Positions 1 to 64,000 of a DNA stretch of 64,000 nt are shown piece after piece. The stretch is from Dasypus novemcinctus (Eukaryota; Chordata; Mammalia; Cingulata; Dasypodidae). The notes beneath the pieces were generated by a model that did no database searches, was not told where the DNA came from, and was given only the letters and a program-made list of their open reading frames with translations. Position 1 is the stretch's first letter, and each line of letters opens with the position of its first letter. The position numbers and the translations under genes are program-made. The stretch spans positions 19,373,278 through 19,437,277 of the forward strand of contig NC_080689.1 of NCBI RefSeq assembly GCF_030445035.2. Direction: 5' to 3'.

Positions 1-645
1 TTTTCCTTTTATAGATAATGCTGTAATCAGCTTCTTTGTATCAAATTTCTTGTTGCATTTCCTATTATTTCACTAGGAAATAATACCCAGAGAAGGAATT
101 ATAAACCAGATAAAAATATATATATTTGAGGCATTTGGCTTCAGAGTCTGCTCTTACCTGCCTTTTGGAGGGCTTGCCAATCTTTCAGTCATGGTACATG
201 TAAAAAAATGAATATTTCTGTAACACCCTGGCGTAAATGGAAGAGGATACTCGAGCCTAGAGGTTACTTCTCCATGGACTATAACTTAGACATAAACAGG
301 TCCTCTCCTGACCCTTCTGAGAGCCAAGGGAATCAGTTGGTAGACCTGTAACCCATTCTCACACAAGTGTTAGGAAGCTCTGCATTATTGTGTAAAGAAC
401 CTTTAAAACTTCAAGTTCATAGTAATATGACATGTAAGTTCATTAATTCCTTTAGGTTAACTGTATTTTTCAGTTGAAATTGCTTTCAACTTAATATCTT
501 AATGGTGTAAAAGAGGAAAAAGTTCTGGATTTTTTTTCTTTTATATTCTACAGTCATGGCCAAACTTACTTTCAAAATTAAAGAGATCAAGTATTTCTGG
601 CGATTTTAAAATTTATGAATTACTTAATGTATTTTCTTTTTAAAG
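1..645 (+). other. SLC30A6: SLC30A6 intron (3' part)
   Basis: This AT-rich stretch lies upstream of the first recognisable exon and ends in a pyrimidine-rich tract followed by AG at 644-645. I see no coding similarity, RNA gene or clear repeat in it. It is intronic by position, because the exon at 646 needs one upstream base to complete its first codon. Confidence 0.7.
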
Positions 646-694
646 CTGCTAGTACGAGTTGGCTTCAAGAGCATGTTGCGGATCTTAGTCGAAG
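646..694 (+). CDS. SLC30A6: SLC30A6 (ZnT6) internal exon, TM5 region
   Basis: This 49-nt exon is bounded by AG at 644-645 and GTAAGG at 695. It starts in codon phase 1 and ends two bases into a codon. With one G from the previous exon it reads AASTSWLQEHVADLSR plus a split serine codon, which matches the entry to transmembrane helix 5 of ZnT6. ZnT6 is a cation-diffusion-facilitator protein of the Golgi/secretory pathway. It is regarded as the non-transporting subunit that pairs with ZnT5 to load zinc into secretory enzymes such as alkaline phosphatase. The phase fits the exon at 1460 exactly. Upstream exons lie outside the window. Confidence 0.93.
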
Positions 695-925
695 GTAAGG
701 TATTATGGAGTTTCATGATACGCATAATTTAAGAGGAATGCACAAGAAATCTCCCTATCATGGAAACTTAGATTATTCATAGCCAAAGTTTCTGCACAAA
801 TCACACAGATCAGATTCTTATTCTTACCTTAAAAAATTTTTGTAAATGATGATACAAAAGAGTTCTTTATTAGTAAGAAAGCTTTGCTCCAAACTCCTCT
901 TTGTTTTCTTTAAAAGGTTTATTAG

Positions 926-1335
926 GGAAGCGGATATGGATAGAGCATCCACCTACCATATAAGAGGTCCAAGGGTTTGATACCCAGGGCCTCCTGGTTC
1001 ATGTGGTAAGCTGGCCCACATGTAGTGCTGCTGCACGCAAGGAGTGCTGGCCCACGCAGGGAAGCCCCCATGTAAGGGTGTCCCCCCCTCCTGCGCAAGG
1101 AGTGGCCCCTACACAAGGAGAGCCGCCCCCCTCGAAACTGCAGCCTGCCCTGGAGTGGTGCCACACACACACAGAGCTGACGCAGCAAGATGACGCAACA
1201 AAAAGAGACACAGATCCCCAGTGCTGCCTGATGAGAATACAAGTGGACACAGAAGAACACACAGTGAATGGACACAAGAGAGCAGACAACGGGAGGGGGG
1301 GAGAGGGGAGGATAAATAAACTTAAAAAAAAAATT
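926..1335 (+). mobile_element. DAS-SINE, sense, in SLC30A6 intron
   Basis: A tRNA-like head (GGAAGCGGATATGGATAGAG, with a B-box-like GGTTTGATACCC) is followed by the GC-rich body typical of this family and an A-rich tail. Imperfect direct repeats flank it (AAAAGGTTTATTA upstream, AAAAGGTATATTA downstream). Open frames here are SINE sequence, not genes. Confidence 0.9.
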
Positions 1336-1459
1336 AAAAGGTATATTATATGATACTAAAATACAAGCCATCTCTTAAAAAGTTTTCAGTGGTATTACAT
1401 GAATTCTGCTAATGAATATTCTTTTTTGTATTTTTGTTTGCTTGTTTGTTTTTTCTTAG

Positions 1460-1579
1460 TTTGTGTGGAATTATTCCAGGACTTAGCAGTATCTTCCTTC
1501 CCCGAATGAATCCGTTTGTTTTGATTGACCTTGCTGGAGCATTTGCTCTTTGTATTACATACATGCTAATTGAAATTAA
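1460..1579 (+). CDS. SLC30A6: SLC30A6 (ZnT6) exon, TM5-TM6
   Basis: This 120-nt exon follows a polypyrimidine tract and AG at 1458-1459 and ends at GTAAGT at 1580. It completes the split serine codon from 646-694 and reads SLCGIIPGLSSIFLPRMN, then a hydrophobic segment ending in CITYMLIEI and a split asparagine. This covers the end of TM5, the luminal loop and the start of the next membrane region of ZnT6. The frame is open, with no disabling change. Confidence 0.95.
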
Positions 1580-3581
1580 GTAAGTATTATTCATTGCTGC
1601 CGAATGTGTTATTATTTCCTGGGACCCAACTTTTAAGGGCATCTGTGGGATGGGTAGGGGTCAAGCTATCCTAGTGTTTTTTGCTGATGACCTATGTCAG
1701 CTTTGTGAAGTCTTGTTGTCAAGTGTCTTCATTTGAAAAATTAAAGGGATTGAATTCAATAAGAATTTCTCATCATAATCTATAATACAGGAAAACTGTC
1801 TAAATTTCCTGCTGTTGACCTGATGAATGAAATAGAGATGAGAACAGTAAGAGAGAAATCTAAGCCATGGTTGCTATTGCTGAGAGAGAGGGAAGAGAGG
1901 TATTTGGTAGGAAGCAATTTTTTTTAAAAAATTTCTTTTAGAAAATAGTCCTTACAGTTGCTGTAACGTTAACATTTTATGACATGTGATTCTTTGGCTA
2001 AAATATTAGTATTTTACTAGAGTCTGTCCTTATTTTTATTATATTCTTCTGAGAGATCACATAATTATTTATTTTTATTTGTGACCTCTGTGATTCCCAA
2101 CTCTGTTTCCTGTCCACATCTCTATTGAATTTCAAAAAGGATAGCTTTTTTTTTTGGTCTGCTTCAACTGAACCTATTTTTCCCTATCCTCAAAACTGTT
2201 TTTCTTGTATTCCCCATCTCAGTAATTGATACTACCATCTATTCCAGTGTATTCTTAAGTTCCTGCTTCTCCTCCCTCATGACCCCTCCCCAAACCATTC
2301 TAACTGGTCACCAAGTCTTGTTTAGTCTTTCTTTGATGTTTGTTTGTTTGTTCCCTCTGTCCCATTTTCATTGCTGCTTCCCTAATGAGGCCTTTATCAT
2401 CATTTCCTTCGGCTACTAGAATAGTCTTCTGGTCAGTTCTCAAACACATCACTAGTAATCTCCTCTGTTGCTGCTAATGTGATCTTTACGTTGCAAGTCT
2501 GGACATAATATTCATAATCCTCCCCTTTAGATATTTAAAAAAACTAAAACTTGTTAGCACAGTCAGTCCTGTGAGATCAAGCTTCTAACAACTTTGCCAG
2601 TATAGCCTCCACTCCATCTATACAGGTTTGTAATTTCCTTGCTGCATCAGTGTTTGTTTTCTTGGTTTTTTGTTTTTGTTTTTCTTTGCATTAGGTTTTT
2701 CATGCCCATACTCCTTTACCTACATGGACTATCTTCCTCACATTATCTCGCTCATCTTTGAAGGGTCAGCTCAAATATCATGTCCTCTTTTCATCGTTAA
2801 CCTTTCTGGATTATCCCAGTAGGTTGGTCACTCACTCCTTTATGTATCTATGTACACTATAGAAACTTCTACTTTAGTATCCAGCGTGCCTCATTATGTT
2901 TTTTACATATGTATTGCCTGTTACACAGGAGCAGGGACTGTTTTATTCATGTTTCTTTTCCCAGCATGTGGGAGAAAAATACAAAAGAGTGTATGATCAG
3001 CTTGTACCATTGGCATTTTGTTCTTTCTTGTTAGAACTTCAACACAGTCTGAACTACTGGTAAGATGTTGCACTTCAACTACAAAATTGCTATAGCACAT
3101 CCCTGGAGTATCTTACCTTGTGACATTTCTGGGGGGAATTTTGAAAATTTTTAGTAGTGAATATTAGAAAGTTACTGATTTCAGAAAAATTGTTAGAATC
3201 ACTAATGAAACCCATTAGTCTCTCTGCATCAGAAAAGTTTTTATCTGTCACAGTGAAACAATTGAATATATTTTAAATCTTTCTAGTTGCCAAGGAGATT
3301 GAAAATTATGTGGTAGGGAAATACAGCTAACAGATTTTTTTTTCCCATCATCTCTCTTCACACTAATTACCATAATTAGTTATTTTTTGACCAAAGTTTG
3401 ACAGGAAAGGTTTCTAAAAACTATTTGTTTGATTTTGTTGTTTTGTTTTTCAGACACTCCTATTGCCAGTAGTAGCCAATTGTGATAAAATAGTCCTTTT
3501 ACTTTAGATAATTAATGTTCAGTAGATTTGAGTTTTAAGTGAGGCATACATTTAAGATTTATAATTGTTTTTTCCTTTTAG
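1580..3581 (+). other. SLC30A6: SLC30A6 intron
   Basis: This 2-kb intron has GTAAGT at the donor and TTTCCTTTTAG at the acceptor. Apart from the L2-like stretch annotated at 2690-3000, it holds only AT-rich unique-looking sequence. I see no exon-like or RNA-like structure in it. Confidence 0.85.
2690..3000 (-). repeat. L2 LINE fragment, antisense
   Basis: The stretch reads like the reverse complement of the L2 3' end: a run resembling the common 'ctcaaatatcatgtcctc...ccttt' pattern, then 'gagcagggactgttttattc' near the end. The order matches L2 copies found across mammals. The copy is strongly diverged and its limits are approximate. Confidence 0.5.
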
Positions 3582-3684
3582 TAATTATTTTGCTGTAGAC
3601 ACTGCCTCTGCCATAGCCATTGCTCTGATGACATTTGGCACTATGTATCCCATGAGTGTGTACAGTGGGAAAGTCTTACTCCAG
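3582..3684 (+). CDS. SLC30A6: SLC30A6 (ZnT6) exon, TM6
   Basis: This 103-nt exon lies between AG at 3580-3581 and GTAAAA at 3685. It completes the split asparagine codon and reads NYFAVDTASAIAIALMTFGT, then YPMSVYSGKVLLQ, ending on a whole codon. This is TM6 of ZnT6 and the start of the cytosolic C-terminal domain. The frame is intact and joins the exon at 4753 in phase 0. Confidence 0.95.
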
Positions 3685-4752
3685 GTAAAATTCTTCTTTT
3701 AAAGTACATGCTTAATATTAGCCATGTTCTTCACCAGATTGTGAAATTTTTAGCTACTACAGAGCCCTTTTAGAAATGAAGTCAAGCAGTAATCCTGAAA
3801 CTTATATTGTAAGAACCACATGACATTCAGATGGCCTATATAGTATGAAAAAATTTTCTTATACTTGTAATGTAAGAAAAAGTCATGTATTTAAAGCTCT
3901 TCATCTGTAATAATGTTTCGAGTGAAAGTAGTATTAATTTTTTTTTTAGATATTTATTTTTTCCCAATAAACATACTTTGGCTATTATATAGTCTGGTTG
4001 TGATTGTTTTCTTATTGCCTATCATCAAAAATTTATATTTTAAATTTTAAACTAAGTTTAAAATTACTACTCATACAAACAATAGGAACACCTACAAGAC
4101 AAGCACCTAGATAGAAAGGTAGTTTTCCCAGGGCTGGATGTGTATGTAAGCACTGTTCTTCATTCTTTTTTACCCTCACACCTTTCTTAAAACTTGGGAG
4201 CTGTAGAAGCACCTCCAGAAGCAGTAACAACAAAAAGTTGGAAAGTTTAGACCCTATATAAATTGTTACTTTTCTAACCATTTCTTGGGGATTTTTTGTT
4301 CATTGGTTGGTTCTTTAAGCTTTATTTGGTTCTCGAGATAGCAGTTTATTTGTAAGATTAAAAAAAAACTTGTCAGTGATATTGCAGGGACGGGATGTTA
4401 TATATCCTGCCATAACCCACAGAATGGACTGGGAGAGAGTGTAAACTACAACATAAACTATAATCCTTGCTGGGTAGCAGTGCTCCAAAATGTACTCATC
4501 AAAAGCAATGAATGTACCACACTAATGAAAGAAGTTGCAAAGTGGGAAGAGTGGGGAGGTGGGGAGTGGGGTATATGGGAACCTCTTTTATTTTTTAATA
4601 TAACATTTTATGTGATTTATGTACCTTTAAAAAAAAAGATTAAAAAATGTAGAGACAGGCATAAAACCCACTTATTTTTAGTTTCAGGACCACTGTTTCA
4701 AAAAAATTTTCTACCCAGATTATTCATATTTTATTTTAATTTTTTCCCCCAG
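3685..4752 (+). other. SLC30A6: SLC30A6 intron
   Basis: This 1.07-kb intron has a GTAAAA donor and a CCCCCAG acceptor at 4746-4752. Its 3' half contains the L1 3'-end fragment at 4330-4655. The rest is AT-rich and shows no features I can name. Confidence 0.85.
4330..4655 (+). mobile_element. 5'-truncated L1 3' UTR fragment, sense
   Basis: It includes 'atcctgccataacccac', the same motif that appears reversed at 21138-21155, followed by a G-rich run and an A-rich end near 4630. This is the layout of the armadillo-type L1 3' UTR tail. It is non-coding. Confidence 0.6.
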
Positions 4753-4800
4753 ACAACACCACCTCATGTTATTGGTCAGTTGGATAAACTTATCAGAGAG
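4753..4800 (+). CDS. SLC30A6: SLC30A6 (ZnT6) 48-nt exon, start of C-terminal domain
   Basis: This exon of 16 codons runs from after AG at 4751-4752 to the GTAAGA at 4801. It reads TTPPHVIGQLDKLIRE, the linker and first helix of the cytosolic domain of ZnT6. It is in phase 0 at both ends, so skipping it would keep the frame. The longer open frame that reads through it from 4480 to 4851 is not a gene. Confidence 0.95.
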
Positions 4801-5299
4801 GTAAGATGGAATGACAAAATCACTTTCACTAATTTATACTTAGGGAATTGAAAGGGTGGGTGCAAATAGTACTTTATTTAACCCTACCCAGAGTTTTATT
4901 TTAGGGGAGTTAAATGTTTTTTTTTATAATAATACAGTAGGATACATAACATAGTGATAAAATTGTGAGGAACTTCTCAGTTTGGAAGCAAAATTCACTT
5001 GAAATATAATGTGGACGGTAATGGTCTAAAGACCATCCTATCAGCTTTTTAAGTGCTGTGAATGTTGTGATTGTATATTCAAACCTAGGATTTTGACAAA
5101 GTCAAAAGCCACTTTTACATGTTGATTGCTTTACTAACATCCTGATCTAGAAATTTTCCTTCTATTATTATTGTTACTATTATTAAGTTTCAACCTGCCA
5201 ACAAATCAAGGAATATGATAATTGAATTGAACTTGGATGTGGAGAATATATTCAACTCCTGGCTATTGGTTTAACCAGGGCCACTTTTTTAGGTTATCT

Positions 5300-6090
5300 T
5301 TTCACTTAAAAAAAAATTTTTTTTTTGTTAGAGAAGTTGTAGGTTTACAGAAATATGCATAAAATACAGAATACCATATACTACCCTTTTTTTTTTAACA
5401 ACTTGCCGTAGCATAGTATATTTGCTATAATTCATGAAAGCACTTTTATAACTGTACTATAAACTATAGTCCATCATTTGCTCTAGGGTTCACTGTGTTG
5501 TACAGTCCTGTTTTTTCTTTTAATTTTTATTCTATTAACATATATACAACCTAACATTTCTTCTTTAACTGCATTTACATATATAATTCAGTACTGTTAA
5601 TTACATTCAATGTTGTGCTACCATCACCACCATCCATATTACCAAGCTTTGCAAGCAACCCAAATAGAAGTTCTGTACAATTAATGCCTTAATTCCCCAT
5701 TCCCTGTCCCCCCCACCCAGTCCCTAGTAATCTATATTCTAGATTCTAACTCTATGAGTTTACTTACTCTAATTATTTCATATCAGTGAGATCACACAAT
5801 ATTTTGTGTCTCACTTATTTCACTCAACATGTTGACTTCAAGGTTCAATCCATGTTGTCTCATGGATCAGAACTTCATTCCTTTTTAATGCTGAATAATA
5901 TTTAATATTCTGTTGTATGTATATAACACATTTTGTTTATCCATTCAATAGTTGATGGACATTTGGATTGCTTCCATCTTTTGTCAAGTGTGGATAATGT
6001 AGCTGTGAACATTGGTGTACAAATACCTGTCCAAGCCCATTTTCAGTTGTTTTGGTATATACCTAGCAGTGGGATTGCCAGATCACTTAA
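5300..6090 (-). mobile_element. L1 3'-end fragment, antisense, old
   Basis: It contains diverged forms of the usual antisense L1 3' sequence: 'tgaataatatttaatattctg', 'ccattcaatagttgatggac' and 'tacctagcagtgggattgcc'. These are reverse-complement ORF2 C-terminus and 3' UTR. No open frame survives. It lies in the 4801-6688 intron; the rest of that intron holds nothing I can name. Confidence 0.75.
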
Positions 6091-6688
6091 CTCTCTGAGG
6101 TACTGAACAAAGGCCCTTTACCCATAGGTCTGGCTGCTTGCCTCAGCTAATTAAGCCTGGCCCTTTATGTTTCTCCTGTGCTTGCTGTGCCAATGAGCCA
6201 TACTATATATCTGGCTTATTTAGAATTTCCTGTTGGCCCACATCCAAATAACATCCTATATTGCACAAAGATTTGTTTTAAGGGTATCCAGAGGATGAAA
6301 TGATTAAGAACATTTGTTTTCTTATAAAATAATTTGTGTATCAGGATAAAAATTTGATACACAAATGTCAGATATAAATATATGCCATGTCGATATATGA
6401 AAAGAACCATATAGTTGAACCAAGGGGCAGGGAGGGGTGAAGCGTGAGCAATCAGGACCTGCCTGATTCTAGAAGGACTGAAGTAAACACACTAGAAAAA
6501 CAAGGCTTACCGAACAAGTGGGAAGGGTATCTTGAGTGGTGTGGAACTTCTTTTGGCTTACCAGCATCCTTGAGCAGGGTTTTACCATGGCATTATCAGC
6601 CTTAGAGCTAGTCCATAATGTGACTGAACTATGTTGGAAATGTCAAATACAGATAATTCTGATAACCTATTTTTATATTTTTGATTAG

Positions 6689-6757
6689 GTATCTACCTTG
6701 GATGGAGTTTTGGAAGTCCGAAATGAGCATTTTTGGACTCTAGGTTTTGGATCTTTG
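6689..6757 (+). CDS. SLC30A6: SLC30A6 (ZnT6) 69-nt exon, C-terminal domain
   Basis: This exon of 23 codons follows ATTAG at 6684-6688 and ends at GTATGT at 6758. It reads VSTLDGVLEVRNEHFWTLGF plus GSL. This is the first beta strand and turn of the ferredoxin-like cytosolic domain that mediates dimer contacts in this transporter family. It is in phase 0 at both borders and fully open. Confidence 0.95.
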
Positions 6758-9069
6758 GTATGTTTCCGCATATTACTTTAGTTACAATTTAAAACATAAT
6801 TCTCAGTTTTTAAGTGCCATCTCTCTTGATAGCGTTTTCCAGGATGTGCAAGAATTGTAAATGTGGAAGCACATCTGATATGTCTGTTTAGGAGTGGGAA
6901 TCTCCCTGTGTTGAAAGGGAGCAGGGTGCATCTGGGAAAAAGAAAGACAGCCAGTGAGACTGCCATCCGTGGAGGAGAGCAGAGTCCAGGATGAGACTGG
7001 ACATGTTGGTGGGGGCTAGATCATGCTGGACCTTGTAGGGGAGAAAAAACAACCATCTTAAAACGGAGTGTTCCAGAAAATAACAAAACAAAATTTTAAA
7101 AAGTATTTCTCTGATTTTTAAGCCTTTGATTCCCATTTCTGTTTTTGTGTTCAGTACAGTCAAAATGCAGATGACTCAGTGACCTAACTGAAATTGAGGG
7201 ATTTTTTTTTCTTTCAAACTGCAGTTGTTGATCTTAATACTGGACTATCCTGATAAGACAAACCCATAGTTTAGTGTAATTCCTAAATACGAGAAGTATT
7301 ACAAAGGAAAGGATGCCATTATTTTCATTTTAGTTGCAGTTGTAATTTTGGAAATTGCACTAAATATGTTAAAAGGTTTTAATAACACAACTTGCTTCAG
7401 CATAAAATTTGCTGCTCTAATCCACTTTGGACTTCATTACCAGAAGAACTTTATTTTTGTTTGGTTTTATTCCTAAGTGAGGAATAATAAGAAAAATACA
7501 GAGAAGCACTCAGAAAAAAAAATTGCCATTATAATCTCACCATCTAGAGAAAATGTCGATATTTTGGTTATTTATTTTTGTACACATATTCTTAGAAAAT
7601 GATCTCTGTTTCATAACTAACTCTTTTTGCTTAATAATATATCAGAAATGGTTTCCCATGTCATTAAACACTCTTCAACCGTATTTTCTAAAAAGCAAAT
7701 AGGGTTTCATTTTTCTAACATAACACAAGTTTCAGAGGTGGGTAGTCCAGGGATGTCATCCACCGTGGAGTCTCTAGCTCCAGGCTCTCATGTGCGCTGA
7801 GTGGAAAGAGAACTGCTTTACCTCCACTGTCCTCCACTCTTTACATTAATGTCTCCCTGGTAACTTTGGATGTCTAAAGTTTATTCTCTAGTGAATTCAT
7901 CAAGAAGGACCCTTGGGAACAGTATTCTCTAAATTACTGAATGTTGAAAACAGTTGTGGGCTTTATGTTTTAATACCAGTTTGGCTTGGTATAAAATCCT
8001 TAGCACACATTTTGTTCCCTTGAGTTTCTTTGATATATTAACCCATTCACCTCTGGCATAAAACATTGCTGTGATAAAGTCTGACGACAATCTGATTTTT
8101 AAATTATTTTTCTCAAATCCCGTTATCTCTTCATGTCCTTTTGATTTTTAAAGATTACCTTCTTGTGTTTTATTTCTACAGTTTTGCTTATTTGCTTTTG
8201 TATTTCTTCCAGCTTAGTCTTCATTTCTGAAGTGAATTTTTAAAATTTATAATTTTTTTGCTGTCATCTCCTTACATTCTTATTTCATGTCTTTTAGCTT
8301 GTTTTGAAAAAGAACAAGTTTTCATATGTTTTGCAAGTGTATCTGTTACATATTTTCTTTTTTTTCCATATAACAACTCTGTGTGGAATTTGGCCTCAGT
8401 CCTTTTCTATTCATTTTCATGTGAAATTAGTTTTCTTGAACTTTAAAAATAAGCAGTTCTTTAGTGGAATGTATCTAAATTCATGACTCTAGAGCTAGCT
8501 CTTTTGATGATTTTGTGAAGTGAAAGCTTTTTCTTTTTCCTGGCTGTAATCCTCTCCCCTAGTTTTATCTGAACCTTCTCTGTCCTTTGTATCTACTAAG
8601 CTGCTTAAAAATTCTCTTCCCAGTTGTTCCTTCTCAGTGTCGGCCTTTGCCTGGTTACTTTTGAGAGCACATCAGACTCGGACTCTTTCAGCCCTTCAAA
8701 CCTTATTGCATACCCAGTGTAATTACTCATTATTGAAATGTTCAAAACTCTTCCCAGTTTCAGCTGCTATTCTCAACTCGGCTGTACTTGCTTTCCATAA
8801 GTACACGTTAGTTGCTTGGGGATGCTCAGGTCAGTCACATGCCTTGGCGCTTGCTTCTGCTTCCTCCTGCACAGATGTCCGATGCCTTGCAGGTCTTAAC
8901 CTTGCTTATATTTGGTGGTCTGTGGGACTGTCATGTTACCTAGTTTTTATAGATGTTGTCCAAAGGTTTATTGTGCTGTCCGAGTTCCTCTGTTTTTATG
9001 GGGGTGTTTGGGTGATTAAAAAACTGCCACCACAGCTGCCATCTGCTAGGGATCCCATTTTAATTTTTA

Positions 9070-9840
9070 ATGACTGCAGAGTTTTACGTTAAATGACTAT
9101 AGCATAATTTATTTAATCAGTTCCCTGGTGAACATTTAGCATTGTTGCCAATTATTTTTATAGAAATAGGGTGGAGATGAACATTTCTTATAATAATCTT
9201 TGCACATATCTGTGGTTATTTCCTTAAGATTAATTTTCAGATGTAGTTTTTATGAGGCAAAGATATCTATGTGGTTTTTTTTTAAGATTTATTTTTTATT
9301 TCTCTCCCCTTCCCCGCCCCCCCCTCCCATTGTCTGCTCTCTATGTCCATTCACTGTGTGTTCTTCTGTGTCTGCTTGTATTCTTGTCAGCGGCACCGGG
9401 AATCTTTGTCTCTTTTTTGTTGCATCATCTTGCAGAGTCAGTTCTCTGTGTGTTTGGCGCCACTCCTGGGCAGGGCTGCACTTTTTTCGTGCAGGGCGAC
9501 TCTCCTTGTAGGGCACACTCCTTGTGCGTGGGGCTCCCCTATGTGGGGGACACCCCTGTGTGGCACGGCACTCCTTGGGCCCATCACCACTGCGCATGGG
9601 CTAGCTCACCACGTGGGTCAGGAGGCCCTGGGTTTGAACACTGGACCTCCCATGTGATAGGCGGATGCTCTATCAGTTGAGCCAAATCTGCTTCCCTGAT
9701 ACCTATGTATTTTTGTGGTTTTTGATGCAAATTGCCCTCCCAAATGGTTATTCCCCCAGTTTATATTCTCCCAGTAGTGAAGTTCATTGTAGCCATTATT
9801 TTAATTGTACTACTAATATTCATAAATTAGTAGAAAAGTG
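9070..9840 (-). mobile_element. Old antisense L1 fragment split by a SINE
   Basis: Both sides of the SINE at 9275-9697 resemble the antisense 3' region of ancient L1: 'ataatttatttaatcagt' on the left and 'caaattgccctcccaaatgg' on the right. The two parts join naturally if the SINE is removed. Confidence 0.6.
9275..9697 (-). mobile_element. DAS-SINE, antisense
   Basis: It runs from a T-rich tail complement through the GC-rich body to the tRNA-like head, which reads on the + strand as 'ctatcagttgagccaaatct'. Imperfect target duplications are 'agatatctatgtgg' on the left and 'tgatacctatgt' on the right. The several frames of 80-150 codons here are SINE artefacts. Confidence 0.9.
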
Positions 9841-10582
9841 TTTATTAAACTGGGAACTTCATAACCCAAAGAATGCAATCATCTTAACTAATCTGACCTT
9901 GACCATCTAGAAATTGACTTATGTAGTACCTAGTAAGACCCAGAAATCAATAAAAGAAGATTTTGAGCTCTCAAAAATAGGTGTCACAAAAGCCATAGAA
10001 ATAAAAAAGTATATATTTTTTTAAAATGCCATTTTTAGCACATGTACCATGATTATAGGAGACTGTTGAAGCTCATACTCAGAAAGTTTTCATTTAATTA
10101 CTTTGATTTCCAAATCAAACTGAAATAGTATACAGAATCTTACAGTTTTGTATACTGACAACTCTGAACTTAGAGTGGCAGATAAATGTGAGTAATCAAA
10201 GACAACTTGAATTTTAGTCATATCTTGTCTTCCCTAAATGTACAGAACTGGAAGTCAGATTGAAGCAATATCAGTATTTTCTCTATCCCATGATTGACAT
10301 TAGCTCTCTTAGGTACTGATCTGTATTTAGCCTTCCAAATTGTAGGTTCAGGTACGTTGTAATAAAATCAACTATTTGCCTAATTTAATTGCCATTTATG
10401 CATTGTTTTAAAAATCTGAGTTTAGAAATAAACATGAACCATCTGCTATTTTGCTTATTTTTATTTGCCCTACTGTGTATTTTTGTTTTTATGATACAAA
10501 TAGTACCAATCGTTAGACAAAGTAGAACTTAAGAGATAAAGAGAATATGAATTCTTAATTATACCATCAAGAAGAGATAAGT

Positions 10583-10957
10583 GGAAAACGGACTTTGGCC
10601 TAGTGGTTAGGGCGTCCGTCTACCATATGGGAGGTCCGCGGTTCAAACCCCCGGCCTCCTTGACCCGTGTGGAGCTGGCCATGCGCAGTGCTGATGCGCG
10701 CAAGGAGTGCCCTGCCACGCAAGGGTGTCCCCCGCGTGGGGGAGCCCCACGCGCAAGGAGTGCGCCCGTGAGGAAAGCCGCCCAGCGCGAAAAGAAAGAG
10801 CAGCCTGCCCAGGAATGGCGCCGCCCACACTTCCCGTGCCGCTGACGACAACAGAAGCGGACAAAGCAACAAGACGCAGCAAATAGACACCAAGAACAGA
10901 CAACCAGGGGAGGGGGGGGAATTAAATAAATAAATAAATCTTTAAAAAAAAAAAAAA
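10583..10957 (+). mobile_element. DAS-SINE, sense, exact 12-bp TSD
   Basis: The head has A-box-like TGGCCTAGTGG and B-box-like GGTTCAAACCC, then the CpG-rich body, (AAAT)n and an A run. The duplication GAAGAGATAAGT is exact at 10571-10582 and 10960-10971, which suggests a fairly young insertion. It is nearly the same sequence as the copy at 48602. Confidence 0.95.
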
Positions 10958-11199
10958 AAGAAGAGATAAGTGCTGTCATTCTTAGTGTTTTTCTGTGTAT
11001 ATATGTGTATTTTTTTTTTAAGCAAAACAGGATCATTCCTGTTCCTACTATTTTATTATCTACTTTAAAAGAATAAAATATGGTAAACATTTTTTTCAGA
11101 GTTAGTAAACATACTTTTAACCATCATCATAAAGCCTAGTCATCTCTTATCCTTCTAGTAAGCCAGGCTAGAAGCCTTCAGATCATCTTTTTTTTTTTT

Positions 11200-11760
11200 T
11201 TAATAGCAATTTTATTGAGATAAGTCACATACCGTAAAGTTTACATTCAATGGCTTTTGGTATAATCACAGAGTTGTGCATTCATTACTGGAATCAATTT
11301 TAGATCATTTTCATTACTTCAGAACTAAAAATCCCCTCCCTCTTAGCAGTCACCTCTCAATCCCTCTATCCTTCCCCAGCTGTACATAACCACTAATCTG
11401 ATTTCATCTCTGTAAATTAATTTGTATTTACATTTTACCTATTTTTTTGTGTCTGGCTTCTTTAGCTTAGCATAATATTTAAAAATTTTTTAATTGGTGA
11501 AAAAATATTTATGTATTACTATTCACTACAGTCCATCATTTGCTTTAGGTGTGTTTTTGCCCATATAAAACCCTATTGATAACATTTTGTATTGCTATCT
11601 GTTTTAATTCATGCAAGAACATTCTTATATTTGTACTATTGACCACATTCATCCACAACAGAGTTTACTGTGCTATATACAGTACCATGTTTCATCCTTC
11701 CACTCTGCTGCTGAAATATCATGAATCCATCTGTACCCCTCTGACCCCACTGTTATTATC
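11200..11760 (-). mobile_element. Old L1 3' fragment, antisense
   Basis: It matches the familiar reversed L1 3' sequence: 'attttattgagataagtcac', 'tcacagagttgtgcattcat' and 'gtgtctggcttctttagctt'. It is strongly diverged and has no coding capacity. Confidence 0.7.
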
Positions 11761-12019
11761 CTAGCTCAGCCCTTCTCATTTCTAACCTGGACCGTTGCAT
11801 TCATTTCCTATCCAATTACCAGTCATCTTGCCTATGGTTTTTCTGGAATCTGATTATTTTACTTCTGTTAACTGCTGCTGTTAAATCAGAAGTCCTTATT
11901 CTAATATTTGTGTCCTACTGCTAGCCTCTCTTTTAGGCTCTCCTTTCTCTCTCCTTTCTCCCTCTCCTTCCTTTCCTCCTTCTACCCTCTGAAATGTTTG
12001 TATTTTTTAATCTTTTATT

Positions 12020-12340
12020 GTTATTATTCTTTCCCAGACATCCCATGCATTTTAATTGTTGTTCCCTCAGTTTGGAATGCATCTCCACTCTTTGAAATTC
12101 TGCTTAACCATCAACCCTAGATCAAATGCTATCCTTTTTTGAAGTCGTCCCCAATTGGAATACCTGTTAACTTTTTCTGCCCTTCCATTGCATTTTTCAC
12201 ATACTTCATTATTTATCCTGCCTTGTTATAACATGCCTCTTTTCCTCCTTCACTAATTGAAATCTCTTCTAATTTTTATATTTATTTAGAGTGCTTAGCA
12301 CTTAGAAGGTGCTAATGAATGTCTATTTTTTAAATCACAT
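12020..12340 (-). repeat. L2 LINE fragment, antisense
   Basis: It shows the reversed L2 3' pattern: 'ttccctcagtttggaatgca', 'agatcaaatgctatcctttt' and 'gtgcttagcacttagaaggt'. It ends about 200 bp before the last SLC30A6 exon. Confidence 0.55.
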
Positions 12341-12547
12341 TTTATTCAAAGTTATTTCATGAACTGTTTACAATGGTAATCATTAGTAAGTAGTCTTTAA
12401 GAGATATCAAGGCCTTAAACTTTATATTATTTTAAAGAAAATAACCAGGTACTATTAAAATCAAATCATAAATTAAACGTTCATTTCTAATGAAATTTTC
12501 AGTAGTACAGTTCTAAGCACTCTTTCTTATGATTTTACCCCTTTTAG

Positions 12548-13048
12548 GCTGGATCAGTGCATGTAAGAATTCGACGAGATGCAAATGAACAAATGGTTCT
12601 TGCTCATGTGACCAACAGGCTGTATACTCTGGTGTCTACTCTGACTGTTCAGATTTTTAAGGATGATTGGATTAGACCTTCTTTACTGTCTGGGCCTGTT
12701 GCAGCCAGTGTCCTAAACTTTTCAGATCATCAAGTAATCCCAATGCCTCCTTTAAAGGGTACTGATGATTTGAACCCCATCACGTCGACTCCTGCTAAAC
12801 TTAGTAGTCCACCTCCAGAATTTTCATTTAACACCCCTGGAAAAAATGTGAACCCAGTTATTCTTCTGAACACACAAACTAGACCTTATGGTTTGGGTCT
12901 TAATCATGGACACTCACCTTATAGCAGCATGCTTAATCAAGGACTAGGAGTCCTAGGAATTGGAGCCACCCAAGGATTCAGGACTGGTTTTACAAATATG
13001 CCAAGTAGATATGGAACTAACAATAGAATTGGACAACCAAGACCATAA
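12548..13048 (+). CDS. SLC30A6: SLC30A6 (ZnT6) last coding exon and stop
   Basis: This exon follows CCCCTTTTAG and encodes 166 residues plus TAA at 13046-13048. It starts AGSVHVRIRRDANEQMVLAH and ends SRYGTNNRIGQPRP, the known ZnT6 C-terminus. The first 50 residues complete the ferredoxin-like cytosolic domain. The rest is the long serine/proline/asparagine-rich tail particular to ZnT6, with SSPPPEFSFNTPGKNVNPV and several glycine-rich turns. It joins the previous exon in phase 0. There is no frameshift or premature stop, so the gene looks functional. Confidence 0.97.
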   Translation, partial: AGSVHVRIRRDANEQMVLAHVTNRLYTLVSTLTVQIFKDDWIRPSLLSGPVAASVLNFSDHQVIPMPPLKGTDDLNPITSTPAKLSSPPPEFSFNTPGKNVNPVILLNTQTRPYGLGLNHGHSPYSSMLNQGLGVLGIGATQGFRTGFTNMPSRYGTNNRIGQPRP

Positions 13049-15128
13049 GGTACTCTAATTTACTTTAATTTATTTTATGAGGAGTATTAACTCTGACTTT
13101 CAATTTATTTAGTTATCCAACTTTGCTTTGACTGTTCAGTCATTTACTCTAAATGTTAGAGAATAGTAATCTTGTTCACATTTCATGAAACCTATGAAAA
13201 TATTTTTGTAAAATGTATTTGGGGCAATGAGAGCTTTGTAAATGCTATAGGCTTTAAATAGAGACTTGCTTTAGAAAACATTTTTCTCCAAATTTGAATT
13301 TTGTTATCCATAGTTTTGTAGTTGACTACAAGTGTGAACGTGACATTAGCTTTATGAGCGAGCCACTTAAATGGTTATTAATAATACAGTATTTTCTTCA
13401 GTAAAATTTATAAACATGCTTCTAATGAGACACATTTTAGGAAAGGAAAAAAATTTTCCATTCTAAAAGTAAAAGTCTCTTATAACTCTTCCAAACTCAA
13501 TTGCTACATTTTCTTTGAGGCCTTTCTGAATTAGATCCTGCAAAGTAAAGGCAAATTTTTTTTTTATCAGAAATTTTGGAACACATTCTAATATCTAGCA
13601 GATTTTTAGTTAACAGTTTTTTAAATAGTTTTCTCATTAAAATTTTTTGATAGCATTTGTAAATAGTCCATGGTTCTCACTCTTGGGTAAGTGGATACCA
13701 AATCCTTTGCTGATACAAGCAGTGAAAGAATATTAGCTTTCCATCTTATGTTTAACCAAATCTGACATGATAGCATTTACCTTTTTGTCACCTTTTTTAG
13801 CTGACTTAATTTTTCATTTTATTAGCAAATATGTGGAATATATTACTAAAGCATACTGCATTCCATATGGAATTTGATATCAAAGCTGCACAAACAATTT
13901 GAGTTTACATTAATTTTACCAAAACATAATGGGCCTTAGATTGTAGTATACAATATTAAGTTTGCAGCAGGTAATTTCTAAACTTTTTTTTTTTTGGCTT
14001 TGTCAAATGTAGTGAATTGTTAACTATAGTGAAGTGTGAAAGTCATGTCGTTTTTTTAAATGTATTTTGATGTTTCCAAATGCAGATTTTAAGAACTTTC
14101 CTTTGTGGCCAGTATTACTTATAAAAAATAATAAGTAATGGTTACACATTACATATGAGGTTTGTTGAAGTTGTCATGAGTCCTATGACAAAATCCCTGT
14201 TTTTAAACAAATTCAGCTATCCTAGTATCTAGTGCTCCTGGAAATTTATGATTTTTCTAGCTATTAGCTATCCAGAGAAGATTTTTGCTTTTGTAGAATT
14301 CCCAATAATTTCATCAATGAACTCATCCTCTTTTCAATGGGAGCAACACTTCCAAACCTATTTCTTTATAGTGTAATAACCAACATCCAAGAAGCCATCT
14401 CTGTCAAGAAGAATTGTAGTCATCTTGTAGTAATAAGTGACCATGTCCCAAATTACTTTTGTTTGGTGGGGAATTATTCATTATCTTTGACATCTGCAAT
14501 CCTGATTAGGTGTTTTATCTATTGATGGAATAGGACCCACACTCTCAGACTGCTGGGGGAAAATGAAACTTCTTAAAATGTAGTAAGGCACCCTGCTGCT
14601 TGTCCTTTGTCTTATATTCTCTGGCTATGACTATACCTATCTTTAGTTTACTGTTACAGGGTGATTTTTCTTCCATTGACCTCAACAAAATGTGAAATGA
14701 CGTCATACATGAAATCTGAAGAACCTGCTATGATGTTTAAGAATTATGTATTACCATCCCATGCTTGTCTTCTCCATCCTCATGGGATTTCTCAACACCC
14801 ATTCAGAGGCAACACCAGTGCAGCCATCACACCAAAGGTGCTTTAATATCCACCTACACGATTTGAGAATGGGCTCTCCAAGTGACATTGGCCTATGCAT
14901 TATTATGTAAAGAAGTCTTATTTGCCAAAGTGGCCAGTTTTTGGGTAGAAAAACAAGGGACTTTGCAGTATAGGTCTATAGACAGCAGCCTTACTACAAG
15001 ATGTTGCTAGAGTTGTTTAAAGTTAGACAAAGAAGGAAGTTTGAATTAAATTCTTGGCCCCCCCCTTTTTTTTTAATTGAGTTCATGCTCCTTGGAGTGT
15101 GATTAGTCACTGTATTGTAATGAGAAAA

Positions 15129-15134
15129 AATAAA
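15129..15134 (+). promoter_or_regulatory. Candidate poly(A) signal of SLC30A6
   Basis: An AATAAA hexamer lies 2.1 kb after the stop codon. A second hexamer is at 15421-15426. Neither choice is supported beyond the hexamer. Confidence 0.3.
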
Positions 15135-15139
15135 ACACC

Positions 15140-15300
15140 GAACTTAGGAAACGAGATTTGGATTCCAGTCCTGGTTCTGCCACTGTGTAAGTAGTTTTGG
15201 GCAAGTCACTGAACTTCTCTAAGCTTTCTTACCCTGTAGGGTTAGGGAGGGGAATGATCTGTAAAGCATCAGCTTTAAAATTTTATGACTAACTCTAAAG
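15140..15300 (+). repeat. MIR SINE
   Basis: It contains the MIR core: 'gattccagtcctggttctgc', then 'gggcaagtcactgaacttct' and a decayed 3' part. This is an ancient mammal-wide element in the sense orientation. Confidence 0.75.
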
Positions 15301-16165
15301 AGTATATGCCCACTTGCTAAATAGAATATTGTGTCTAGAATTTCTTTGCAGTAACTACCTCAACATATAGGCCAAGTATTGCCTAAACCAACACCCATGC
15401 CATTAATTTGAGGTGCCGTGAATAAAAGGTGAACCATGGGCTAATACAAGTTAGGTTTTTGGATTTTTTTTTTTTTTCAGATTTGTCTTGGCTTCCATAA
15501 GTTTAGATTTATGGGAAAGGGTTATTTTGGGGGCCTTAAAGAAGAGCTTAGGTAGCATGTGTAACGTACAAAAGAATGGGGTACATTTTTCCTTTCTTAA
15601 TTTCTGAAGTCATGGTGGGTATTACATACACGCATCAGCTACTGGAGACAATCTGATATTCAAGCTTGTTTTAGCTGTTTGTAAAGTGCCAGTTTTCTGC
15701 TTCATTAAAGAATGCTGATCCTTTTTGGGAATTGGAACTGCTTTTTACATACCCAATCTGAAAGAGTTAAACTGAATTAAAGAACATACATGTAATTTTT
15801 CCTCTGATCTTAAATAACTTTGATTTGTTTCTTTATTCAACAGCTACTTCTTGATAACTTCATTATTTCATGTTCAGCAACCATTTATTGAGAATCTACG
15901 ACATGCCAGGCACTGTACTAATAAGTAACTATGCGTATAGTATCTCATTTTTTGTGACTTGTTCTTGGGGCCAAGAGTAATACAAAGCTGAGCAGGAATC
16001 CCTTCCTTTAAGGAAGTGCAACACGATAGATACCATATTACATATCATCAGCGTAAACTCCCTTTCACTTCCTCCTTTTCTTTAGCCTACATTTCCTGGC
16101 ATCCTCCTCTTTTCATCATGGATGAATATTTCTATTAACTTGATAATTTCTATTAACTTGATAAC

Positions 16166-16495
16166 TTGGGGGGGAGGGAGACTTATTTACTTATTTCTCC
16201 CTACCTCCTTGTTTGCATTTGCTGTGTCTGTTTGTTGTGTGCCTGTGTTCTTTTTTTTTTTTTTTAAGCGTCTCTGGGAACCGAACCTGGGACTTCCCTT
16301 GTGGGAAGGAGGCACCTAAATGCTGGAGCCACCTCCACTCCCTGCTTTGTTGTGTCTCTCATCATGTTTTCTTCCATATGTCTCTTGTTTTGTCATCTTG
16401 TTGTGTCACCTCACCGCACCAACTCATCTTCTTTAGGAGGCACCAGGAACCAAACCTGGACCCCATGTGGCAGGCGAGAGTTCAATTGCTTCCCT
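16166..16495 (-). mobile_element. Two-headed tRNA-like SINE, antisense
   Basis: Reading the - strand, two tRNA-like units occur in tandem. The + strand shows their reversed B-box regions as 'gggaaccgaacctgggactt' and 'ggaaccaaacctggacccca', separated by a 'tgttgtgtctctcatcat' linker. It is a variant of the DAS-SINE group with duplicated heads. The ends are approximate. Confidence 0.75.
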
Positions 16496-16760
16496 ATATT
16501 AACTTTAAGAGAATAGATCTCCATGAAGAGCTCCATGGGAATTGATGATGCCACACAACCATCCTGAGATCAGTAAGGAAAAACAAGTTTAAAAGGGGCA
16601 AGTTGAGCATATACTGTTGTAAGAATGATTTTTGGGTGTAGAATAGATTGCCATATTCTTGGTGGACTTTTAAACTTTTGGGCTAGATGAGCAAAGATAT
16701 CTAAACCACTAGGCTGAAAGTAATGGGGCTTCCAGAGCATTCCTTGCCTTAAGGTTCCCT

Positions 16761-17056
16761 TTAAGTAGTTACTAACTTAAAATCACCCTTAGCACTGAGA
16801 TCATCATCATCAAATTGCCACCCAATAAATCTAGCTTCTTGCAAAGAAATTAACTTGGATAACACATGGCTAAGGTTTCTGACTCATGCTTCAATAGTGC
16901 TGATGTTAAACAAAAAAACAAAAACAAAAAAACAACCCTAATTGCTTAGGGTTCTCAAATACACCCATGAAGGCAAACCACCCATGATAGCTCACACGAT
17001 TTCCTGCCCAATCCAACTGCTGAAAGATTTTCAGAATTTCTTTTTAAAAATGTACC
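16761..17056 (-). pseudogene. NLRC4: NLRC4 last (C-terminal LRR) exon, disrupted
   Basis: On the - strand the stretch follows a good acceptor (TTCTTTACCCAG, ending at 17057). It reads [14 protein letters not shown] and then [16 protein letters not shown], closely like the last leucine-rich repeats of NLRC4. After a damaged middle it reads [20 protein letters not shown] and ends FKLVTT with TAA at 16763-16761, the position of the family's normal end. Damage: a shift of about -2 nt just after the acceptor; a T-rich simple repeat (about 16905-16935) replacing coding sequence; and TGA at a leucine codon shortly after it. The stop lies about 3.7 kb from the SLC30A6 stop in the opposite orientation, as expected for the NLRC4 locus. 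Identity is by residue pattern from memory. Confidence 0.85.
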
Positions 17057-17164
17057 CTGGGTAAAGAATAAAATGTTAGTTGGAAATAAAATGGGAAATT
17101 GTTCTGTTTTGTTTTGTTTTTAAGAGAAATGGGTTCTGTTACTCTCATCACCTTCATAAGGTCT

Positions 17165-17640
17165 GTTTTTGTTTTTGTTTTTTTTCCAAAAAAGATTTTA
17201 TTTATCCACCCTCCCCCCTCCTCGTTTTTCATTTGCTGAGTCTTTTCGTCTTGTTTTTTTAGGTGGCACTGGGAGCCGAACCCGGGATCTCCTATGTGGG
17301 AGGGAAGTGTCTAATCGCTTGAGCCACCTCCGCTCCCTGCTTTGTTGTGTCTCTCATTCTCTTTTTCCTCCCCACATCTCTTGGTCATCTTGTTGCTTAG
17401 CTCTCTGCACCTGCCCATGGAGTCAGCTTGCTGTCTTCTTTTGAAAGCACCAGAAACTTTTGCTCCCTGCTTTGTTGTGTCTCCCATTATGTTCTTTTCT
17501 TTTTGTGTCTCTTGTTGTGTCAGCTTGCCATGCCTGCCCATCGTGCCAGCTTGCTGTCTTTAGGAGGCACTGGAATCCAGACCAGCAACCTCCCATGTGG
17601 TAGGCAGGAGCCCAGTTGCCTGAGCCACATCTGCTTCCTG
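17165..17640 (-). mobile_element. Three-headed tRNA-like SINE, antisense, exact TSD
   Basis: Three reversed tRNA-like units follow one another: 'ggcactgggagccgaacccg', then a shorter partial unit, then 'ggcactggaatccagaccag', with 'ctccctgctttgttgtgtct' linkers. The 12-bp duplication TTCATAAGGTCT is exact at 17153-17164 and 17641-17652. It sits inside the NLRC4 region. Confidence 0.85.
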
Positions 17641-17890
17641 TTCATAAGGTCTTGAGTTTAGAAAGTTCTTCAGGTTGTTCTTTACAGATATCTGAGGCAA
17701 ATTGCTCTGCTTGACCTTAGTCAAGATGGTAAAGGCAAGAGTAGCAAAGCCAGGTAAGGAGGATCATTTGCAGAGTTCTGCCTTTCATGTCTTAACCATG
17801 GTCTATTTGCCACATGTTAGTAGGATCATCTTTGGCCATCCTTTCTCTACCTTTATTTTCCTTCAGAGTGAGGCATACTGCTAATTATTC
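17641..17890 (-). pseudogene. Possible decayed NLRC4 penultimate LRR exon
   Basis: The - strand shows short blocks that resemble the LRR just before the last exon, such as a stretch reading EQPEELSKLKTL and a 'ctgcaaatgatcctcct' block. They are in broken frames and are followed by the SINE insertion at 17640. Order and orientation fit NLRC4. The similarity is weak and the spacing to the last exon would be very short, so this may be chance. Confidence 0.3.
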
Positions 17891-17949
17891 TCCAAATTTG
17901 GCTCTTCTTATTCCATAGTCCTTGAGTTTTAGCCAGGCCTATTCAAAGA

Positions 17950-18395
17950 CTCATTTGTATATGTTCTTTAGAGAAATATCTATTCAAGTCCTTTGCCCAT
18001 TTTTAAATTGGGTTGTTTGTATTTTTCATTGTTGAGTTGTAAGGGTTCTTTGTGTATTATGGATACTAACAGATAATATGATTTGCAAATATTTCAAGTT
18101 TGGAAATCAGTGAATGTAAGTCCTCCAGTTTTGATTTTCCTTTTTGAGATTGTTTTGACTATTTGGGATCCTTGCAATTCCATAATAACTTTATAATCAG
18201 TAGTCCATTTCTTTAAAAAGGCAGTTGGAATTTTAATGGGGATTGAATTGAATCCGCAGATCAGTTTGGGGAGTATTACAATCTTAACAGTTTCCAGTCT
18301 GTGAATTCAGGATGTTATTTCATCTGATCTCTTGATTAAGGTTTTCACTGTAAAGTTATATTCTCTTTGCAATTGATAAATACCTTTTGTGATAT
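17950..18395 (-). mobile_element. Old antisense L1 ORF2 fragment
   Basis: It carries the reversed ORF2 signature 'tgtgtattatggatactaac' and 'tttaatggggattgaattga'. It is diverged, with no open frame. Confidence 0.7.
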
Positions 18396-18678
18396 TTTAG
18401 TTTCCTAGCTGCTAAAACAATGCCATACAGTGGATTGGCTTTAAATAATGGGAATTTATTGGCTTCAGGGGTAGGTTTCGGTGTTTTGAGGGTAGAAGTC
18501 CAAATTGGACTTGTCAGCAAGACAAGGCTTTTTCCCTGAAGACTTGTGGCATTCTAGGACTGGCTGCTGGCAATCCTTGGTCTTTAGCTCTTCTATCTCA
18601 TGGCAGTGCACATGGCTGCCTCTTCTTTCTTTTCCTGATTCTTTTAACTTCCAATTTCCTTTCCTTAAAAGGACTTCA
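18396..18678 (-). mobile_element. Ancient LTR-like repeat, antisense, left part
   Basis: It begins 'ttagtttcctagctgctaaa' and continues 'gggaatttattggcttcagg' and 'gtagaagtccaaattggac', a widespread mammalian LTR-type pattern. The right part is at 19565-19745; a SINE and an L1 tail inserted between them. Confidence 0.6.
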
Positions 18679-18892
18679 GGGAGCAGATGTGGCTCAAGCA
18701 GTTGAGCACCTACTTCCCACGTGGGAGGTCCTGGGTTTGGTTCCTGGTGCCTCCTAAAAACAAAAGAACAAACACACTAACAAGCGAAAAAAAACAACTC
18801 AGGGTTACCTCAGTGGCTGAGCACTGGCTTCCCACATACAGGGTCCTGGGTTCAATCCCCAGCTCCGGTACCTCAAAAAAAGAAAAAGATTT
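18679..18892 (+). mobile_element. Dimeric tRNA-like SINE, sense
   Basis: Two tRNA-like heads occur in tandem. The first has 'gtggctcaagcagttgagca' and 'ggtcctgggtttggttcctg'; the second has 'cagtggctgagcactggctt' and 'gggttcaatcccc'. An A-rich spacer separates them. A near twin is at 48985-49192. Confidence 0.85.
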
Positions 18893-18899
18893 CAGCCGA

Positions 18900-19578
18900 A
18901 TAGTATAAATATAAGAATGTTCTTTTACAAAGTATTAAGAATATAGTGTACACAGAAAAATTACAACTACCATAACTTATAGATGTTAGTTAACAGTGAT
19001 ATTGTAATATTTTTACAGCAATGACCAAGAAGATACTACATCAGTTCTAAGAAACAACTATGGTACAAATAAAAGGGTATGAGGTTTCCTTTTGGAATAA
19101 TGAAAACATTTTAAAATTGACTGAGGTGATGACAGCACAACCCTGTGATAAAAATAAGAACCACTGAGTGTACACTTTGAAGGGATTGTACAAAATATTG
19201 GGCTGTGTAATGCAGGGAATCCAGTGGTGAAAGATGGACTGTGGTTAACAGGACGAATATAAGAACATTCTCTCATAAACTGTAACATATGTATATTACT
19301 AATTCAGGGTGTTAATAAAAGGATGGATTGGGTGTGAAATACACCACATGTAAGATATGAGCTATAGTTAGTAGTAATATTTTGACAATGCTATTTCATA
19401 GTTTGTAACAAAAGTTTCACAAAAATGCAAGGTGGTGGTGGTGGTGGGGTGATGTATGGGAGCCCTGTATGGTGATAAGCACGTTTGTTTTGTAAGTTCA
19501 CAACTTTTGCTATACACTTGTTTATGTGTGTTCATGTATGATTGATGTACTTCAATAAAATTTTATTTAAAAAAAAAA
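18900..19578 (+). mobile_element. 5'-truncated L1 3' UTR, sense, with poly(A)
   Basis: It has the repeated 'aactacaactatg...aacattcttt' type modules of the armadillo-type L1 3' UTR, a (GGT)n tract near 19432-19448, AATAAA near 19554 and an A run ending at 19578. It shares this layout with 47460-48000. Confidence 0.65.
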
Positions 19579-19745
19579 CCTTCAACTGTATTGGATTAAG
19601 ACCAACCCTCATTCAGTTTGGTTATTCCTTAACTAATAACATCTTCAAAAGTGCTATTTACAAGGGGGTTAACATCCCTAGGACCAGAGGTTGAAACCTG
19701 AATATGCTTTTGTGGACAGGGACATGATCTAATCCCCAACAAATG
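19565..19745 (-). mobile_element. Ancient LTR-like repeat, antisense, right part
   Basis: It reads 'gtattggattaagaccaacc' and 'taactaataacatcttcaaa' and ends near 'gacatgatctaatccccaac'. It is the expected continuation of the element begun at 18396. Confidence 0.55.
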
Positions 19746-20039
19746 AGATATTTTGATACTATGCTAATATTATTTCTCCTACTGTTTTTAGCATCCATCT
19801 TTCAATGTTGTTGATGCCTGAAACAGTTATTGCTCTGGTGTTTGCCAAGTGGTGAAACTTGGAAAAAAAATCTCATGTCAGTTTTTTTCTTTATGGAAAG
19901 AAGTTTAATTTTATGACTTCAAATTATAAGGCTATTTTGATTTTCCTTTTTCTTCAGTCAGTTTGGTAAATTATGTATATATTTTTGAATGACTTTTTAA
20001 TCTGAAGTTTCAAATTTATTGGTACTATAGTTGACACAT

Positions 20040-20845
20040 TATCTTTATATCTCTTTATTACTCCTTTTTATAAATTTTATTGTAATATAGAAACACAAAA
20101 TTTCCCATTTTAATCATTTTTAAGTATAAAATTCAGTAGTATTGGTTACATTCACAATGTTGTGCTACGATAACCACCATCTGTTACCAAAACATTTTCA
20201 TCATCCCAAACAGAAATTCCCCCCTATCACCCAGCCACTGGTAACCTCTAATCTATTTTCCGTCTCTCTGAATTTGCTTATTTTAGATATTTCTTATAAG
20301 CAAGATCATACAATGTTTATCTTTTTGTGTCTGGCTTATTTCACTCAACATAATGTATTCAAGATTAATTGATGTTGTCGCATGTGTCAGAACTTCATTT
20401 TTATGACTGAATACTATTCCATTGCATGCCTATTGCTCATTTTCTTTATCCATTTATTTGTCAGTGGACACTTAGGTTGTTTGCACCTTTGGACTATGGT
20501 AAATAATGCTGATACAAACATCAGTGTACAAATATCTCTCTGTGTCCCTGCTTTCACTTGTGTGTATATGCCAAGAAGTGGGGTTTCTGGATCAGGTGGT
20601 AATTCTATGTTCAACTTACTGAAAAACTGCCAAACTGGTTTCCGCAGTGGCTACACCATTTTGCAAAATCTCACCAACAATGTATAATGGTTCCAGTTCC
20701 TCTGCATCCTTGTCAACACTTGTTATTTTGTGGGTTTTCTGTTTCTTTTAAATACTAGCTTAGCCACATCCTAGTGGGTTTCAAGTGGTATCTCATTGCT
20801 TTTGGTTGTTTTAATACACTTTAAAAAAATGTTTTTTCTTTTCAC
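20040..20845 (-). mobile_element. Old L1 3' end fragment, antisense
   Basis: It reads the reversed L1 C-terminus and 3' UTR: 'tttcactcaacataatgtat', 'actgaatactattccattgc' and 'tatgccaagaagtggggttt'. The reversed frame still shows PDPETPLLGIYTQ and ALFTIVQRCKQPKCPLTNKW, the ORF2 C-terminal pattern, without an intact ORF2. Confidence 0.85.
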
Positions 20846-20849
20846 GTTT

Positions 20850-23020
20850 TTAAAATTAAGAGATCACAAAGAATGTTACATTTAAAACATGAGTTTCCCA
20901 TATAACCCACTCCCCCACCCCCATCATTTTTGTAAATTGTATTGTTTTGAAGATATATACATCACAAAAAATGTTACTTTAAAAAACGTAAGAGGTTCCT
21001 GTATACCCTCACTCCCCACACCAACAACCTCCCCCATCACTGTGGCACACTCATTCAGTGAACACGTTTTGGCGCACTGCTGCACCACATGGATAATAGT
21101 TTACCCTGTAGTTCACACTCCCCCCCCCCAGTACACTCAGTGGGTTATGGCAGGATATATAAAGTCCAGCATCTGCCATTGCAATATCATTTAGGACAAC
21201 TCTAAATCCCAAAAATAGCCCCTCATCACATCTCTTCTTCCCTCTCCCTGCCCTCAGCAACTACTGTGGCCACTTTCTCCACACCAATGCTACAATTTCT
21301 TCTATTACTAATCAGAATAGCTTTGTAGTAGAATATCAGTAAATCCTCCATCCTGTGAACCCTGGAATGGTGATGTCCACTCCACCTCTACAGCAAGAGG
21401 GAGCTTAGATTCCACATGGATGACAGATGCAGTTCTGCTTGCAGTTGTAGGCACTCTTGATTCCCTGGTGTGGCGGTTGACCATCTTTACCTCCCTGTTA
21501 GCTGACCTGGGTAAGTCCAACCCTGTAACCCTGTAACCAGGTTTACAACTCTGCTGAGGCTCAGGGCCTGGCTGGCACATCGGTAGTCCAGAGATTCAAG
21601 TCCCCTGAGTATACACGATCCCTAGCACCCACCACAGGTTCAGTAAAAGTGACAGAAGAAGAGGAATGTGGGGAAGCGGATTTGGCTCAATGGATAGAGC
21701 ATCCGCCTACCACATGGGAGGTCCAGGGTTCAAACCCAGGGCCTCCTGACCTGTGTGGTGAAGCTGGCCTATGCACAGTGCTGATGCATGCAAGGAGTGC
21801 CCTGCCATACAGGGGTGTCCCCCTCATAGGGGAGCCCCGCGTACAAGGAGTGTGCCCCATGAGGAGAGCTGCCCTGCATGAAAAAGTACAGCCTGCCCAG
21901 GATTGGGGCTGCACACACGGGGAGCTGACACAGCAAGATGATGCAAAAAAAAGACACATTCCCGATGCTGCTGGCAAGAATGCAAGTGGACATAGAAGAA
22001 CACACAACAAATGGACACAGAAAGCAGAAAACTGGTGGGGGCGGGGAGAGGAAGGGGAGAGAAATAAATTTTTAAAAATCTTTAAGAAAAAAATAAAGAA
22101 GAGGCATGTGTACAAAGGTCACATCTGAGTCCAGTTCCATCACACTCAGGAGCACAAATTCCAAAGTAGGGTCCACTGACATGGCACAGAACTCCAAGTC
22201 CATCTGCCATAACCATATACCCTGTGGATTTCCATAGCTTTCAAGAGAACTAGTACCTAGGGTTGTATCTACTTTGGCTGTTTCTGGGGTCCTGCTGAGG
22301 TGTGCATAAGAGCAACCCCTCTGATGATCTCCCGACTCCTTTCTGAAGACTGAGCCATACAAATTCATTTGTCTTTGCCATTTCCCCCTTTTATTCAAGG
22401 TCAAAAAGCACTTTTTAACATGATCCTACATTTAGGCTGAGATATTCTGCTGGTCTGAGTTGACCCTTTTATTCAGGGTCTCTTTCTAGTTGCAGTAATC
22501 CTTCAGTGATTAGCAGTAATCCCTCAGTGCCAGGGAGGCTCATCCCTGGGAGTCATGTCCCACACTGAGGGGAAGGTAATGCATTTACATGCTGAGTTTG
22601 GCTTAGAGAGTGGCCATGTTTGAGCAACATGGAGCCTCTCAGGAGGTAACTCTTAGGCACTCTGCAGCTCTAGGCCTAGTTTATATTTCAGGCACACAAG
22701 CTCATAAGCATAGTCATCAGTATCAAGGGCTCATTATTGGACCATTGTTCCTTGTTGGTCTTTGCCATTGCACTTGGAGGATTATTGCTGTTCCATTGGG
22801 GAATGTGACAGAGCTCCCCTGGGTAGGAACTCAGCACTCCCTCTGTTGTTTGTAACTGTAACTATTATGAAAATATCCAACATATATCAGAATGTTTTTA
22901 TGTCCCCTATATACATGCCCTGGAGGAACTCCCTCCTAACCATGTGGCCCCCATCGATAACACCCCACACCAGTGTTCCTCTCCTGCCATAGTTGAGCCT
23001 CTCAGTGTCTGAAGCTTCTT
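20850..23020 (-). mobile_element. Long L1 3' UTR, antisense, armadillo type
   Basis: This non-coding stretch has a second copy at 62600-64000. Shared blocks include 'cagtgccagggaggctcatc', 'gggagtcatgtcccacactg' and 'atgctgagtttggcttagag'. The reversed 'ggttatggcaggatat' motif links it to the L1 tail at 4385. It is interrupted by the SINE at 21671. Confidence 0.65.
21671..22096 (+). mobile_element. DAS-SINE, sense
   Basis: It has a full head (TTTGGCTCAATGGATAGAGC, GGTTCAAACCC), body and A-rich tail. The TSD is AGAAGAGGAATGTG at 21657-21670 and AGAAGAGGCATGTG at 22097-22110, one mismatch in 14. Confidence 0.93.
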
Positions 23021-24801
23021 CAACAATGAAACCTAATATATTGCCAAATTCAAGTAATAGAAAATTGAAATGTAGTGATGGGTTTTAAGTTTAGATATAG
23101 AATACATATTAATTTAGAAATACTAAAAGTAAAAATAAATTGGGGTATTTAAAAAGTGAAAAATATTATAAAGCTTTGTTTTTAATGTTTTGCCTTTCAT
23201 CACTGTAACAGGTGTTGCCCTGTATGTACAGTGGCAAGGCACTTTCTTCCTCAGGGTCTACATTCTTTTTTTTTTTTTTTAATTTTTAATTTTGTCTTCA
23301 AAAAAGTTTTAGATTACAGTAATTCACATATACAATGTAAGGGAATTCCCTATATCCAACATCAAACCCTTTTTCCCCTTCCCTAGCAATGATCTTTTTA
23401 CATGTTCAAGTTGTATTTGCTGCAGCTGATGTACAGATTTTGAAACAGTTATCAAACATGGTTCCATTTTGGTTTACATTACGGTTTATATTTTAGACTG
23501 TACAAATTTCTAAATTTTTAGTTTCCTTATGTTTTACATTATGGTTTACATTTTAGCTTACAGACTTTTATACATTTTTTATGTAAGTTAACATGTCCTA
23601 TATCCATCATTAAATGATCTTGTGGAGCACTTCCATTGCTCCCCAATTACCCTGCTTCCATCTATTCTCTACCTCTCTCCACCTCCCCTCAGGGTCCACA
23701 GTGACAATCAATCTTCACTACTTGAGGGACCAGATTTACAGATACTTACAACAATGCTGAGAGCTTGACATACTAGACTACCCTAACCCATTGGGAGCCA
23801 CCAATCCTCTCGAGACACAATTCCCTCTGTTTGAGAAGATCAGGTCTCCCCAGGATGTGGGAACACCTTCACACTCATTGTATGGGTTTCCACCCAATGA
23901 TATAACACACTATGACAGAATGAGCATTCAGACACTCCCTAGAAGCCTGCCCATGTGCCAGATGCCCCCCCCTTAAGCACCTTAAACATGTAATCCTGCC
24001 TTATTATATTTTCTAAAGAGTTTTCTCAACATTGTAGTTTCAACTATATACCTGACAGTCTCTCCTATTCAACTGTCCCCCCAACCCTCCCCCAATTCCT
24101 TGAGCTATCTGACCCATCCTCCCAACCCTAGCCCCCCTCAAGCCCGCAAAGCCCCACCCAAAGTTATCCCTGTGCCTCCAGCTTATCATAGACTTCACCT
24201 ATGTAGCATCAGTTCACAACCTTCCTCTCCCCCCGGCCCCCAAAATTCCTTTAAGCCTATCTTCCAGTTTCTAGCTCTCTGAGACAGGTTGGTTTGCTTA
24301 TTTCATATCAGGGATTTGTCCTTGATATGAAAAATGTCCTTCAATGTTTGGCTTACTTCACTCAACATAAGGTCCTCAAGAGTCGTGCATGTTATCACAT
24401 GTGTTTGTACTGTATTCCTTCTTATAGCTGAGTAGTAGTCCATTGTATGTATATACCATGTTTTATCCATTCATCTGTTGATGGACATTTTGGTTGATTC
24501 CAACTTTTGGCAATAGTGAATAATGCTGCTATGAACGTTGGTGTGCATACATTGGTTTGTGACCTTATTTTCAATTCTTCTGGGTATATACCCAGCAGTG
24601 GAATTGCTGGGTCATATGGCAAATCTATGGGTAACTTTTTGAGAAATAACCAGACTGTCCTCCAGAATAGCTGGATCCTTCTGCATTCCCACTAGCAGTG
24701 GATGAGTGTTCCCATTCCTCCACATCCTCTCCAACACTTGTAGTCTTCTGTGTTTTTTTTTTGATAGCTGCCAGTCTTATGGGAATGAGATGGTATCTCA
24801 T

Positions 24802-25170
24802 GGGAAGCGGATGTGACTCAACTGATAGAGCTTCCATCTACCATATGGGCCCATGTGGTGAGCTGGCCCATGTGCAGTGCTGCCGTGAGAAAGGAGTGCT
24901 GTACCATGCAGGGGTTTCCCCCGCATAAGGGAGCCCCACGTGCAAGGAGTGGACCTCACACTGAGCCGCCCCATGGAAAAAGCACAGCCCACCCAGGAGT
25001 AGCACCACACACAAAGAGAATTGACGATGCAACAAAAAGAGACACAGATTCCTTGTGCAGCTGACAAGAATACAATCGGACACAGAAGAACACACAGCAA
25101 ATAGACACAGAGAGCAGACAAGGGGGGGATGAGAAGGGGAGAGAAATAAAAAAATAAATCTTAAAAAAAT
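24802..25170 (+). mobile_element. DAS-SINE in L1 ORF2, sense
   Basis: The head TGTGACTCAACTGATAGAGC lacks most of the B-box region (the unit is shortened after 'catatggg'). The body and A-rich tail are normal. The TSD GATGGTATCTCAT recurs after the tail as GATGGTAATCTTAT. Confidence 0.85.
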
Positions 25171-25213
25171 ATATGATGGTAATCTTATTGTAGTTTTTTG
25201 TTGTTGTTCTTTT

Positions 25214-25574
25214 TCAAGATTTTATTTATTTATTTAATTCCCGCCCCTCCCCCGGTTGTCTGTTCTCTGTGTCTATTTGCTGTGTCTTGTTTCTTTATCC
25301 GCTTCTGTTGTCCTCAGCGGCCCGGGAAGTGTAGGCGGTGCCATTCCTGGGCAGGCTGCACTTTCTTTCGTGCTGGGTGGCTCTCCTTACGGGGCGCACT
25401 CCTTGCATGTGGGGCTCCCCTACACGGGGACACCCCTGCATGGCACGGCACTCCTTGCGCATCAGCACTGCACATGGGCCAGCTCCACACGGGTCAAGGA
25501 GGCCCGGGGTTTGAACCACGGACCTCCTATGTGGTAGACGGATGCCCTAACCACTGGGCCAACTCCATTTCCCT
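25214..25574 (-). mobile_element. DAS-SINE in L1 ORF2, antisense
   Basis: It is a complete reversed copy with a T-rich left end and the tRNA-like head at 25500-25574 ('ccctaaccactgggccaact'). ATTGTAGTTTTT flanks both sides, at about 25187 and 25579. Confidence 0.92.
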
Positions 25575-28500
25575 CATTGTAGTTTTTATTTGCATTTCCC
25601 TAATAGCTAGTGTTTTGAGCATTTTTTTCATGTGCTTTTTAGCATTTGTATTTCTTCTTTGGAGAAGCGTCTTTTCAAATCTTTTTCCCATTTTTTAAAT
25701 GGGTTGTTTGTCTTTTTATTTTTGAGATATAGGAGTTCTTTACATATGCAGGATATAAGTCTCCTATCAGATATATGGTTACCATATATTTTCTCCCATT
25801 GGGTAGGCCCTCTTTTCACTTTCTTGACAAACTCCTTTGAGGTGCAAAAGGCTTTAATTTTGAGGAACTCTTATTTATCTATTTGTTCTTTTTCTGTTTG
25901 TGCTTTGGGTGTGAAGTTCATGAAGCCATTTCCTATTACAAGGTCCTGTAGATGCTTCCCTACATTGTTTTCCAATGTCTTTATGGTCTTGGCTCTTACA
26001 ATTTAGGTCTTTGATCCCTCTTGAGTTGATTTTTGTATAAGGTGTTTGATGGTAATCCTCTTTCCTTCTTTTACATTTGAATATCCAATTCTCTAGGCAC
26101 CATTTGTTGAAGAGGCCATTCTCTCCCAGTTGAGTGGGCGTGGTGGCCTTGTCAAATATCAGATGACTGTATATATGAGGACCTATATCAGAACTCTCAA
26201 TTCAGTTCCATTGGTCAGTGTGTCTATCCTTGTGCCAATACCATGTCATTTTCACTACTGTAGTATGTTTTGAAGTCAGGTAGTGTGATTCCTCCAATTT
26301 CATTTTTCTTTTTCAGTATGTCTTTGGCTTTGGGGCCTCTTACCTTTCCAAATAAATTTCATAGTTTTTCTAGTTCATTAAAAAATGCTGTGTTGATTTT
26401 TATTGGGATTGCATTGAATCTGTAGATCAGTTTTGGTAGGATAAACATCTTAATAATATTTAGTCTTCCTATCTATGAACAGGGAATATTCTTCTATTTA
26501 TTTAGGTCTTCTCTGATTTCCTTGAACAGTGTTCTGTAATTTTCAGTGTATAAGTCTTTTACATCTTTAGTTAAATTTATTCCTAGGTATTTGATTTTTT
26601 TATTTACTATTGTAAATGGTATTTGTTTCTTGATTTCCTCAGATTGCTCATCATTGGTGTACAGAAATGCTACTGATTTTTGTGTATTGATCTTATAACC
26701 TGCGACTTTATTGAACTCATAAATTCTAGAAGCTTTGTTTCAGACTTCTCAGGGCTTTGTATGTATAGGATCATGTCATCTGCAAATAGTGACATTTTGA
26801 CTGCTTCCTTTCCAATTTGGATGCCTTTTATATCTGTTTCTTGCCACAGTGCTCAAGCAAGTACTTCAAACACAATGTTAAATAGAATGGGTGATAGTGG
26901 ACATCCTTGTCTTGTTCCTAATTTTAGAGGGAAAGATTTTAGAATTTCACCATTGTAAATTATGTTAGCTGTGGGTTTTTCATATATACCCTTTATCATG
27001 TTCAGAAAGTTTCCTTCTATTCCTATCTTTTGCAGTGTTTTTATCATGAAAGGGTGCTGTATTTTGTCATACTTTTTCTACATCTATAGATATGATCATG
27101 TGGTTTTTCCCCTTCATTCTGTTTATGTGGTGTATCTTATGTTGAACTATCCTTGCATACCAGGAATGAAACCCACTTGGTCGTGGTGTATAAGTTGTTT
27201 AATGTGTTGTTTAATACAATTAGCAAGTATTTTGTTGAGGATTTTCGCATCTAGGTTCATTAGAGATTGGTCTGTAATTTTCCTTTCTTGTGGTGTCTTT
27301 GTTTGGCTTTGGTATTAGGGTAATGTTGGCATCATAAAATGAGTTAGGCAATGTTCTGTCTATTTCGATGTTTTGGAAGAGTTTAAGCAAGATTGGTGTT
27401 AGTTCTTTCTGGAATGTTTGGTGGAATTCGCCTGTGAAGCCATCTGGCCCACAGTTCTTCTTAGTTGGCACATTTTTAATGACTGATTCTATCTCTTTAC
27501 TTGTGAGTGGTTTGTTGAGATCATCAATTTCTTCTTTCATCAATGTAGGCTGCTTATGTGTGTTTAGGAATTTGTCCATTTCCTCTAAATTGTCTGTCTT
27601 GTTGGAATATAGTTTTTCAAAATATCCTCTTATGATAGTCTTTATTTCAGTGGAGTCAGTGGTGATATACCATTTCTTATTTCTTGTTTTGTGTATTTGC
27701 ATCTTCTCTCTTTTTTCTTTGTTAGTCTAACTAAGGGTTTGTCAGTTTTATCGATCTTCTCAAAGAACAAGCTCTTTGTTTTGTTTATTTTTTTGAGGGC
27801 TTTCTTATTTTCTACTTCATTTAGTTCTGCTCTGATATTAGTTATTTCTTTCCTTTCTTTGGGGTTAGTTTTTTGTTTTGTTTTGTTTTGTTTTTTTACT
27901 AATTCCTCCAATTGTGCAGTTCTTCAATTTTAGCTCTTTCTTCTTTTTTGATGTATGAATTTATGGCCATGAATTTTCCTTGCAGTAAAGCTTTTGCTGC
28001 AACCCATAAGTTTTGTTATGTTGTGTTATCATTTTCAGTAGTTTCAAGGTAGTTATTGATTTCTGTTGAGATTTATTCCTTCACCCACTGTTTTTCTAAG
28101 AGTGTGTTGCTTAACTTCCATATTTTGGTGCCAAATCTGGGTCTCTGGCCCTTGCAGATTTCCAGCTTCATTCCATTGTGGTCAAAGAAATTATTTTGTG
28201 TCATTTCAATCTTTCTGAATTCATTGAGACTTTCTTTCTGACCTCGCCTGTGGTCTATCTTGGAGAATGATCCATGTGCACTTGAGAAGAATGTATATCC
28301 TGCTGTATTTGGGTGTAATGTTCTGTCTATGTCTATTATGTCCAGATACTCTAATATATTGTTCAAAGTCTTTGTTTCTTTATTGATTCTCTTTTGAGAT
28401 GTTCTCTCCAGTGGTGATAGTGGTGTGTAAAAGTCCCCCACTATAATTGTAGAGGCATGTATTCCTTCCCTTAGTTTTTCCAGTTTGCCTCACATATTTG

Positions 28501-29072
28501 GAGGCACCCTAGTTAGGGGCATAAATGTTTATGATTGTTCTTTCTTCTTGAAAGATTATCCCTTTCACTAATATGTACTGTCAATCTTTGTCTCTCACAA
28601 TAGTTTTGCATTTAAAGTCTATTTGTCCAATATTAATATAGCTACTGCTGCCCTTTTTTGGTTAATGTTTGCCTGTAAGATTGTTTTTCAGCTGTTCACT
28701 TTCAATCTCCTTGAATCACTGGGTCTAAGATGTGTTTCTTATAGACAGCATATAGATGGGTCATATTTCCTTATCCAGTCTTCCAATCTGTGTCTCTTAA
28801 CAGTTTAATCCATTGACATTCACTGTTATTACTTTCAAGGAATTACTTATATTAGCCATATTTTCTTTGGCTTTGTGTTTGTCATATGTTGTTTTTTTCT
28901 CTCTCTCTTTTTGTCATTTTAGTTCTTACACTCTCTTCCAAGTCTGTCTCTCCTGTTTTTTTCTTTCCTCCTGCAGAATTCCCTTTAGTATTTCTTCAAA
29001 GACAGGTTTCTTGTTGGCATACTCTCTTAGTTTCTGTTTATCTGTAAATATTTTGAACTCTCCATCATTTTT

Positions 29073-29479
29073 TAAAGATTTATTTATCTATTTCTCTCCC
29101 CTTCCCCCCCCCACCCCAGTTGTCTGGTCTCTGTGTCTATTTGCTGTGTCTTCTTTGTCCGCTTCTGTTGTTGTCAGTGGCACAGGAATCTGTGTTTCTT
29201 TTTGTTGCATCATCTTGTTGTGTCAGCTCTCCATGTGTGCGGCACCATTCCTGGGCAGGCTGCACTTTCTTTCACGCTGGGTGGCTCTCCTTACAGGGCA
29301 CACTCCTTGCGCGTGGGGCTCCCCTACACAGGGGACACCCCTGCATGTCACGGCACTCCTTGCATGCATCAGCACTGCACATGGCCCAGCTCCGCACGGG
29401 TCAAGGAGGCCCAGGGTTTGAACCGTGGACCTCCTATGTGGTAGATGGATGCCCTAACCACTGGGGCAAGTACACCGCC
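29073..29479 (-). mobile_element. DAS-SINE between L1 ORF1 and ORF2, antisense
   Basis: The reversed body and head end at 'ccctaaccactggggcaagt'. The duplication TCCATCATTTTT is present at 29061-29072 and 29480-29491, both in L1 ORF1 sequence. Confidence 0.92.
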
Positions 29480-29483
29480 TCCA

Positions 29484-30390
29484 TCATTTTTGAACGCTAG
29501 CTTTGCTGGATAGAGTATTCTTGGTTGGAAATTGTTTTAGTACCTTGACTATGTCATACCACTGCCTTCTTGCCTCCATGGTTTCAGATGGGAAATCAGC
29601 ACTTAATCTTATGGAGCCTCCCTTGTATGCGATGGTTCTCTTTTCTCTTGCTGCTTTTAGCATTTTCCCTTTGTCTTGTGCATTGGATAATTTCACAAGT
29701 ATATGTCTTGGGGTAGACCTGTTGGGATTTATGCTATTTGGGTGTGTTTTGCTTCCTGGACATGTACATGCATCTCCCACAATAAATTTGGGAAGTTTTC
29801 AGCCATTATTTCCTCCAACACCCTTTCTGTCCCCTTTCTCTTCTCTTCTCCTGGATGCCTATAATGCATTTTGCATTGTCATTCAGGTCCCTAAGTCCCT
29901 GCTGGATTTTTTTCTATCTTTTTATCAATCAATTCTACTATCTATTTGATTTCAAATGTACTGTCTTCCACATCACTAATTCTTTCCTCTGCCTCTTCAA
30001 ATCTGCTGTTATTTGCTGAGTGAATCTTATTTCTTGGATTGTGCTGTTAATCCCCATCATATCCGTTATCTTTTTGTGTATGATTACAATTTCTTTTGTA
30101 TGCTCTCCAAGTGTTTTCTTAATATCTTTAATCTCTTACTTCACTTCATTAAATTGGTCCATGATATATGTTTTGAGAGCTTTAATTAGTTGTTTGATGT
30201 TCCACTCCTCTTCCTGGTTTTTAATTTGTTTATGGGATTGGGTCATCATTTCCTGATTATTGGTATGGTTTGTAGTTTTTTGTTGCTGTCTGGCCATTAT
30301 TTTATCTTGTTGGGTTTATTCAGTTGATTAGCTTCTTCATCTCAGGGTTTAATTAGTTGTTGTTTTTGTGTGTGTGGTAAGTCTTCTCTT
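29484..30390 (-). pseudogene. L1 ORF1 remains
   Basis: The - strand reads PRHILVKLSNAQDKGKMLKA, AREKRTIAYKGGSIRLSADF and PSETMEARRQWYDIVKVLKQ, the RNA-binding C-terminal region of L1 ORF1p. The upstream coiled-coil part toward 30390 is broken by stops. The SINE at 29073 removes the C-terminal end. Confidence 0.85.
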
Positions 30391-32054
30391 TGTCACTTTG
30401 TTCTTCTTATTCTATTTTCTTGTTTTTGGCTAAGTTCCCTTGAAGGAAAACATTAGGGCCAGAGAAAGCAAAAGGGGTAAGAAAAGAAAAATATAATAGT
30501 AGTATTGATAGTGAATGTTAGCAGAAGAACCATGTGAGATCCAGGAGAATGGATATTGAACTCATATAAGCTGTATAGAGTTATAACAGTAAAAAAGTGG
30601 AATATCTATAATGAGATAGTAAACTGAATATGGGGAGGAATATAGTATGAATTAAAAGGCCAGTATGGTCAGGAGAGAGGGAAAGAGAAAAGAAAGGACA
30701 ATAATATGAAGAGTGAATAAAAGACAGAAAACAGAATAGAAGTATTAGAGATAAAAAGGTCAGAATATTAGGGGCTTAACAAAGAGAGGTGGAATGTAAG
30801 AGAAACAATAAATGATAGAGGATAGAAAGATGTAAAGGAAAGGGGATAGTATTGGTAGCCAAAATCAGCACACACAGCAAAGAGGAAATTGAGGATGAGA
30901 AAGCACAGCAAATAAGAAATGCTTCCTGCAGCACCTAATATAAGAAAAAGAAGAAAGAAGAAAAAAAAGGTGGGGGGGAGGAAAGAGGGAAAAAAAAAAC
31001 TAGAAAAAGAGAAAGGGGAAAAAAGGGCCATGGGGGGGACAAAGAGGAAAAAAACAAGAAAACAAACCAACAAAAAAAACATGGCGTTAAGCAAGGAATC
31101 CTGTTTGCAATTGAATAAACTGCTTAGGAGTCTGACCTTCCCCCTTTTTCCCTTCCTCATTTCCCTCTCTCCCAGGGCAGTAGGAAGGCTGTGTGAGGGC
31201 TCCCATAGGAGATTCAAATGGGTCCCTGGTGAACCAACTCTCCTCAGAAAATAATGTCCCTTAATTTCTTGAGAGAGAGCACCCACCCCTTGCCAGGAAC
31301 CCTAAATATGCTATTGGAAATCTGTAAAGCACGTCCTACTGTCCCTTTCCCTTAGGTGTGCGATAAGGAGACTAGTTAACTTTCTGACTCTACCTTCTCC
31401 CAGACCGAGTTTCCTATCCCAGGGTGTTTATGTAAATTAGGTTCTCTCAGCAGATTCACCTCTCCTCTCTTCCTAGGCTCTCTCCAAATCAGCTGATATG
31501 CTCCTCCAAACTAAATAAAAGGGGGGCGGGCAGGAAATTGAACCTGCACTCCTTGGGCCCCTCTGCACTTCCCACCTAAATGCTCCCACTCCCAGAGTTA
31601 GTCCAAGACTGGAGGGCTAGGGCAATGCCGGATTTCTGGGAGTGCTGTGCTCAAGAAACATAGGCCCAGGAGAATGTGGGCTCAGGGTATGTAGGTCTGT
31701 GAAATATGGGTTGTGGGGGTCCAGGGAACACGAGCTTGGGGTTCACACTTTTGGGGAATACGGGGCTTAGGAATGCTGCCACATGACCAGCAGTTCTCAG
31801 GGAGCACTGCGGCACCTTAGCCCTAGGGGGAGGGATTTACCTTCCCAAGCTTCCATGTTCAGTTAGAAACTTACAGTTTTACCTTGAGCAAGCACTAATT
31901 TTGTTGCAGTCTCTCCAGATCAATGTCCAGACACCTCCTGCTTTGTAGGTTCCTAAAACAGCCCGCTCTGGCAGGATTCTGTCATCACTCAGCCGGTCCT
32001 TTGCAGGAGCGATGACGATGGTTTACTTACTCGGATGCCATCTTGCCCTCTTAA

Positions 32055-33330
32055 GAAACTTTGTTTTTAGAACAGTTTTAGTTTTACAGAAAAGTTGCAA
32101 AGATAGTACATAGAATTCCTATACGTTCCACAGCCAGCTTCCTGTATTAACATCTTTTTTTTAAGATTTATTTTTTATATATTTCTCTCCCCACCCCCAC
32201 CCTCAGTTGTCTATTCTCTGTGTCCATTCGCTGTGTTCTTCTGTGTCCACTTATATTCTTGTCAGCAGCACCAGGAATCTGTGTCTCTTTTTGTTGTGTC
32301 ATCTTGATGCATCAGCTGTCTCTGTGTGCGGCGCCACTCCTGGGCAGGCTGCGCTTTTTATGCGCAGAGCACACTCTTTACGCATGGGGCTCCCCTATGC
32401 AAGGGACACCCCTTATTGGCATCAGCACTATGCATGGGCCAGCTCACCACACAGGCCAGGAGGCCCTGGGTTTGAACCCTGGACCTCCCATGTGGTAGGC
32501 GGACACTCTATCAGTTGATCCAAATCCACTTCCCCTGTATTAACATCTTAAATTAGCATGGTACATTTTTCACCATTAATAAACCAATATGGATTTATAA
32601 TTTTTAAAGTCCATATGCTAACCAAGTTTTCTTGCTTTTTACCTCATGTCCATTTTCTATTCCAGAATCCCATCATGTCTCTTTAGGCTCCTCTGGGCTA
32701 TGACTGTTTTTCAGACCTTCTGTGTGTGTGTTCAATAATCTTGATATATTTGAATAGTACTTGTCATGTATTTAGTAGAATGTCCTGTAATTGGACTATT
32801 TCTGATGTTTTTCTCATGACTGGACTTGATTCAGTAGTTTTGGGGTTGAGGACCACAGAGATTAAGTACCATTTTCATTGCATCATATCAAGCATACATG
32901 TTATCACCCTGACTTAACCACTGTTAATGCTGACTTTGATTACCTGGCTGAGTACACTTTTTCCCCCTTTCTATACTATTACTAAGGAAGTTGCTATGGG
33001 CCAGTTATGCTTTACCTCCTTGAGATTGGAGTATCTATGTAAATGGATTTGGAATTTTTCTCTACATGAGATCTGTTTATTCTCCACCATTTATTTATTC
33101 AATCATTTATTTACATCAATGTGGAATAATTAAAATTTATTTTATACTTGGGTTAAAATCCAGTAGTACTGTATGCTTTTGCTCAAATATCCCAGCTTTG
33201 GCCTTTTGGGATCTCTTTCATTTGGTGCTTGTGTCCCTTTAACTTACCTCATCCCAACTTATTTTCTTTTTTAAAAAAAGTTTTAGCACTTCCTTACTTT
33301 CTGGCACTACACGATGCTCCAAGCACATCT
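32055..33330 (-). mobile_element. Older L1 3' UTR fragment, antisense
   Basis: It has the widely known reversed L1 3' sequence: 'gttttacagaaaagttgcaa', 'gatgtttttctcatgactgg' and 'ttcattgcatcatatcaagc'. It is interrupted by the SINE at 32158. Confidence 0.75.
32158..32536 (-). mobile_element. DAS-SINE, antisense
   Basis: This reversed copy has its head at 32500-32536 ('ctatcagttgatccaaatcc'). TGTATTAACATCTT is duplicated at both ends. Confidence 0.93.
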
Positions 33331-33550
33331 TGTATATTTCTCGTCTCAGTCCAAGAATCAGTCATTTCTCCAAAGCACTCTGGTTCCTTTTTGTTTTTTA
33401 AATGGTATTAGAAACTAAGATTTGGGTATCAGGTGTGCTTACTGCTACCTGAGTGTAGCTCTGGTATCATTGCCTCTAGACCTCAGCCGACAGGGCAAGG
33501 ACATATATGTGTCTTTGCTACACATAACTATAAATATTCTGTATTTTTAA
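33330..33550. other. Unassigned stretch
   Basis: This AT-rich sequence lies between the L1 fragment and the MLT1 LTR. I see nothing in it that I can name. Confidence 0.5.
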
Positions 33551-33552
33551 TA

Positions 33553-34038
33553 AACTGTTTTAGGCTGAATAATGGCCCCCAAATATAGCTAGGTTCTCAT
33601 CCCTGGAACCCCTGTGAATGTTACCTTTAATAGCAAAAATAACTTTGCAGATGTGATTAAGGTAATGATCTTGAAAGAGGGAGATTATCCTGGATTATTT
33701 AAGTGGTTCCTGTAAGTATCTACGTGTCCTTATAAAAAGGAGGCAGAGGGAGATTTTACTATACAGAGAAAAAGAAGGCAGTGTGATGATGATGAACGCA
33801 GAGAACAATTTGAAGATGCTATGCTCCTTGCTTTGAAGATGGAGGAAAGAAGGGACCATAAACCAAGGAATGTGACTGGAAAAGCTAGAAAAGACAGGAA
33901 ATCCCTTGATTTCTGCTCAGTGAATCCCTTTCGAGCCTCTGACCTCCAGAACTGTAAAAGAATAAATTTGTTTCAAGCCACCCAGTTTGTGATCATTTGT
34001 TATAGCAGCCATAGGAAGTTAATTAGCCATCTCTATTA
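33553..34038 (+). mobile_element. MLT1-type LTR (ERVL-MaLR), solo
   Basis: It starts 'aggctgaataatggccccca', then has 'ctttgcagatgtgattaagg', 'gagattatcctggattattt' and 'gacctccagaactgtaaaag', and ends 'agcagccataggaagttaat'. This is the classic order of an MLT1 LTR. The frame at 33821-34039 is part of it. Confidence 0.9.
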
Positions 34039-34270
34039 AGCTAAACATGAGTCCATACTGATGTCTCCACCTCTAATCCTTTACCATGTGGAAATTCCTG
34101 GCCTCCTTGCCTTGCATATCTGCAACTCCCAACCCCACAACTGGCTCCCCCTATCCACCATCTTTTTCCAGAACGTCCTCTAACTGGAATCACACACCAT
34201 GTAGACTTTTCAGACTGGCTTCTTTTGTGGCTTAAAATTTCTTTTTATGGTTGAATAATATTACTGGGTT
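34039..34270. other. Unassigned, possibly L1-derived stretch
   Basis: Diverged sequence with 'ttcagactggcttcttttgt', which recalls the antisense L1 3' region; 34666-34770 ('tttacctactaaaagacatc') may be its continuation after the SINE. The identity is weak. Confidence 0.4.
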
Positions 34271-34665
34271 TTTTTTAAAGATTTATTTATTTCCCCTTCC
34301 TCCCATTGTCTGTGCTCTGTGTCCATTCACTGTGTGTTCTGTATCCACTTGCATTATCAAGTGGCACTGGGATACTCTCTTTTTTGTTGCATCATCTTGC
34401 TCTCCATCAGCTCTCCATGTGTGCAGTGCTACTCCTGGGTGGGCTGTGCTTTTTTCCACGTGGGGCAGCTCTCCTTGCAGGGCGCACACCTTATGTGTGG
34501 GGCACCCCTACATGGGGGTGCCCCTGCATAGCATGTCACTCCTTGTGTACAGCAGCACTGTACGTGGGCCAGCTTACCACACGGGTCAGGAGTCCTTGGG
34601 GATTGAACCCTGGACCCTCCATATGGTAAATGGACACTTTATCAGTTGAACCACATCCACTTCCC
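34271..34665 (-). mobile_element. DAS-SINE, antisense
   Basis: This reversed copy has a T-run left end and its head at 34600-34665 ('tatcagttgaaccacatcca'). It is more diverged than most copies in the window. Confidence 0.9.
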
Positions 34666-34782
34666 AATATGGATGTGTCAATTTATCCATTTACCTACTA
34701 AAAGACATCTTGGTTGCTTCCAGTTTTGGGCTATCATCAAAGCTGCTGTAAACATTCACATGCTTATATCTCTCTCTCTTTT

Positions 34783-35152
34783 TTTTTTTAAGATCTATTT
34801 ATTTATTTAATTCCCCCACCTCTCCCCCGGTTATCTGTTCTCTGTGTCTATTTGCTGCGTCTTGTTTCTTTGTCTGCTTCTGTTGTTGTCAGCGGCACGG
34901 GAAGTGTGGGCGGCGCCATTCCTGGGCAGGCTGCACTTTCTTTCGCGCTGGGCGGCTTTCCTCACGGGCGCACTCCTTGCACGTGGGGCTCCCCCACGCG
35001 GGGGACACCCCTGCATGGCACGGCACTCCTTGTGCACATCAGCACTGCGCATGGGCCAGCTTCACACGGGTCAAGGAGGCCCGGGGTTTGAACTGCGGAC
35101 CTCCCATGTGGTAGACGGACACCCTAACCACTGGGCGAAGTTCGTTTCCCTA
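34783..35152 (-). mobile_element. DAS-SINE, antisense
   Basis: This reversed CpG-rich copy has its head at 35100-35152 ('ccctaaccactgggcgaagt'). TATATCTC flanks it on both sides. Confidence 0.93.
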
Positions 35153-35296
35153 TATCTCCTTTTTAATAATATTATTTGCGACTCTTTTCCCTTGATCAGT
35201 CATGCTTAACCTGTATAATTGTTATTCTTTTTTTTTTTTTTTTTTAGTTTTTTTTTTTTTATTGACTTTGTAATAATATTACATTAAAAATATATA

Positions 35297-35664
35297 TGGG
35301 GAAACGGACTTTGGCCCAGTGGTTAGGGCATCCGTCTACCATATGGGAGGTCCGCGGTTCAAGCCCCGGGCCTCCTTGACCCGTGTGGAGCTGGCCATGT
35401 GCAGTGCTGATGCGTGCAAGGAGTGCCGTGCCACGCAAGGGTGTCCCCCGCGTGGGGGAGCCCCACGCGCAAGGAGTGCGCCTGTGAGGAGAGCCGCCCA
35501 GCGTGAAAAGAAAGAGCAGCCTGCCCAGGAATGGTGCCGCCCACACTTCCTGTGCCGCTGACGACAACAGAAGCGGACAAAGAAACAAGACGCAGCAAAT
35601 AGACACCAAGAACAAACAACCAGGGGAGGGGGGGTAGGATTAAATAAATAAATAAATCTTTAAA

Positions 35665-35667
<3 letters not shown>
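35297..35667 (+). mobile_element. DAS-SINE, sense
   Basis: The head GGAAACGGACTTTGGCCCAG and GGTTCAAGCCCC is followed by the CpG-rich body and (AAAT)n. It is very close to the copies at 10583, 43641 and 48602, so it belongs to the same recent subfamily. A poly(T) of 20-plus bases lies just upstream at 35228-35260. Confidence 0.94.

Positions 35668-35698
<31 letters not shown>
35668..35698. repeat. (TA)n microsatellite
   Basis: About 15 uninterrupted TA units directly follow the SINE A-tail. The TSD side 'aaaatatatat' upstream suggests that the repeat grew from the target duplication. Confidence 0.95.
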
Positions 35699-35701
<3 letters not shown>

Positions 35702-37419
35702 GTTATTCTTTAAGCTTTGTTAATCTCATATAAATAATTTGTTTTTTGTTTCATTGATTAGACTCTTAAATAGCAAAAAGATAACAAGGAAATCTCCAAA
35801 CAGCACATTTCTAAATAATCATGGTTCAAAGAGGAAATCTCAAAAGAATTTAGAAAATATTTTGGAAGAAAAAAAGGAGGAAGATAAAAATAAAGATAGG
35901 GCAGAATTAATAAAATTGAAAATAGAAACCAGAAAAAAACTAGAAGCTGGTCTTTTGAAAAGATCAATAAAATTGATAAAAAGAGAAGACAGAAATAACA
36001 TAGACATGATGAATTAGTACCTTGAAAACTAAAAACTAGCAAAATTCACCCCAAATGAAATACATAATCTGAATAGTCCTATAACTATTCAAGTAATGGA
36101 ATTTGTAGTTTAAGCATTCCAAAACATGAAGCTTATTTTCACAAAATTTTAATATTCAAAAACAACACCAATTCTACACATACACTTGCAGAAAATAGAA
36201 ATAGAGGAAACATTTCTCAACTCATTTTATGAAGCCCCCATGGAAACCAAAGACAGTACAAGAAAATAAAACTTTAGACCAATTTCACTAATGAACAGGC
36301 ACAAAACTCCTCAACAAAATATTAGCAAACAGAATCCAGTGATATAAAGAATAATACACCATGACCAAGTGGGATTTATACAGGGAATGAAAGACTGATT
36401 CAATATTTGAAAATCAATTGATGTAATACAGGCTGCATAAAGGAGGAAATGTATGTAATCACATGAAATGACACAGGAAAAGCATTTGATGCATTACAAC
36501 TTCCATTTACAAAAAAAAATTCTCAGTAAACTGTGTAAAAGAACATCCTCAACCTGATAAAAGGCAACTGCAAAAAAAAGTTAATATCAAACTTAATGTT
36601 AGAAAATGGAATGCTTTCTTTCTAAGATCAGGAATAAGACAATATACACTTTTGTTAAACATTTTACTGCAAGTCCTCTGCAACAATGCAAGAAAATGGA
36701 GAAAAAAAAAAGGATTGGAAAGTAAAAATAAAACTGTCCCTATTTGAAGACAAGAGGATTCTTGAAAATTACAAGAAATGTGATGGAAAAAAACCCACAA
36801 AACTGGAAGTAAGTGTTTAGCAAAGATGCAGAATACAGAATCAACACATGCAAAAAAGAAATCCAATTATTTTCCTGTAAAATAGAAATAAACCATTGGA
36901 AATGTGAATTTGAAGGAAAAAATATCATTTATAACAACTCCCCCCCCCAAAAAAAATGAAATCCATTGGCATAAGTCTAATAAAGCATATAGGATCCATA
37001 TGCTGAATACTACAAAAAAAAGTGACAAATATAGAAGATCTAAAAAAGTTAGAGAAATCAAGACCACAAATTGGAAAACTCAACCTAGTATACATGTCAG
37101 TTCTTCCAAATGTGGTTTATAGACAACGTAATTCTAAACAAAATCTCAACAGGATATTTTTGAAGATAACTTGATTCTAAAATTTATCTGAAAAGGCTAA
37201 GAAATTAGGTATCAGAACAGTTTAGAAAACAATGAAAGAAAAAAAAACAGTTTAGAAAAAGAAGAAATTTGGAGCAATAACACTTCCCAATTTAAGAATT
37301 AATATAAAATACAGTTATTAAGATAGTATGGTATTGGCAAGGGATAGACCCATAGAGTAACAGAACAATAGAGTCATAAGTAGATTTTGGCTAAATGAGT
37401 TTGAACAATATGCAAATGA

Positions 37420-37590
37420 GTGCTTGCTTCAGCAGCACATATACCAAAATTGGAACAATACAGAGAAGATAAAAAATGAATAAATAAATAAATAAAAGAA
37501 AAGCAAAGGGACTTTGCAATTAAGGTGAGAAGAAAAAAAAAAGATACAGGCTGACAGAAGGAATAAAAAATATGAGCCATCCAAAAAAAT
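37420..37590 (+). pseudogene. RNU6: U6 snRNA chimeric retropseudogene
   Basis: Positions 37420-37470 match the first ~51 nt of U6 snRNA (GTGCTTGCTTCAGCAGCACA, then TTGGAACAATACAGAGAAGA) with a few changes. The match then stops abruptly, and about 120 nt of unrelated A-rich sequence continues to 37590. The 12-bp duplication ATATGCAAATGA lies at 37408-37419 and 37591-37602. This is the layout of an L1-made U6 chimera formed by template switching. No U6 promoter elements are present, so it should not be expressed from its own promoter. Confidence 0.9.
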
Positions 37591-37781
37591 ATATGCAAAT
37601 GATTAAAATGGGGAAGAAATAGTCATTTCAATAAATAGAATAACTGGATATCCATGTACAAGATAAATGAACTTCAACCTAAACATCACAACTTATAAAA
37701 ATATTAATTCAAAAGAATCATATATATAAATGTAGTAAAACTTAAAAATATATATATAGGACAAAAATCATTATGACCTGG

Positions 37782-37893
37782 GGCAGCAGTTTGATATTAT
37801 TTATGACTTCCAAAAAGAAATATGGATTATATTTGTAAACTGGTCTGTTACTCTGGGTGTGATACCCTTTGATTGTATTAGATTCAGCTGAGA
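37782..37893 (+). mobile_element. ERVL/MaLR-like LTR, left part of outer copy
   Basis: It starts 'cagcagtttgatattattta' and runs to 'ttagattcagctgaga'. Its continuation is at 38910-39422; a second copy of the same LTR sits between. Confidence 0.65.
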
Positions 37894-38909
37894 TGTAGCA
37901 GTTTGGTATTGTTTATGAATTCCAAAAATAGATATTGGATTATAAATTGGTCTGTACTTGGATGTGATTAAATTGTGATTAAGGCTTTGGTTGGGCCACA
38001 TCAGTAGGATGTTGATTTCTCCTGGTGTGGGGGACTCACAGATAAAACTACACAGCAGAGCAGAGGAGTTAGTTGGAATTTGATGTTGGAGTTTTTGAAG
38101 TGGAGCCTGGGATATGAACACACAGGAGAAGAACACAGAGGAATAGAGATGGCTCCTTAGACATGGCCGAAGCCCCAGGGAGAGAGAAAGAATCATTTGC
38201 CTGATAGTGTACAGCTGGCCTTATGGAGAGAGCACAGCAGCTGAGCCTGGAGAGAAAAGGAGCCCGAGGAAGAGAGGAACCCGAGAAGCCTGAACTCTTG
38301 GCCGACATTGGCAGCCATCTTGCCCCAACAAGTGGCAATAGACTTTGGTCAGGGAAGTAACTTATGCTTTATGGCCTGGTAACTGTAAACTTCTACCCCA
38401 AATAAAAACCCTTTATAAAAGCCAATCAAGGGAAGCACATTTGGTTCAATGGATAGAGCATCCACCTACCACATGGGAGGTCCAGGGTTCAAACCCAGGG
38501 CCTCCTGACCATGTGATGAGCTGGCCCACATGCAGTGCCGATGTGCGCAAGGAGTGCCATGCCACACAGGGGTGTCCCCTGTGTAGGGGAGCCCCATGCA
38601 CAAGGAGTGTGCCCTGAAAGGAGAGCTGCCCAGCACAAAAATAGTGCAGCCTGCCCAGGAGTGGCACCACACACACACAGAGCTGGCACAGCAAGATGAT
38701 GCAACTAAAAGAGACACAGATTCCCGGTACTGCTGACAAGAATATAAGCAGACACAGAAGAACACACAGTGAATGGACACAGACAGCAGACAACTGGGGA
38801 GGGGGTGGGGGTGGGAAAGGGAGAGAAATAAATAAATAATAAATCGTTTTTAAAAAAGCCAATAGATTTCTGGTATTTTGCATCAGCACCCCTTTGGCTG
38901 ACTAATACA
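37894..38909 (+). mobile_element. ERVL/MaLR-like LTR, inner copy with SINE
   Basis: It starts TGTAGCAGTTTGGTATTG and ends GGCTGACTAATACA, so it has TG...CA termini. Near the 3' end it has AATAAA (38400-38407) and 'ccctttataaaagcc'. The DAS-SINE at 38429-38856 is inserted close to the 3' end. Net length without the SINE is about 590 bp, like the copy at 44732. Confidence 0.7.
38429..38856 (+). mobile_element. DAS-SINE inside LTR, sense
   Basis: The head TTTGGTTCAATGGATAGAGC and GGTTCAAACCC is followed by the usual body and tail. AAAGCCAAT is duplicated at both ends. Confidence 0.93.
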
Positions 38910-39422
38910 GATGTCTTTGATTTAATTATGTTAAGATTAGGTCTCTGATTCTAACACACCAGTAGGGTATAACTCAGTTTAAGTCCCTACCCCTTTGATG
39001 AGATCATGTAAACACTCACTCAAGAAGATAAACAGAAGATACATGGAAGAGGAAAGAACTTGGGGAACTTGGTCATTTTGGTCCTGCCATGTGACAGAAA
39101 GGAGAAGGCTCAAACAGCTAAACCCCTGGAAAGAGAGGCACCCCCCCCCCCAAGAAGGGAGATGAGCCCTATGCCATCCTACAGCTGAGATCAGAAGAAG
39201 CTGGGACCACAGAACCTTAAGAGGAAGAAGGCAGGAGAGACCAGGAGAGATTGCCCACCATCTTGCTTCAACACATGGCAACTGACTTTGGTGAGAAATT
39301 AACCTTGAGTTGGACTCTTTAGGGCCTCATAACTGTAAGCTTTTACCCCCAAATAAATACCCTTTATAAAAGCTAACAGATTTTTGGTACTTTACATCAG
39401 CACCTCTTTGACTGACTAAAAC
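38910..39422 (+). mobile_element. ERVL/MaLR-like LTR, right part of outer copy
   Basis: It continues the element begun at 37782. It has 'aaataaataccctttataaa' near 39350 and ends 'ctgactaaaacacc'. A run of C occurs at 39140-39152. Confidence 0.65.
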
Positions 39423-40110
39423 ACCTGGAGTTAGCAAAGGGGTCTTAGACAAGACACCAAAAAGTATAATGCATATAGAATAATGTTAATGTTAATTTGA
39501 CTGCACCAAAATTAAAAATTTTACTCTATGAAAGACACATTTAGAGAATGAAAAAAACAACCTACAGACTGGGAGAAAATACTTGCAAATCATTCTGACA
39601 AAGGACTTTTGCCCAAAATATATAAAGAATTCTCAAAATTCAACACTAGGAAACAAACACCCAATTTAAAAGTGGGCAAAAGAGGAGTGATGTCATCAAC
39701 ATGGCAGCATAAGACATACCCTGGAAAAATCTTCCCTCAGAATCAGCTAATAAAAAAGCAAATCCCACTTTCTTAGAACTTTAGTGGATGATAGAGACTG
39801 GAGAAAGACTTCACAAATGCAGAATTGAAGAAAAAAGCAGGTAGAACATTTCCATCCCAGACATGCCAGTCCCTATTTCTCCACCTTACAAAGTCCAATG
39901 CAACTTGGCAGTCTCATGGAGGCTGCATTACCTGGGTCACTCCCAACACAGACACAGACTATAGAGCCACTCACAGCAGCAAGATAGAACCCCATGCATA
40001 ACCAGGCACAGGGACCCCAATCCACAGAGACCAAGAGAGGAACAAAAGCCACTAAATCATGCTGCATACAAAAGGGCCCTCAGAGCAGAGGGGCAAAGAA
40101 AAGAGAGACT

Positions 40111-40530
40111 GGAAGCGGACTTGGCCCAATGGATAAGGTGCCCGCCTACCACATGGGAGGTCCGTGGTTCAAACCCCGGGCCTCCTTGACCCGTGTGGAG
40201 CTGGCCCATGTGCAGTGCTGATGCGTGCAAGGAGTGCTGTGCCATGCAGGGGTGTCCCCTGCGTAGGCGAGCCCCACGCACAAGGCATGCACCCCATAAG
40301 GAGAGCCGCCCAGTGCGAAAGAAAGTGCAGCCTGCCCAGGAATCGTGCCACACACACGGAGAGCTGACACAACAAGATGACTCAACAAAAAGAAACACAG
40401 ATTCCCGTGCCACTGATAAGGATAGACGTGGTCACAGAAGAACACATAGCAAATGGATACAGAGAGCAGACAACTGGGGGGAGGAGGGGAGAAAAATAAA
40501 TAAAAAATAAATCTTAAAAAAAAAGAAAAA
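40111..40530 (+). mobile_element. DAS-SINE in L1 5' UTR, sense
   Basis: It has a head (TTGGCCCAATGGATAAGGTG, GGTTCAAACCCC), body and A-rich tail. The TSD is GAAAAGAGAGACT upstream and GAAAGAGAGACT downstream. Confidence 0.94.
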
Positions 40531-40832
40531 AGAAAGAGAGACTGTGGCAGAACTGTTGACAAGAGGTCCACTTACTGTTGGCTGGACCACCTAAATGAAA
40601 AATGGACTTTTCTGAAGTGATCCACATTTTCTGGACATACCCCATGTGATTCCCTGGCACAGGGTACCCTAAAGCGGAAGAAACCAGAGGCAGAAAATCC
40701 TCATAGAGAGTGAAAAAATGTGAGGGTATTTAAACTGAACTGCTGTAAGACGGGAATCCCAGAACTGAAAAGTGTAAGGAAAATAGGACGCTGAGAGAGG
40801 AAAAAATTTAAGCAAACTTAAGAGCAAGGGAG

Positions 40833-41180
40833 GATGGGAAGTGGTTGTGTCTCAAGTTATTGAACTCCAGCCTACCACATGGGAGGTCCCTGGTTTGGTC
40901 CAGGGTACCTCCTAAAGAAGACAAGCTGACATGATGGGCTGGCATGGCAAGTTGATGCAAAAAGATGATGCAACAAGAGACACACAGAGGAAAACATAAT
41001 GAGAGACACAACAAAAGCAGGAAGTGGAGGTGGCTTAAGCAATTAGGTGCCTCCCTCCCACATGAGAGGCCCCCGTGTTGGGTTCCCAAGCACACAATGA
41101 ATGAGCACATGATGAACAAAGAGTGCATGTAAAAGAACAAAGGGGTAAGGAGAAATAAATAAAAACTTTAAAAAAAAAAA
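40833..41180 (+). mobile_element. Dimeric tRNA-like SINE, sense
   Basis: Two heads ('gtgtctcaagttattgaact' and 'ggtggcttaagcaattaggt') are separated by a linker with 'gacacacagaggaaaacata'. It ends in an A run at 41169-41180. It is the sense form of the unit seen reversed at 16166 and 17165. Confidence 0.8.
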
Positions 41181-41936
41181 GGTAGGGAGGAAATGCTGCA
41201 TAAAACCAAAAAGATCTAGATTCCCAGAGAAAGAATAAATGACAGGAAGCATTCTCCTGGATATGAAACAACTGCACAATGTTAAGAATTATACTACATA
41301 TCCAGGGCAAGATTCAGATGAGGAAAATCTGAGAAACTCTGAACAGCTAAACCTGGGATACTCTAAAGCCTAGAATAAGTTGGACCAAGCACCAAAGAAG
41401 AGCTTAACACCAAGCCAATTAACAATAAAACCCTAGAGAAGAGGGAGAAACAGACCTTCAGAGTTAATTCAACAAGATAATCATATGCCTAGACATCAGC
41501 AAAAAATTACAAGCTGTATTAAGAAGCAGGAAGATATGACTCAATCAAGTGAACAAATTAAAACTTCAGAGGAGACTTATAAGTTGAACAACTAATCAAA
41601 GATGTTCAAATAAATCTCCTAAATCAATTCAAGGACATGAAGGAAAATATGGATAAAGAGCTAAAGGATATTAAGAAGACAATGTGTAAGCATAAAAAAG
41701 AATTTGAAAGAAGAGCATAGAAAGAAATGTAGCAGAAACTATGGGGATAAAAGTCACAATAGTAGGGATTAAAAATACCCTAGAGGCATCCAGCATCAGA
41801 TTTGAACAGACAAAATAATCAGTGAACTAGAAGATAGGATGATTGAAATCATATATTCACAAGAACACACTGAGAAAAGAAGAAAAAATATTGAGCAGTG
41901 TCTCAGGGATCTGAGTGACATCATGAAGCACATACA

Positions 41937-42028
41937 GGGACCTCATATTTTTTTAATGTAATATTAAAAAAATAAATAAAGACAAAAAAAAAGCCTCCCA
42001 ACTAAAAAAAAAAAAAAAAAAAAAAAAA
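41937..42028 (+). mobile_element. Ultra-short L1 3' tail insertion with long poly(A)
   Basis: About 65 nt resembling the last bases of the L1 3' UTR ('gggacctcatatttttttaa', 'aataaataaagac') end in an A run of about 25. The 12-bp duplication GAAGCACATACA is exact at 41925-41936 and 42029-42040. Confidence 0.85.
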
Positions 42029-43275
42029 GAAGCACATACACATCCCAAAAGAGAAGGGAAAATGGGAAGTAAGAATGTTTGAGAAAATAATGGCTGAAAA
42101 ACAACTGACACTGACTCTAAAAGAAATAGAAGATCTCAAAGACCAATTACTAGTAAAGGCATAGAATCAATTATTTTTAAAAAAAACTTCCCAAAAGGAA
42201 AGCCTAGGATTACATGACTCAAAAGTGAATTCTACCAAACATTCCCAAGAAGAATTAATACCAATCCTTAAACTCTTCCAAAAATTGAACAGAAGGGAAC
42301 ATTCTTAATTCATTCAATGAGGCCAACATCACCATAGTGCCAAAGCCATATAAACATACTAAATGAACATAAAATTACAGACAAATTTCTTTTATGAATA
42401 CAGATGCAAAAATCCTCAACAAAATACTTGCAAATCAAATCCAACAGCACATCAAAAGAATTATACACCATGATCAAATGGGCTATATCCCAGGTATGCA
42501 AGGATGGTTAACGTAAGAAAAGTAATGTAACACACTATGTTAAAAAAAATGATCATCTCAAGTGACACAGAAAAGGTATTTGACAAAATCTAGTCTCCTT
42601 TCTTGATAAAACACTTTGAAAAATAGCATAGAAGAGTTCTCAAAATGATAAAGGGTGTATGTGAAAACTGCACAGCTAACATACTCAATGGTGAAAGGCT
42701 GAAAGCTTTCCCTGTAAGATTAGGAGCAAGACATGTAGCCAGAGCCTATAGCAAGAAAAATAAATAAAAGGCATACAAATTGGAAAGGAAGAATTAAGAC
42801 TATCACTATTTACACAACATGATCCTATATGTAGAAAAGCTCAAAGAACCTACAACAAAACTACTAGAGCTAATAAATGAATTCAGCGAAGTGATGGGAT
42901 ACAAGATCAACGTGCAGGGAAGCAGATGTGGCTCAACTAATTGAGCGTCCACCCACCATATAGAAGGTCCAGGGTTTGAATGCAGGGCTCCCTGGCCCAT
43001 GTGGTGAGCTTGCCTACGTGCGGTGTTGTTGCACGCAAGGAGTGCCATGCCACACAGGGGTGTTCCCTGTGTAAGGGAGCCCCATGCACAAGGAGTGTGC
43101 CCTGCAAGGGGAGCTGCCCCACACAAAAAAAACGCAGCCTTCCCAGGTGTGGCACCATACACGGAGAACTGACACAGCAAGATGACACAACAAAAAGAGA
43201 CACAGGTTCCCAGTGCTGCCAAGAATGTAAGCAGACAAATAACACACAGTGAATGAACACAAGAGAGCACACACA

Positions 43276-44092
43276 GGGAAGCGGACTTGGCCTAGTGGTT
43301 AGGGCGTCCATCTACCACATGGGAGGTCCGCAGTTCAAACCCTGGACCTCCTTGACCCATGTGCAGTTGGCCCGTGCATAGTGCTGATGTGCGCAAGGAG
43401 TGCCCTGCCACACAGGGGTGTCCCCCGTGTAGGGGAGCTCCACGCACAAGGAGTATGCCCCGTAAGGAGTATGCCCCGCCCAGCACAAAAGAAAGTACAG
43501 CCTGCCCAAGAATAGTGCCGCCCACAAGGAGAGCTGACACAACAAGATGACGCAACAAAAAGAAACACAGATTCCTGTGCCACTGACAACAACAGAGGCA
43601 GACAAAGAAGACACAGCAAATAGACACAAAGAACAGACAGGGAAACGGACTTTGGCCCAGTGGTTAGGGCGTCCGTCTACCACATGGGAGGTCCGCGGTT
43701 CAAGCCCCAGGCCTCCTTGACCCGTGTGGAGCTGGCCCATGCGCAGTGCTGATGCGCGCAAAGAGTGCCGTGCCACACAGGGGTGTCCCCCACGTAGGGG
43801 AGCCCCACGCACAAGGAGTGCGCCCATAAGGAGAGCCGCCCAGCGCGGAGGGAGCAGCCTGCCCAGGAATGGTGCCGCTCACACTTCCTGTGCCGCTGAC
43901 GACAACAGAAGCGGACAAAGAAACGACGCAGCAAAAAGACACAGAGAACAGACAACCAGGGGAGGGGAGGGGAATTAAATTTTAAAAATAAATAAATAAA
44001 TAAATCTTAAAAAAAAAAAAAAAAGAACAGACAACCAGGGTGGGGGAAGGGGAGAGAAATAAATAAATAAATCTTTAAAAAAAAGAGAGAGA
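43276..44092 (+). mobile_element. DAS-SINE, middle of the nest
   Basis: It inserted into the outer SINE near the 'agagagcacaca' motif, which recurs at 44093-44105. It is itself broken at 43640 and resumes at 44022. Confidence 0.92.
43641..44021 (+). mobile_element. DAS-SINE, innermost of the nest
   Basis: This CpG-rich copy starts GGAAACGGACTTTGGCCCAG. AAAGAACAGACA is exact at 43628-43639 and 44022-44033. It is the youngest of the three by nesting. Confidence 0.94.
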
Positions 44093-44461
44093 GAGAGCAC
44101 ACAGCGGGGTTGGGGAGGGGAGAGAAATAAATTTTTAAAAAAATTTTTAAAAAAAGATCAATATGCAAAAATCGGTAGTGCTTTTATACACTAGTCATGA
44201 ACAATCTGAGGAGGAAATCAAGAAAAATTTCCGTTTACAGTAGCACTAAAAGAATCAAATATCTTGGAATAAATTTAACCAAGGATATAAAGGACTTGCA
44301 CACAGAAAACTACAAAACATTGCTAAAAGAAATGAAAGAAGACCTAAATAAATGGAAGGACATTCTATATTCATGGATTTGAAGACTAATTATCATTAAG
44401 ATGTCAATTCTACCCAAAATGTTTTACAGGCTCAATACAATTCCAATCAAAATTCCAACAG

Positions 44462-44537
44462 TTGGGCACAGTTTTAGCTCAGTGGTTGAGTATCTTCTTC
44501 CCATGTACAAAGTCCTGGGTTAAATCACTAGTTCCAA
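44462..44537 (+). mobile_element. Short ID-like tRNA-derived element
   Basis: A single ~75-nt tRNA-like unit has an A-box-like 'ttttagctcagtggttgagt' and a B-box-like 'gggttaaatcac', without body or long tail. The L1 motif 'aaaattccaacag' is duplicated on both sides (44449-44461 and 44537-44549). Confidence 0.8.
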
Positions 44538-44731
44538 AATTCCAACAGCCTACTATGCAGAAATGGAAGAGCCAATTATCAAATTTATTTGGAGGGGTAA
44601 GGTACCTCGAATAGCCAAAACTTCATGAAAAACAAAGAAGTTGGAGGATTCATACTTTCTGAGTTTAAAGCTTATTATAAAGATAGAGTGGTCAAAACAG
44701 CATGGACTGGCACACTGAGAGATATATCCAC

Positions 44732-45301
44732 TGTATTAGTCAGCCAAAGGGGTGCTGATGCAAAGTACCAGAAATTGGTTGACTCTTATAAAGAGTATTT
44801 ATTTGGGGTAAAAACTTAACAGTTACAGAACCCTAAAGAATCCAGCTCAGGGTTGTTTTCTCACTAAAGTCAGTTGCCATGTGTTGAAGCAAAATGGTGG
44901 TGATCTCTGCGAGGGTTAGGCTTCTTAGCTAACAGCTGGCATAGGGCTTGTTTCTTTTCAGGCTCAGCTGTTAACTATCAGGCTAATGGCTTATCTCTCT
45001 TCCTGGGGCCACAGGATCAAAGTTCTGTCCTCTACTGTGTCTATGGAGCTCTCTCTCTTCCTGTGTGTTTCTTGAGTGAATATCCATTTATATTAGCCCA
45101 CTAAGGGGGCAGGGACTCAACCCTGAGTCACAACATACTGACGTGGTTGAGTCAAAGCCCTAATCTTAACAGGTAATTTAATCAAGACATGTAAGCTGAG
45201 TCTAATGCATTCAAAGGGTATCACACTCAGAGGAACAGACCAGTTTACAAACATAATCACCATCTTTTTTGGGAATTCATAAATAATATCAAACTGCTAC
45301 A
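44732..45301 (-). mobile_element. ERVL/MaLR-like solo LTR, 570 bp, 5-bp TSD
   Basis: On the - strand it starts TGTAGCAGTTTGATATTATT and ends GGCTGACTAATACA. The flanks carry TCCAC at 44727-44731 and 45302-45306. TG...CA ends with a 5-bp duplication fit an ERVL-class LTR. AATAAA lies near the 3' end in its own orientation. It is inserted in L1 ORF2. Confidence 0.8.
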
Positions 45302-45838
45302 TCCACCAATGGAATTAAATTGAGAGTTCAGAAAAAAACTCTTGAATCTATAGTCAAGTGATTTTTTACAAGGCTGCCAAGTCCAATCAACTGGGAAAGA
45401 ATGGTCTCTTCAACAGAAGGTGCTTGGAGAACTCTTTTTACAACAGAGTGAAATAGGACCCCTATCGAACACCACATACAAAAGTTAACTCAAAATAGAT
45501 CAAAGACCTAAAGAGAAGAGTCAGGAATATCAAACTCTTCGAAGAAAATATAGGAAAGCATATTCAGGATCTTGTGTTAGGCAATGTTTTCTTAGACTTT
45601 ACACCCAAAGCACAAGCAACAAAAGAAAAAATAGGTAAGTTGTACTTTATAAAAATTAAATATTGCATGTATCAAAGGACCTTGTCACAAAAGTGAAAAG
45701 GCAGCCTTACTCAATGGGAAAAATATTTGGAAACCACATATCTGATATAGGTTTAATATTCAGAATATATAAAGAAATCCTAAAACTAAACAATAAAAAG
45801 ATAATTCAATTTAAAAATGGGCAAAACCTAAATATGCT

Positions 45839-46800
45839 CGTAGTAGCACAGGGAAGGATGTACCTATTTCTCAAGGGAAAATACTATTTGTATGTAAATT
45901 GCTCCAGAATAGTCCTAGACAGTATTTGAAGCCTGCAAGACGAAGCCCACCAACTTCAGGGGAATGCAGCCCCTAAAAGCACCTGGACTTTCTCATTGTT
46001 GTGGTCCAGTATGTCATTGCTGGCCCCCTTTTTGGGCCCACCTACCACCAACTTCTTTATCCTTTTAGTGGGGCCATGTATATTCAAAATTCTAACTAAG
46101 TTTATTTTTTCCAGAATCAATGCTTTCCAAAACAAGATATTAGTCACATGGGGATTTTGGCCATTTCCAACCATAGCATCAGACCAGTCTTCCCTCAACC
46201 TCAATAGAATAGCCAGAGAGGTTTATGCCTTGTCAGGCAGGGACTACTGTCTTAAACAACAGGAATTAACTACAGAAGAATGATCATCACCCCTCAGCAT
46301 CCCCTTAAGAATAAGGGGGTGAACTCTGTGGGGAAGGGGAGTTGAGGCAAGCTAGCCAGGGAAATGAGGAGACAACGAGACACAACATGGCCAACAGAAA
46401 ACATGGCCGACAGACAACATGACCAACAGACAACATGTCTGCAAGACCTCACTGAGACCTTGAGTTTAACCTTCAGGTCTCAGTTTCTCTTTTCGGGACC
46501 TCCCCTTGGCCCCAGATATTCCAAACAGACCTCACCATTGAGCCCCCCCGCCATTGGTGGGGTAACCAATAACAGTAGGGACCCCTCCACTTAGCATTAG
46601 CAAGGGGGAAGAATAATTAAAACAGTTTAAAAGGTGACCGCACAAGGCAGAGCTTGCTCTCTCTGCCTAGAGGAGCCTGCACCAAATTTCAGTGTATATT
46701 TCCATCCTTCTCTCCCATTTCTTAACAAGCTCTATTCTTTCCTCCATTTTCCAAATAAATTATTTTTACTGGCCTAAATTAAAAAAGGGGGGGGGGGGTG
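45839..46800 (+). pseudogene. Retrovirus-derived env 3' end plus LTR, polyadenylated retrocopy
   Basis: The first part (about 45839-46290) resembles the transmembrane-subunit end of a gammaretrovirus-like env, with a hydrophobic membrane span near 46020-46080 and a short cytoplasmic tail. An LTR-like part follows, with AATAAA at 46754-46759. The sequence stops about 20 nt after that signal in AATTAAAAAA and a G run. L1 sequence 'gggcaaaa' precedes and follows it. The end at a poly(A) site, in place of a full LTR, suggests an mRNA copied by L1. In-frame stops break the env part, so nothing is translated. Confidence 0.65.
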
Positions 46801-48601
46801 GGAGGGCAAAATACTTGCATAGACTTTATTTCTCCAAAGAGGAAATAAATGACTAAAAAGAGTATGAAAATGTAGTCAACACCACTGACTTTTAGGTTAA
46901 CGTAAATCAAAACCACAATGAGATCCCATTTCATACACACTAGAATGGATAGTATTAAAACAAACAAAGCAGAAAACTACAAGTTTTGGAGAGGATGTGG
47001 AGAAATAGGAGCACTCATTCATTGCTTGCAGGAATGAAAATGGTGCAGCCATTGAAACCATGGAAGACAGTTCAGCATTTCCTCAGAGTGCTAAGTATAG
47101 GATTACCATATGATCCCTCAACCCCTCTACTAGGTATAATCACCCCAAGAATTTAAAGCAGGGACTTGAACGATATTTTCACACTGATGCTCAAAGTGTG
47201 CTTATTCACAATTGTCAAAAGCAACCCAAGAGCCCATTAGCTGATGAGTGGATAAACAAAATATGGTATATATACACAATGGAATATTATTCAGCTGTAA
47301 AAAGGAATGAAGTTCTGATACATGTGGCAACATGGTTGAACCTTAAAGACATTATACTGATTGAAATACGCCAGATGCAGGATAAATATTGTATGATCTC
47401 ACTGATATTAAGTAATTTGAATAAGCAAACTCATATAGTTAGAATCTAGAATATAGTTTATCAGCAGCTGGGTTGTGGGGAAGAGAATGGGAAGTTAATT
47501 CTTAATTTGTACAGAATTTCTATTTAGGTTGATTATAATGTTTTGCATATGGATTGTGGTGGTAATTGCACTTTATTTTGAGTGTAGTTTAACAGTACTG
47601 AATTATATATGTGAATGAGTTTAAAAGAGGAAATTTTAGGTTGCACATATGTTGCTAGACTAAAAATTAAAAAGATAAAATCTAGGACTGTACAACACAG
47701 TGGACCCTATTGTAAACTATGAACTATAATTAATAGTACTAGTATAAAAATGTTCTTTCATGAATTATAACAAAGGCACTGCACTAATATAAGTTGTTAA
47801 TAATAGGATGGTATATGGGAAAACACACCTAATATAAACTATGGGCTGAAGTTAATAGTACAATTTTAATACTCTTTTTTCAGTTATAACAAAGATATCA
47901 CACTAATTCAAAGTGTCAACAGTAAGAAATAGATGGTAATGCTATAATTTTTACATGACTTTTCTATAAACCTACAACTTCTCTAATTTAAGAAAAAGGA
48001 ATTTAAAATTCAGTTTGCCTCAGAAGAAATCTAACTTTGGTACATTTAGTGTTATTTAAACTTGTAATCATCATGAATTTTTGAAGAATCTATAATTTTA
48101 TAAAATAGCATTACTCCACCAATAAAAATCAGATAAAAGGAAAAAAAAGTACGCAAAATCTTAAACAGGGGGATTCATCTGCCAAAGGGGTGCCAATGCA
48201 AAGTACTAGAAATCTGTTGGCTTTTATAAAGGGTATTTTTGGGGGGTAAAAGTTACAGTCCCAAGACTGTGGAAAGTCCAACTCAAGGTACCATAAGAAG
48301 TGCTTTCTCTCCAAAGTCAGTGCCATGTGTTGAGGTAAAATGGTGGGTGATCTCTGTGAGGTTTCAGCCTTCCCCTCTGGGCTTCCTCTCTCAGGATCAG
48401 TGGCTTCACTTCTTCCCTATTTTAGCTTCAGGCTGGTATAGGGCTTGTTTTTTAAAGCTTCCTATATCACAGTCTCGGCTGAAATGCTGTCTTCACAAGG
48501 TCAGCCGTAAGCTGTAAGCTAGTAGGCAAAATGGCTCATCCAGGTCTGCAATTTGAGCCTTCCCCTTTCTGTTACATGGCAGGATCAAAAATGACAGAGC
48601 A

Positions 48602-48972
48602 GGGAAACGGACTTTGGCCCAGTGGTTAGGGCGTCCGTCTACCATATGGGAGGTCCGCGGTTCAAACCCCGGGCCTCCTTGACCCGTGTGGAGCTGGCCA
48701 TGCGCAGTGCTGATGCGCGCAAGGAGTGCCGTGCCACGCAAGGGTGTCCCCCGCGTGGGGGAGCCCCACGCGCAAGGAGTGCGCCCGTGAGGAAAGCCGC
48801 CCAGCGTGAAAAGAAAGAGCAGCCTGCCCAGGAATGGCGCCGCCCACACTTCCCGTGCCGCTGACGACAACAGAAGCGGACAAAGAAACAAGACGCAGCA
48901 AATAGACACCAAGAACAGACAACCAGGGGAGGGGGGGAAGTTAAATAAATAAATAAATCTTTAAAAAAAAAA
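48602..48972 (+). mobile_element. DAS-SINE, sense, exact TSD
   Basis: This is the cleanest copy in the window: TTTGGCCCAGTGGTTAGGGC, GGTTCAAACCCC, CpG-rich body, (AAAT)n and A run. AATGACAGAGCA is exact on both sides (48590-48601 and 48974-48985). It is nearly identical to 10583 and 35297. Confidence 0.96.
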
Positions 48973-48984
48973 AAATGACAGAGC

Positions 48985-49192
48985 AGGAGCATATGTGGCT
49001 CAAGCAGTTGAGCACCTGCTTCCCGCATGGGAGGGCCTGGTTCAGTTCCAGTGCCTCCGAAGAACAAAAAAACAAACAAGCTAAACAAATGAAAGAACCA
49101 ACTCAGGGAAGGCAATATGGCTCAGTGGTTGAGTGCTGGCTTCCCACATGCAAGGTACCAGGTTCAATCCCTGGACCGGTGCCTAAAAAAAA
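48985..49192 (+). mobile_element. Dimeric tRNA-like SINE, sense
   Basis: Its two tRNA-like heads ('gtggctcaagcagttgagca' and 'atggctcagtggttgagtgc') have the same order and spacing as the element at 18679. It ends in an A run. Confidence 0.85.
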
Positions 49193-49253
49193 AAAGTGTG
49201 TGGGGACTCGCCCTGATTCATGCCCAGTGATGAAGTACAATCAAGTCCTAACC

Positions 49254-49607
49254 TTTTTTTTTTTTTAAAGATTTATTTATTTATTTATTTATTTAATTCT
49301 CCCCCCTATTTGCTGCGTCTTGTTTCTTTGTCCGCTTCTGTTGTTGTCAGCGGCACGGGAAGTATGGGCGGCGCCATTCTCGGGCAGGCTGCACTTTCTT
49401 TTCATGCTGGGTGGCTCTCCTCATGGGTGCACTCCTTGCGCATGGGGCTCCCCTACGCGGGGGACACCCCTGCGTGGCAGGGCCCTCCTTGTGCGCATCA
49501 GCACTGCACATGGACCAGCTCCACACGGGTCAAGGAGGCCTGGGGCTTGAACCGCAGACCTCCCATGTGGTAGACGGACGCCCTAACCACTGAACCAAGT
49601 CCGTTTC
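49254..49607 (-). mobile_element. DAS-SINE, antisense
   Basis: This reversed copy has its head at 49560-49607 ('ccctaaccactgaaccaagt'). It is flanked by TCAAGTCCTAAC and TCAAGTCCTAAT. Confidence 0.93.
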
Positions 49608-49790
49608 CCTCAAGTCCTAATCTTAAAAGGTAATCTAATCAAAGATATCTCAGCTGAGTTTAATGCAATCGAAGGGTATCACACCCAGAGGAATAAATTA
49701 GTTTATAAACAAGCTTTTTCTTTTTGAGATTCATAAAATAATCTCAAACTGCCTTAATGAGATTCACCAAAGAGGATATACAGTTGGCAA

Positions 49791-50203
49791 GGGAAGTTGA
49801 CTTGGCCCAGTGGTTAGGGTGTCTGCCTACCACATGGGAGGTCCACAGTTCAAACCCCGGGCCTCCTTGACCCGTGTGGAGCTTGCCCATGAGCAGTGCT
49901 GATGCGCACAAGGAGTGCCGTGCCACGCAGGGGTGTCCCCGCGTAGAGGAGCCCCATGAGCAAGAAGTGTGCCCCGTAAGGAGAGCCACCCAGTGCGAAA
50001 GAAAGTTCGGCCTGCCCAGAAATGGCGCCGCACACACAGAGAGCTGACACAAGATGATGCAACAAAAAGAAACACAGATTCCTGTGCCATTGACAACAAC
50101 AGGAGCAGACAAAGAAGATGCAGCAAATAGACACAGAGAACAGACAACCGGGGTGGGGGGTAAGGAGAGAGAAATAAATAAATAAATCTTTTTTTAAAAA
50201 ATT
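49791..50203 (+). mobile_element. DAS-SINE, sense
   Basis: The head TTGGCCCAGTGGTTAGGGTG and GTTCAAACCCC is followed by the body and T/A-rich tail. It is flanked by ACAGTTGGCAA and ACAATTGGCAA. Confidence 0.93.
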
Positions 50204-50204
50204 A

Positions 50205-50400
50205 CAATTGGCAATGAGCACATGAAAAGTTGTTCATCTTTTATTAGCTATCAGGGAAATGCTAATTTAAACCACAATGAGGTACTACTTTACACAGTTC
50301 TACTTGCTTCATATCCTCATCAGCACTTGGTATTGCTTATTGCTCTGTGTTGTTTTTTTTTAATTGTAGAATTGCTAAAATAGAAAAATGCAGACAATAT
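50205..50400 (+). other. L1-like stretch next to Tigger1
   Basis: It reads 'agctatcagggaaatgctaa' and 'accacaatgaggtactactt', the common L1 ORF2 3' motif. It is a short diverged fragment. Confidence 0.55.
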
Positions 50401-51486
50401 TAATTACTAGCAGTGTTGAAAAGGAACAAGACATTCCCCCATCTCTCTCTCTCTTCTTGGGGCTCCTTATTCCCTGAAACACAATAATATTGAAATTAGA
50501 CCAATGAATAACCCTACCATAGCCTCTAGGCGTTCAAATGAAAGGAAGTGTCACACATCTTTCGCTTTAAACAAAAGCATAACTGATCAAGCTTATTGAC
50601 GCAGACATTTCAGAAGCAAGGATAGGCAAAAAGCTAAGCCTCTTGTGCCAAATGGTTAATCAAGTTGTGAATGCAAAGGAAAAGTTCTTGGAAATGAAAA
50701 GTGCTACTCCAGTGAACACATGAATGATAAGAAAGTGAAACAGCCTTATTGCTGATATGGGGAAAGTTTTAGTGATCTGGATAGAAGATCAAAGAAGCCA
50801 CAACATTCCCTTAAGCTAAACCCTAGTCCAGAGTAAGACCCTAACTCTCTTCATTCAATGAAGATTGAAAGAGGTGAGGAAGCTGCAGAAGAAAAATTTA
50901 AAGCTAGCAGATATTGGTTCATTAGGTTTAAGGAAGAATCATTCTCCACAATATAAAAGCACAAGGTGAAGCAGCAAGTGCTGACATAGAAGCTGCAGCA
51001 AGTTATCCAGAAGATCTAGCTGTGATCATTGATTAAGGTAGTTGCATTAAACAACAGATTTTCAATGTAGACCAAACAGCATTCTGTTGGAAGAAGATGC
51101 CATCTAGGACTTTCATACCTAGAGAGGGAATGTCAATCTCTGGCTTCAAAACTTCAAAAGACAGGCTGACTCTCTTGTTAGGGGCTAATGCAGCTGGTGA
51201 CACTAAGTTGAAGCCCATGCTCATTTACCATTCCTGAAGATCCTGGGACTGTTAAGAATTATGCTAAATCTACTCTGCCTGTGCTTCTAACAGGAACAAC
51301 AAAGCCTGGATATCAACACATCTATTTACAACATGGTTTATTGACTATTTTAAGCCCAATGTTGAGACCTACTGCTCAGAATAAAAAAGATTCCTTTCAA
51401 AATATGTCTGCTCATTGATCACACACCTGGTCTCCTGCAATTTCTGATGGAGATGTGCAGATTAATATTATTTTCATGCCTGCTAA
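50401..51486 (+). mobile_element. Tigger1-type DNA transposon, left part
   Basis: It begins in the 5' region ('cttattccctgaaacacaat') and covers the first part of the pogo/Tigger transposase gene in broken frames, with readable NIPLS, EEAAEEKFKASRYWF and [24 protein letters not shown] stretches. It ends at 'ttcatgcctgctaa', the 'FMPAN' region of the DDE domain. The ERV is inserted here and the rest follows at 58719. Confidence 0.88.
51483..51486. repeat. ERV target duplication, left copy
   Basis: CTAA directly precedes the 5' LTR; the second copy is at 58715-58718. Four bases is the usual size for gammaretrovirus-like (class I) integration. Confidence 0.85.
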
Positions 51487-51960
51487 TGATGTGGGCTATG
51501 GGTGGAAGGCTCTTTGTCTCTTTAGAGATAACTAAGTTGTTTGACTTGTGGGTGTGGAACAGTGGGGGGCTGCAGTCCTGCCCTTGGGGACTAGCAGCAG
51601 CTCCAGTCCCAGGAAATGTTTAACAATGCGGGGGCTATAAACTTTAAGTATTTAGGGGAAATGCAAAAACCAAATATGCTAAAGGCTTATCTAGAATGTC
51701 TGGAGTCCATGCTAAAAGCTTACCTAAGATGTGGAAGATATATGCTAATTGAAGCCTATTGAGAACTGAAACAAAGGGACCATTTGGCCTTTCCTCTCTG
51801 TATAAAAGACGTTTGAAAATCTTGTTCGGGGCTCGGGATTCAAACTGAAAGCTCCCGAGTCCGGCCGGCCGTCAATAAACCATTTTTCCTTCTCAAAATC
51901 ATTCCTGAGTCCTGGCCTCTCTATACTCAAATAATTGAACTTCTCTTACATTCCACAACA
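51487..51960 (+). mobile_element. 5' LTR of young class I ERV
   Basis: This 474-bp LTR starts TGATGTGGGC and ends CATTCCACAACA. A TATA box (TATAAAA) is at 51801-51807 and AATAAA is at 51874-51879. It differs from the 3' LTR at four bases, near 51523, 51827, 51854 and 51908, with no indels. Confidence 0.96.
51801..51807 (+). promoter_or_regulatory. LTR TATA box
   Basis: TATAAAA lies about 70 bp before the LTR poly(A) signal, the normal position at the U3/R border. It is identical in the 3' LTR at 58554-58560. Confidence 0.85.
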
Positions 51961-51964
51961 TTTT

Positions 51965-51982
51965 TGGTGACTCTGGTGGGAT
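51965..51982 (+). promoter_or_regulatory. Primer-binding site, tRNA-Arg(UCU) type
   Basis: TGGTGACTCTGGTGGGAT starts 4 nt after the LTR. It is complementary to the 3' end of tRNA-Arg(UCU) with one mismatch: T where C is expected, which is the likely result of CpG decay. Confidence 0.75.
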
Positions 51983-52200
51983 AATAAATGAAGGCCAGAG
52001 ACGGTAGCATTTTGCTGCCCCTTCCAAATCCCCGAGGAAGCCGGGAGGACTCGGGTGAACCCCAAATCTGGGCGCCCCTGGATTAAATTTAATCCAGAAA
52101 AGATGTGGGCTCCACCAGAATCTTCCTGACAAAAATCGAGGGCAATGGAAGGTCTGAAGAGAAAGATTCTGGGAACGAAAAAGAACTCCGAACATGGAAG

Positions 52201-52208
52201 AAGGTAAG
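52201..52208 (+). promoter_or_regulatory. Candidate ERV leader splice donor
   Basis: AAGGTAAG (GT at 52204-52205) is a strong donor 240 nt after the LTR, where retroviruses place the donor for spliced env mRNA. Use is not shown. Confidence 0.5.
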
Positions 52209-55200
52209 ACTCCCCGGGTGAGCACAGTCTGGAAGGCCCTAGTTTAATTGCTAGGAAGGGGAGGCTGATCACCTCCCGAGAGAACCCTAGTAGCCCCAGA
52301 AGGCTGGGGGGAAGCCGTTCTCTCTAGGCTTGGGAAAAGGAGGAAACCGGGGAAAAGCCCTGGTGTTTTGGGTTTGTCTAACTGCATGTTAGAATCTGGT
52401 ACTGGTCTTATATCCACTAAAGGAGTGGAGTCTCGATTTTAATAGGAAGGGTATTTATAGGTTCAAGTCCTAATATCCTGGAAATTGGTCTAGATTAAGG
52501 AAAACAAAACTTGGTTACAGGAAAATGGATCGGCTTTTCTGGTGGAGCTTGGTCTGGATGTAGAGTTTAAACAGTGGAAAAGTCTAGCTGAAATCTTTTG
52601 TTATGGTGCTAATTTGTGAATGAATTCGCTTTATACCAAATGTTAAGTGTTCTGAGGTTTGTGATGGCTGTGGGGGCAGCCGTGGTGAAAATAAATATAT
52701 AAACTTGTGAGTCAGATTAGTGACCTTTGTGCTTCTGTCTGTGTCAGCTCAAGGCTAGTGTTGGAGTTGTGTCCTTATGTAGAGTGGAATTACAGCTGAG
52801 CTGGAGCCCTCCCTTGCCATTGGCAAGGGGGTGAAATGATTCTGGGGCAAAAGCTGAGGAGTCTGGATGTTTGCGGAGTCTAGATGTTTGTGCATGCTCT
52901 GCTGTCTTGTCTCTGGTCTGGCCCTTTGCCGGGGCTTGGAGGCCATCTGTGTCCACGCCAAGCACCCAAGTTTGTTGGGAATGTCCCAGTCAGGGCGGCT
53001 GGGTTCCTGGGAGAGTTGCCAAATTTGAGTAGGTTCTGTCTGCCCATTTTGGCTGAAAGCTGGAAATCGGGGAGCGGCTTGCCCCTTTCCAGTGAGTCCA
53101 CCCTTCTATTCATAAGCCGCATTCCTGTTTGTTGTGCACCCGACTGCCTGAAAGGGGGGGGGGAATTGAAGGAGGTGAAAAGCAGAATCAGAATAAATGC
53201 AGTAAATTTCCCTCCTTAGGGTGTCAAAGCCAAAATACGTTTGCATTCTGCTCAGGTTCTTAGAAGGTATTGTAGTAACCTTAAGTGAGAGAATGTGTTC
53301 TGTGAAGGTAAAATCTGTCTTAAGGGTATAAATAATTATAAAAGTTTTACAAAGCATTGTTTAAGGTATTTAAGTGGCTAATTGCAGAAAGTCATTATTT
53401 AACAAAACTGAATTGATAATAATAATAATAAAAGGCAATTTTATAACAAACTTTTTCGGCAGCCAATCTCCCCTGCCAACTTGCTTCCAAAAAAACTGTT
53501 TCTGGTATTACATGCTACTAAGTATTTAAAGAGAAGAAAAGTTCATTATTTTAACAAACTTGTTTAGTATTAATGGCAATTATATGTTGTAAGAAGTTTG
53601 CCTGGTAACTTAGCATGTGGGATATATGGAGTGTGTTTTTATTGTTAAGGCAACAGAAGATGATTTTGTCCTAAGATAAAATGATTGATTATTGGAAAGA
53701 GTAGAGTGTGGGACAGAACCTGAATGAATACTGAAAGTGTAGAAGGTTTGTGGAAGGGAAATTTTTATGATTAAATTGAATAAGATCAATATACAAAGAA
53801 AATATTTTATCAATAGCTTCTTGTGCTTTAACCTCATCATATCCTCAATGTTTGAAGAAGAGTCTTACCTCTTTTAAAAGAACATTTTATGTTCTAGAAA
53901 TCAAATCCTGAAAAGTAGCCTTTTATTTCAAACTAACTGCAAGAGATTTATTCTTTTACTTTAAAGGAAAAATTAAAGTAATGGTTAAGTTCATTTAATA
54001 TGTTATAAGTTGAATGAAAGGTATTTAAAGGTGTTATAAAATTAATAGGTTTTAAAAAATTAATAAAAACTGTAACTAAGAGTTAAAATCATTTATAAAT
54101 GCATTTATATTATAAAACAGTGGAAAGACAATAACTGAGATTATAGCTGGGTGAATTTAGCCTGAAACTATTATTTAAGTGTAAATTCTACACTAACTTT
54201 TCCTTTGTTTATGGTTACTTCAAGCCTAACCTCACCCTTTGCCTTTGCCTATGGTTATTTCATAATTGAGAAGAGCTGGGACATCACTGTCTCCTCTTCT
54301 GGTATTAGTAACCCTTTCTCTCATGAATTCAAGTGTAAACTAAATAAATTGCTGCCTGATAGAATAAGGTTAAATGGCCACTGGAGTTTTATTATCTCCA
54401 AAACCAAAAGGGGGGTGGAGGGGGAGAAGTCTCCTGCCTTGACGGTCAGTGTTCCTAAGAGTGGCAATTCATGAGAGAAAGCAGTCTGTCTCCCTGAGGC
54501 TTCAAATAGCCTCAGTAAATATATATAAAATTAATCTTGTTGCTTATCCAAAATTCTGCTAATTTCAAGGTAAAATATAAAGTTCTAAAACAAAATGGTG
54601 CTAAGGCATTGAGAACATTTTGGTTATTACAATCCATTAAGTAAGAAAGAAAATTCTTGTGGTAAACTGCATGGTCATAGTGCAAATTAAGAAGAGTTTC
54701 AAAAGTCTTTGAAAAGTTTAAAGTAACTAAAGTCATGTTGTTGTGTCAAACTATTCATGTCTGCCTATTTGCTCAAATTGTTGAGGTTAAATATGCAGTT
54801 ATATAAGTAATATGTATTTCTGGACCCCTAATTAATTAAGCTAAACAGTATATAAAATAATGCAAATTACAAGTAATATCAATGAGTTGTGTTTGTGTCT
54901 AACTCTTTGTGTCTGCCCATTTTTTAAAAAAATGTATGTCTTCATACATCAGGATAATATCAAATTAACAAATAAAAATTCTTAAAAGAGGTCTATTCAA
55001 ATTGTTAAAAATTAAATATGCAGTTATATTTATAAATATTCTTAAAGCCCAAATTGAACTAAGCAGGATGAAAAGGTCATAGAAATCTGATTATGGAAAC
55101 AATTGGGAAAGGGCCTCCTCTTTGCAAGAGCTTTTAAGGCAAGACTAGGTGTGGCAGATTAAACCTATCTACTAGGCTAGGGAATTAAGAATCAGTTTGC

Positions 55201-55467
55201 CTGGTAATCTCCCAGTTTAAACCTTTGTCAGCCATAAATTGCAAAAAAAAAAAAAAAAAAACAAAAAAAAACCACACACACAAAGATTAGGTTAATTTTC
55301 ACATAAGAAAAATGTTGATGTAACCTGGCGGCCTGCTGCCTCAGTCTCCCACTCCCGGGTTGGACAGTGGCAGTGGAGACCAGTTTAGGCCAGTCCTATG
55401 GGCAGTGGAAGGATGCCCAAGAAGGAGCTAACTAAGTCGGTGCCATTTCAGCACTAAATTCTATTCC

Positions 55468-55785
55468 TTATTTGAAAAAGGGGGGAGCAGGTAAAAACTA
55501 AAATGGTTGGAATGTGATAGAGGAAGCAGTTAAATCAAACTTTTGCGTGGGAAAGTTAAATCTCAGATAAGCTGTAACTTCTGAAGTATCCAATCTATGG
55601 AAAAACAGAGGAAGAGCTTGCATGCTAGGCTTAGGGGTATAAATTGTGTCATTTTTCTTTGTTCGGGGCACCAGCCATATCTGGCTCTGCGCCCCTTCTT
55701 GCAAGATTGAGAATAAATTATTTTCTTCTCCACAATCTGGTGAGCCTTATTTTCTTCCAGAAGATTTCTTTCCAACAAAATAAGG
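55468..55785 (+). mobile_element. Second LTR-like R/U5 block inside the ERV
   Basis: A purine tract (GAAAAAGGGGGGAG at 55472-55486) is followed by U3-like sequence, then 'ggggtataaattgtgtc', 'tctttgttcggggcaccagc' and 'gattgagaataaattatttt', and an end near 'tttctttccaaca'. This is the order of polypurine tract, TATA-like box, R and poly(A) signal in an LTR. It does not match the outer LTRs. Confidence 0.5.
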
Positions 55786-55892
55786 TAATTAGTGGCTCTA
55801 TTAACAAATTTCAGTAAGTAAAGGAAAGTCCATAAAAACTATGGAGAGATCTTTCCTGGGTTATGATTTTTAAAAAATTAAGTAATTGTGTA

Positions 55893-55948
55893 ATGTGTTT
55901 TAAAACCTGGTAGTCAGTATGCATGTGTTTTAAAACCTGGTAGTCAGT
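55893..55948 (+). repeat. 30-bp tandem duplication in ERV interior
   Basis: 'tgtgttttaaaacctggtag' followed by TCAGT occurs twice, 30 bp apart (55895 and 55925). It is a local duplication with no visible function. Confidence 0.9.
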
Positions 55949-57699
55949 TATGCTTTTAAATTAATAATTTTCATAACTTAAAGAAAAGAAGTTTTTAGCT
56001 TCCTGTAAGGGAAAAAGAGAACATTCCTTGCATAAACTATTATGGTTTCAATTTTATTTAACTTGAGTGTAATCTCCCATAGTTAATTTATAAACTAAAT
56101 TAACATATGTACAAAATCTTTACAGTAATGAAAATTGTAAGTTCACATTGGTGAAATTAGGCTAAAGGAAAAAGATTGTAGATATGCTCTCTTAAATAAA
56201 GAGTAAATTTCTTTCATTGGTAATTGTAATTTAGTAAGTTTATTTAAACATGAGGTGTCTAGTCAATGCGGTTATAGTCAATTATAAGGAGTTTGTAAAA
56301 CATCTTCCAAACTGAAAATGTTTAAATAGTTCTAGTTGTAGAAGTCATTGTTAACTAAAGAAACTTAGATTGGTATTGGTAGCAGAAATAACTTCATGAT
56401 AATAAACCTGTCTGAAGGCCACTGCAAAATACACATTTAAGTAAATGGTAATCAAAAGTTGTCTTGATTCTATTGGAAATATTCTGTTTTCATTCTAACA
56501 ATGAAAAATAATATTTTTCCTCTATTACTAAAGTAAAGTACCTACTGTTATCTTCATAGTAAAATTGTGTAAGTAAATAGTCATTTGATATATGTATTGC
56601 GTTAAGTTGTTTAAAATATATATAAAACAAGGAATAAACTTTAACATTGTCAAACTCTTGTGCATTCGAACCAGGTCTTGTATACATTACAGGTGGCCTC
56701 TCCATGTGAGTTATTGGCTAGGCTGGTCACTGACCCCTCAATTAAAAATATGTGCTATATCAGTCTCTGGTTCTGCTCCTGAAGTCGATGGAAACTATAT
56801 TGCAGTTTCAAGCTCCTGCAGCCAATAATGACTCGGTACAGCCAAGTGTACAATGGATATCGCCTCCAGACTGGCACTGTTCCATGGTGCCAGAGAGCAC
56901 TATGCACCAGGCTAGTAGAATACTGGAAAATCTCTGGAATACTGGAAGGATGCTGCAACTTGCTCACTGCGTTGAAGAACATGCTAAGTGGAGCCATGAT
57001 ACCAGGAGACTGTAAGTAAAACTTAAACACAATTGGCATTATGGCCTGCTCTCATGGAGAGATAACATGTAAAGTATTACAAACCTGAAACTCAAAACTA
57101 ATAATGGCAACTCTGAATCCTTATGCATTAAGTAATACATTAGTTAATATTAAGTGCTGTACTTTTATCCTGTACTAAATATATGCCTAATAATTGTAAT
57201 GTTATCTTTTCTATTTTGGATCAAGTGCAGAAGTATATTAGACATGTTAAATTCCTGGTAAAATCATTTTCTAAACAGTTAATAACATGTCTATAGAATA
57301 AGGTGGCAGTCTCAGCCAGTCTCAGTTAGCAAAAGTGAGGCTTGCTTGCTGATGGTGAGTCACCTATTGAACAAGTCAAAATTGCTAGAAATTGTACAAT
57401 GAAAACCAAGGTGTAAAAATCTTTATTCTGTAGTTCTGATCACTCCCACAGGTGAAAACTAAGAGTATTTCCAAATTAGTGTTCTAATCCTGAGTGAAGC
57501 CAGTTGCCCAAGGAGTACCAGTTCACCAGGAGCATCTGACAGAGCGAATGAGTGTCAATCATTGAACAGCTTGGAATGTGTCTTCAGACAAAGCTAAGTG
57601 TCTGTTGCAATCTCTCTCTAAAGATGGATAACTTAAAAAAGAACATATATGCTGTTCCCACCAGCTTTTAAGGAATGCCATCTTTATAGGCACCTAACC

Positions 57700-57985
57700 T
57701 TGTCTACCTCTGTAATCCAATGTGTCCTCTTTTAAAAACAGGTATTCCAAAATTTTAATTAAGTTTGTTTCTTTCAGAGTGAACATCTTATTAACCATAT
57801 GAAAACTTCATCCAACTTCGTACAGAATGCCAGATCCATCTTCCTCCAGTTAGAATAAATTAAAGAGTTTTACACCTTATTAGGCAATGACTACAGCCCA
57901 TGGCCAGCAGGAAGCAGTTACAGAAAAGAGATCGTCTCCCTTCAGCACCCCTTTTAAATTAAAGGTGTAAACTCTTTAAGAGTAA
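57700..57985 (+). pseudogene. Degenerate env 3' remnant in the ERV
   Basis: This stretch aligns by eye with the env tail at 46080-46320. Shared blocks include 'ttccaaaattttaattaagt' versus 'ttcaaaattctaactaagtt', and 'agcaccccttttaaatt' versus 'agcatccccttaagaat'. It is full of stops and deletions. It shows that the interior descends from a gammaretrovirus-like ERV. Confidence 0.6.
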
Positions 57986-58226
57986 AAGAAAAGTAATAGA
58001 TGGATCTGGAACCTGACTGGAAATCCACGTGAGTGCCAGTGGCAGCAGAATAACTGCGGGAGGCCCCTGCCCAAGATTCTGCTGTCCAGAATGAAAAGTT
58101 CTAAACTTCTAAAAACGGTCCTGGATGCTGTACTAAAGACTGATAAATAATCAGTCAAGACAACAAACAGCCATCCACCTCATAGCTCCAACAATAATTA
58201 TGCCAAAGCTTAGCAAGTAAACTTTG

Positions 58227-58240
58227 ACAAAGGGGGGGAA
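58227..58240 (+). promoter_or_regulatory. ERV polypurine tract
   Basis: ACAAAGGGGGGGAA ends directly at the TG of the 3' LTR, the position for plus-strand priming in reverse transcription. Confidence 0.9.
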
Positions 58241-58714
58241 TGATGTGGGCTATGGGTGGAAGGCTCTTTGTCTCTTCAGAGATAACTAAGTTGTTTGACT
58301 TGTGGGTGTGGAACAGTGGGGGGCTGCAGTCCTGCCCTTGGGGACTAGCAGCAGCTCCAGTCCCAGGAAATGTTTAACAATGCGGGGGCTATAAACTTTA
58401 AGTATTTAGGGGAAATGCAAAAACCAAATATGCTAAAGGCTTATCTAGAATGTCTGGAGTCCATGCTAAAAGCTTACCTAAGATGTGGAAGATATATGCT
58501 AATTGAAGCCTATTGAGAACTGAAACAAAGGGACCATTTGGCCTTTCCTCTCTGTATAAAAGACGTTTGAAAATCTTGTTGGGGGCTCGGGATTCAAACT
58601 GAAAGCTACCGAGTCCGGCCGGCCGTCAATAAACCATTTTTCCTTCTCAAAATCATTCCTGAATCCTGGCCTCTCTATACTCAAATAATTGAACTTCTCT
58701 TACATTCCACAACA
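58241..58714 (+). mobile_element. 3' LTR of young class I ERV
   Basis: This 474-bp copy is identical to the 5' LTR except at four sites. TATA is at 58554-58560 and AATAAA at 58628-58633. CTAA follows at 58715-58718. Confidence 0.96.
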
Positions 58715-58718
58715 CTAA

Positions 58719-59690
58719 CACAACATTCATTCTGCAGCCAATGGATCAAGGAGTCATTTTGACTTTCAGGTCTTATTATTTAAGAAATACATTTCATAAG
58801 TCTATAGTTGCCACAGACCGATTCCTCTGATGACTCGGTAAATATATTGCAAACCTTCCAGAAAGGATTCACCATTGTAGATGCCATTAAGCACATTTGT
58901 GATTCACGAGAGGAGGTCAAAATATGAACATTAACATAAAATAATGTAGCTTGGAAGAGGTTGATTTCAATCCTCATTATGACTTTGAGGGACTCAAGAC
59001 TTCAGTGGAGGTAGTACCTGCAGATATGGTGGAAACAGCAAGAGAACTAGCATTAGAAGTGGAGCTTGAAGATGTGAATGAATTGCCACAATCTCTTAAT
59101 AAAACTTGAAAGGATGAGGAATTGCTTCTTATGGGTAAGCAAAGACAGTAGTTTCTTGAGATGGAAACTTACCCTAGTGATGATGTTGTGAACATTGAAA
59201 TGACAACAAAGGATTTAGAATATTACATAAACTTGGTTGATAAAGCAGTGGCAGGATTTGAGAGGACTGACTCTAAGTTTGAAATCAGTTCTATTGTGTG
59301 TAAAATGCTATCAAACAGCATTACATGCTACAGAGAAATCTTTCATGAATGAAGAGTCAATCAATGCAGCAAACTTCATGGTTGCCTTATTTTAAGAAAT
59401 TGCCACAGCCACCCCAAACTTTAGCACCACCACATGATCAGCAACAGTCATCAACATTGAGGCAACACCCTTCACCAGGAAAAATATTTTGACTTACAAA
59501 GTCTCAGATGATGGTTAGCACTTTTTTAGCAATAAGGTATTTTTAAATATTAAGGTATGTACATTGTTTCTTTAGATATAATGCAATTGCACACTTAATA
59601 GACTATAATATAGTGTAAAAGTAATTTTTATATGCACTGAGAATCCAAAAAATTCGTGGAATGATTATTTGTATAAAAGATTCTAGATTT
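58719..59690 (+). mobile_element. Tigger1-type DNA transposon, right part
   Basis: It resumes exactly where the left part stopped, at the 'QPMDQG' region of the transposase. Readable pieces include SRYYLRNTF-like sequence, [20 protein letters not shown] and [14 protein letters not shown], then the 3' region 'gcacttaatagactataata'. Frames are broken, so it is a fossil. The right terminal repeat is not clear. Confidence 0.88.
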
Positions 59691-60461
59691 TTGGAATACC
59701 TAAATCACTCATCTGCAAGGTAACAAGCAAGGCAGAGTAGGATGAGAAATCACTTGTAAATGAAAACTAACCCTGGTTGCTACAGGTAAGTAGAACAGGG
59801 GTCCTGCTGCCCAAAGCTTCGCATGACATGGCAGCCCCTGCTCTTGGATCAGAGCTGGTCAGTCACAAATAGGGCAGAGATTCACTTTGAGTGTTATTTG
59901 ATTTGGGGAAGTCTCCCTTTTACCAGGAAACATTGCCACCGTGTGTCTGAGTCTAAAGTCTGAAATTCCTTCAATGTTACTATTTTTAAAAATGCATATA
60001 CTTGGGGTAGGGGTGGGACTGGGTATGTTCTGCATTTTCCCAGATGAGAATTTAGTAACAGAATTAGCCACTAGCTCCTGCAGGTGATTGGTTTACAGGT
60101 TGAATTTCCTCCAAGACTTGGGGTTGAGAGAATGTGCCACCTCGCAGTAAAGTAAAAGGTATCAGGTGGAGATGAAGGTGCTGACAAGGGAGAAGCCTTT
60201 CTGAAGACAAACTTGGTCTACCTTACTGCTTTTCAATAAGACTGTATCATTCCATGTCTGGGAAACTTCCCTAGGGCCTCCCAACCTGGCAGCCTTCCCC
60301 GAGATGGACCTCTCTCCCCTGCCCTCCTACCTCTTTCTAAGTCCTGACACTGGCTAGAAACTTAGAAAACTTCAAACAAAACTTACATGACATCTATCTA
60401 ATTTTTCCACAGTAGCCAGCCAGGCTTGATTATAGCTTAAACTAGTGATGTTTACTGTGCC
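59691..60461 (-). other. NLRC4-pseudogene intron remnant
   Basis: This stretch lies between the Tigger1 and the NLRC4 large exon (3' side on the - strand). It looks unique, has balanced base composition and shows no repeat I recognise. It is probably the original intron following the large exon. Confidence 0.5.
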
Positions 60462-61780
60462 TCCCAGCCGTTGAGTCTGTAGGTTGTGAATACTCAAGGT
60501 TTTCAGGTTTGTCATTGATGTGATGTACTTCTCATCTTCTATGGTAGGTGGACTGGCTTCCACCATGAGGCAATGAAGGTTCTTAGAGGTGCCAAGGATC
60601 CAACTGAGGCTTCCAGTCATGCCAACATATCTTAATCTATAATCTGAGGCTTGTGGCAGGGCTGAATATCTTTCCCATCTATTTGATATCTTGCTTACTC
60701 AACTTCTTGAAATTCTGCAGTGTTTTGAATTCCTGCTTCCAGTTGAAAGCAGGAATTGGGCCTGCTTCCATGGCCCTGATGGGAATGTAGGTTTATGAGG
60801 ACTTTTCTAGGTGGATCCTGCTTGTGTCTTCTGCAGCCTTGTGCCATAAAGTCTTGGCTTCCCTGTGGAAGTTCAATTTAATGAAGTCCAGAGCACTTGC
60901 ATAGTTAGGCAAGTTTTCAAAAAGTCAAATAAGTAATCAGGAAGGTTCTCTGAGTTGATATATATGATTCTACCATGAAAGAAATCTTCACATTCTTGAC
61001 TCAGGGCTGATCTGGATATACACTTATGGAATAAATTGATGCCACATTCTGCAAAGGAATTTATGTTTATGGCTTTCAGGATTTCTTGCTCAGTGGTTTT
61101 TTTCACATTTTGCAGAGACACCTGCCTTCAGAAAGTCCTCATGGAAAGCTCAAGAAAGATGCCATGCTGAAAGTCCACTATAAGGTGCTTCATAAAGATC
61201 CTGGTGGCCTCAGCAGATGACCCACACATGCACAGGAGCAGGTTACTATATATGAATGTGATGTCTGAAATGGAAACCATATTCTGCAAATAACCATTCC
61301 CCTTGGTTATATCTTCTGGCTCACAAGGCATCAACAAACTGGTAAGTCTGTGTCCTGCTATGTACTCCTGGAATAATTTATGAAAGAATTTATATTCCTG
61401 TACCTTTGAGCTATATATTTACAAAGGAGTTCAGTCATCAGTAGGACATCCTTGTTTGTGCTGGAGATATTCTCAGGTTTGAATCAAACCTGCAGGAGAA
61501 CACAGAATCCAGAGTTAAATCCCCACAGAGCTCCAGGCTCTGAGTGAAGTATCTCACATCTACACCTCTGTGCTTAGACTTGTTTTTATGTATCATCAGA
61601 TCATAGAAAGTATGAAACAGCCTTGTTTGCAGAGTGGACTCACTTTTCCCCATCTGGATTGCACAAGTAATGACCACGAAGAAAGGGGTCTTCATCAGAC
61701 TCAAACACATGGATTTCTTAATCTGGAGCAACAAGACTTCAGTGAGCTCCTTTAACGGCACTAAAGAATGCCATCTAAAG
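60462..61780 (-). pseudogene. NLRC4: NLRC4 large exon, 3' part (WHD/HD2 to LRR start), disrupted
   Basis: The - strand reads in order: [120 protein letters not shown] and NLKTLSIHNLQTQRLGG. This is NLRC4 from the winged-helix/HD2 region to the LRR start. Frameshifts: about -1 near 61470, -4 near 61395, -1 near 60935 (a lost T in a T run) and -2 near 60625. In-frame stops: 61130-61128 (a Trp codon turned TGA), 60795-60793, 60681-60679 and 60639-60637. No clean GT donor follows LGG. The P-loop half of the exon is missing: SINE and L1 sequence begin at about 61783. Confidence 0.92.
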
Positions 61781-61782
61781 AG

Positions 61783-61879
61783 AAGACAAGCAGACACAGA
61801 AAAACACACAGCGAATGGACTCAGAGAGCCGACAACAAGGGGAGAGTGGAGAAATAAATAAGTAAAACTTTTAAAAAAA
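61783..61879 (+). mobile_element. 5'-truncated DAS-SINE fragment, sense
   Basis: Only the 3' third of the SINE is present ('acacacagcgaatggactca', then 'gagaaataaataagtaaaac' and an A run). It joins the NLRC4 pseudo-exon on one side and L1 on the other. Confidence 0.88.
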
Positions 61880-62590
61880 ACAAAACACATTAGAAGTATA
61901 CAAGAGCAGACTTGAAATCCTAGAAGAAAGAATAAGTGAGGTAAAAGACAGAACAGCTGAAATCAAAGAGAAAAGATGCAAAAAATTGAGCAGTGGCTCA
62001 GGGAATTGAATGATAAAAATGAAGTGCAGGGAAGCAGACTTGGCCCAATGGATAGGGCATCCACCTATCACATGGGAGGTCCACAGTTCAAACCCCGGGC
62101 CTCCTTGACCTGTGTGGAGCTGGCCCATGTGCAGTGCTGATGTGCACAAGGAGTGCCATGCCACGTAGGGTTGTCCCCTGCAGAGTGGATCCCCATGTGC
62201 AGGGAGTACACCCTGAAAGGAGAGCCGCCCAGCACGAAAGAAAGTGCAGCCTGCCAAGAATGGCGCCGTACACATGGAGAGCTGACACAGCAAGAAGATG
62301 CAACAAAAAGAAACAGATTCCCAGTGCCACTGATAAGGATAGAAGTGGTCACAGAAGAACACACAGCGAATGGACACAGAGAGCAGACAACTGGGGGGTA
62401 GGAAGGGGAGATAAATAAATAAATAATAAATCTTTTAAAAAAATAAAGTGCAAGAACATATATATCATGGGAGTTTCAGAAGGAGAAGAGAATTGGAAAG
62501 GGGCAAAAAGAATATTTGGGGAAATAATGGCTGAAAATTTCCCATCTCTCACAAAAGAAATAAATTTACATGTCCAAGAAACACAGCATA
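61880..62590 (+). mobile_element. L1 ORF1 fragment, sense, split by SINE
   Basis: It shows ORF1 coiled-coil sequence ('gaaatcctagaagaaagaat', 'agcagtggctcagggaattg'), then after the SINE 'ggagtttcagaaggagaaga' and 'gaaataatggctgaaaattt'. Frames are broken. Confidence 0.85.
62028..62442 (+). mobile_element. DAS-SINE in L1 ORF1, sense
   Basis: The head TTGGCCCAATGGATAGGGCA and GTTCAAACCCC is followed by the body and (AAAT)n tail. It is flanked by AATGAAGTGCA and AATAAAGTGCA. Confidence 0.94.
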
Positions 62591-62599
62591 CTCCAATCA

Positions 62600-64000
62600 G
62601 AAGAATCTACCCATTATGCATTAATTAATTTTTATAGGTTTGACAAAATATCTAATGGCCTGGATCAGTCATTAACAATACTGTACAGAACAATTCCAAT
62701 GTCCTAAAAATGCCCTATGTTCTTCCCTCCCCTTCTTCTCAGTACATCTGGTAACCACATCTTTATATCATTGTTACAAGTTCTTCTTTCAGTACAATAG
62801 TAATAGGTCTACTTTGGTCCATGGTTTCATTCCCCCCTAATGGTTGTTCATTCCTCAGTATTGAAGATTCTGAAATGGTGATGCCTGCTCTGCTTCAGAT
62901 TGAAAGGGGACTTAGATTTTATTGGTAAATGGATGCAACTGTTTTGCTTGCAGATGTAGATACTCTTTGTTTTTTCAGGTGGGAGTTGTTCATTATCATC
63001 ATTTTGTTAGTTGTCCTGGGTGAGTCCATTGATTTGGAGAGTAGGTGTTTGCTGCAATTCTGCTGAGATTCAGGGCACAACTGGCAAATGAACAGACCAA
63101 AGATTTAAGTCTCTGGGACATAAATTTGATGAATGTAGTGCTAATTATACTTTCAAATAAAAGGGATAGAAAAATCACATGTAAGGAAATTACAAATGAG
63201 TCTAACTCTCTTACATTGGGGAAATAGGATATCATATATTACAAGATAAGGCCCACCAACATGGTGCTGAATTCATGGGGTTGTGTCCCTTGCCTATAGC
63301 ATCTGGATGTCTCTAGAGCCCTTGGGAGCACCCCTGTTTGAGGCTTTGTTTAATGTGGCAGTTAGTAATATCCACCTGAGAAGTGCATAAGCATAACCTC
63401 TAGAATGACCTCCTGACTCACTTTGAAATTGCTTAGCCATAAAAACTCTTTTGTATTTAATGTTTCCCCCTTTGAGTCAAGATCTTTTTCCAAATGCATT
63501 GCTGGTTGATGCTTGGTAATACGCTCAGTGCCAGGGAGGGTCATCCCTGGGAGTTATGTCTCATCCCAGAAGGAGAAGTAGTGAGTGTATGTGCTGAGTT
63601 TGGATTAGAGAGAGGCCACATTTGAGTAATAAGGAGGTTTCCAGGAGATAACGCTTAGATAATAGATATTACTAGGTTAAGTTTCAAATTTACAAAATAA
63701 GGTTCATAAGCACAATGTTTAATATCATGGGCTTGGCATATTGGTCTGTTTTCTTTTTTTAGGCACTGCCTATGTACTCTAGAGATGTTTGCTTCTTTAT
63801 TTGAGAATGCAGCAGGACTCTCCAGGATGGAACTTAATATTTTGTTGGTTATTGTGTGGGTCTCCACCCACTGAGATGACACCCTATGACCACATGAACA
63901 CATTCATATTCCATAGAGGCATGCCCCAGGTGCACCCATCCCCACACATCCTCCCACCACTGACATCATACAACAGTGACCCTCCCCTGCCATAGCTGCC
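62600..64000 (-). mobile_element. Long L1 3' UTR, antisense, armadillo type
   Basis: This is the second copy of the sequence at 20850-23020, sharing 'cagtgccagggagggtcatc', 'gggagttatgtc' and 'gtgctgagtttggattagag'. The far end resembles 23860-23960, the 3' UTR of the full-length L1 ('tccacccactgagatgacac'). It is non-coding and runs off the window. Confidence 0.65.

Follow-up and report, generated by a model that had tools for sequence, protein, structure and literature searches.

Ligand-bound NAIP seeds a wheel of NLRC4 molecules, whose CARDs recruit caspase-1. Loss of this pair of genes has been described in several mammals. Pangolins have lost both NLRC4 and NAIP, along with NOD2 and TLR5, and have kept the genes flanking NLRC4 (text of PMC8560141). 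In dogs and other caniforms, NLRC4 is a pseudogene, with inactivating mutations at its own locus, and NAIP is absent (text of PMC8560141 and PMC8411117). Pigs lack functional NLRC4 and NAIP, as cited in the text of PMC8560141. The initial annotation of the DNA studied here likewise stated that other mammals are reported to have lost the pathway. A survey covering 17 genomes of afrotherians and xenarthrans reports NLRC4 loss in Paenungulata, that is, in a related superorder; xenarthran NLRC4 loss is not named in its text passages (PMC11014510). A full-length NLRC4 is listed for the Amazonian manatee (P0016; 1021 amino acids, with CARD and NACHT), which fits badly with the reported loss in Paenungulata.

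A different cytosolic alarm is already known to be missing from armadillos. According to the text of a 2025 preprint, CGAS and STING1 became pseudogenes 45-70 million years ago, in the ancestor of armadillos; among mammals this loss is paralleled only by pangolins, and both genes are intact in sloths and anteaters (PMC12132585). The main text of that preprint has no mention of NLRC4, NAIP, inflammasome or TLR5. In the literature covered, a partial set judged by titles, openings of abstracts and selected passages, we found no description of armadillos lacking NLRC4 or NAIP.

We analysed a 64,000-nucleotide stretch of Dasypus novemcinctus DNA (the window). Very probably, NLRC4 is here a pseudogene that evolves without constraint in its original location, the partner gene NAIP is also broken, and the cytosolic NAIP-NLRC4 inflammasome is likely gone. 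The armadillo is thus likely to add an independent lineage to the known losses. As in pangolins, NLRC4 and NAIP have both been lost and the genes flanking NLRC4 are kept. Pangolin NLRC4 is entirely absent, whereas remnants of NLRC4 and NAIP remain in the armadillo (text of PMC8560141). The features shared with caniforms are inactivating mutation of NLRC4 at its own locus and the loss of NAIP (text of PMC8560141 and PMC8411117). The armadillo is an independent lineage, with most of the NLRC4 coding sequence missing. The pig has lost both genes, as has the armadillo, and again the lineage is independent (cited in the text of PMC8560141).

The NLRC4 remnants lie between SLC30A6 and YIPF4 and are tail-to-tail with SLC30A6; this is the syntenic locus (Table 1). 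When the window is joined to the next 120 kb, YIPF4 exons are found on the + strand from C28:19522832. The gap between SLC30A6 and YIPF4 is 136.5 kb and contains no N; two runs of N occur past the start of YIPF4. Repeats are common in this interval, about 53% of which has at least two other copies in the 184 kb so joined. A tandem array occupies 43023-43841 (365-base unit, 2.3 copies, 80% matches) and a high-copy repeat, with ~40 other copies within 184 kb, occupies 62000-62440. Short frames at 58780-59395 resemble, by eye, a fossil Tigger-type DNA transposon, and match no Pfam family above its cut-off.

The large-exon remnant of NLRC4 covers the end of NACHT, the winged helix, HD2 and the start of the LRR. 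Human NLRC4, used as a query that is 100% identical over its full length to a database entry, was matched by tblastn in the window as residues 312-411, 408-445 and 438-753, all on the - strand between 61761 and 60459. When two open pieces of the remnant were joined by X, the solved human and mouse NLRC4 were matched at E 3e-65 and 1.8e-62, respectively. The next match was to NAIP, a relative, at only E 0.025. Lesions were counted in a frameshift-aware alignment, with two-toed sloth NLRC4 (P0044) as the reference. In this alignment, 315 of 428 codons are identical, and the remnant has four frameshifts and four in-frame stops.

Table 1. Features of the NLRC4 locus (window coordinates) and of the NAIP locus (contig C2).
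Feature	Position	Strand	Evidence or remarks
SLC30A6 exons (aa 152-461), 3' neighbour of NLRC4	603..13045	+	6 matches, stops in none
Remnant of last NLRC4 coding exons (human aa about 931-1023)	16767..17056	-	tblastn, frameshift-aware alignment, profiles
NLRC4 large-exon remnant (sloth aa 312-753)	60459..61761	-	profile, tblastn, frameshift-aware alignment
Frameshift, net -2 nt, aa 698	60624	-	alignment vs sloth NLRC4
In-frame stop TAG, aa 693	60637..60639	-	alignment vs sloth NLRC4
In-frame stop TAG, aa 679	60679..60681	-	alignment vs sloth NLRC4
In-frame stop TAA, aa 641	60793..60795	-	alignment vs sloth NLRC4
Frameshift, net -1 nt, aa 598	60922	-	alignment vs sloth NLRC4
In-frame stop TGA, aa 529	61128..61130	-	alignment vs sloth NLRC4; consistent with ORF end
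Frameshift, net -1 nt, aa 438	61395	-	alignment vs sloth NLRC4
Frameshift, net -1 nt, aa 407	61484	-	alignment vs sloth NLRC4; position good to a few bases
Truncated high-copy repeat, abuts 5' break of NLRC4 exon remnant	61768..61885		copy counts
NAIP aa 4-199 (two matches)	C2:71574669-71575246	+	3 stops in matches
NAIP aa 1147-1199, LRR piece	C2:71582256-71582414	+	open
NAIP aa 1273-1358, weak match	C2:71604541-71604792	+	4 stops, E 0.001

The initial annotation had placed an NLRC4 pseudogene at its syntenic locus, tail-to-tail with SLC30A6, and had described a - strand large-exon remnant with at least four frameshifts and four stops. Both statements hold: YIPF4 lies on the other side, and the alignment to sloth NLRC4, which had been proposed at the time, gives the same count. 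The interval then given, 60462..61780, is correct as far as 61761, where homology to NLRC4 ends; its final ~19 bases are part of a truncated repeat. Up to position 61765 the DNA has no other copies, whereas from 61770 there are at least 4, rising to 21, within 184 kb. By eye, the repeated element is SINE-like. The end of NLRC4 homology at 61761, together with a much-repeated element from ~61768, suggests a repeat-associated deletion of the 5' part of the gene. A 5' part lying past the repeats at 61768 was also considered and rejected: in the next 120 kb, only YIPF4 was matched among NLRC4, SLC30A6 and YIPF4.

A second remnant, absent from the initial annotation, derives from the last coding exons. 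Residues 931-972 and 970-1023 of human NLRC4 were matched by tblastn at 17049-16767. Profile matches in this remnant scored 48.9 and 40.2 bits. Compared with golden mole NLRC4, 59 of 93 residues are identical and there are two frameshifts (17035 and 16929) and one stop (16886). The two remnants together thus carry six frameshifts and five stops. They are 43 kb apart, on the same strand, and keep the gene order. Hence, the NLRC4 remnant is not a retrocopy.

The remaining exons were sought with profiles built from 45 NLRC4 proteins. Divided into nine pieces, these were compared with the SLC30A6-YIPF4 interval and with its reversed sequence. Only pieces 312-753 and 931-1024 were recovered, their best stretches scoring 248.7 and 48.9 bits. 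None of the other seven scored higher than 5.0 bits (best E 1.6), and the reversed control reached 6.6 bits. For pieces 89-200 and 866-930 alone among these, the best match exceeded its own reversed control, by less than 3 bits (5.0 versus 2.3 and 4.6 versus 2.0 bits; E 1.6 and 2.1). Both matches were on the wrong strand. Equivalent tblastn searches of the locus with the missing pieces gave a best E of 0.15. Here, four of six best matches exceeded the reversed query, by 1-2.4 bits; three of these were on the wrong strand and one was inside the known large exon. Thus, residues 1-311 and 754-930 of NLRC4 have no significant match in the locus by tblastn or profiles. In sloth NLRC4 the CARD spans residues 2-87 and NACHT residues 164-315, so neither domain has left a trace distinguishable from chance. 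The same is true of the middle LRR exons: neither these nor the CARD and NACHT exons left a significant trace in the 136 kb, free of N, that separate SLC30A6 from YIPF4. The CARD and NACHT P-loop part of a working NLRC4 had no significant match in this 136 kb locus or elsewhere in the assembly. Taken together, NLRC4 here is a decayed unitary (non-processed) pseudogene, with lesions and with exons that have no significant match. The loss extends beyond that first described, with a second remnant bearing lesions and with missing exons.

To assess constraint, the remnant was placed in a maximum likelihood tree with the NLRC4 proteins of 15 placentals and of a turtle. It pairs with sloth (support 99), on a branch of 0.307 compared with 0.041 for sloth. 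Identity to sloth NLRC4 is 315/424 (74%) for the remnant and 77.7-86.7% for the other 14 placentals. At sites invariant in the 15 placentals, the remnant has changed at 47 of 202 (23%). Conversely, when each of the 15 placentals was left out in turn, only 0.5-5.0% of invariant sites differed. Change in the remnant was nearly equal at invariant sites (47/202) and other sites (62/222); for human versus sloth NLRC4, the figures are 5/216 and 71/226. TLR5 from the same genome was used as a control. In this case 9 of 355 invariant sites differ, compared with 0.3-6.1% in 15 placentals. TLR5 itself has a long branch as well (0.219 versus 0.070 for sloth), indicating a fast lineage, and part of the long NLRC4 branch arises because the lineage is fast even for intact TLR5. 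In the TLR5 tree the armadillo protein groups with sloth and Tamandua (support 97); within Xenarthra it groups with Tamandua at only 53. By themselves, the NLRC4 and TLR5 trees place the genome no more closely than in a xenarthran lineage separate from the sloth and anteater compared. Invariant sites are spared in TLR5 and not in NLRC4, which shows no sign of constraint at the protein level. In simulations without constraint, 23% change was reached at ~0.13 substitutions per site, and 4.6-5.5 stops were expected per 428 codons, compared with the four observed.

These data bear on whether the remnant yields a short useful product, as truncated protein or as regulatory RNA. In favour of such a product, the large exon is still recognisable, at 74% identity to sloth. 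However, invariant sites have changed as often as others, the longest open coding stretches are interrupted by eight lesions, the CARD and P-loop part was not found, and Rfam gave no match in the window at the gathering threshold. Hence, we regard a short product as highly improbable. It is scarcely credible that the lesions are mistakes made in sequencing or assembling an intact NLRC4, even though the evidence base for the loss is a single assembly. Errors of this kind would have to account for eight lesions in 1.3 kb, three more in the last exons, and the absence of a significant trace of the CARD, NACHT and middle LRR exons from an N-free interval. Change at 23% of invariant sites is also unlike base errors. 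Moreover, SLC30A6 matches on the same contig are free of stops, TLR5 is open over 858 amino acids, and NAIP is broken independently.

With a neutral rate of 2-2.5e-9 per site per year, decay of NLRC4 would be, very roughly, ~45-65 million years old, a figure too rough to rely on. The loss would be tens of millions of years old and possibly dates to the armadillo stem.

A second NLRC4 was sought across the whole 3.61 Gb assembly. Sloth NLRC4 (P0044) gave eight matches, with 14 of 14 candidates scored. Four are at the window locus; the other four, at E 2.5e-4 or worse, are in exons of NOD2 and other NLRs. Because the P0044 isoform has a different C-terminus, the last-exon remnant is not expected among these matches. 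In an independent search, the Pfam NACHT model gave 23 matches in 21 places, with 49 of 49 candidates scored. None of the 21 places is NLRC4-like or NAIP-like when compared with the sloth proteins (best 44% over 50 amino acids). The NACHT search did recover NLRP3 and NOD2; the NOD2 exon matches a PDB entry named 'Uncharacterized protein', which we take to be rabbit NOD2. Further NACHT translations, judged by eye, are presumably those of NOD1, NLRC3, NLRC5, CIITA, NLRX1, NLRP1, NLRP6 and NLRP12. Thus, neither the protein search nor the NACHT model search found another NLRC4 copy in the 3.6 Gb assembly.

Sloth has both NLRC4 (P0044) and NAIP (P0150), and we compared the latter with the assembly. 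At least 22 matches were obtained, the best 34 of 41 candidates having been scored. Four are clustered on contig C2, on the + strand and in gene order (Table 1); the other 18 matches listed are elsewhere in the genome and align to query residues 110-359, in the BIR part. GTF2H2, presumably the NAIP neighbour expected from human gene order, gave 10 matches, seven without stops, at C2:71463206-71499582, on the same strand and 75 kb upstream of the NAIP pieces. In a frameshift-aware alignment, the first coding exon of NAIP has one stop and two frameshifts, and 118 of 181 residues are identical to sloth. Only 7 kb separates NAIP residue 199 from residue 1147. The three BIRs and the NACHT of a working NAIP were not recovered at the C2 locus, and a NAIP-like NACHT is absent among the NACHT matches of the assembly. 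The LRR piece (51 codons) is open, with 42 of 51 residues identical to sloth; the loss of NAIP may therefore be more recent than that of NLRC4.

A working NLRC4 or NAIP could lie elsewhere in the genome or in unassembled sequence, given that an assembly of 546 contigs may be incomplete and that only the best candidates were scored (for NAIP, 34 of 41). We consider this very unlikely. Two independent searches of the whole assembly, one with NLRC4 protein and one with a NACHT model that does recover NLRP3, NOD2 and others, found no such copy, and the syntenic copies of NLRC4 and NAIP are both decayed. With both genes broken, the NAIP-NLRC4 inflammasome is likely lost. The initial annotation had judged this inflammasome to be lost or impaired, had named an intact NLRC4 elsewhere as the finding that would overturn its view, and had advised looking for matching decay of NAIP. 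No such copy was found across the assembly, NAIP at its C2 locus has a stop, frameshifts and no NACHT, and the judgement appears sound for a pair of genes with lesions and missing exons.

Since NAIP and NLRC4 signal together, either gene would escape constraint once its partner was lost. In the armadillo, loss of one partner may have released the other in this way; both would then have decayed through point mutations, deletions and inserted repeats, probably at an early stage of the armadillo branch. Whether the loss was tolerated or favoured by selection, for example by less inflammation of gut or macrophages or by pathogen escape, is a question of cause, and selection is compatible with the loss described above. 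Loss of the same pair in pangolins and caniforms (text of PMC8560141), and of CGAS-STING1 in armadillos as in pangolins (text of PMC12132585), would fit with selection. However, sequence does not separate these causes, and repeated loss fits a relaxed need too. Selection is possible as the cause, but we think it somewhat less likely than not.

Other sensors in this genome differ from the broken pair. TLR5, which senses flagellin at the cell surface, has an open frame over 858 amino acids (genome search, best 53 of 127 candidates scored), and the NACHT exons of NLRP3 and NOD2 are open. A loss of TLR5 had been suspected because no Dasypus sequence was among the best 120 of 1045 TLR5 proteins. 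The open frame rejects this, so absence from such best-match listings is no evidence of loss. A caspase-1-like cluster is located on C42 near 10.90-11.00 Mb. Its catalytic exons are open (10949985-10954325), and a match to the CARD exon (10961353-10961640) has one TGA inside. From these frames, TLR5, NLRP3 and caspase-1 are predicted to be still working. Given the established roles of these genes, the animal is likely to be selectively blind to flagellin and to parts of type III secretion systems inside the cell. Pangolins have lost NOD2 and TLR5 too, whereas in the armadillo TLR5 and the NOD2 NACHT exon are open (text of PMC8560141).

With NLRC4 and NAIP, as with CGAS and STING1, the armadillo lineage would have lost the whole pathway of a cytosolic alarm; CGAS-STING1 is a DNA alarm and NAIP-NLRC4 a bacterial-protein alarm (text of PMC12132585). 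We think it reasonably probable that NAIP-NLRC4 was dismantled in the common armadillo ancestor, about when CGAS-STING1 went. Armadillos would then be the second armoured insect-eating lineage, after pangolins, without both cytosolic alarms, and unlike pangolins would have kept TLR5 and NOD2. An animal that naturally lacks NAIP-NLRC4, and in which TLR5 and the NACHT exon of NLRP3 are open, would be a natural knockout for the cytosolic alarm that detects flagellin and type III secretion. Alongside the published loss of CGAS-STING1, convergence between armadillo and pangolin becomes testable. Results from armadillo macrophages should not be read as if the NAIP-NLRC4 inflammasome were present. 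Armadillos are classic animal hosts of leprosy bacilli. Mycobacterium leprae is not known to have flagella or a type III secretion system. Any link to leprosy is therefore weak, and the bearing of the loss on this disease is doubtful.

Other decayed sequences were seen in the assembly. On C29, open NLRP-like exons near 81.0-83.7 Mb lie beside several NACHT fragments in decay, with stops inside four of the weak matches, a sign of turnover in an NLRP cluster. Two long single-stretch matches to caspase-1-like sequence, at C30:60497959-60498660 and C30:60612574-60613268, contain several stops and are perhaps retrocopies.
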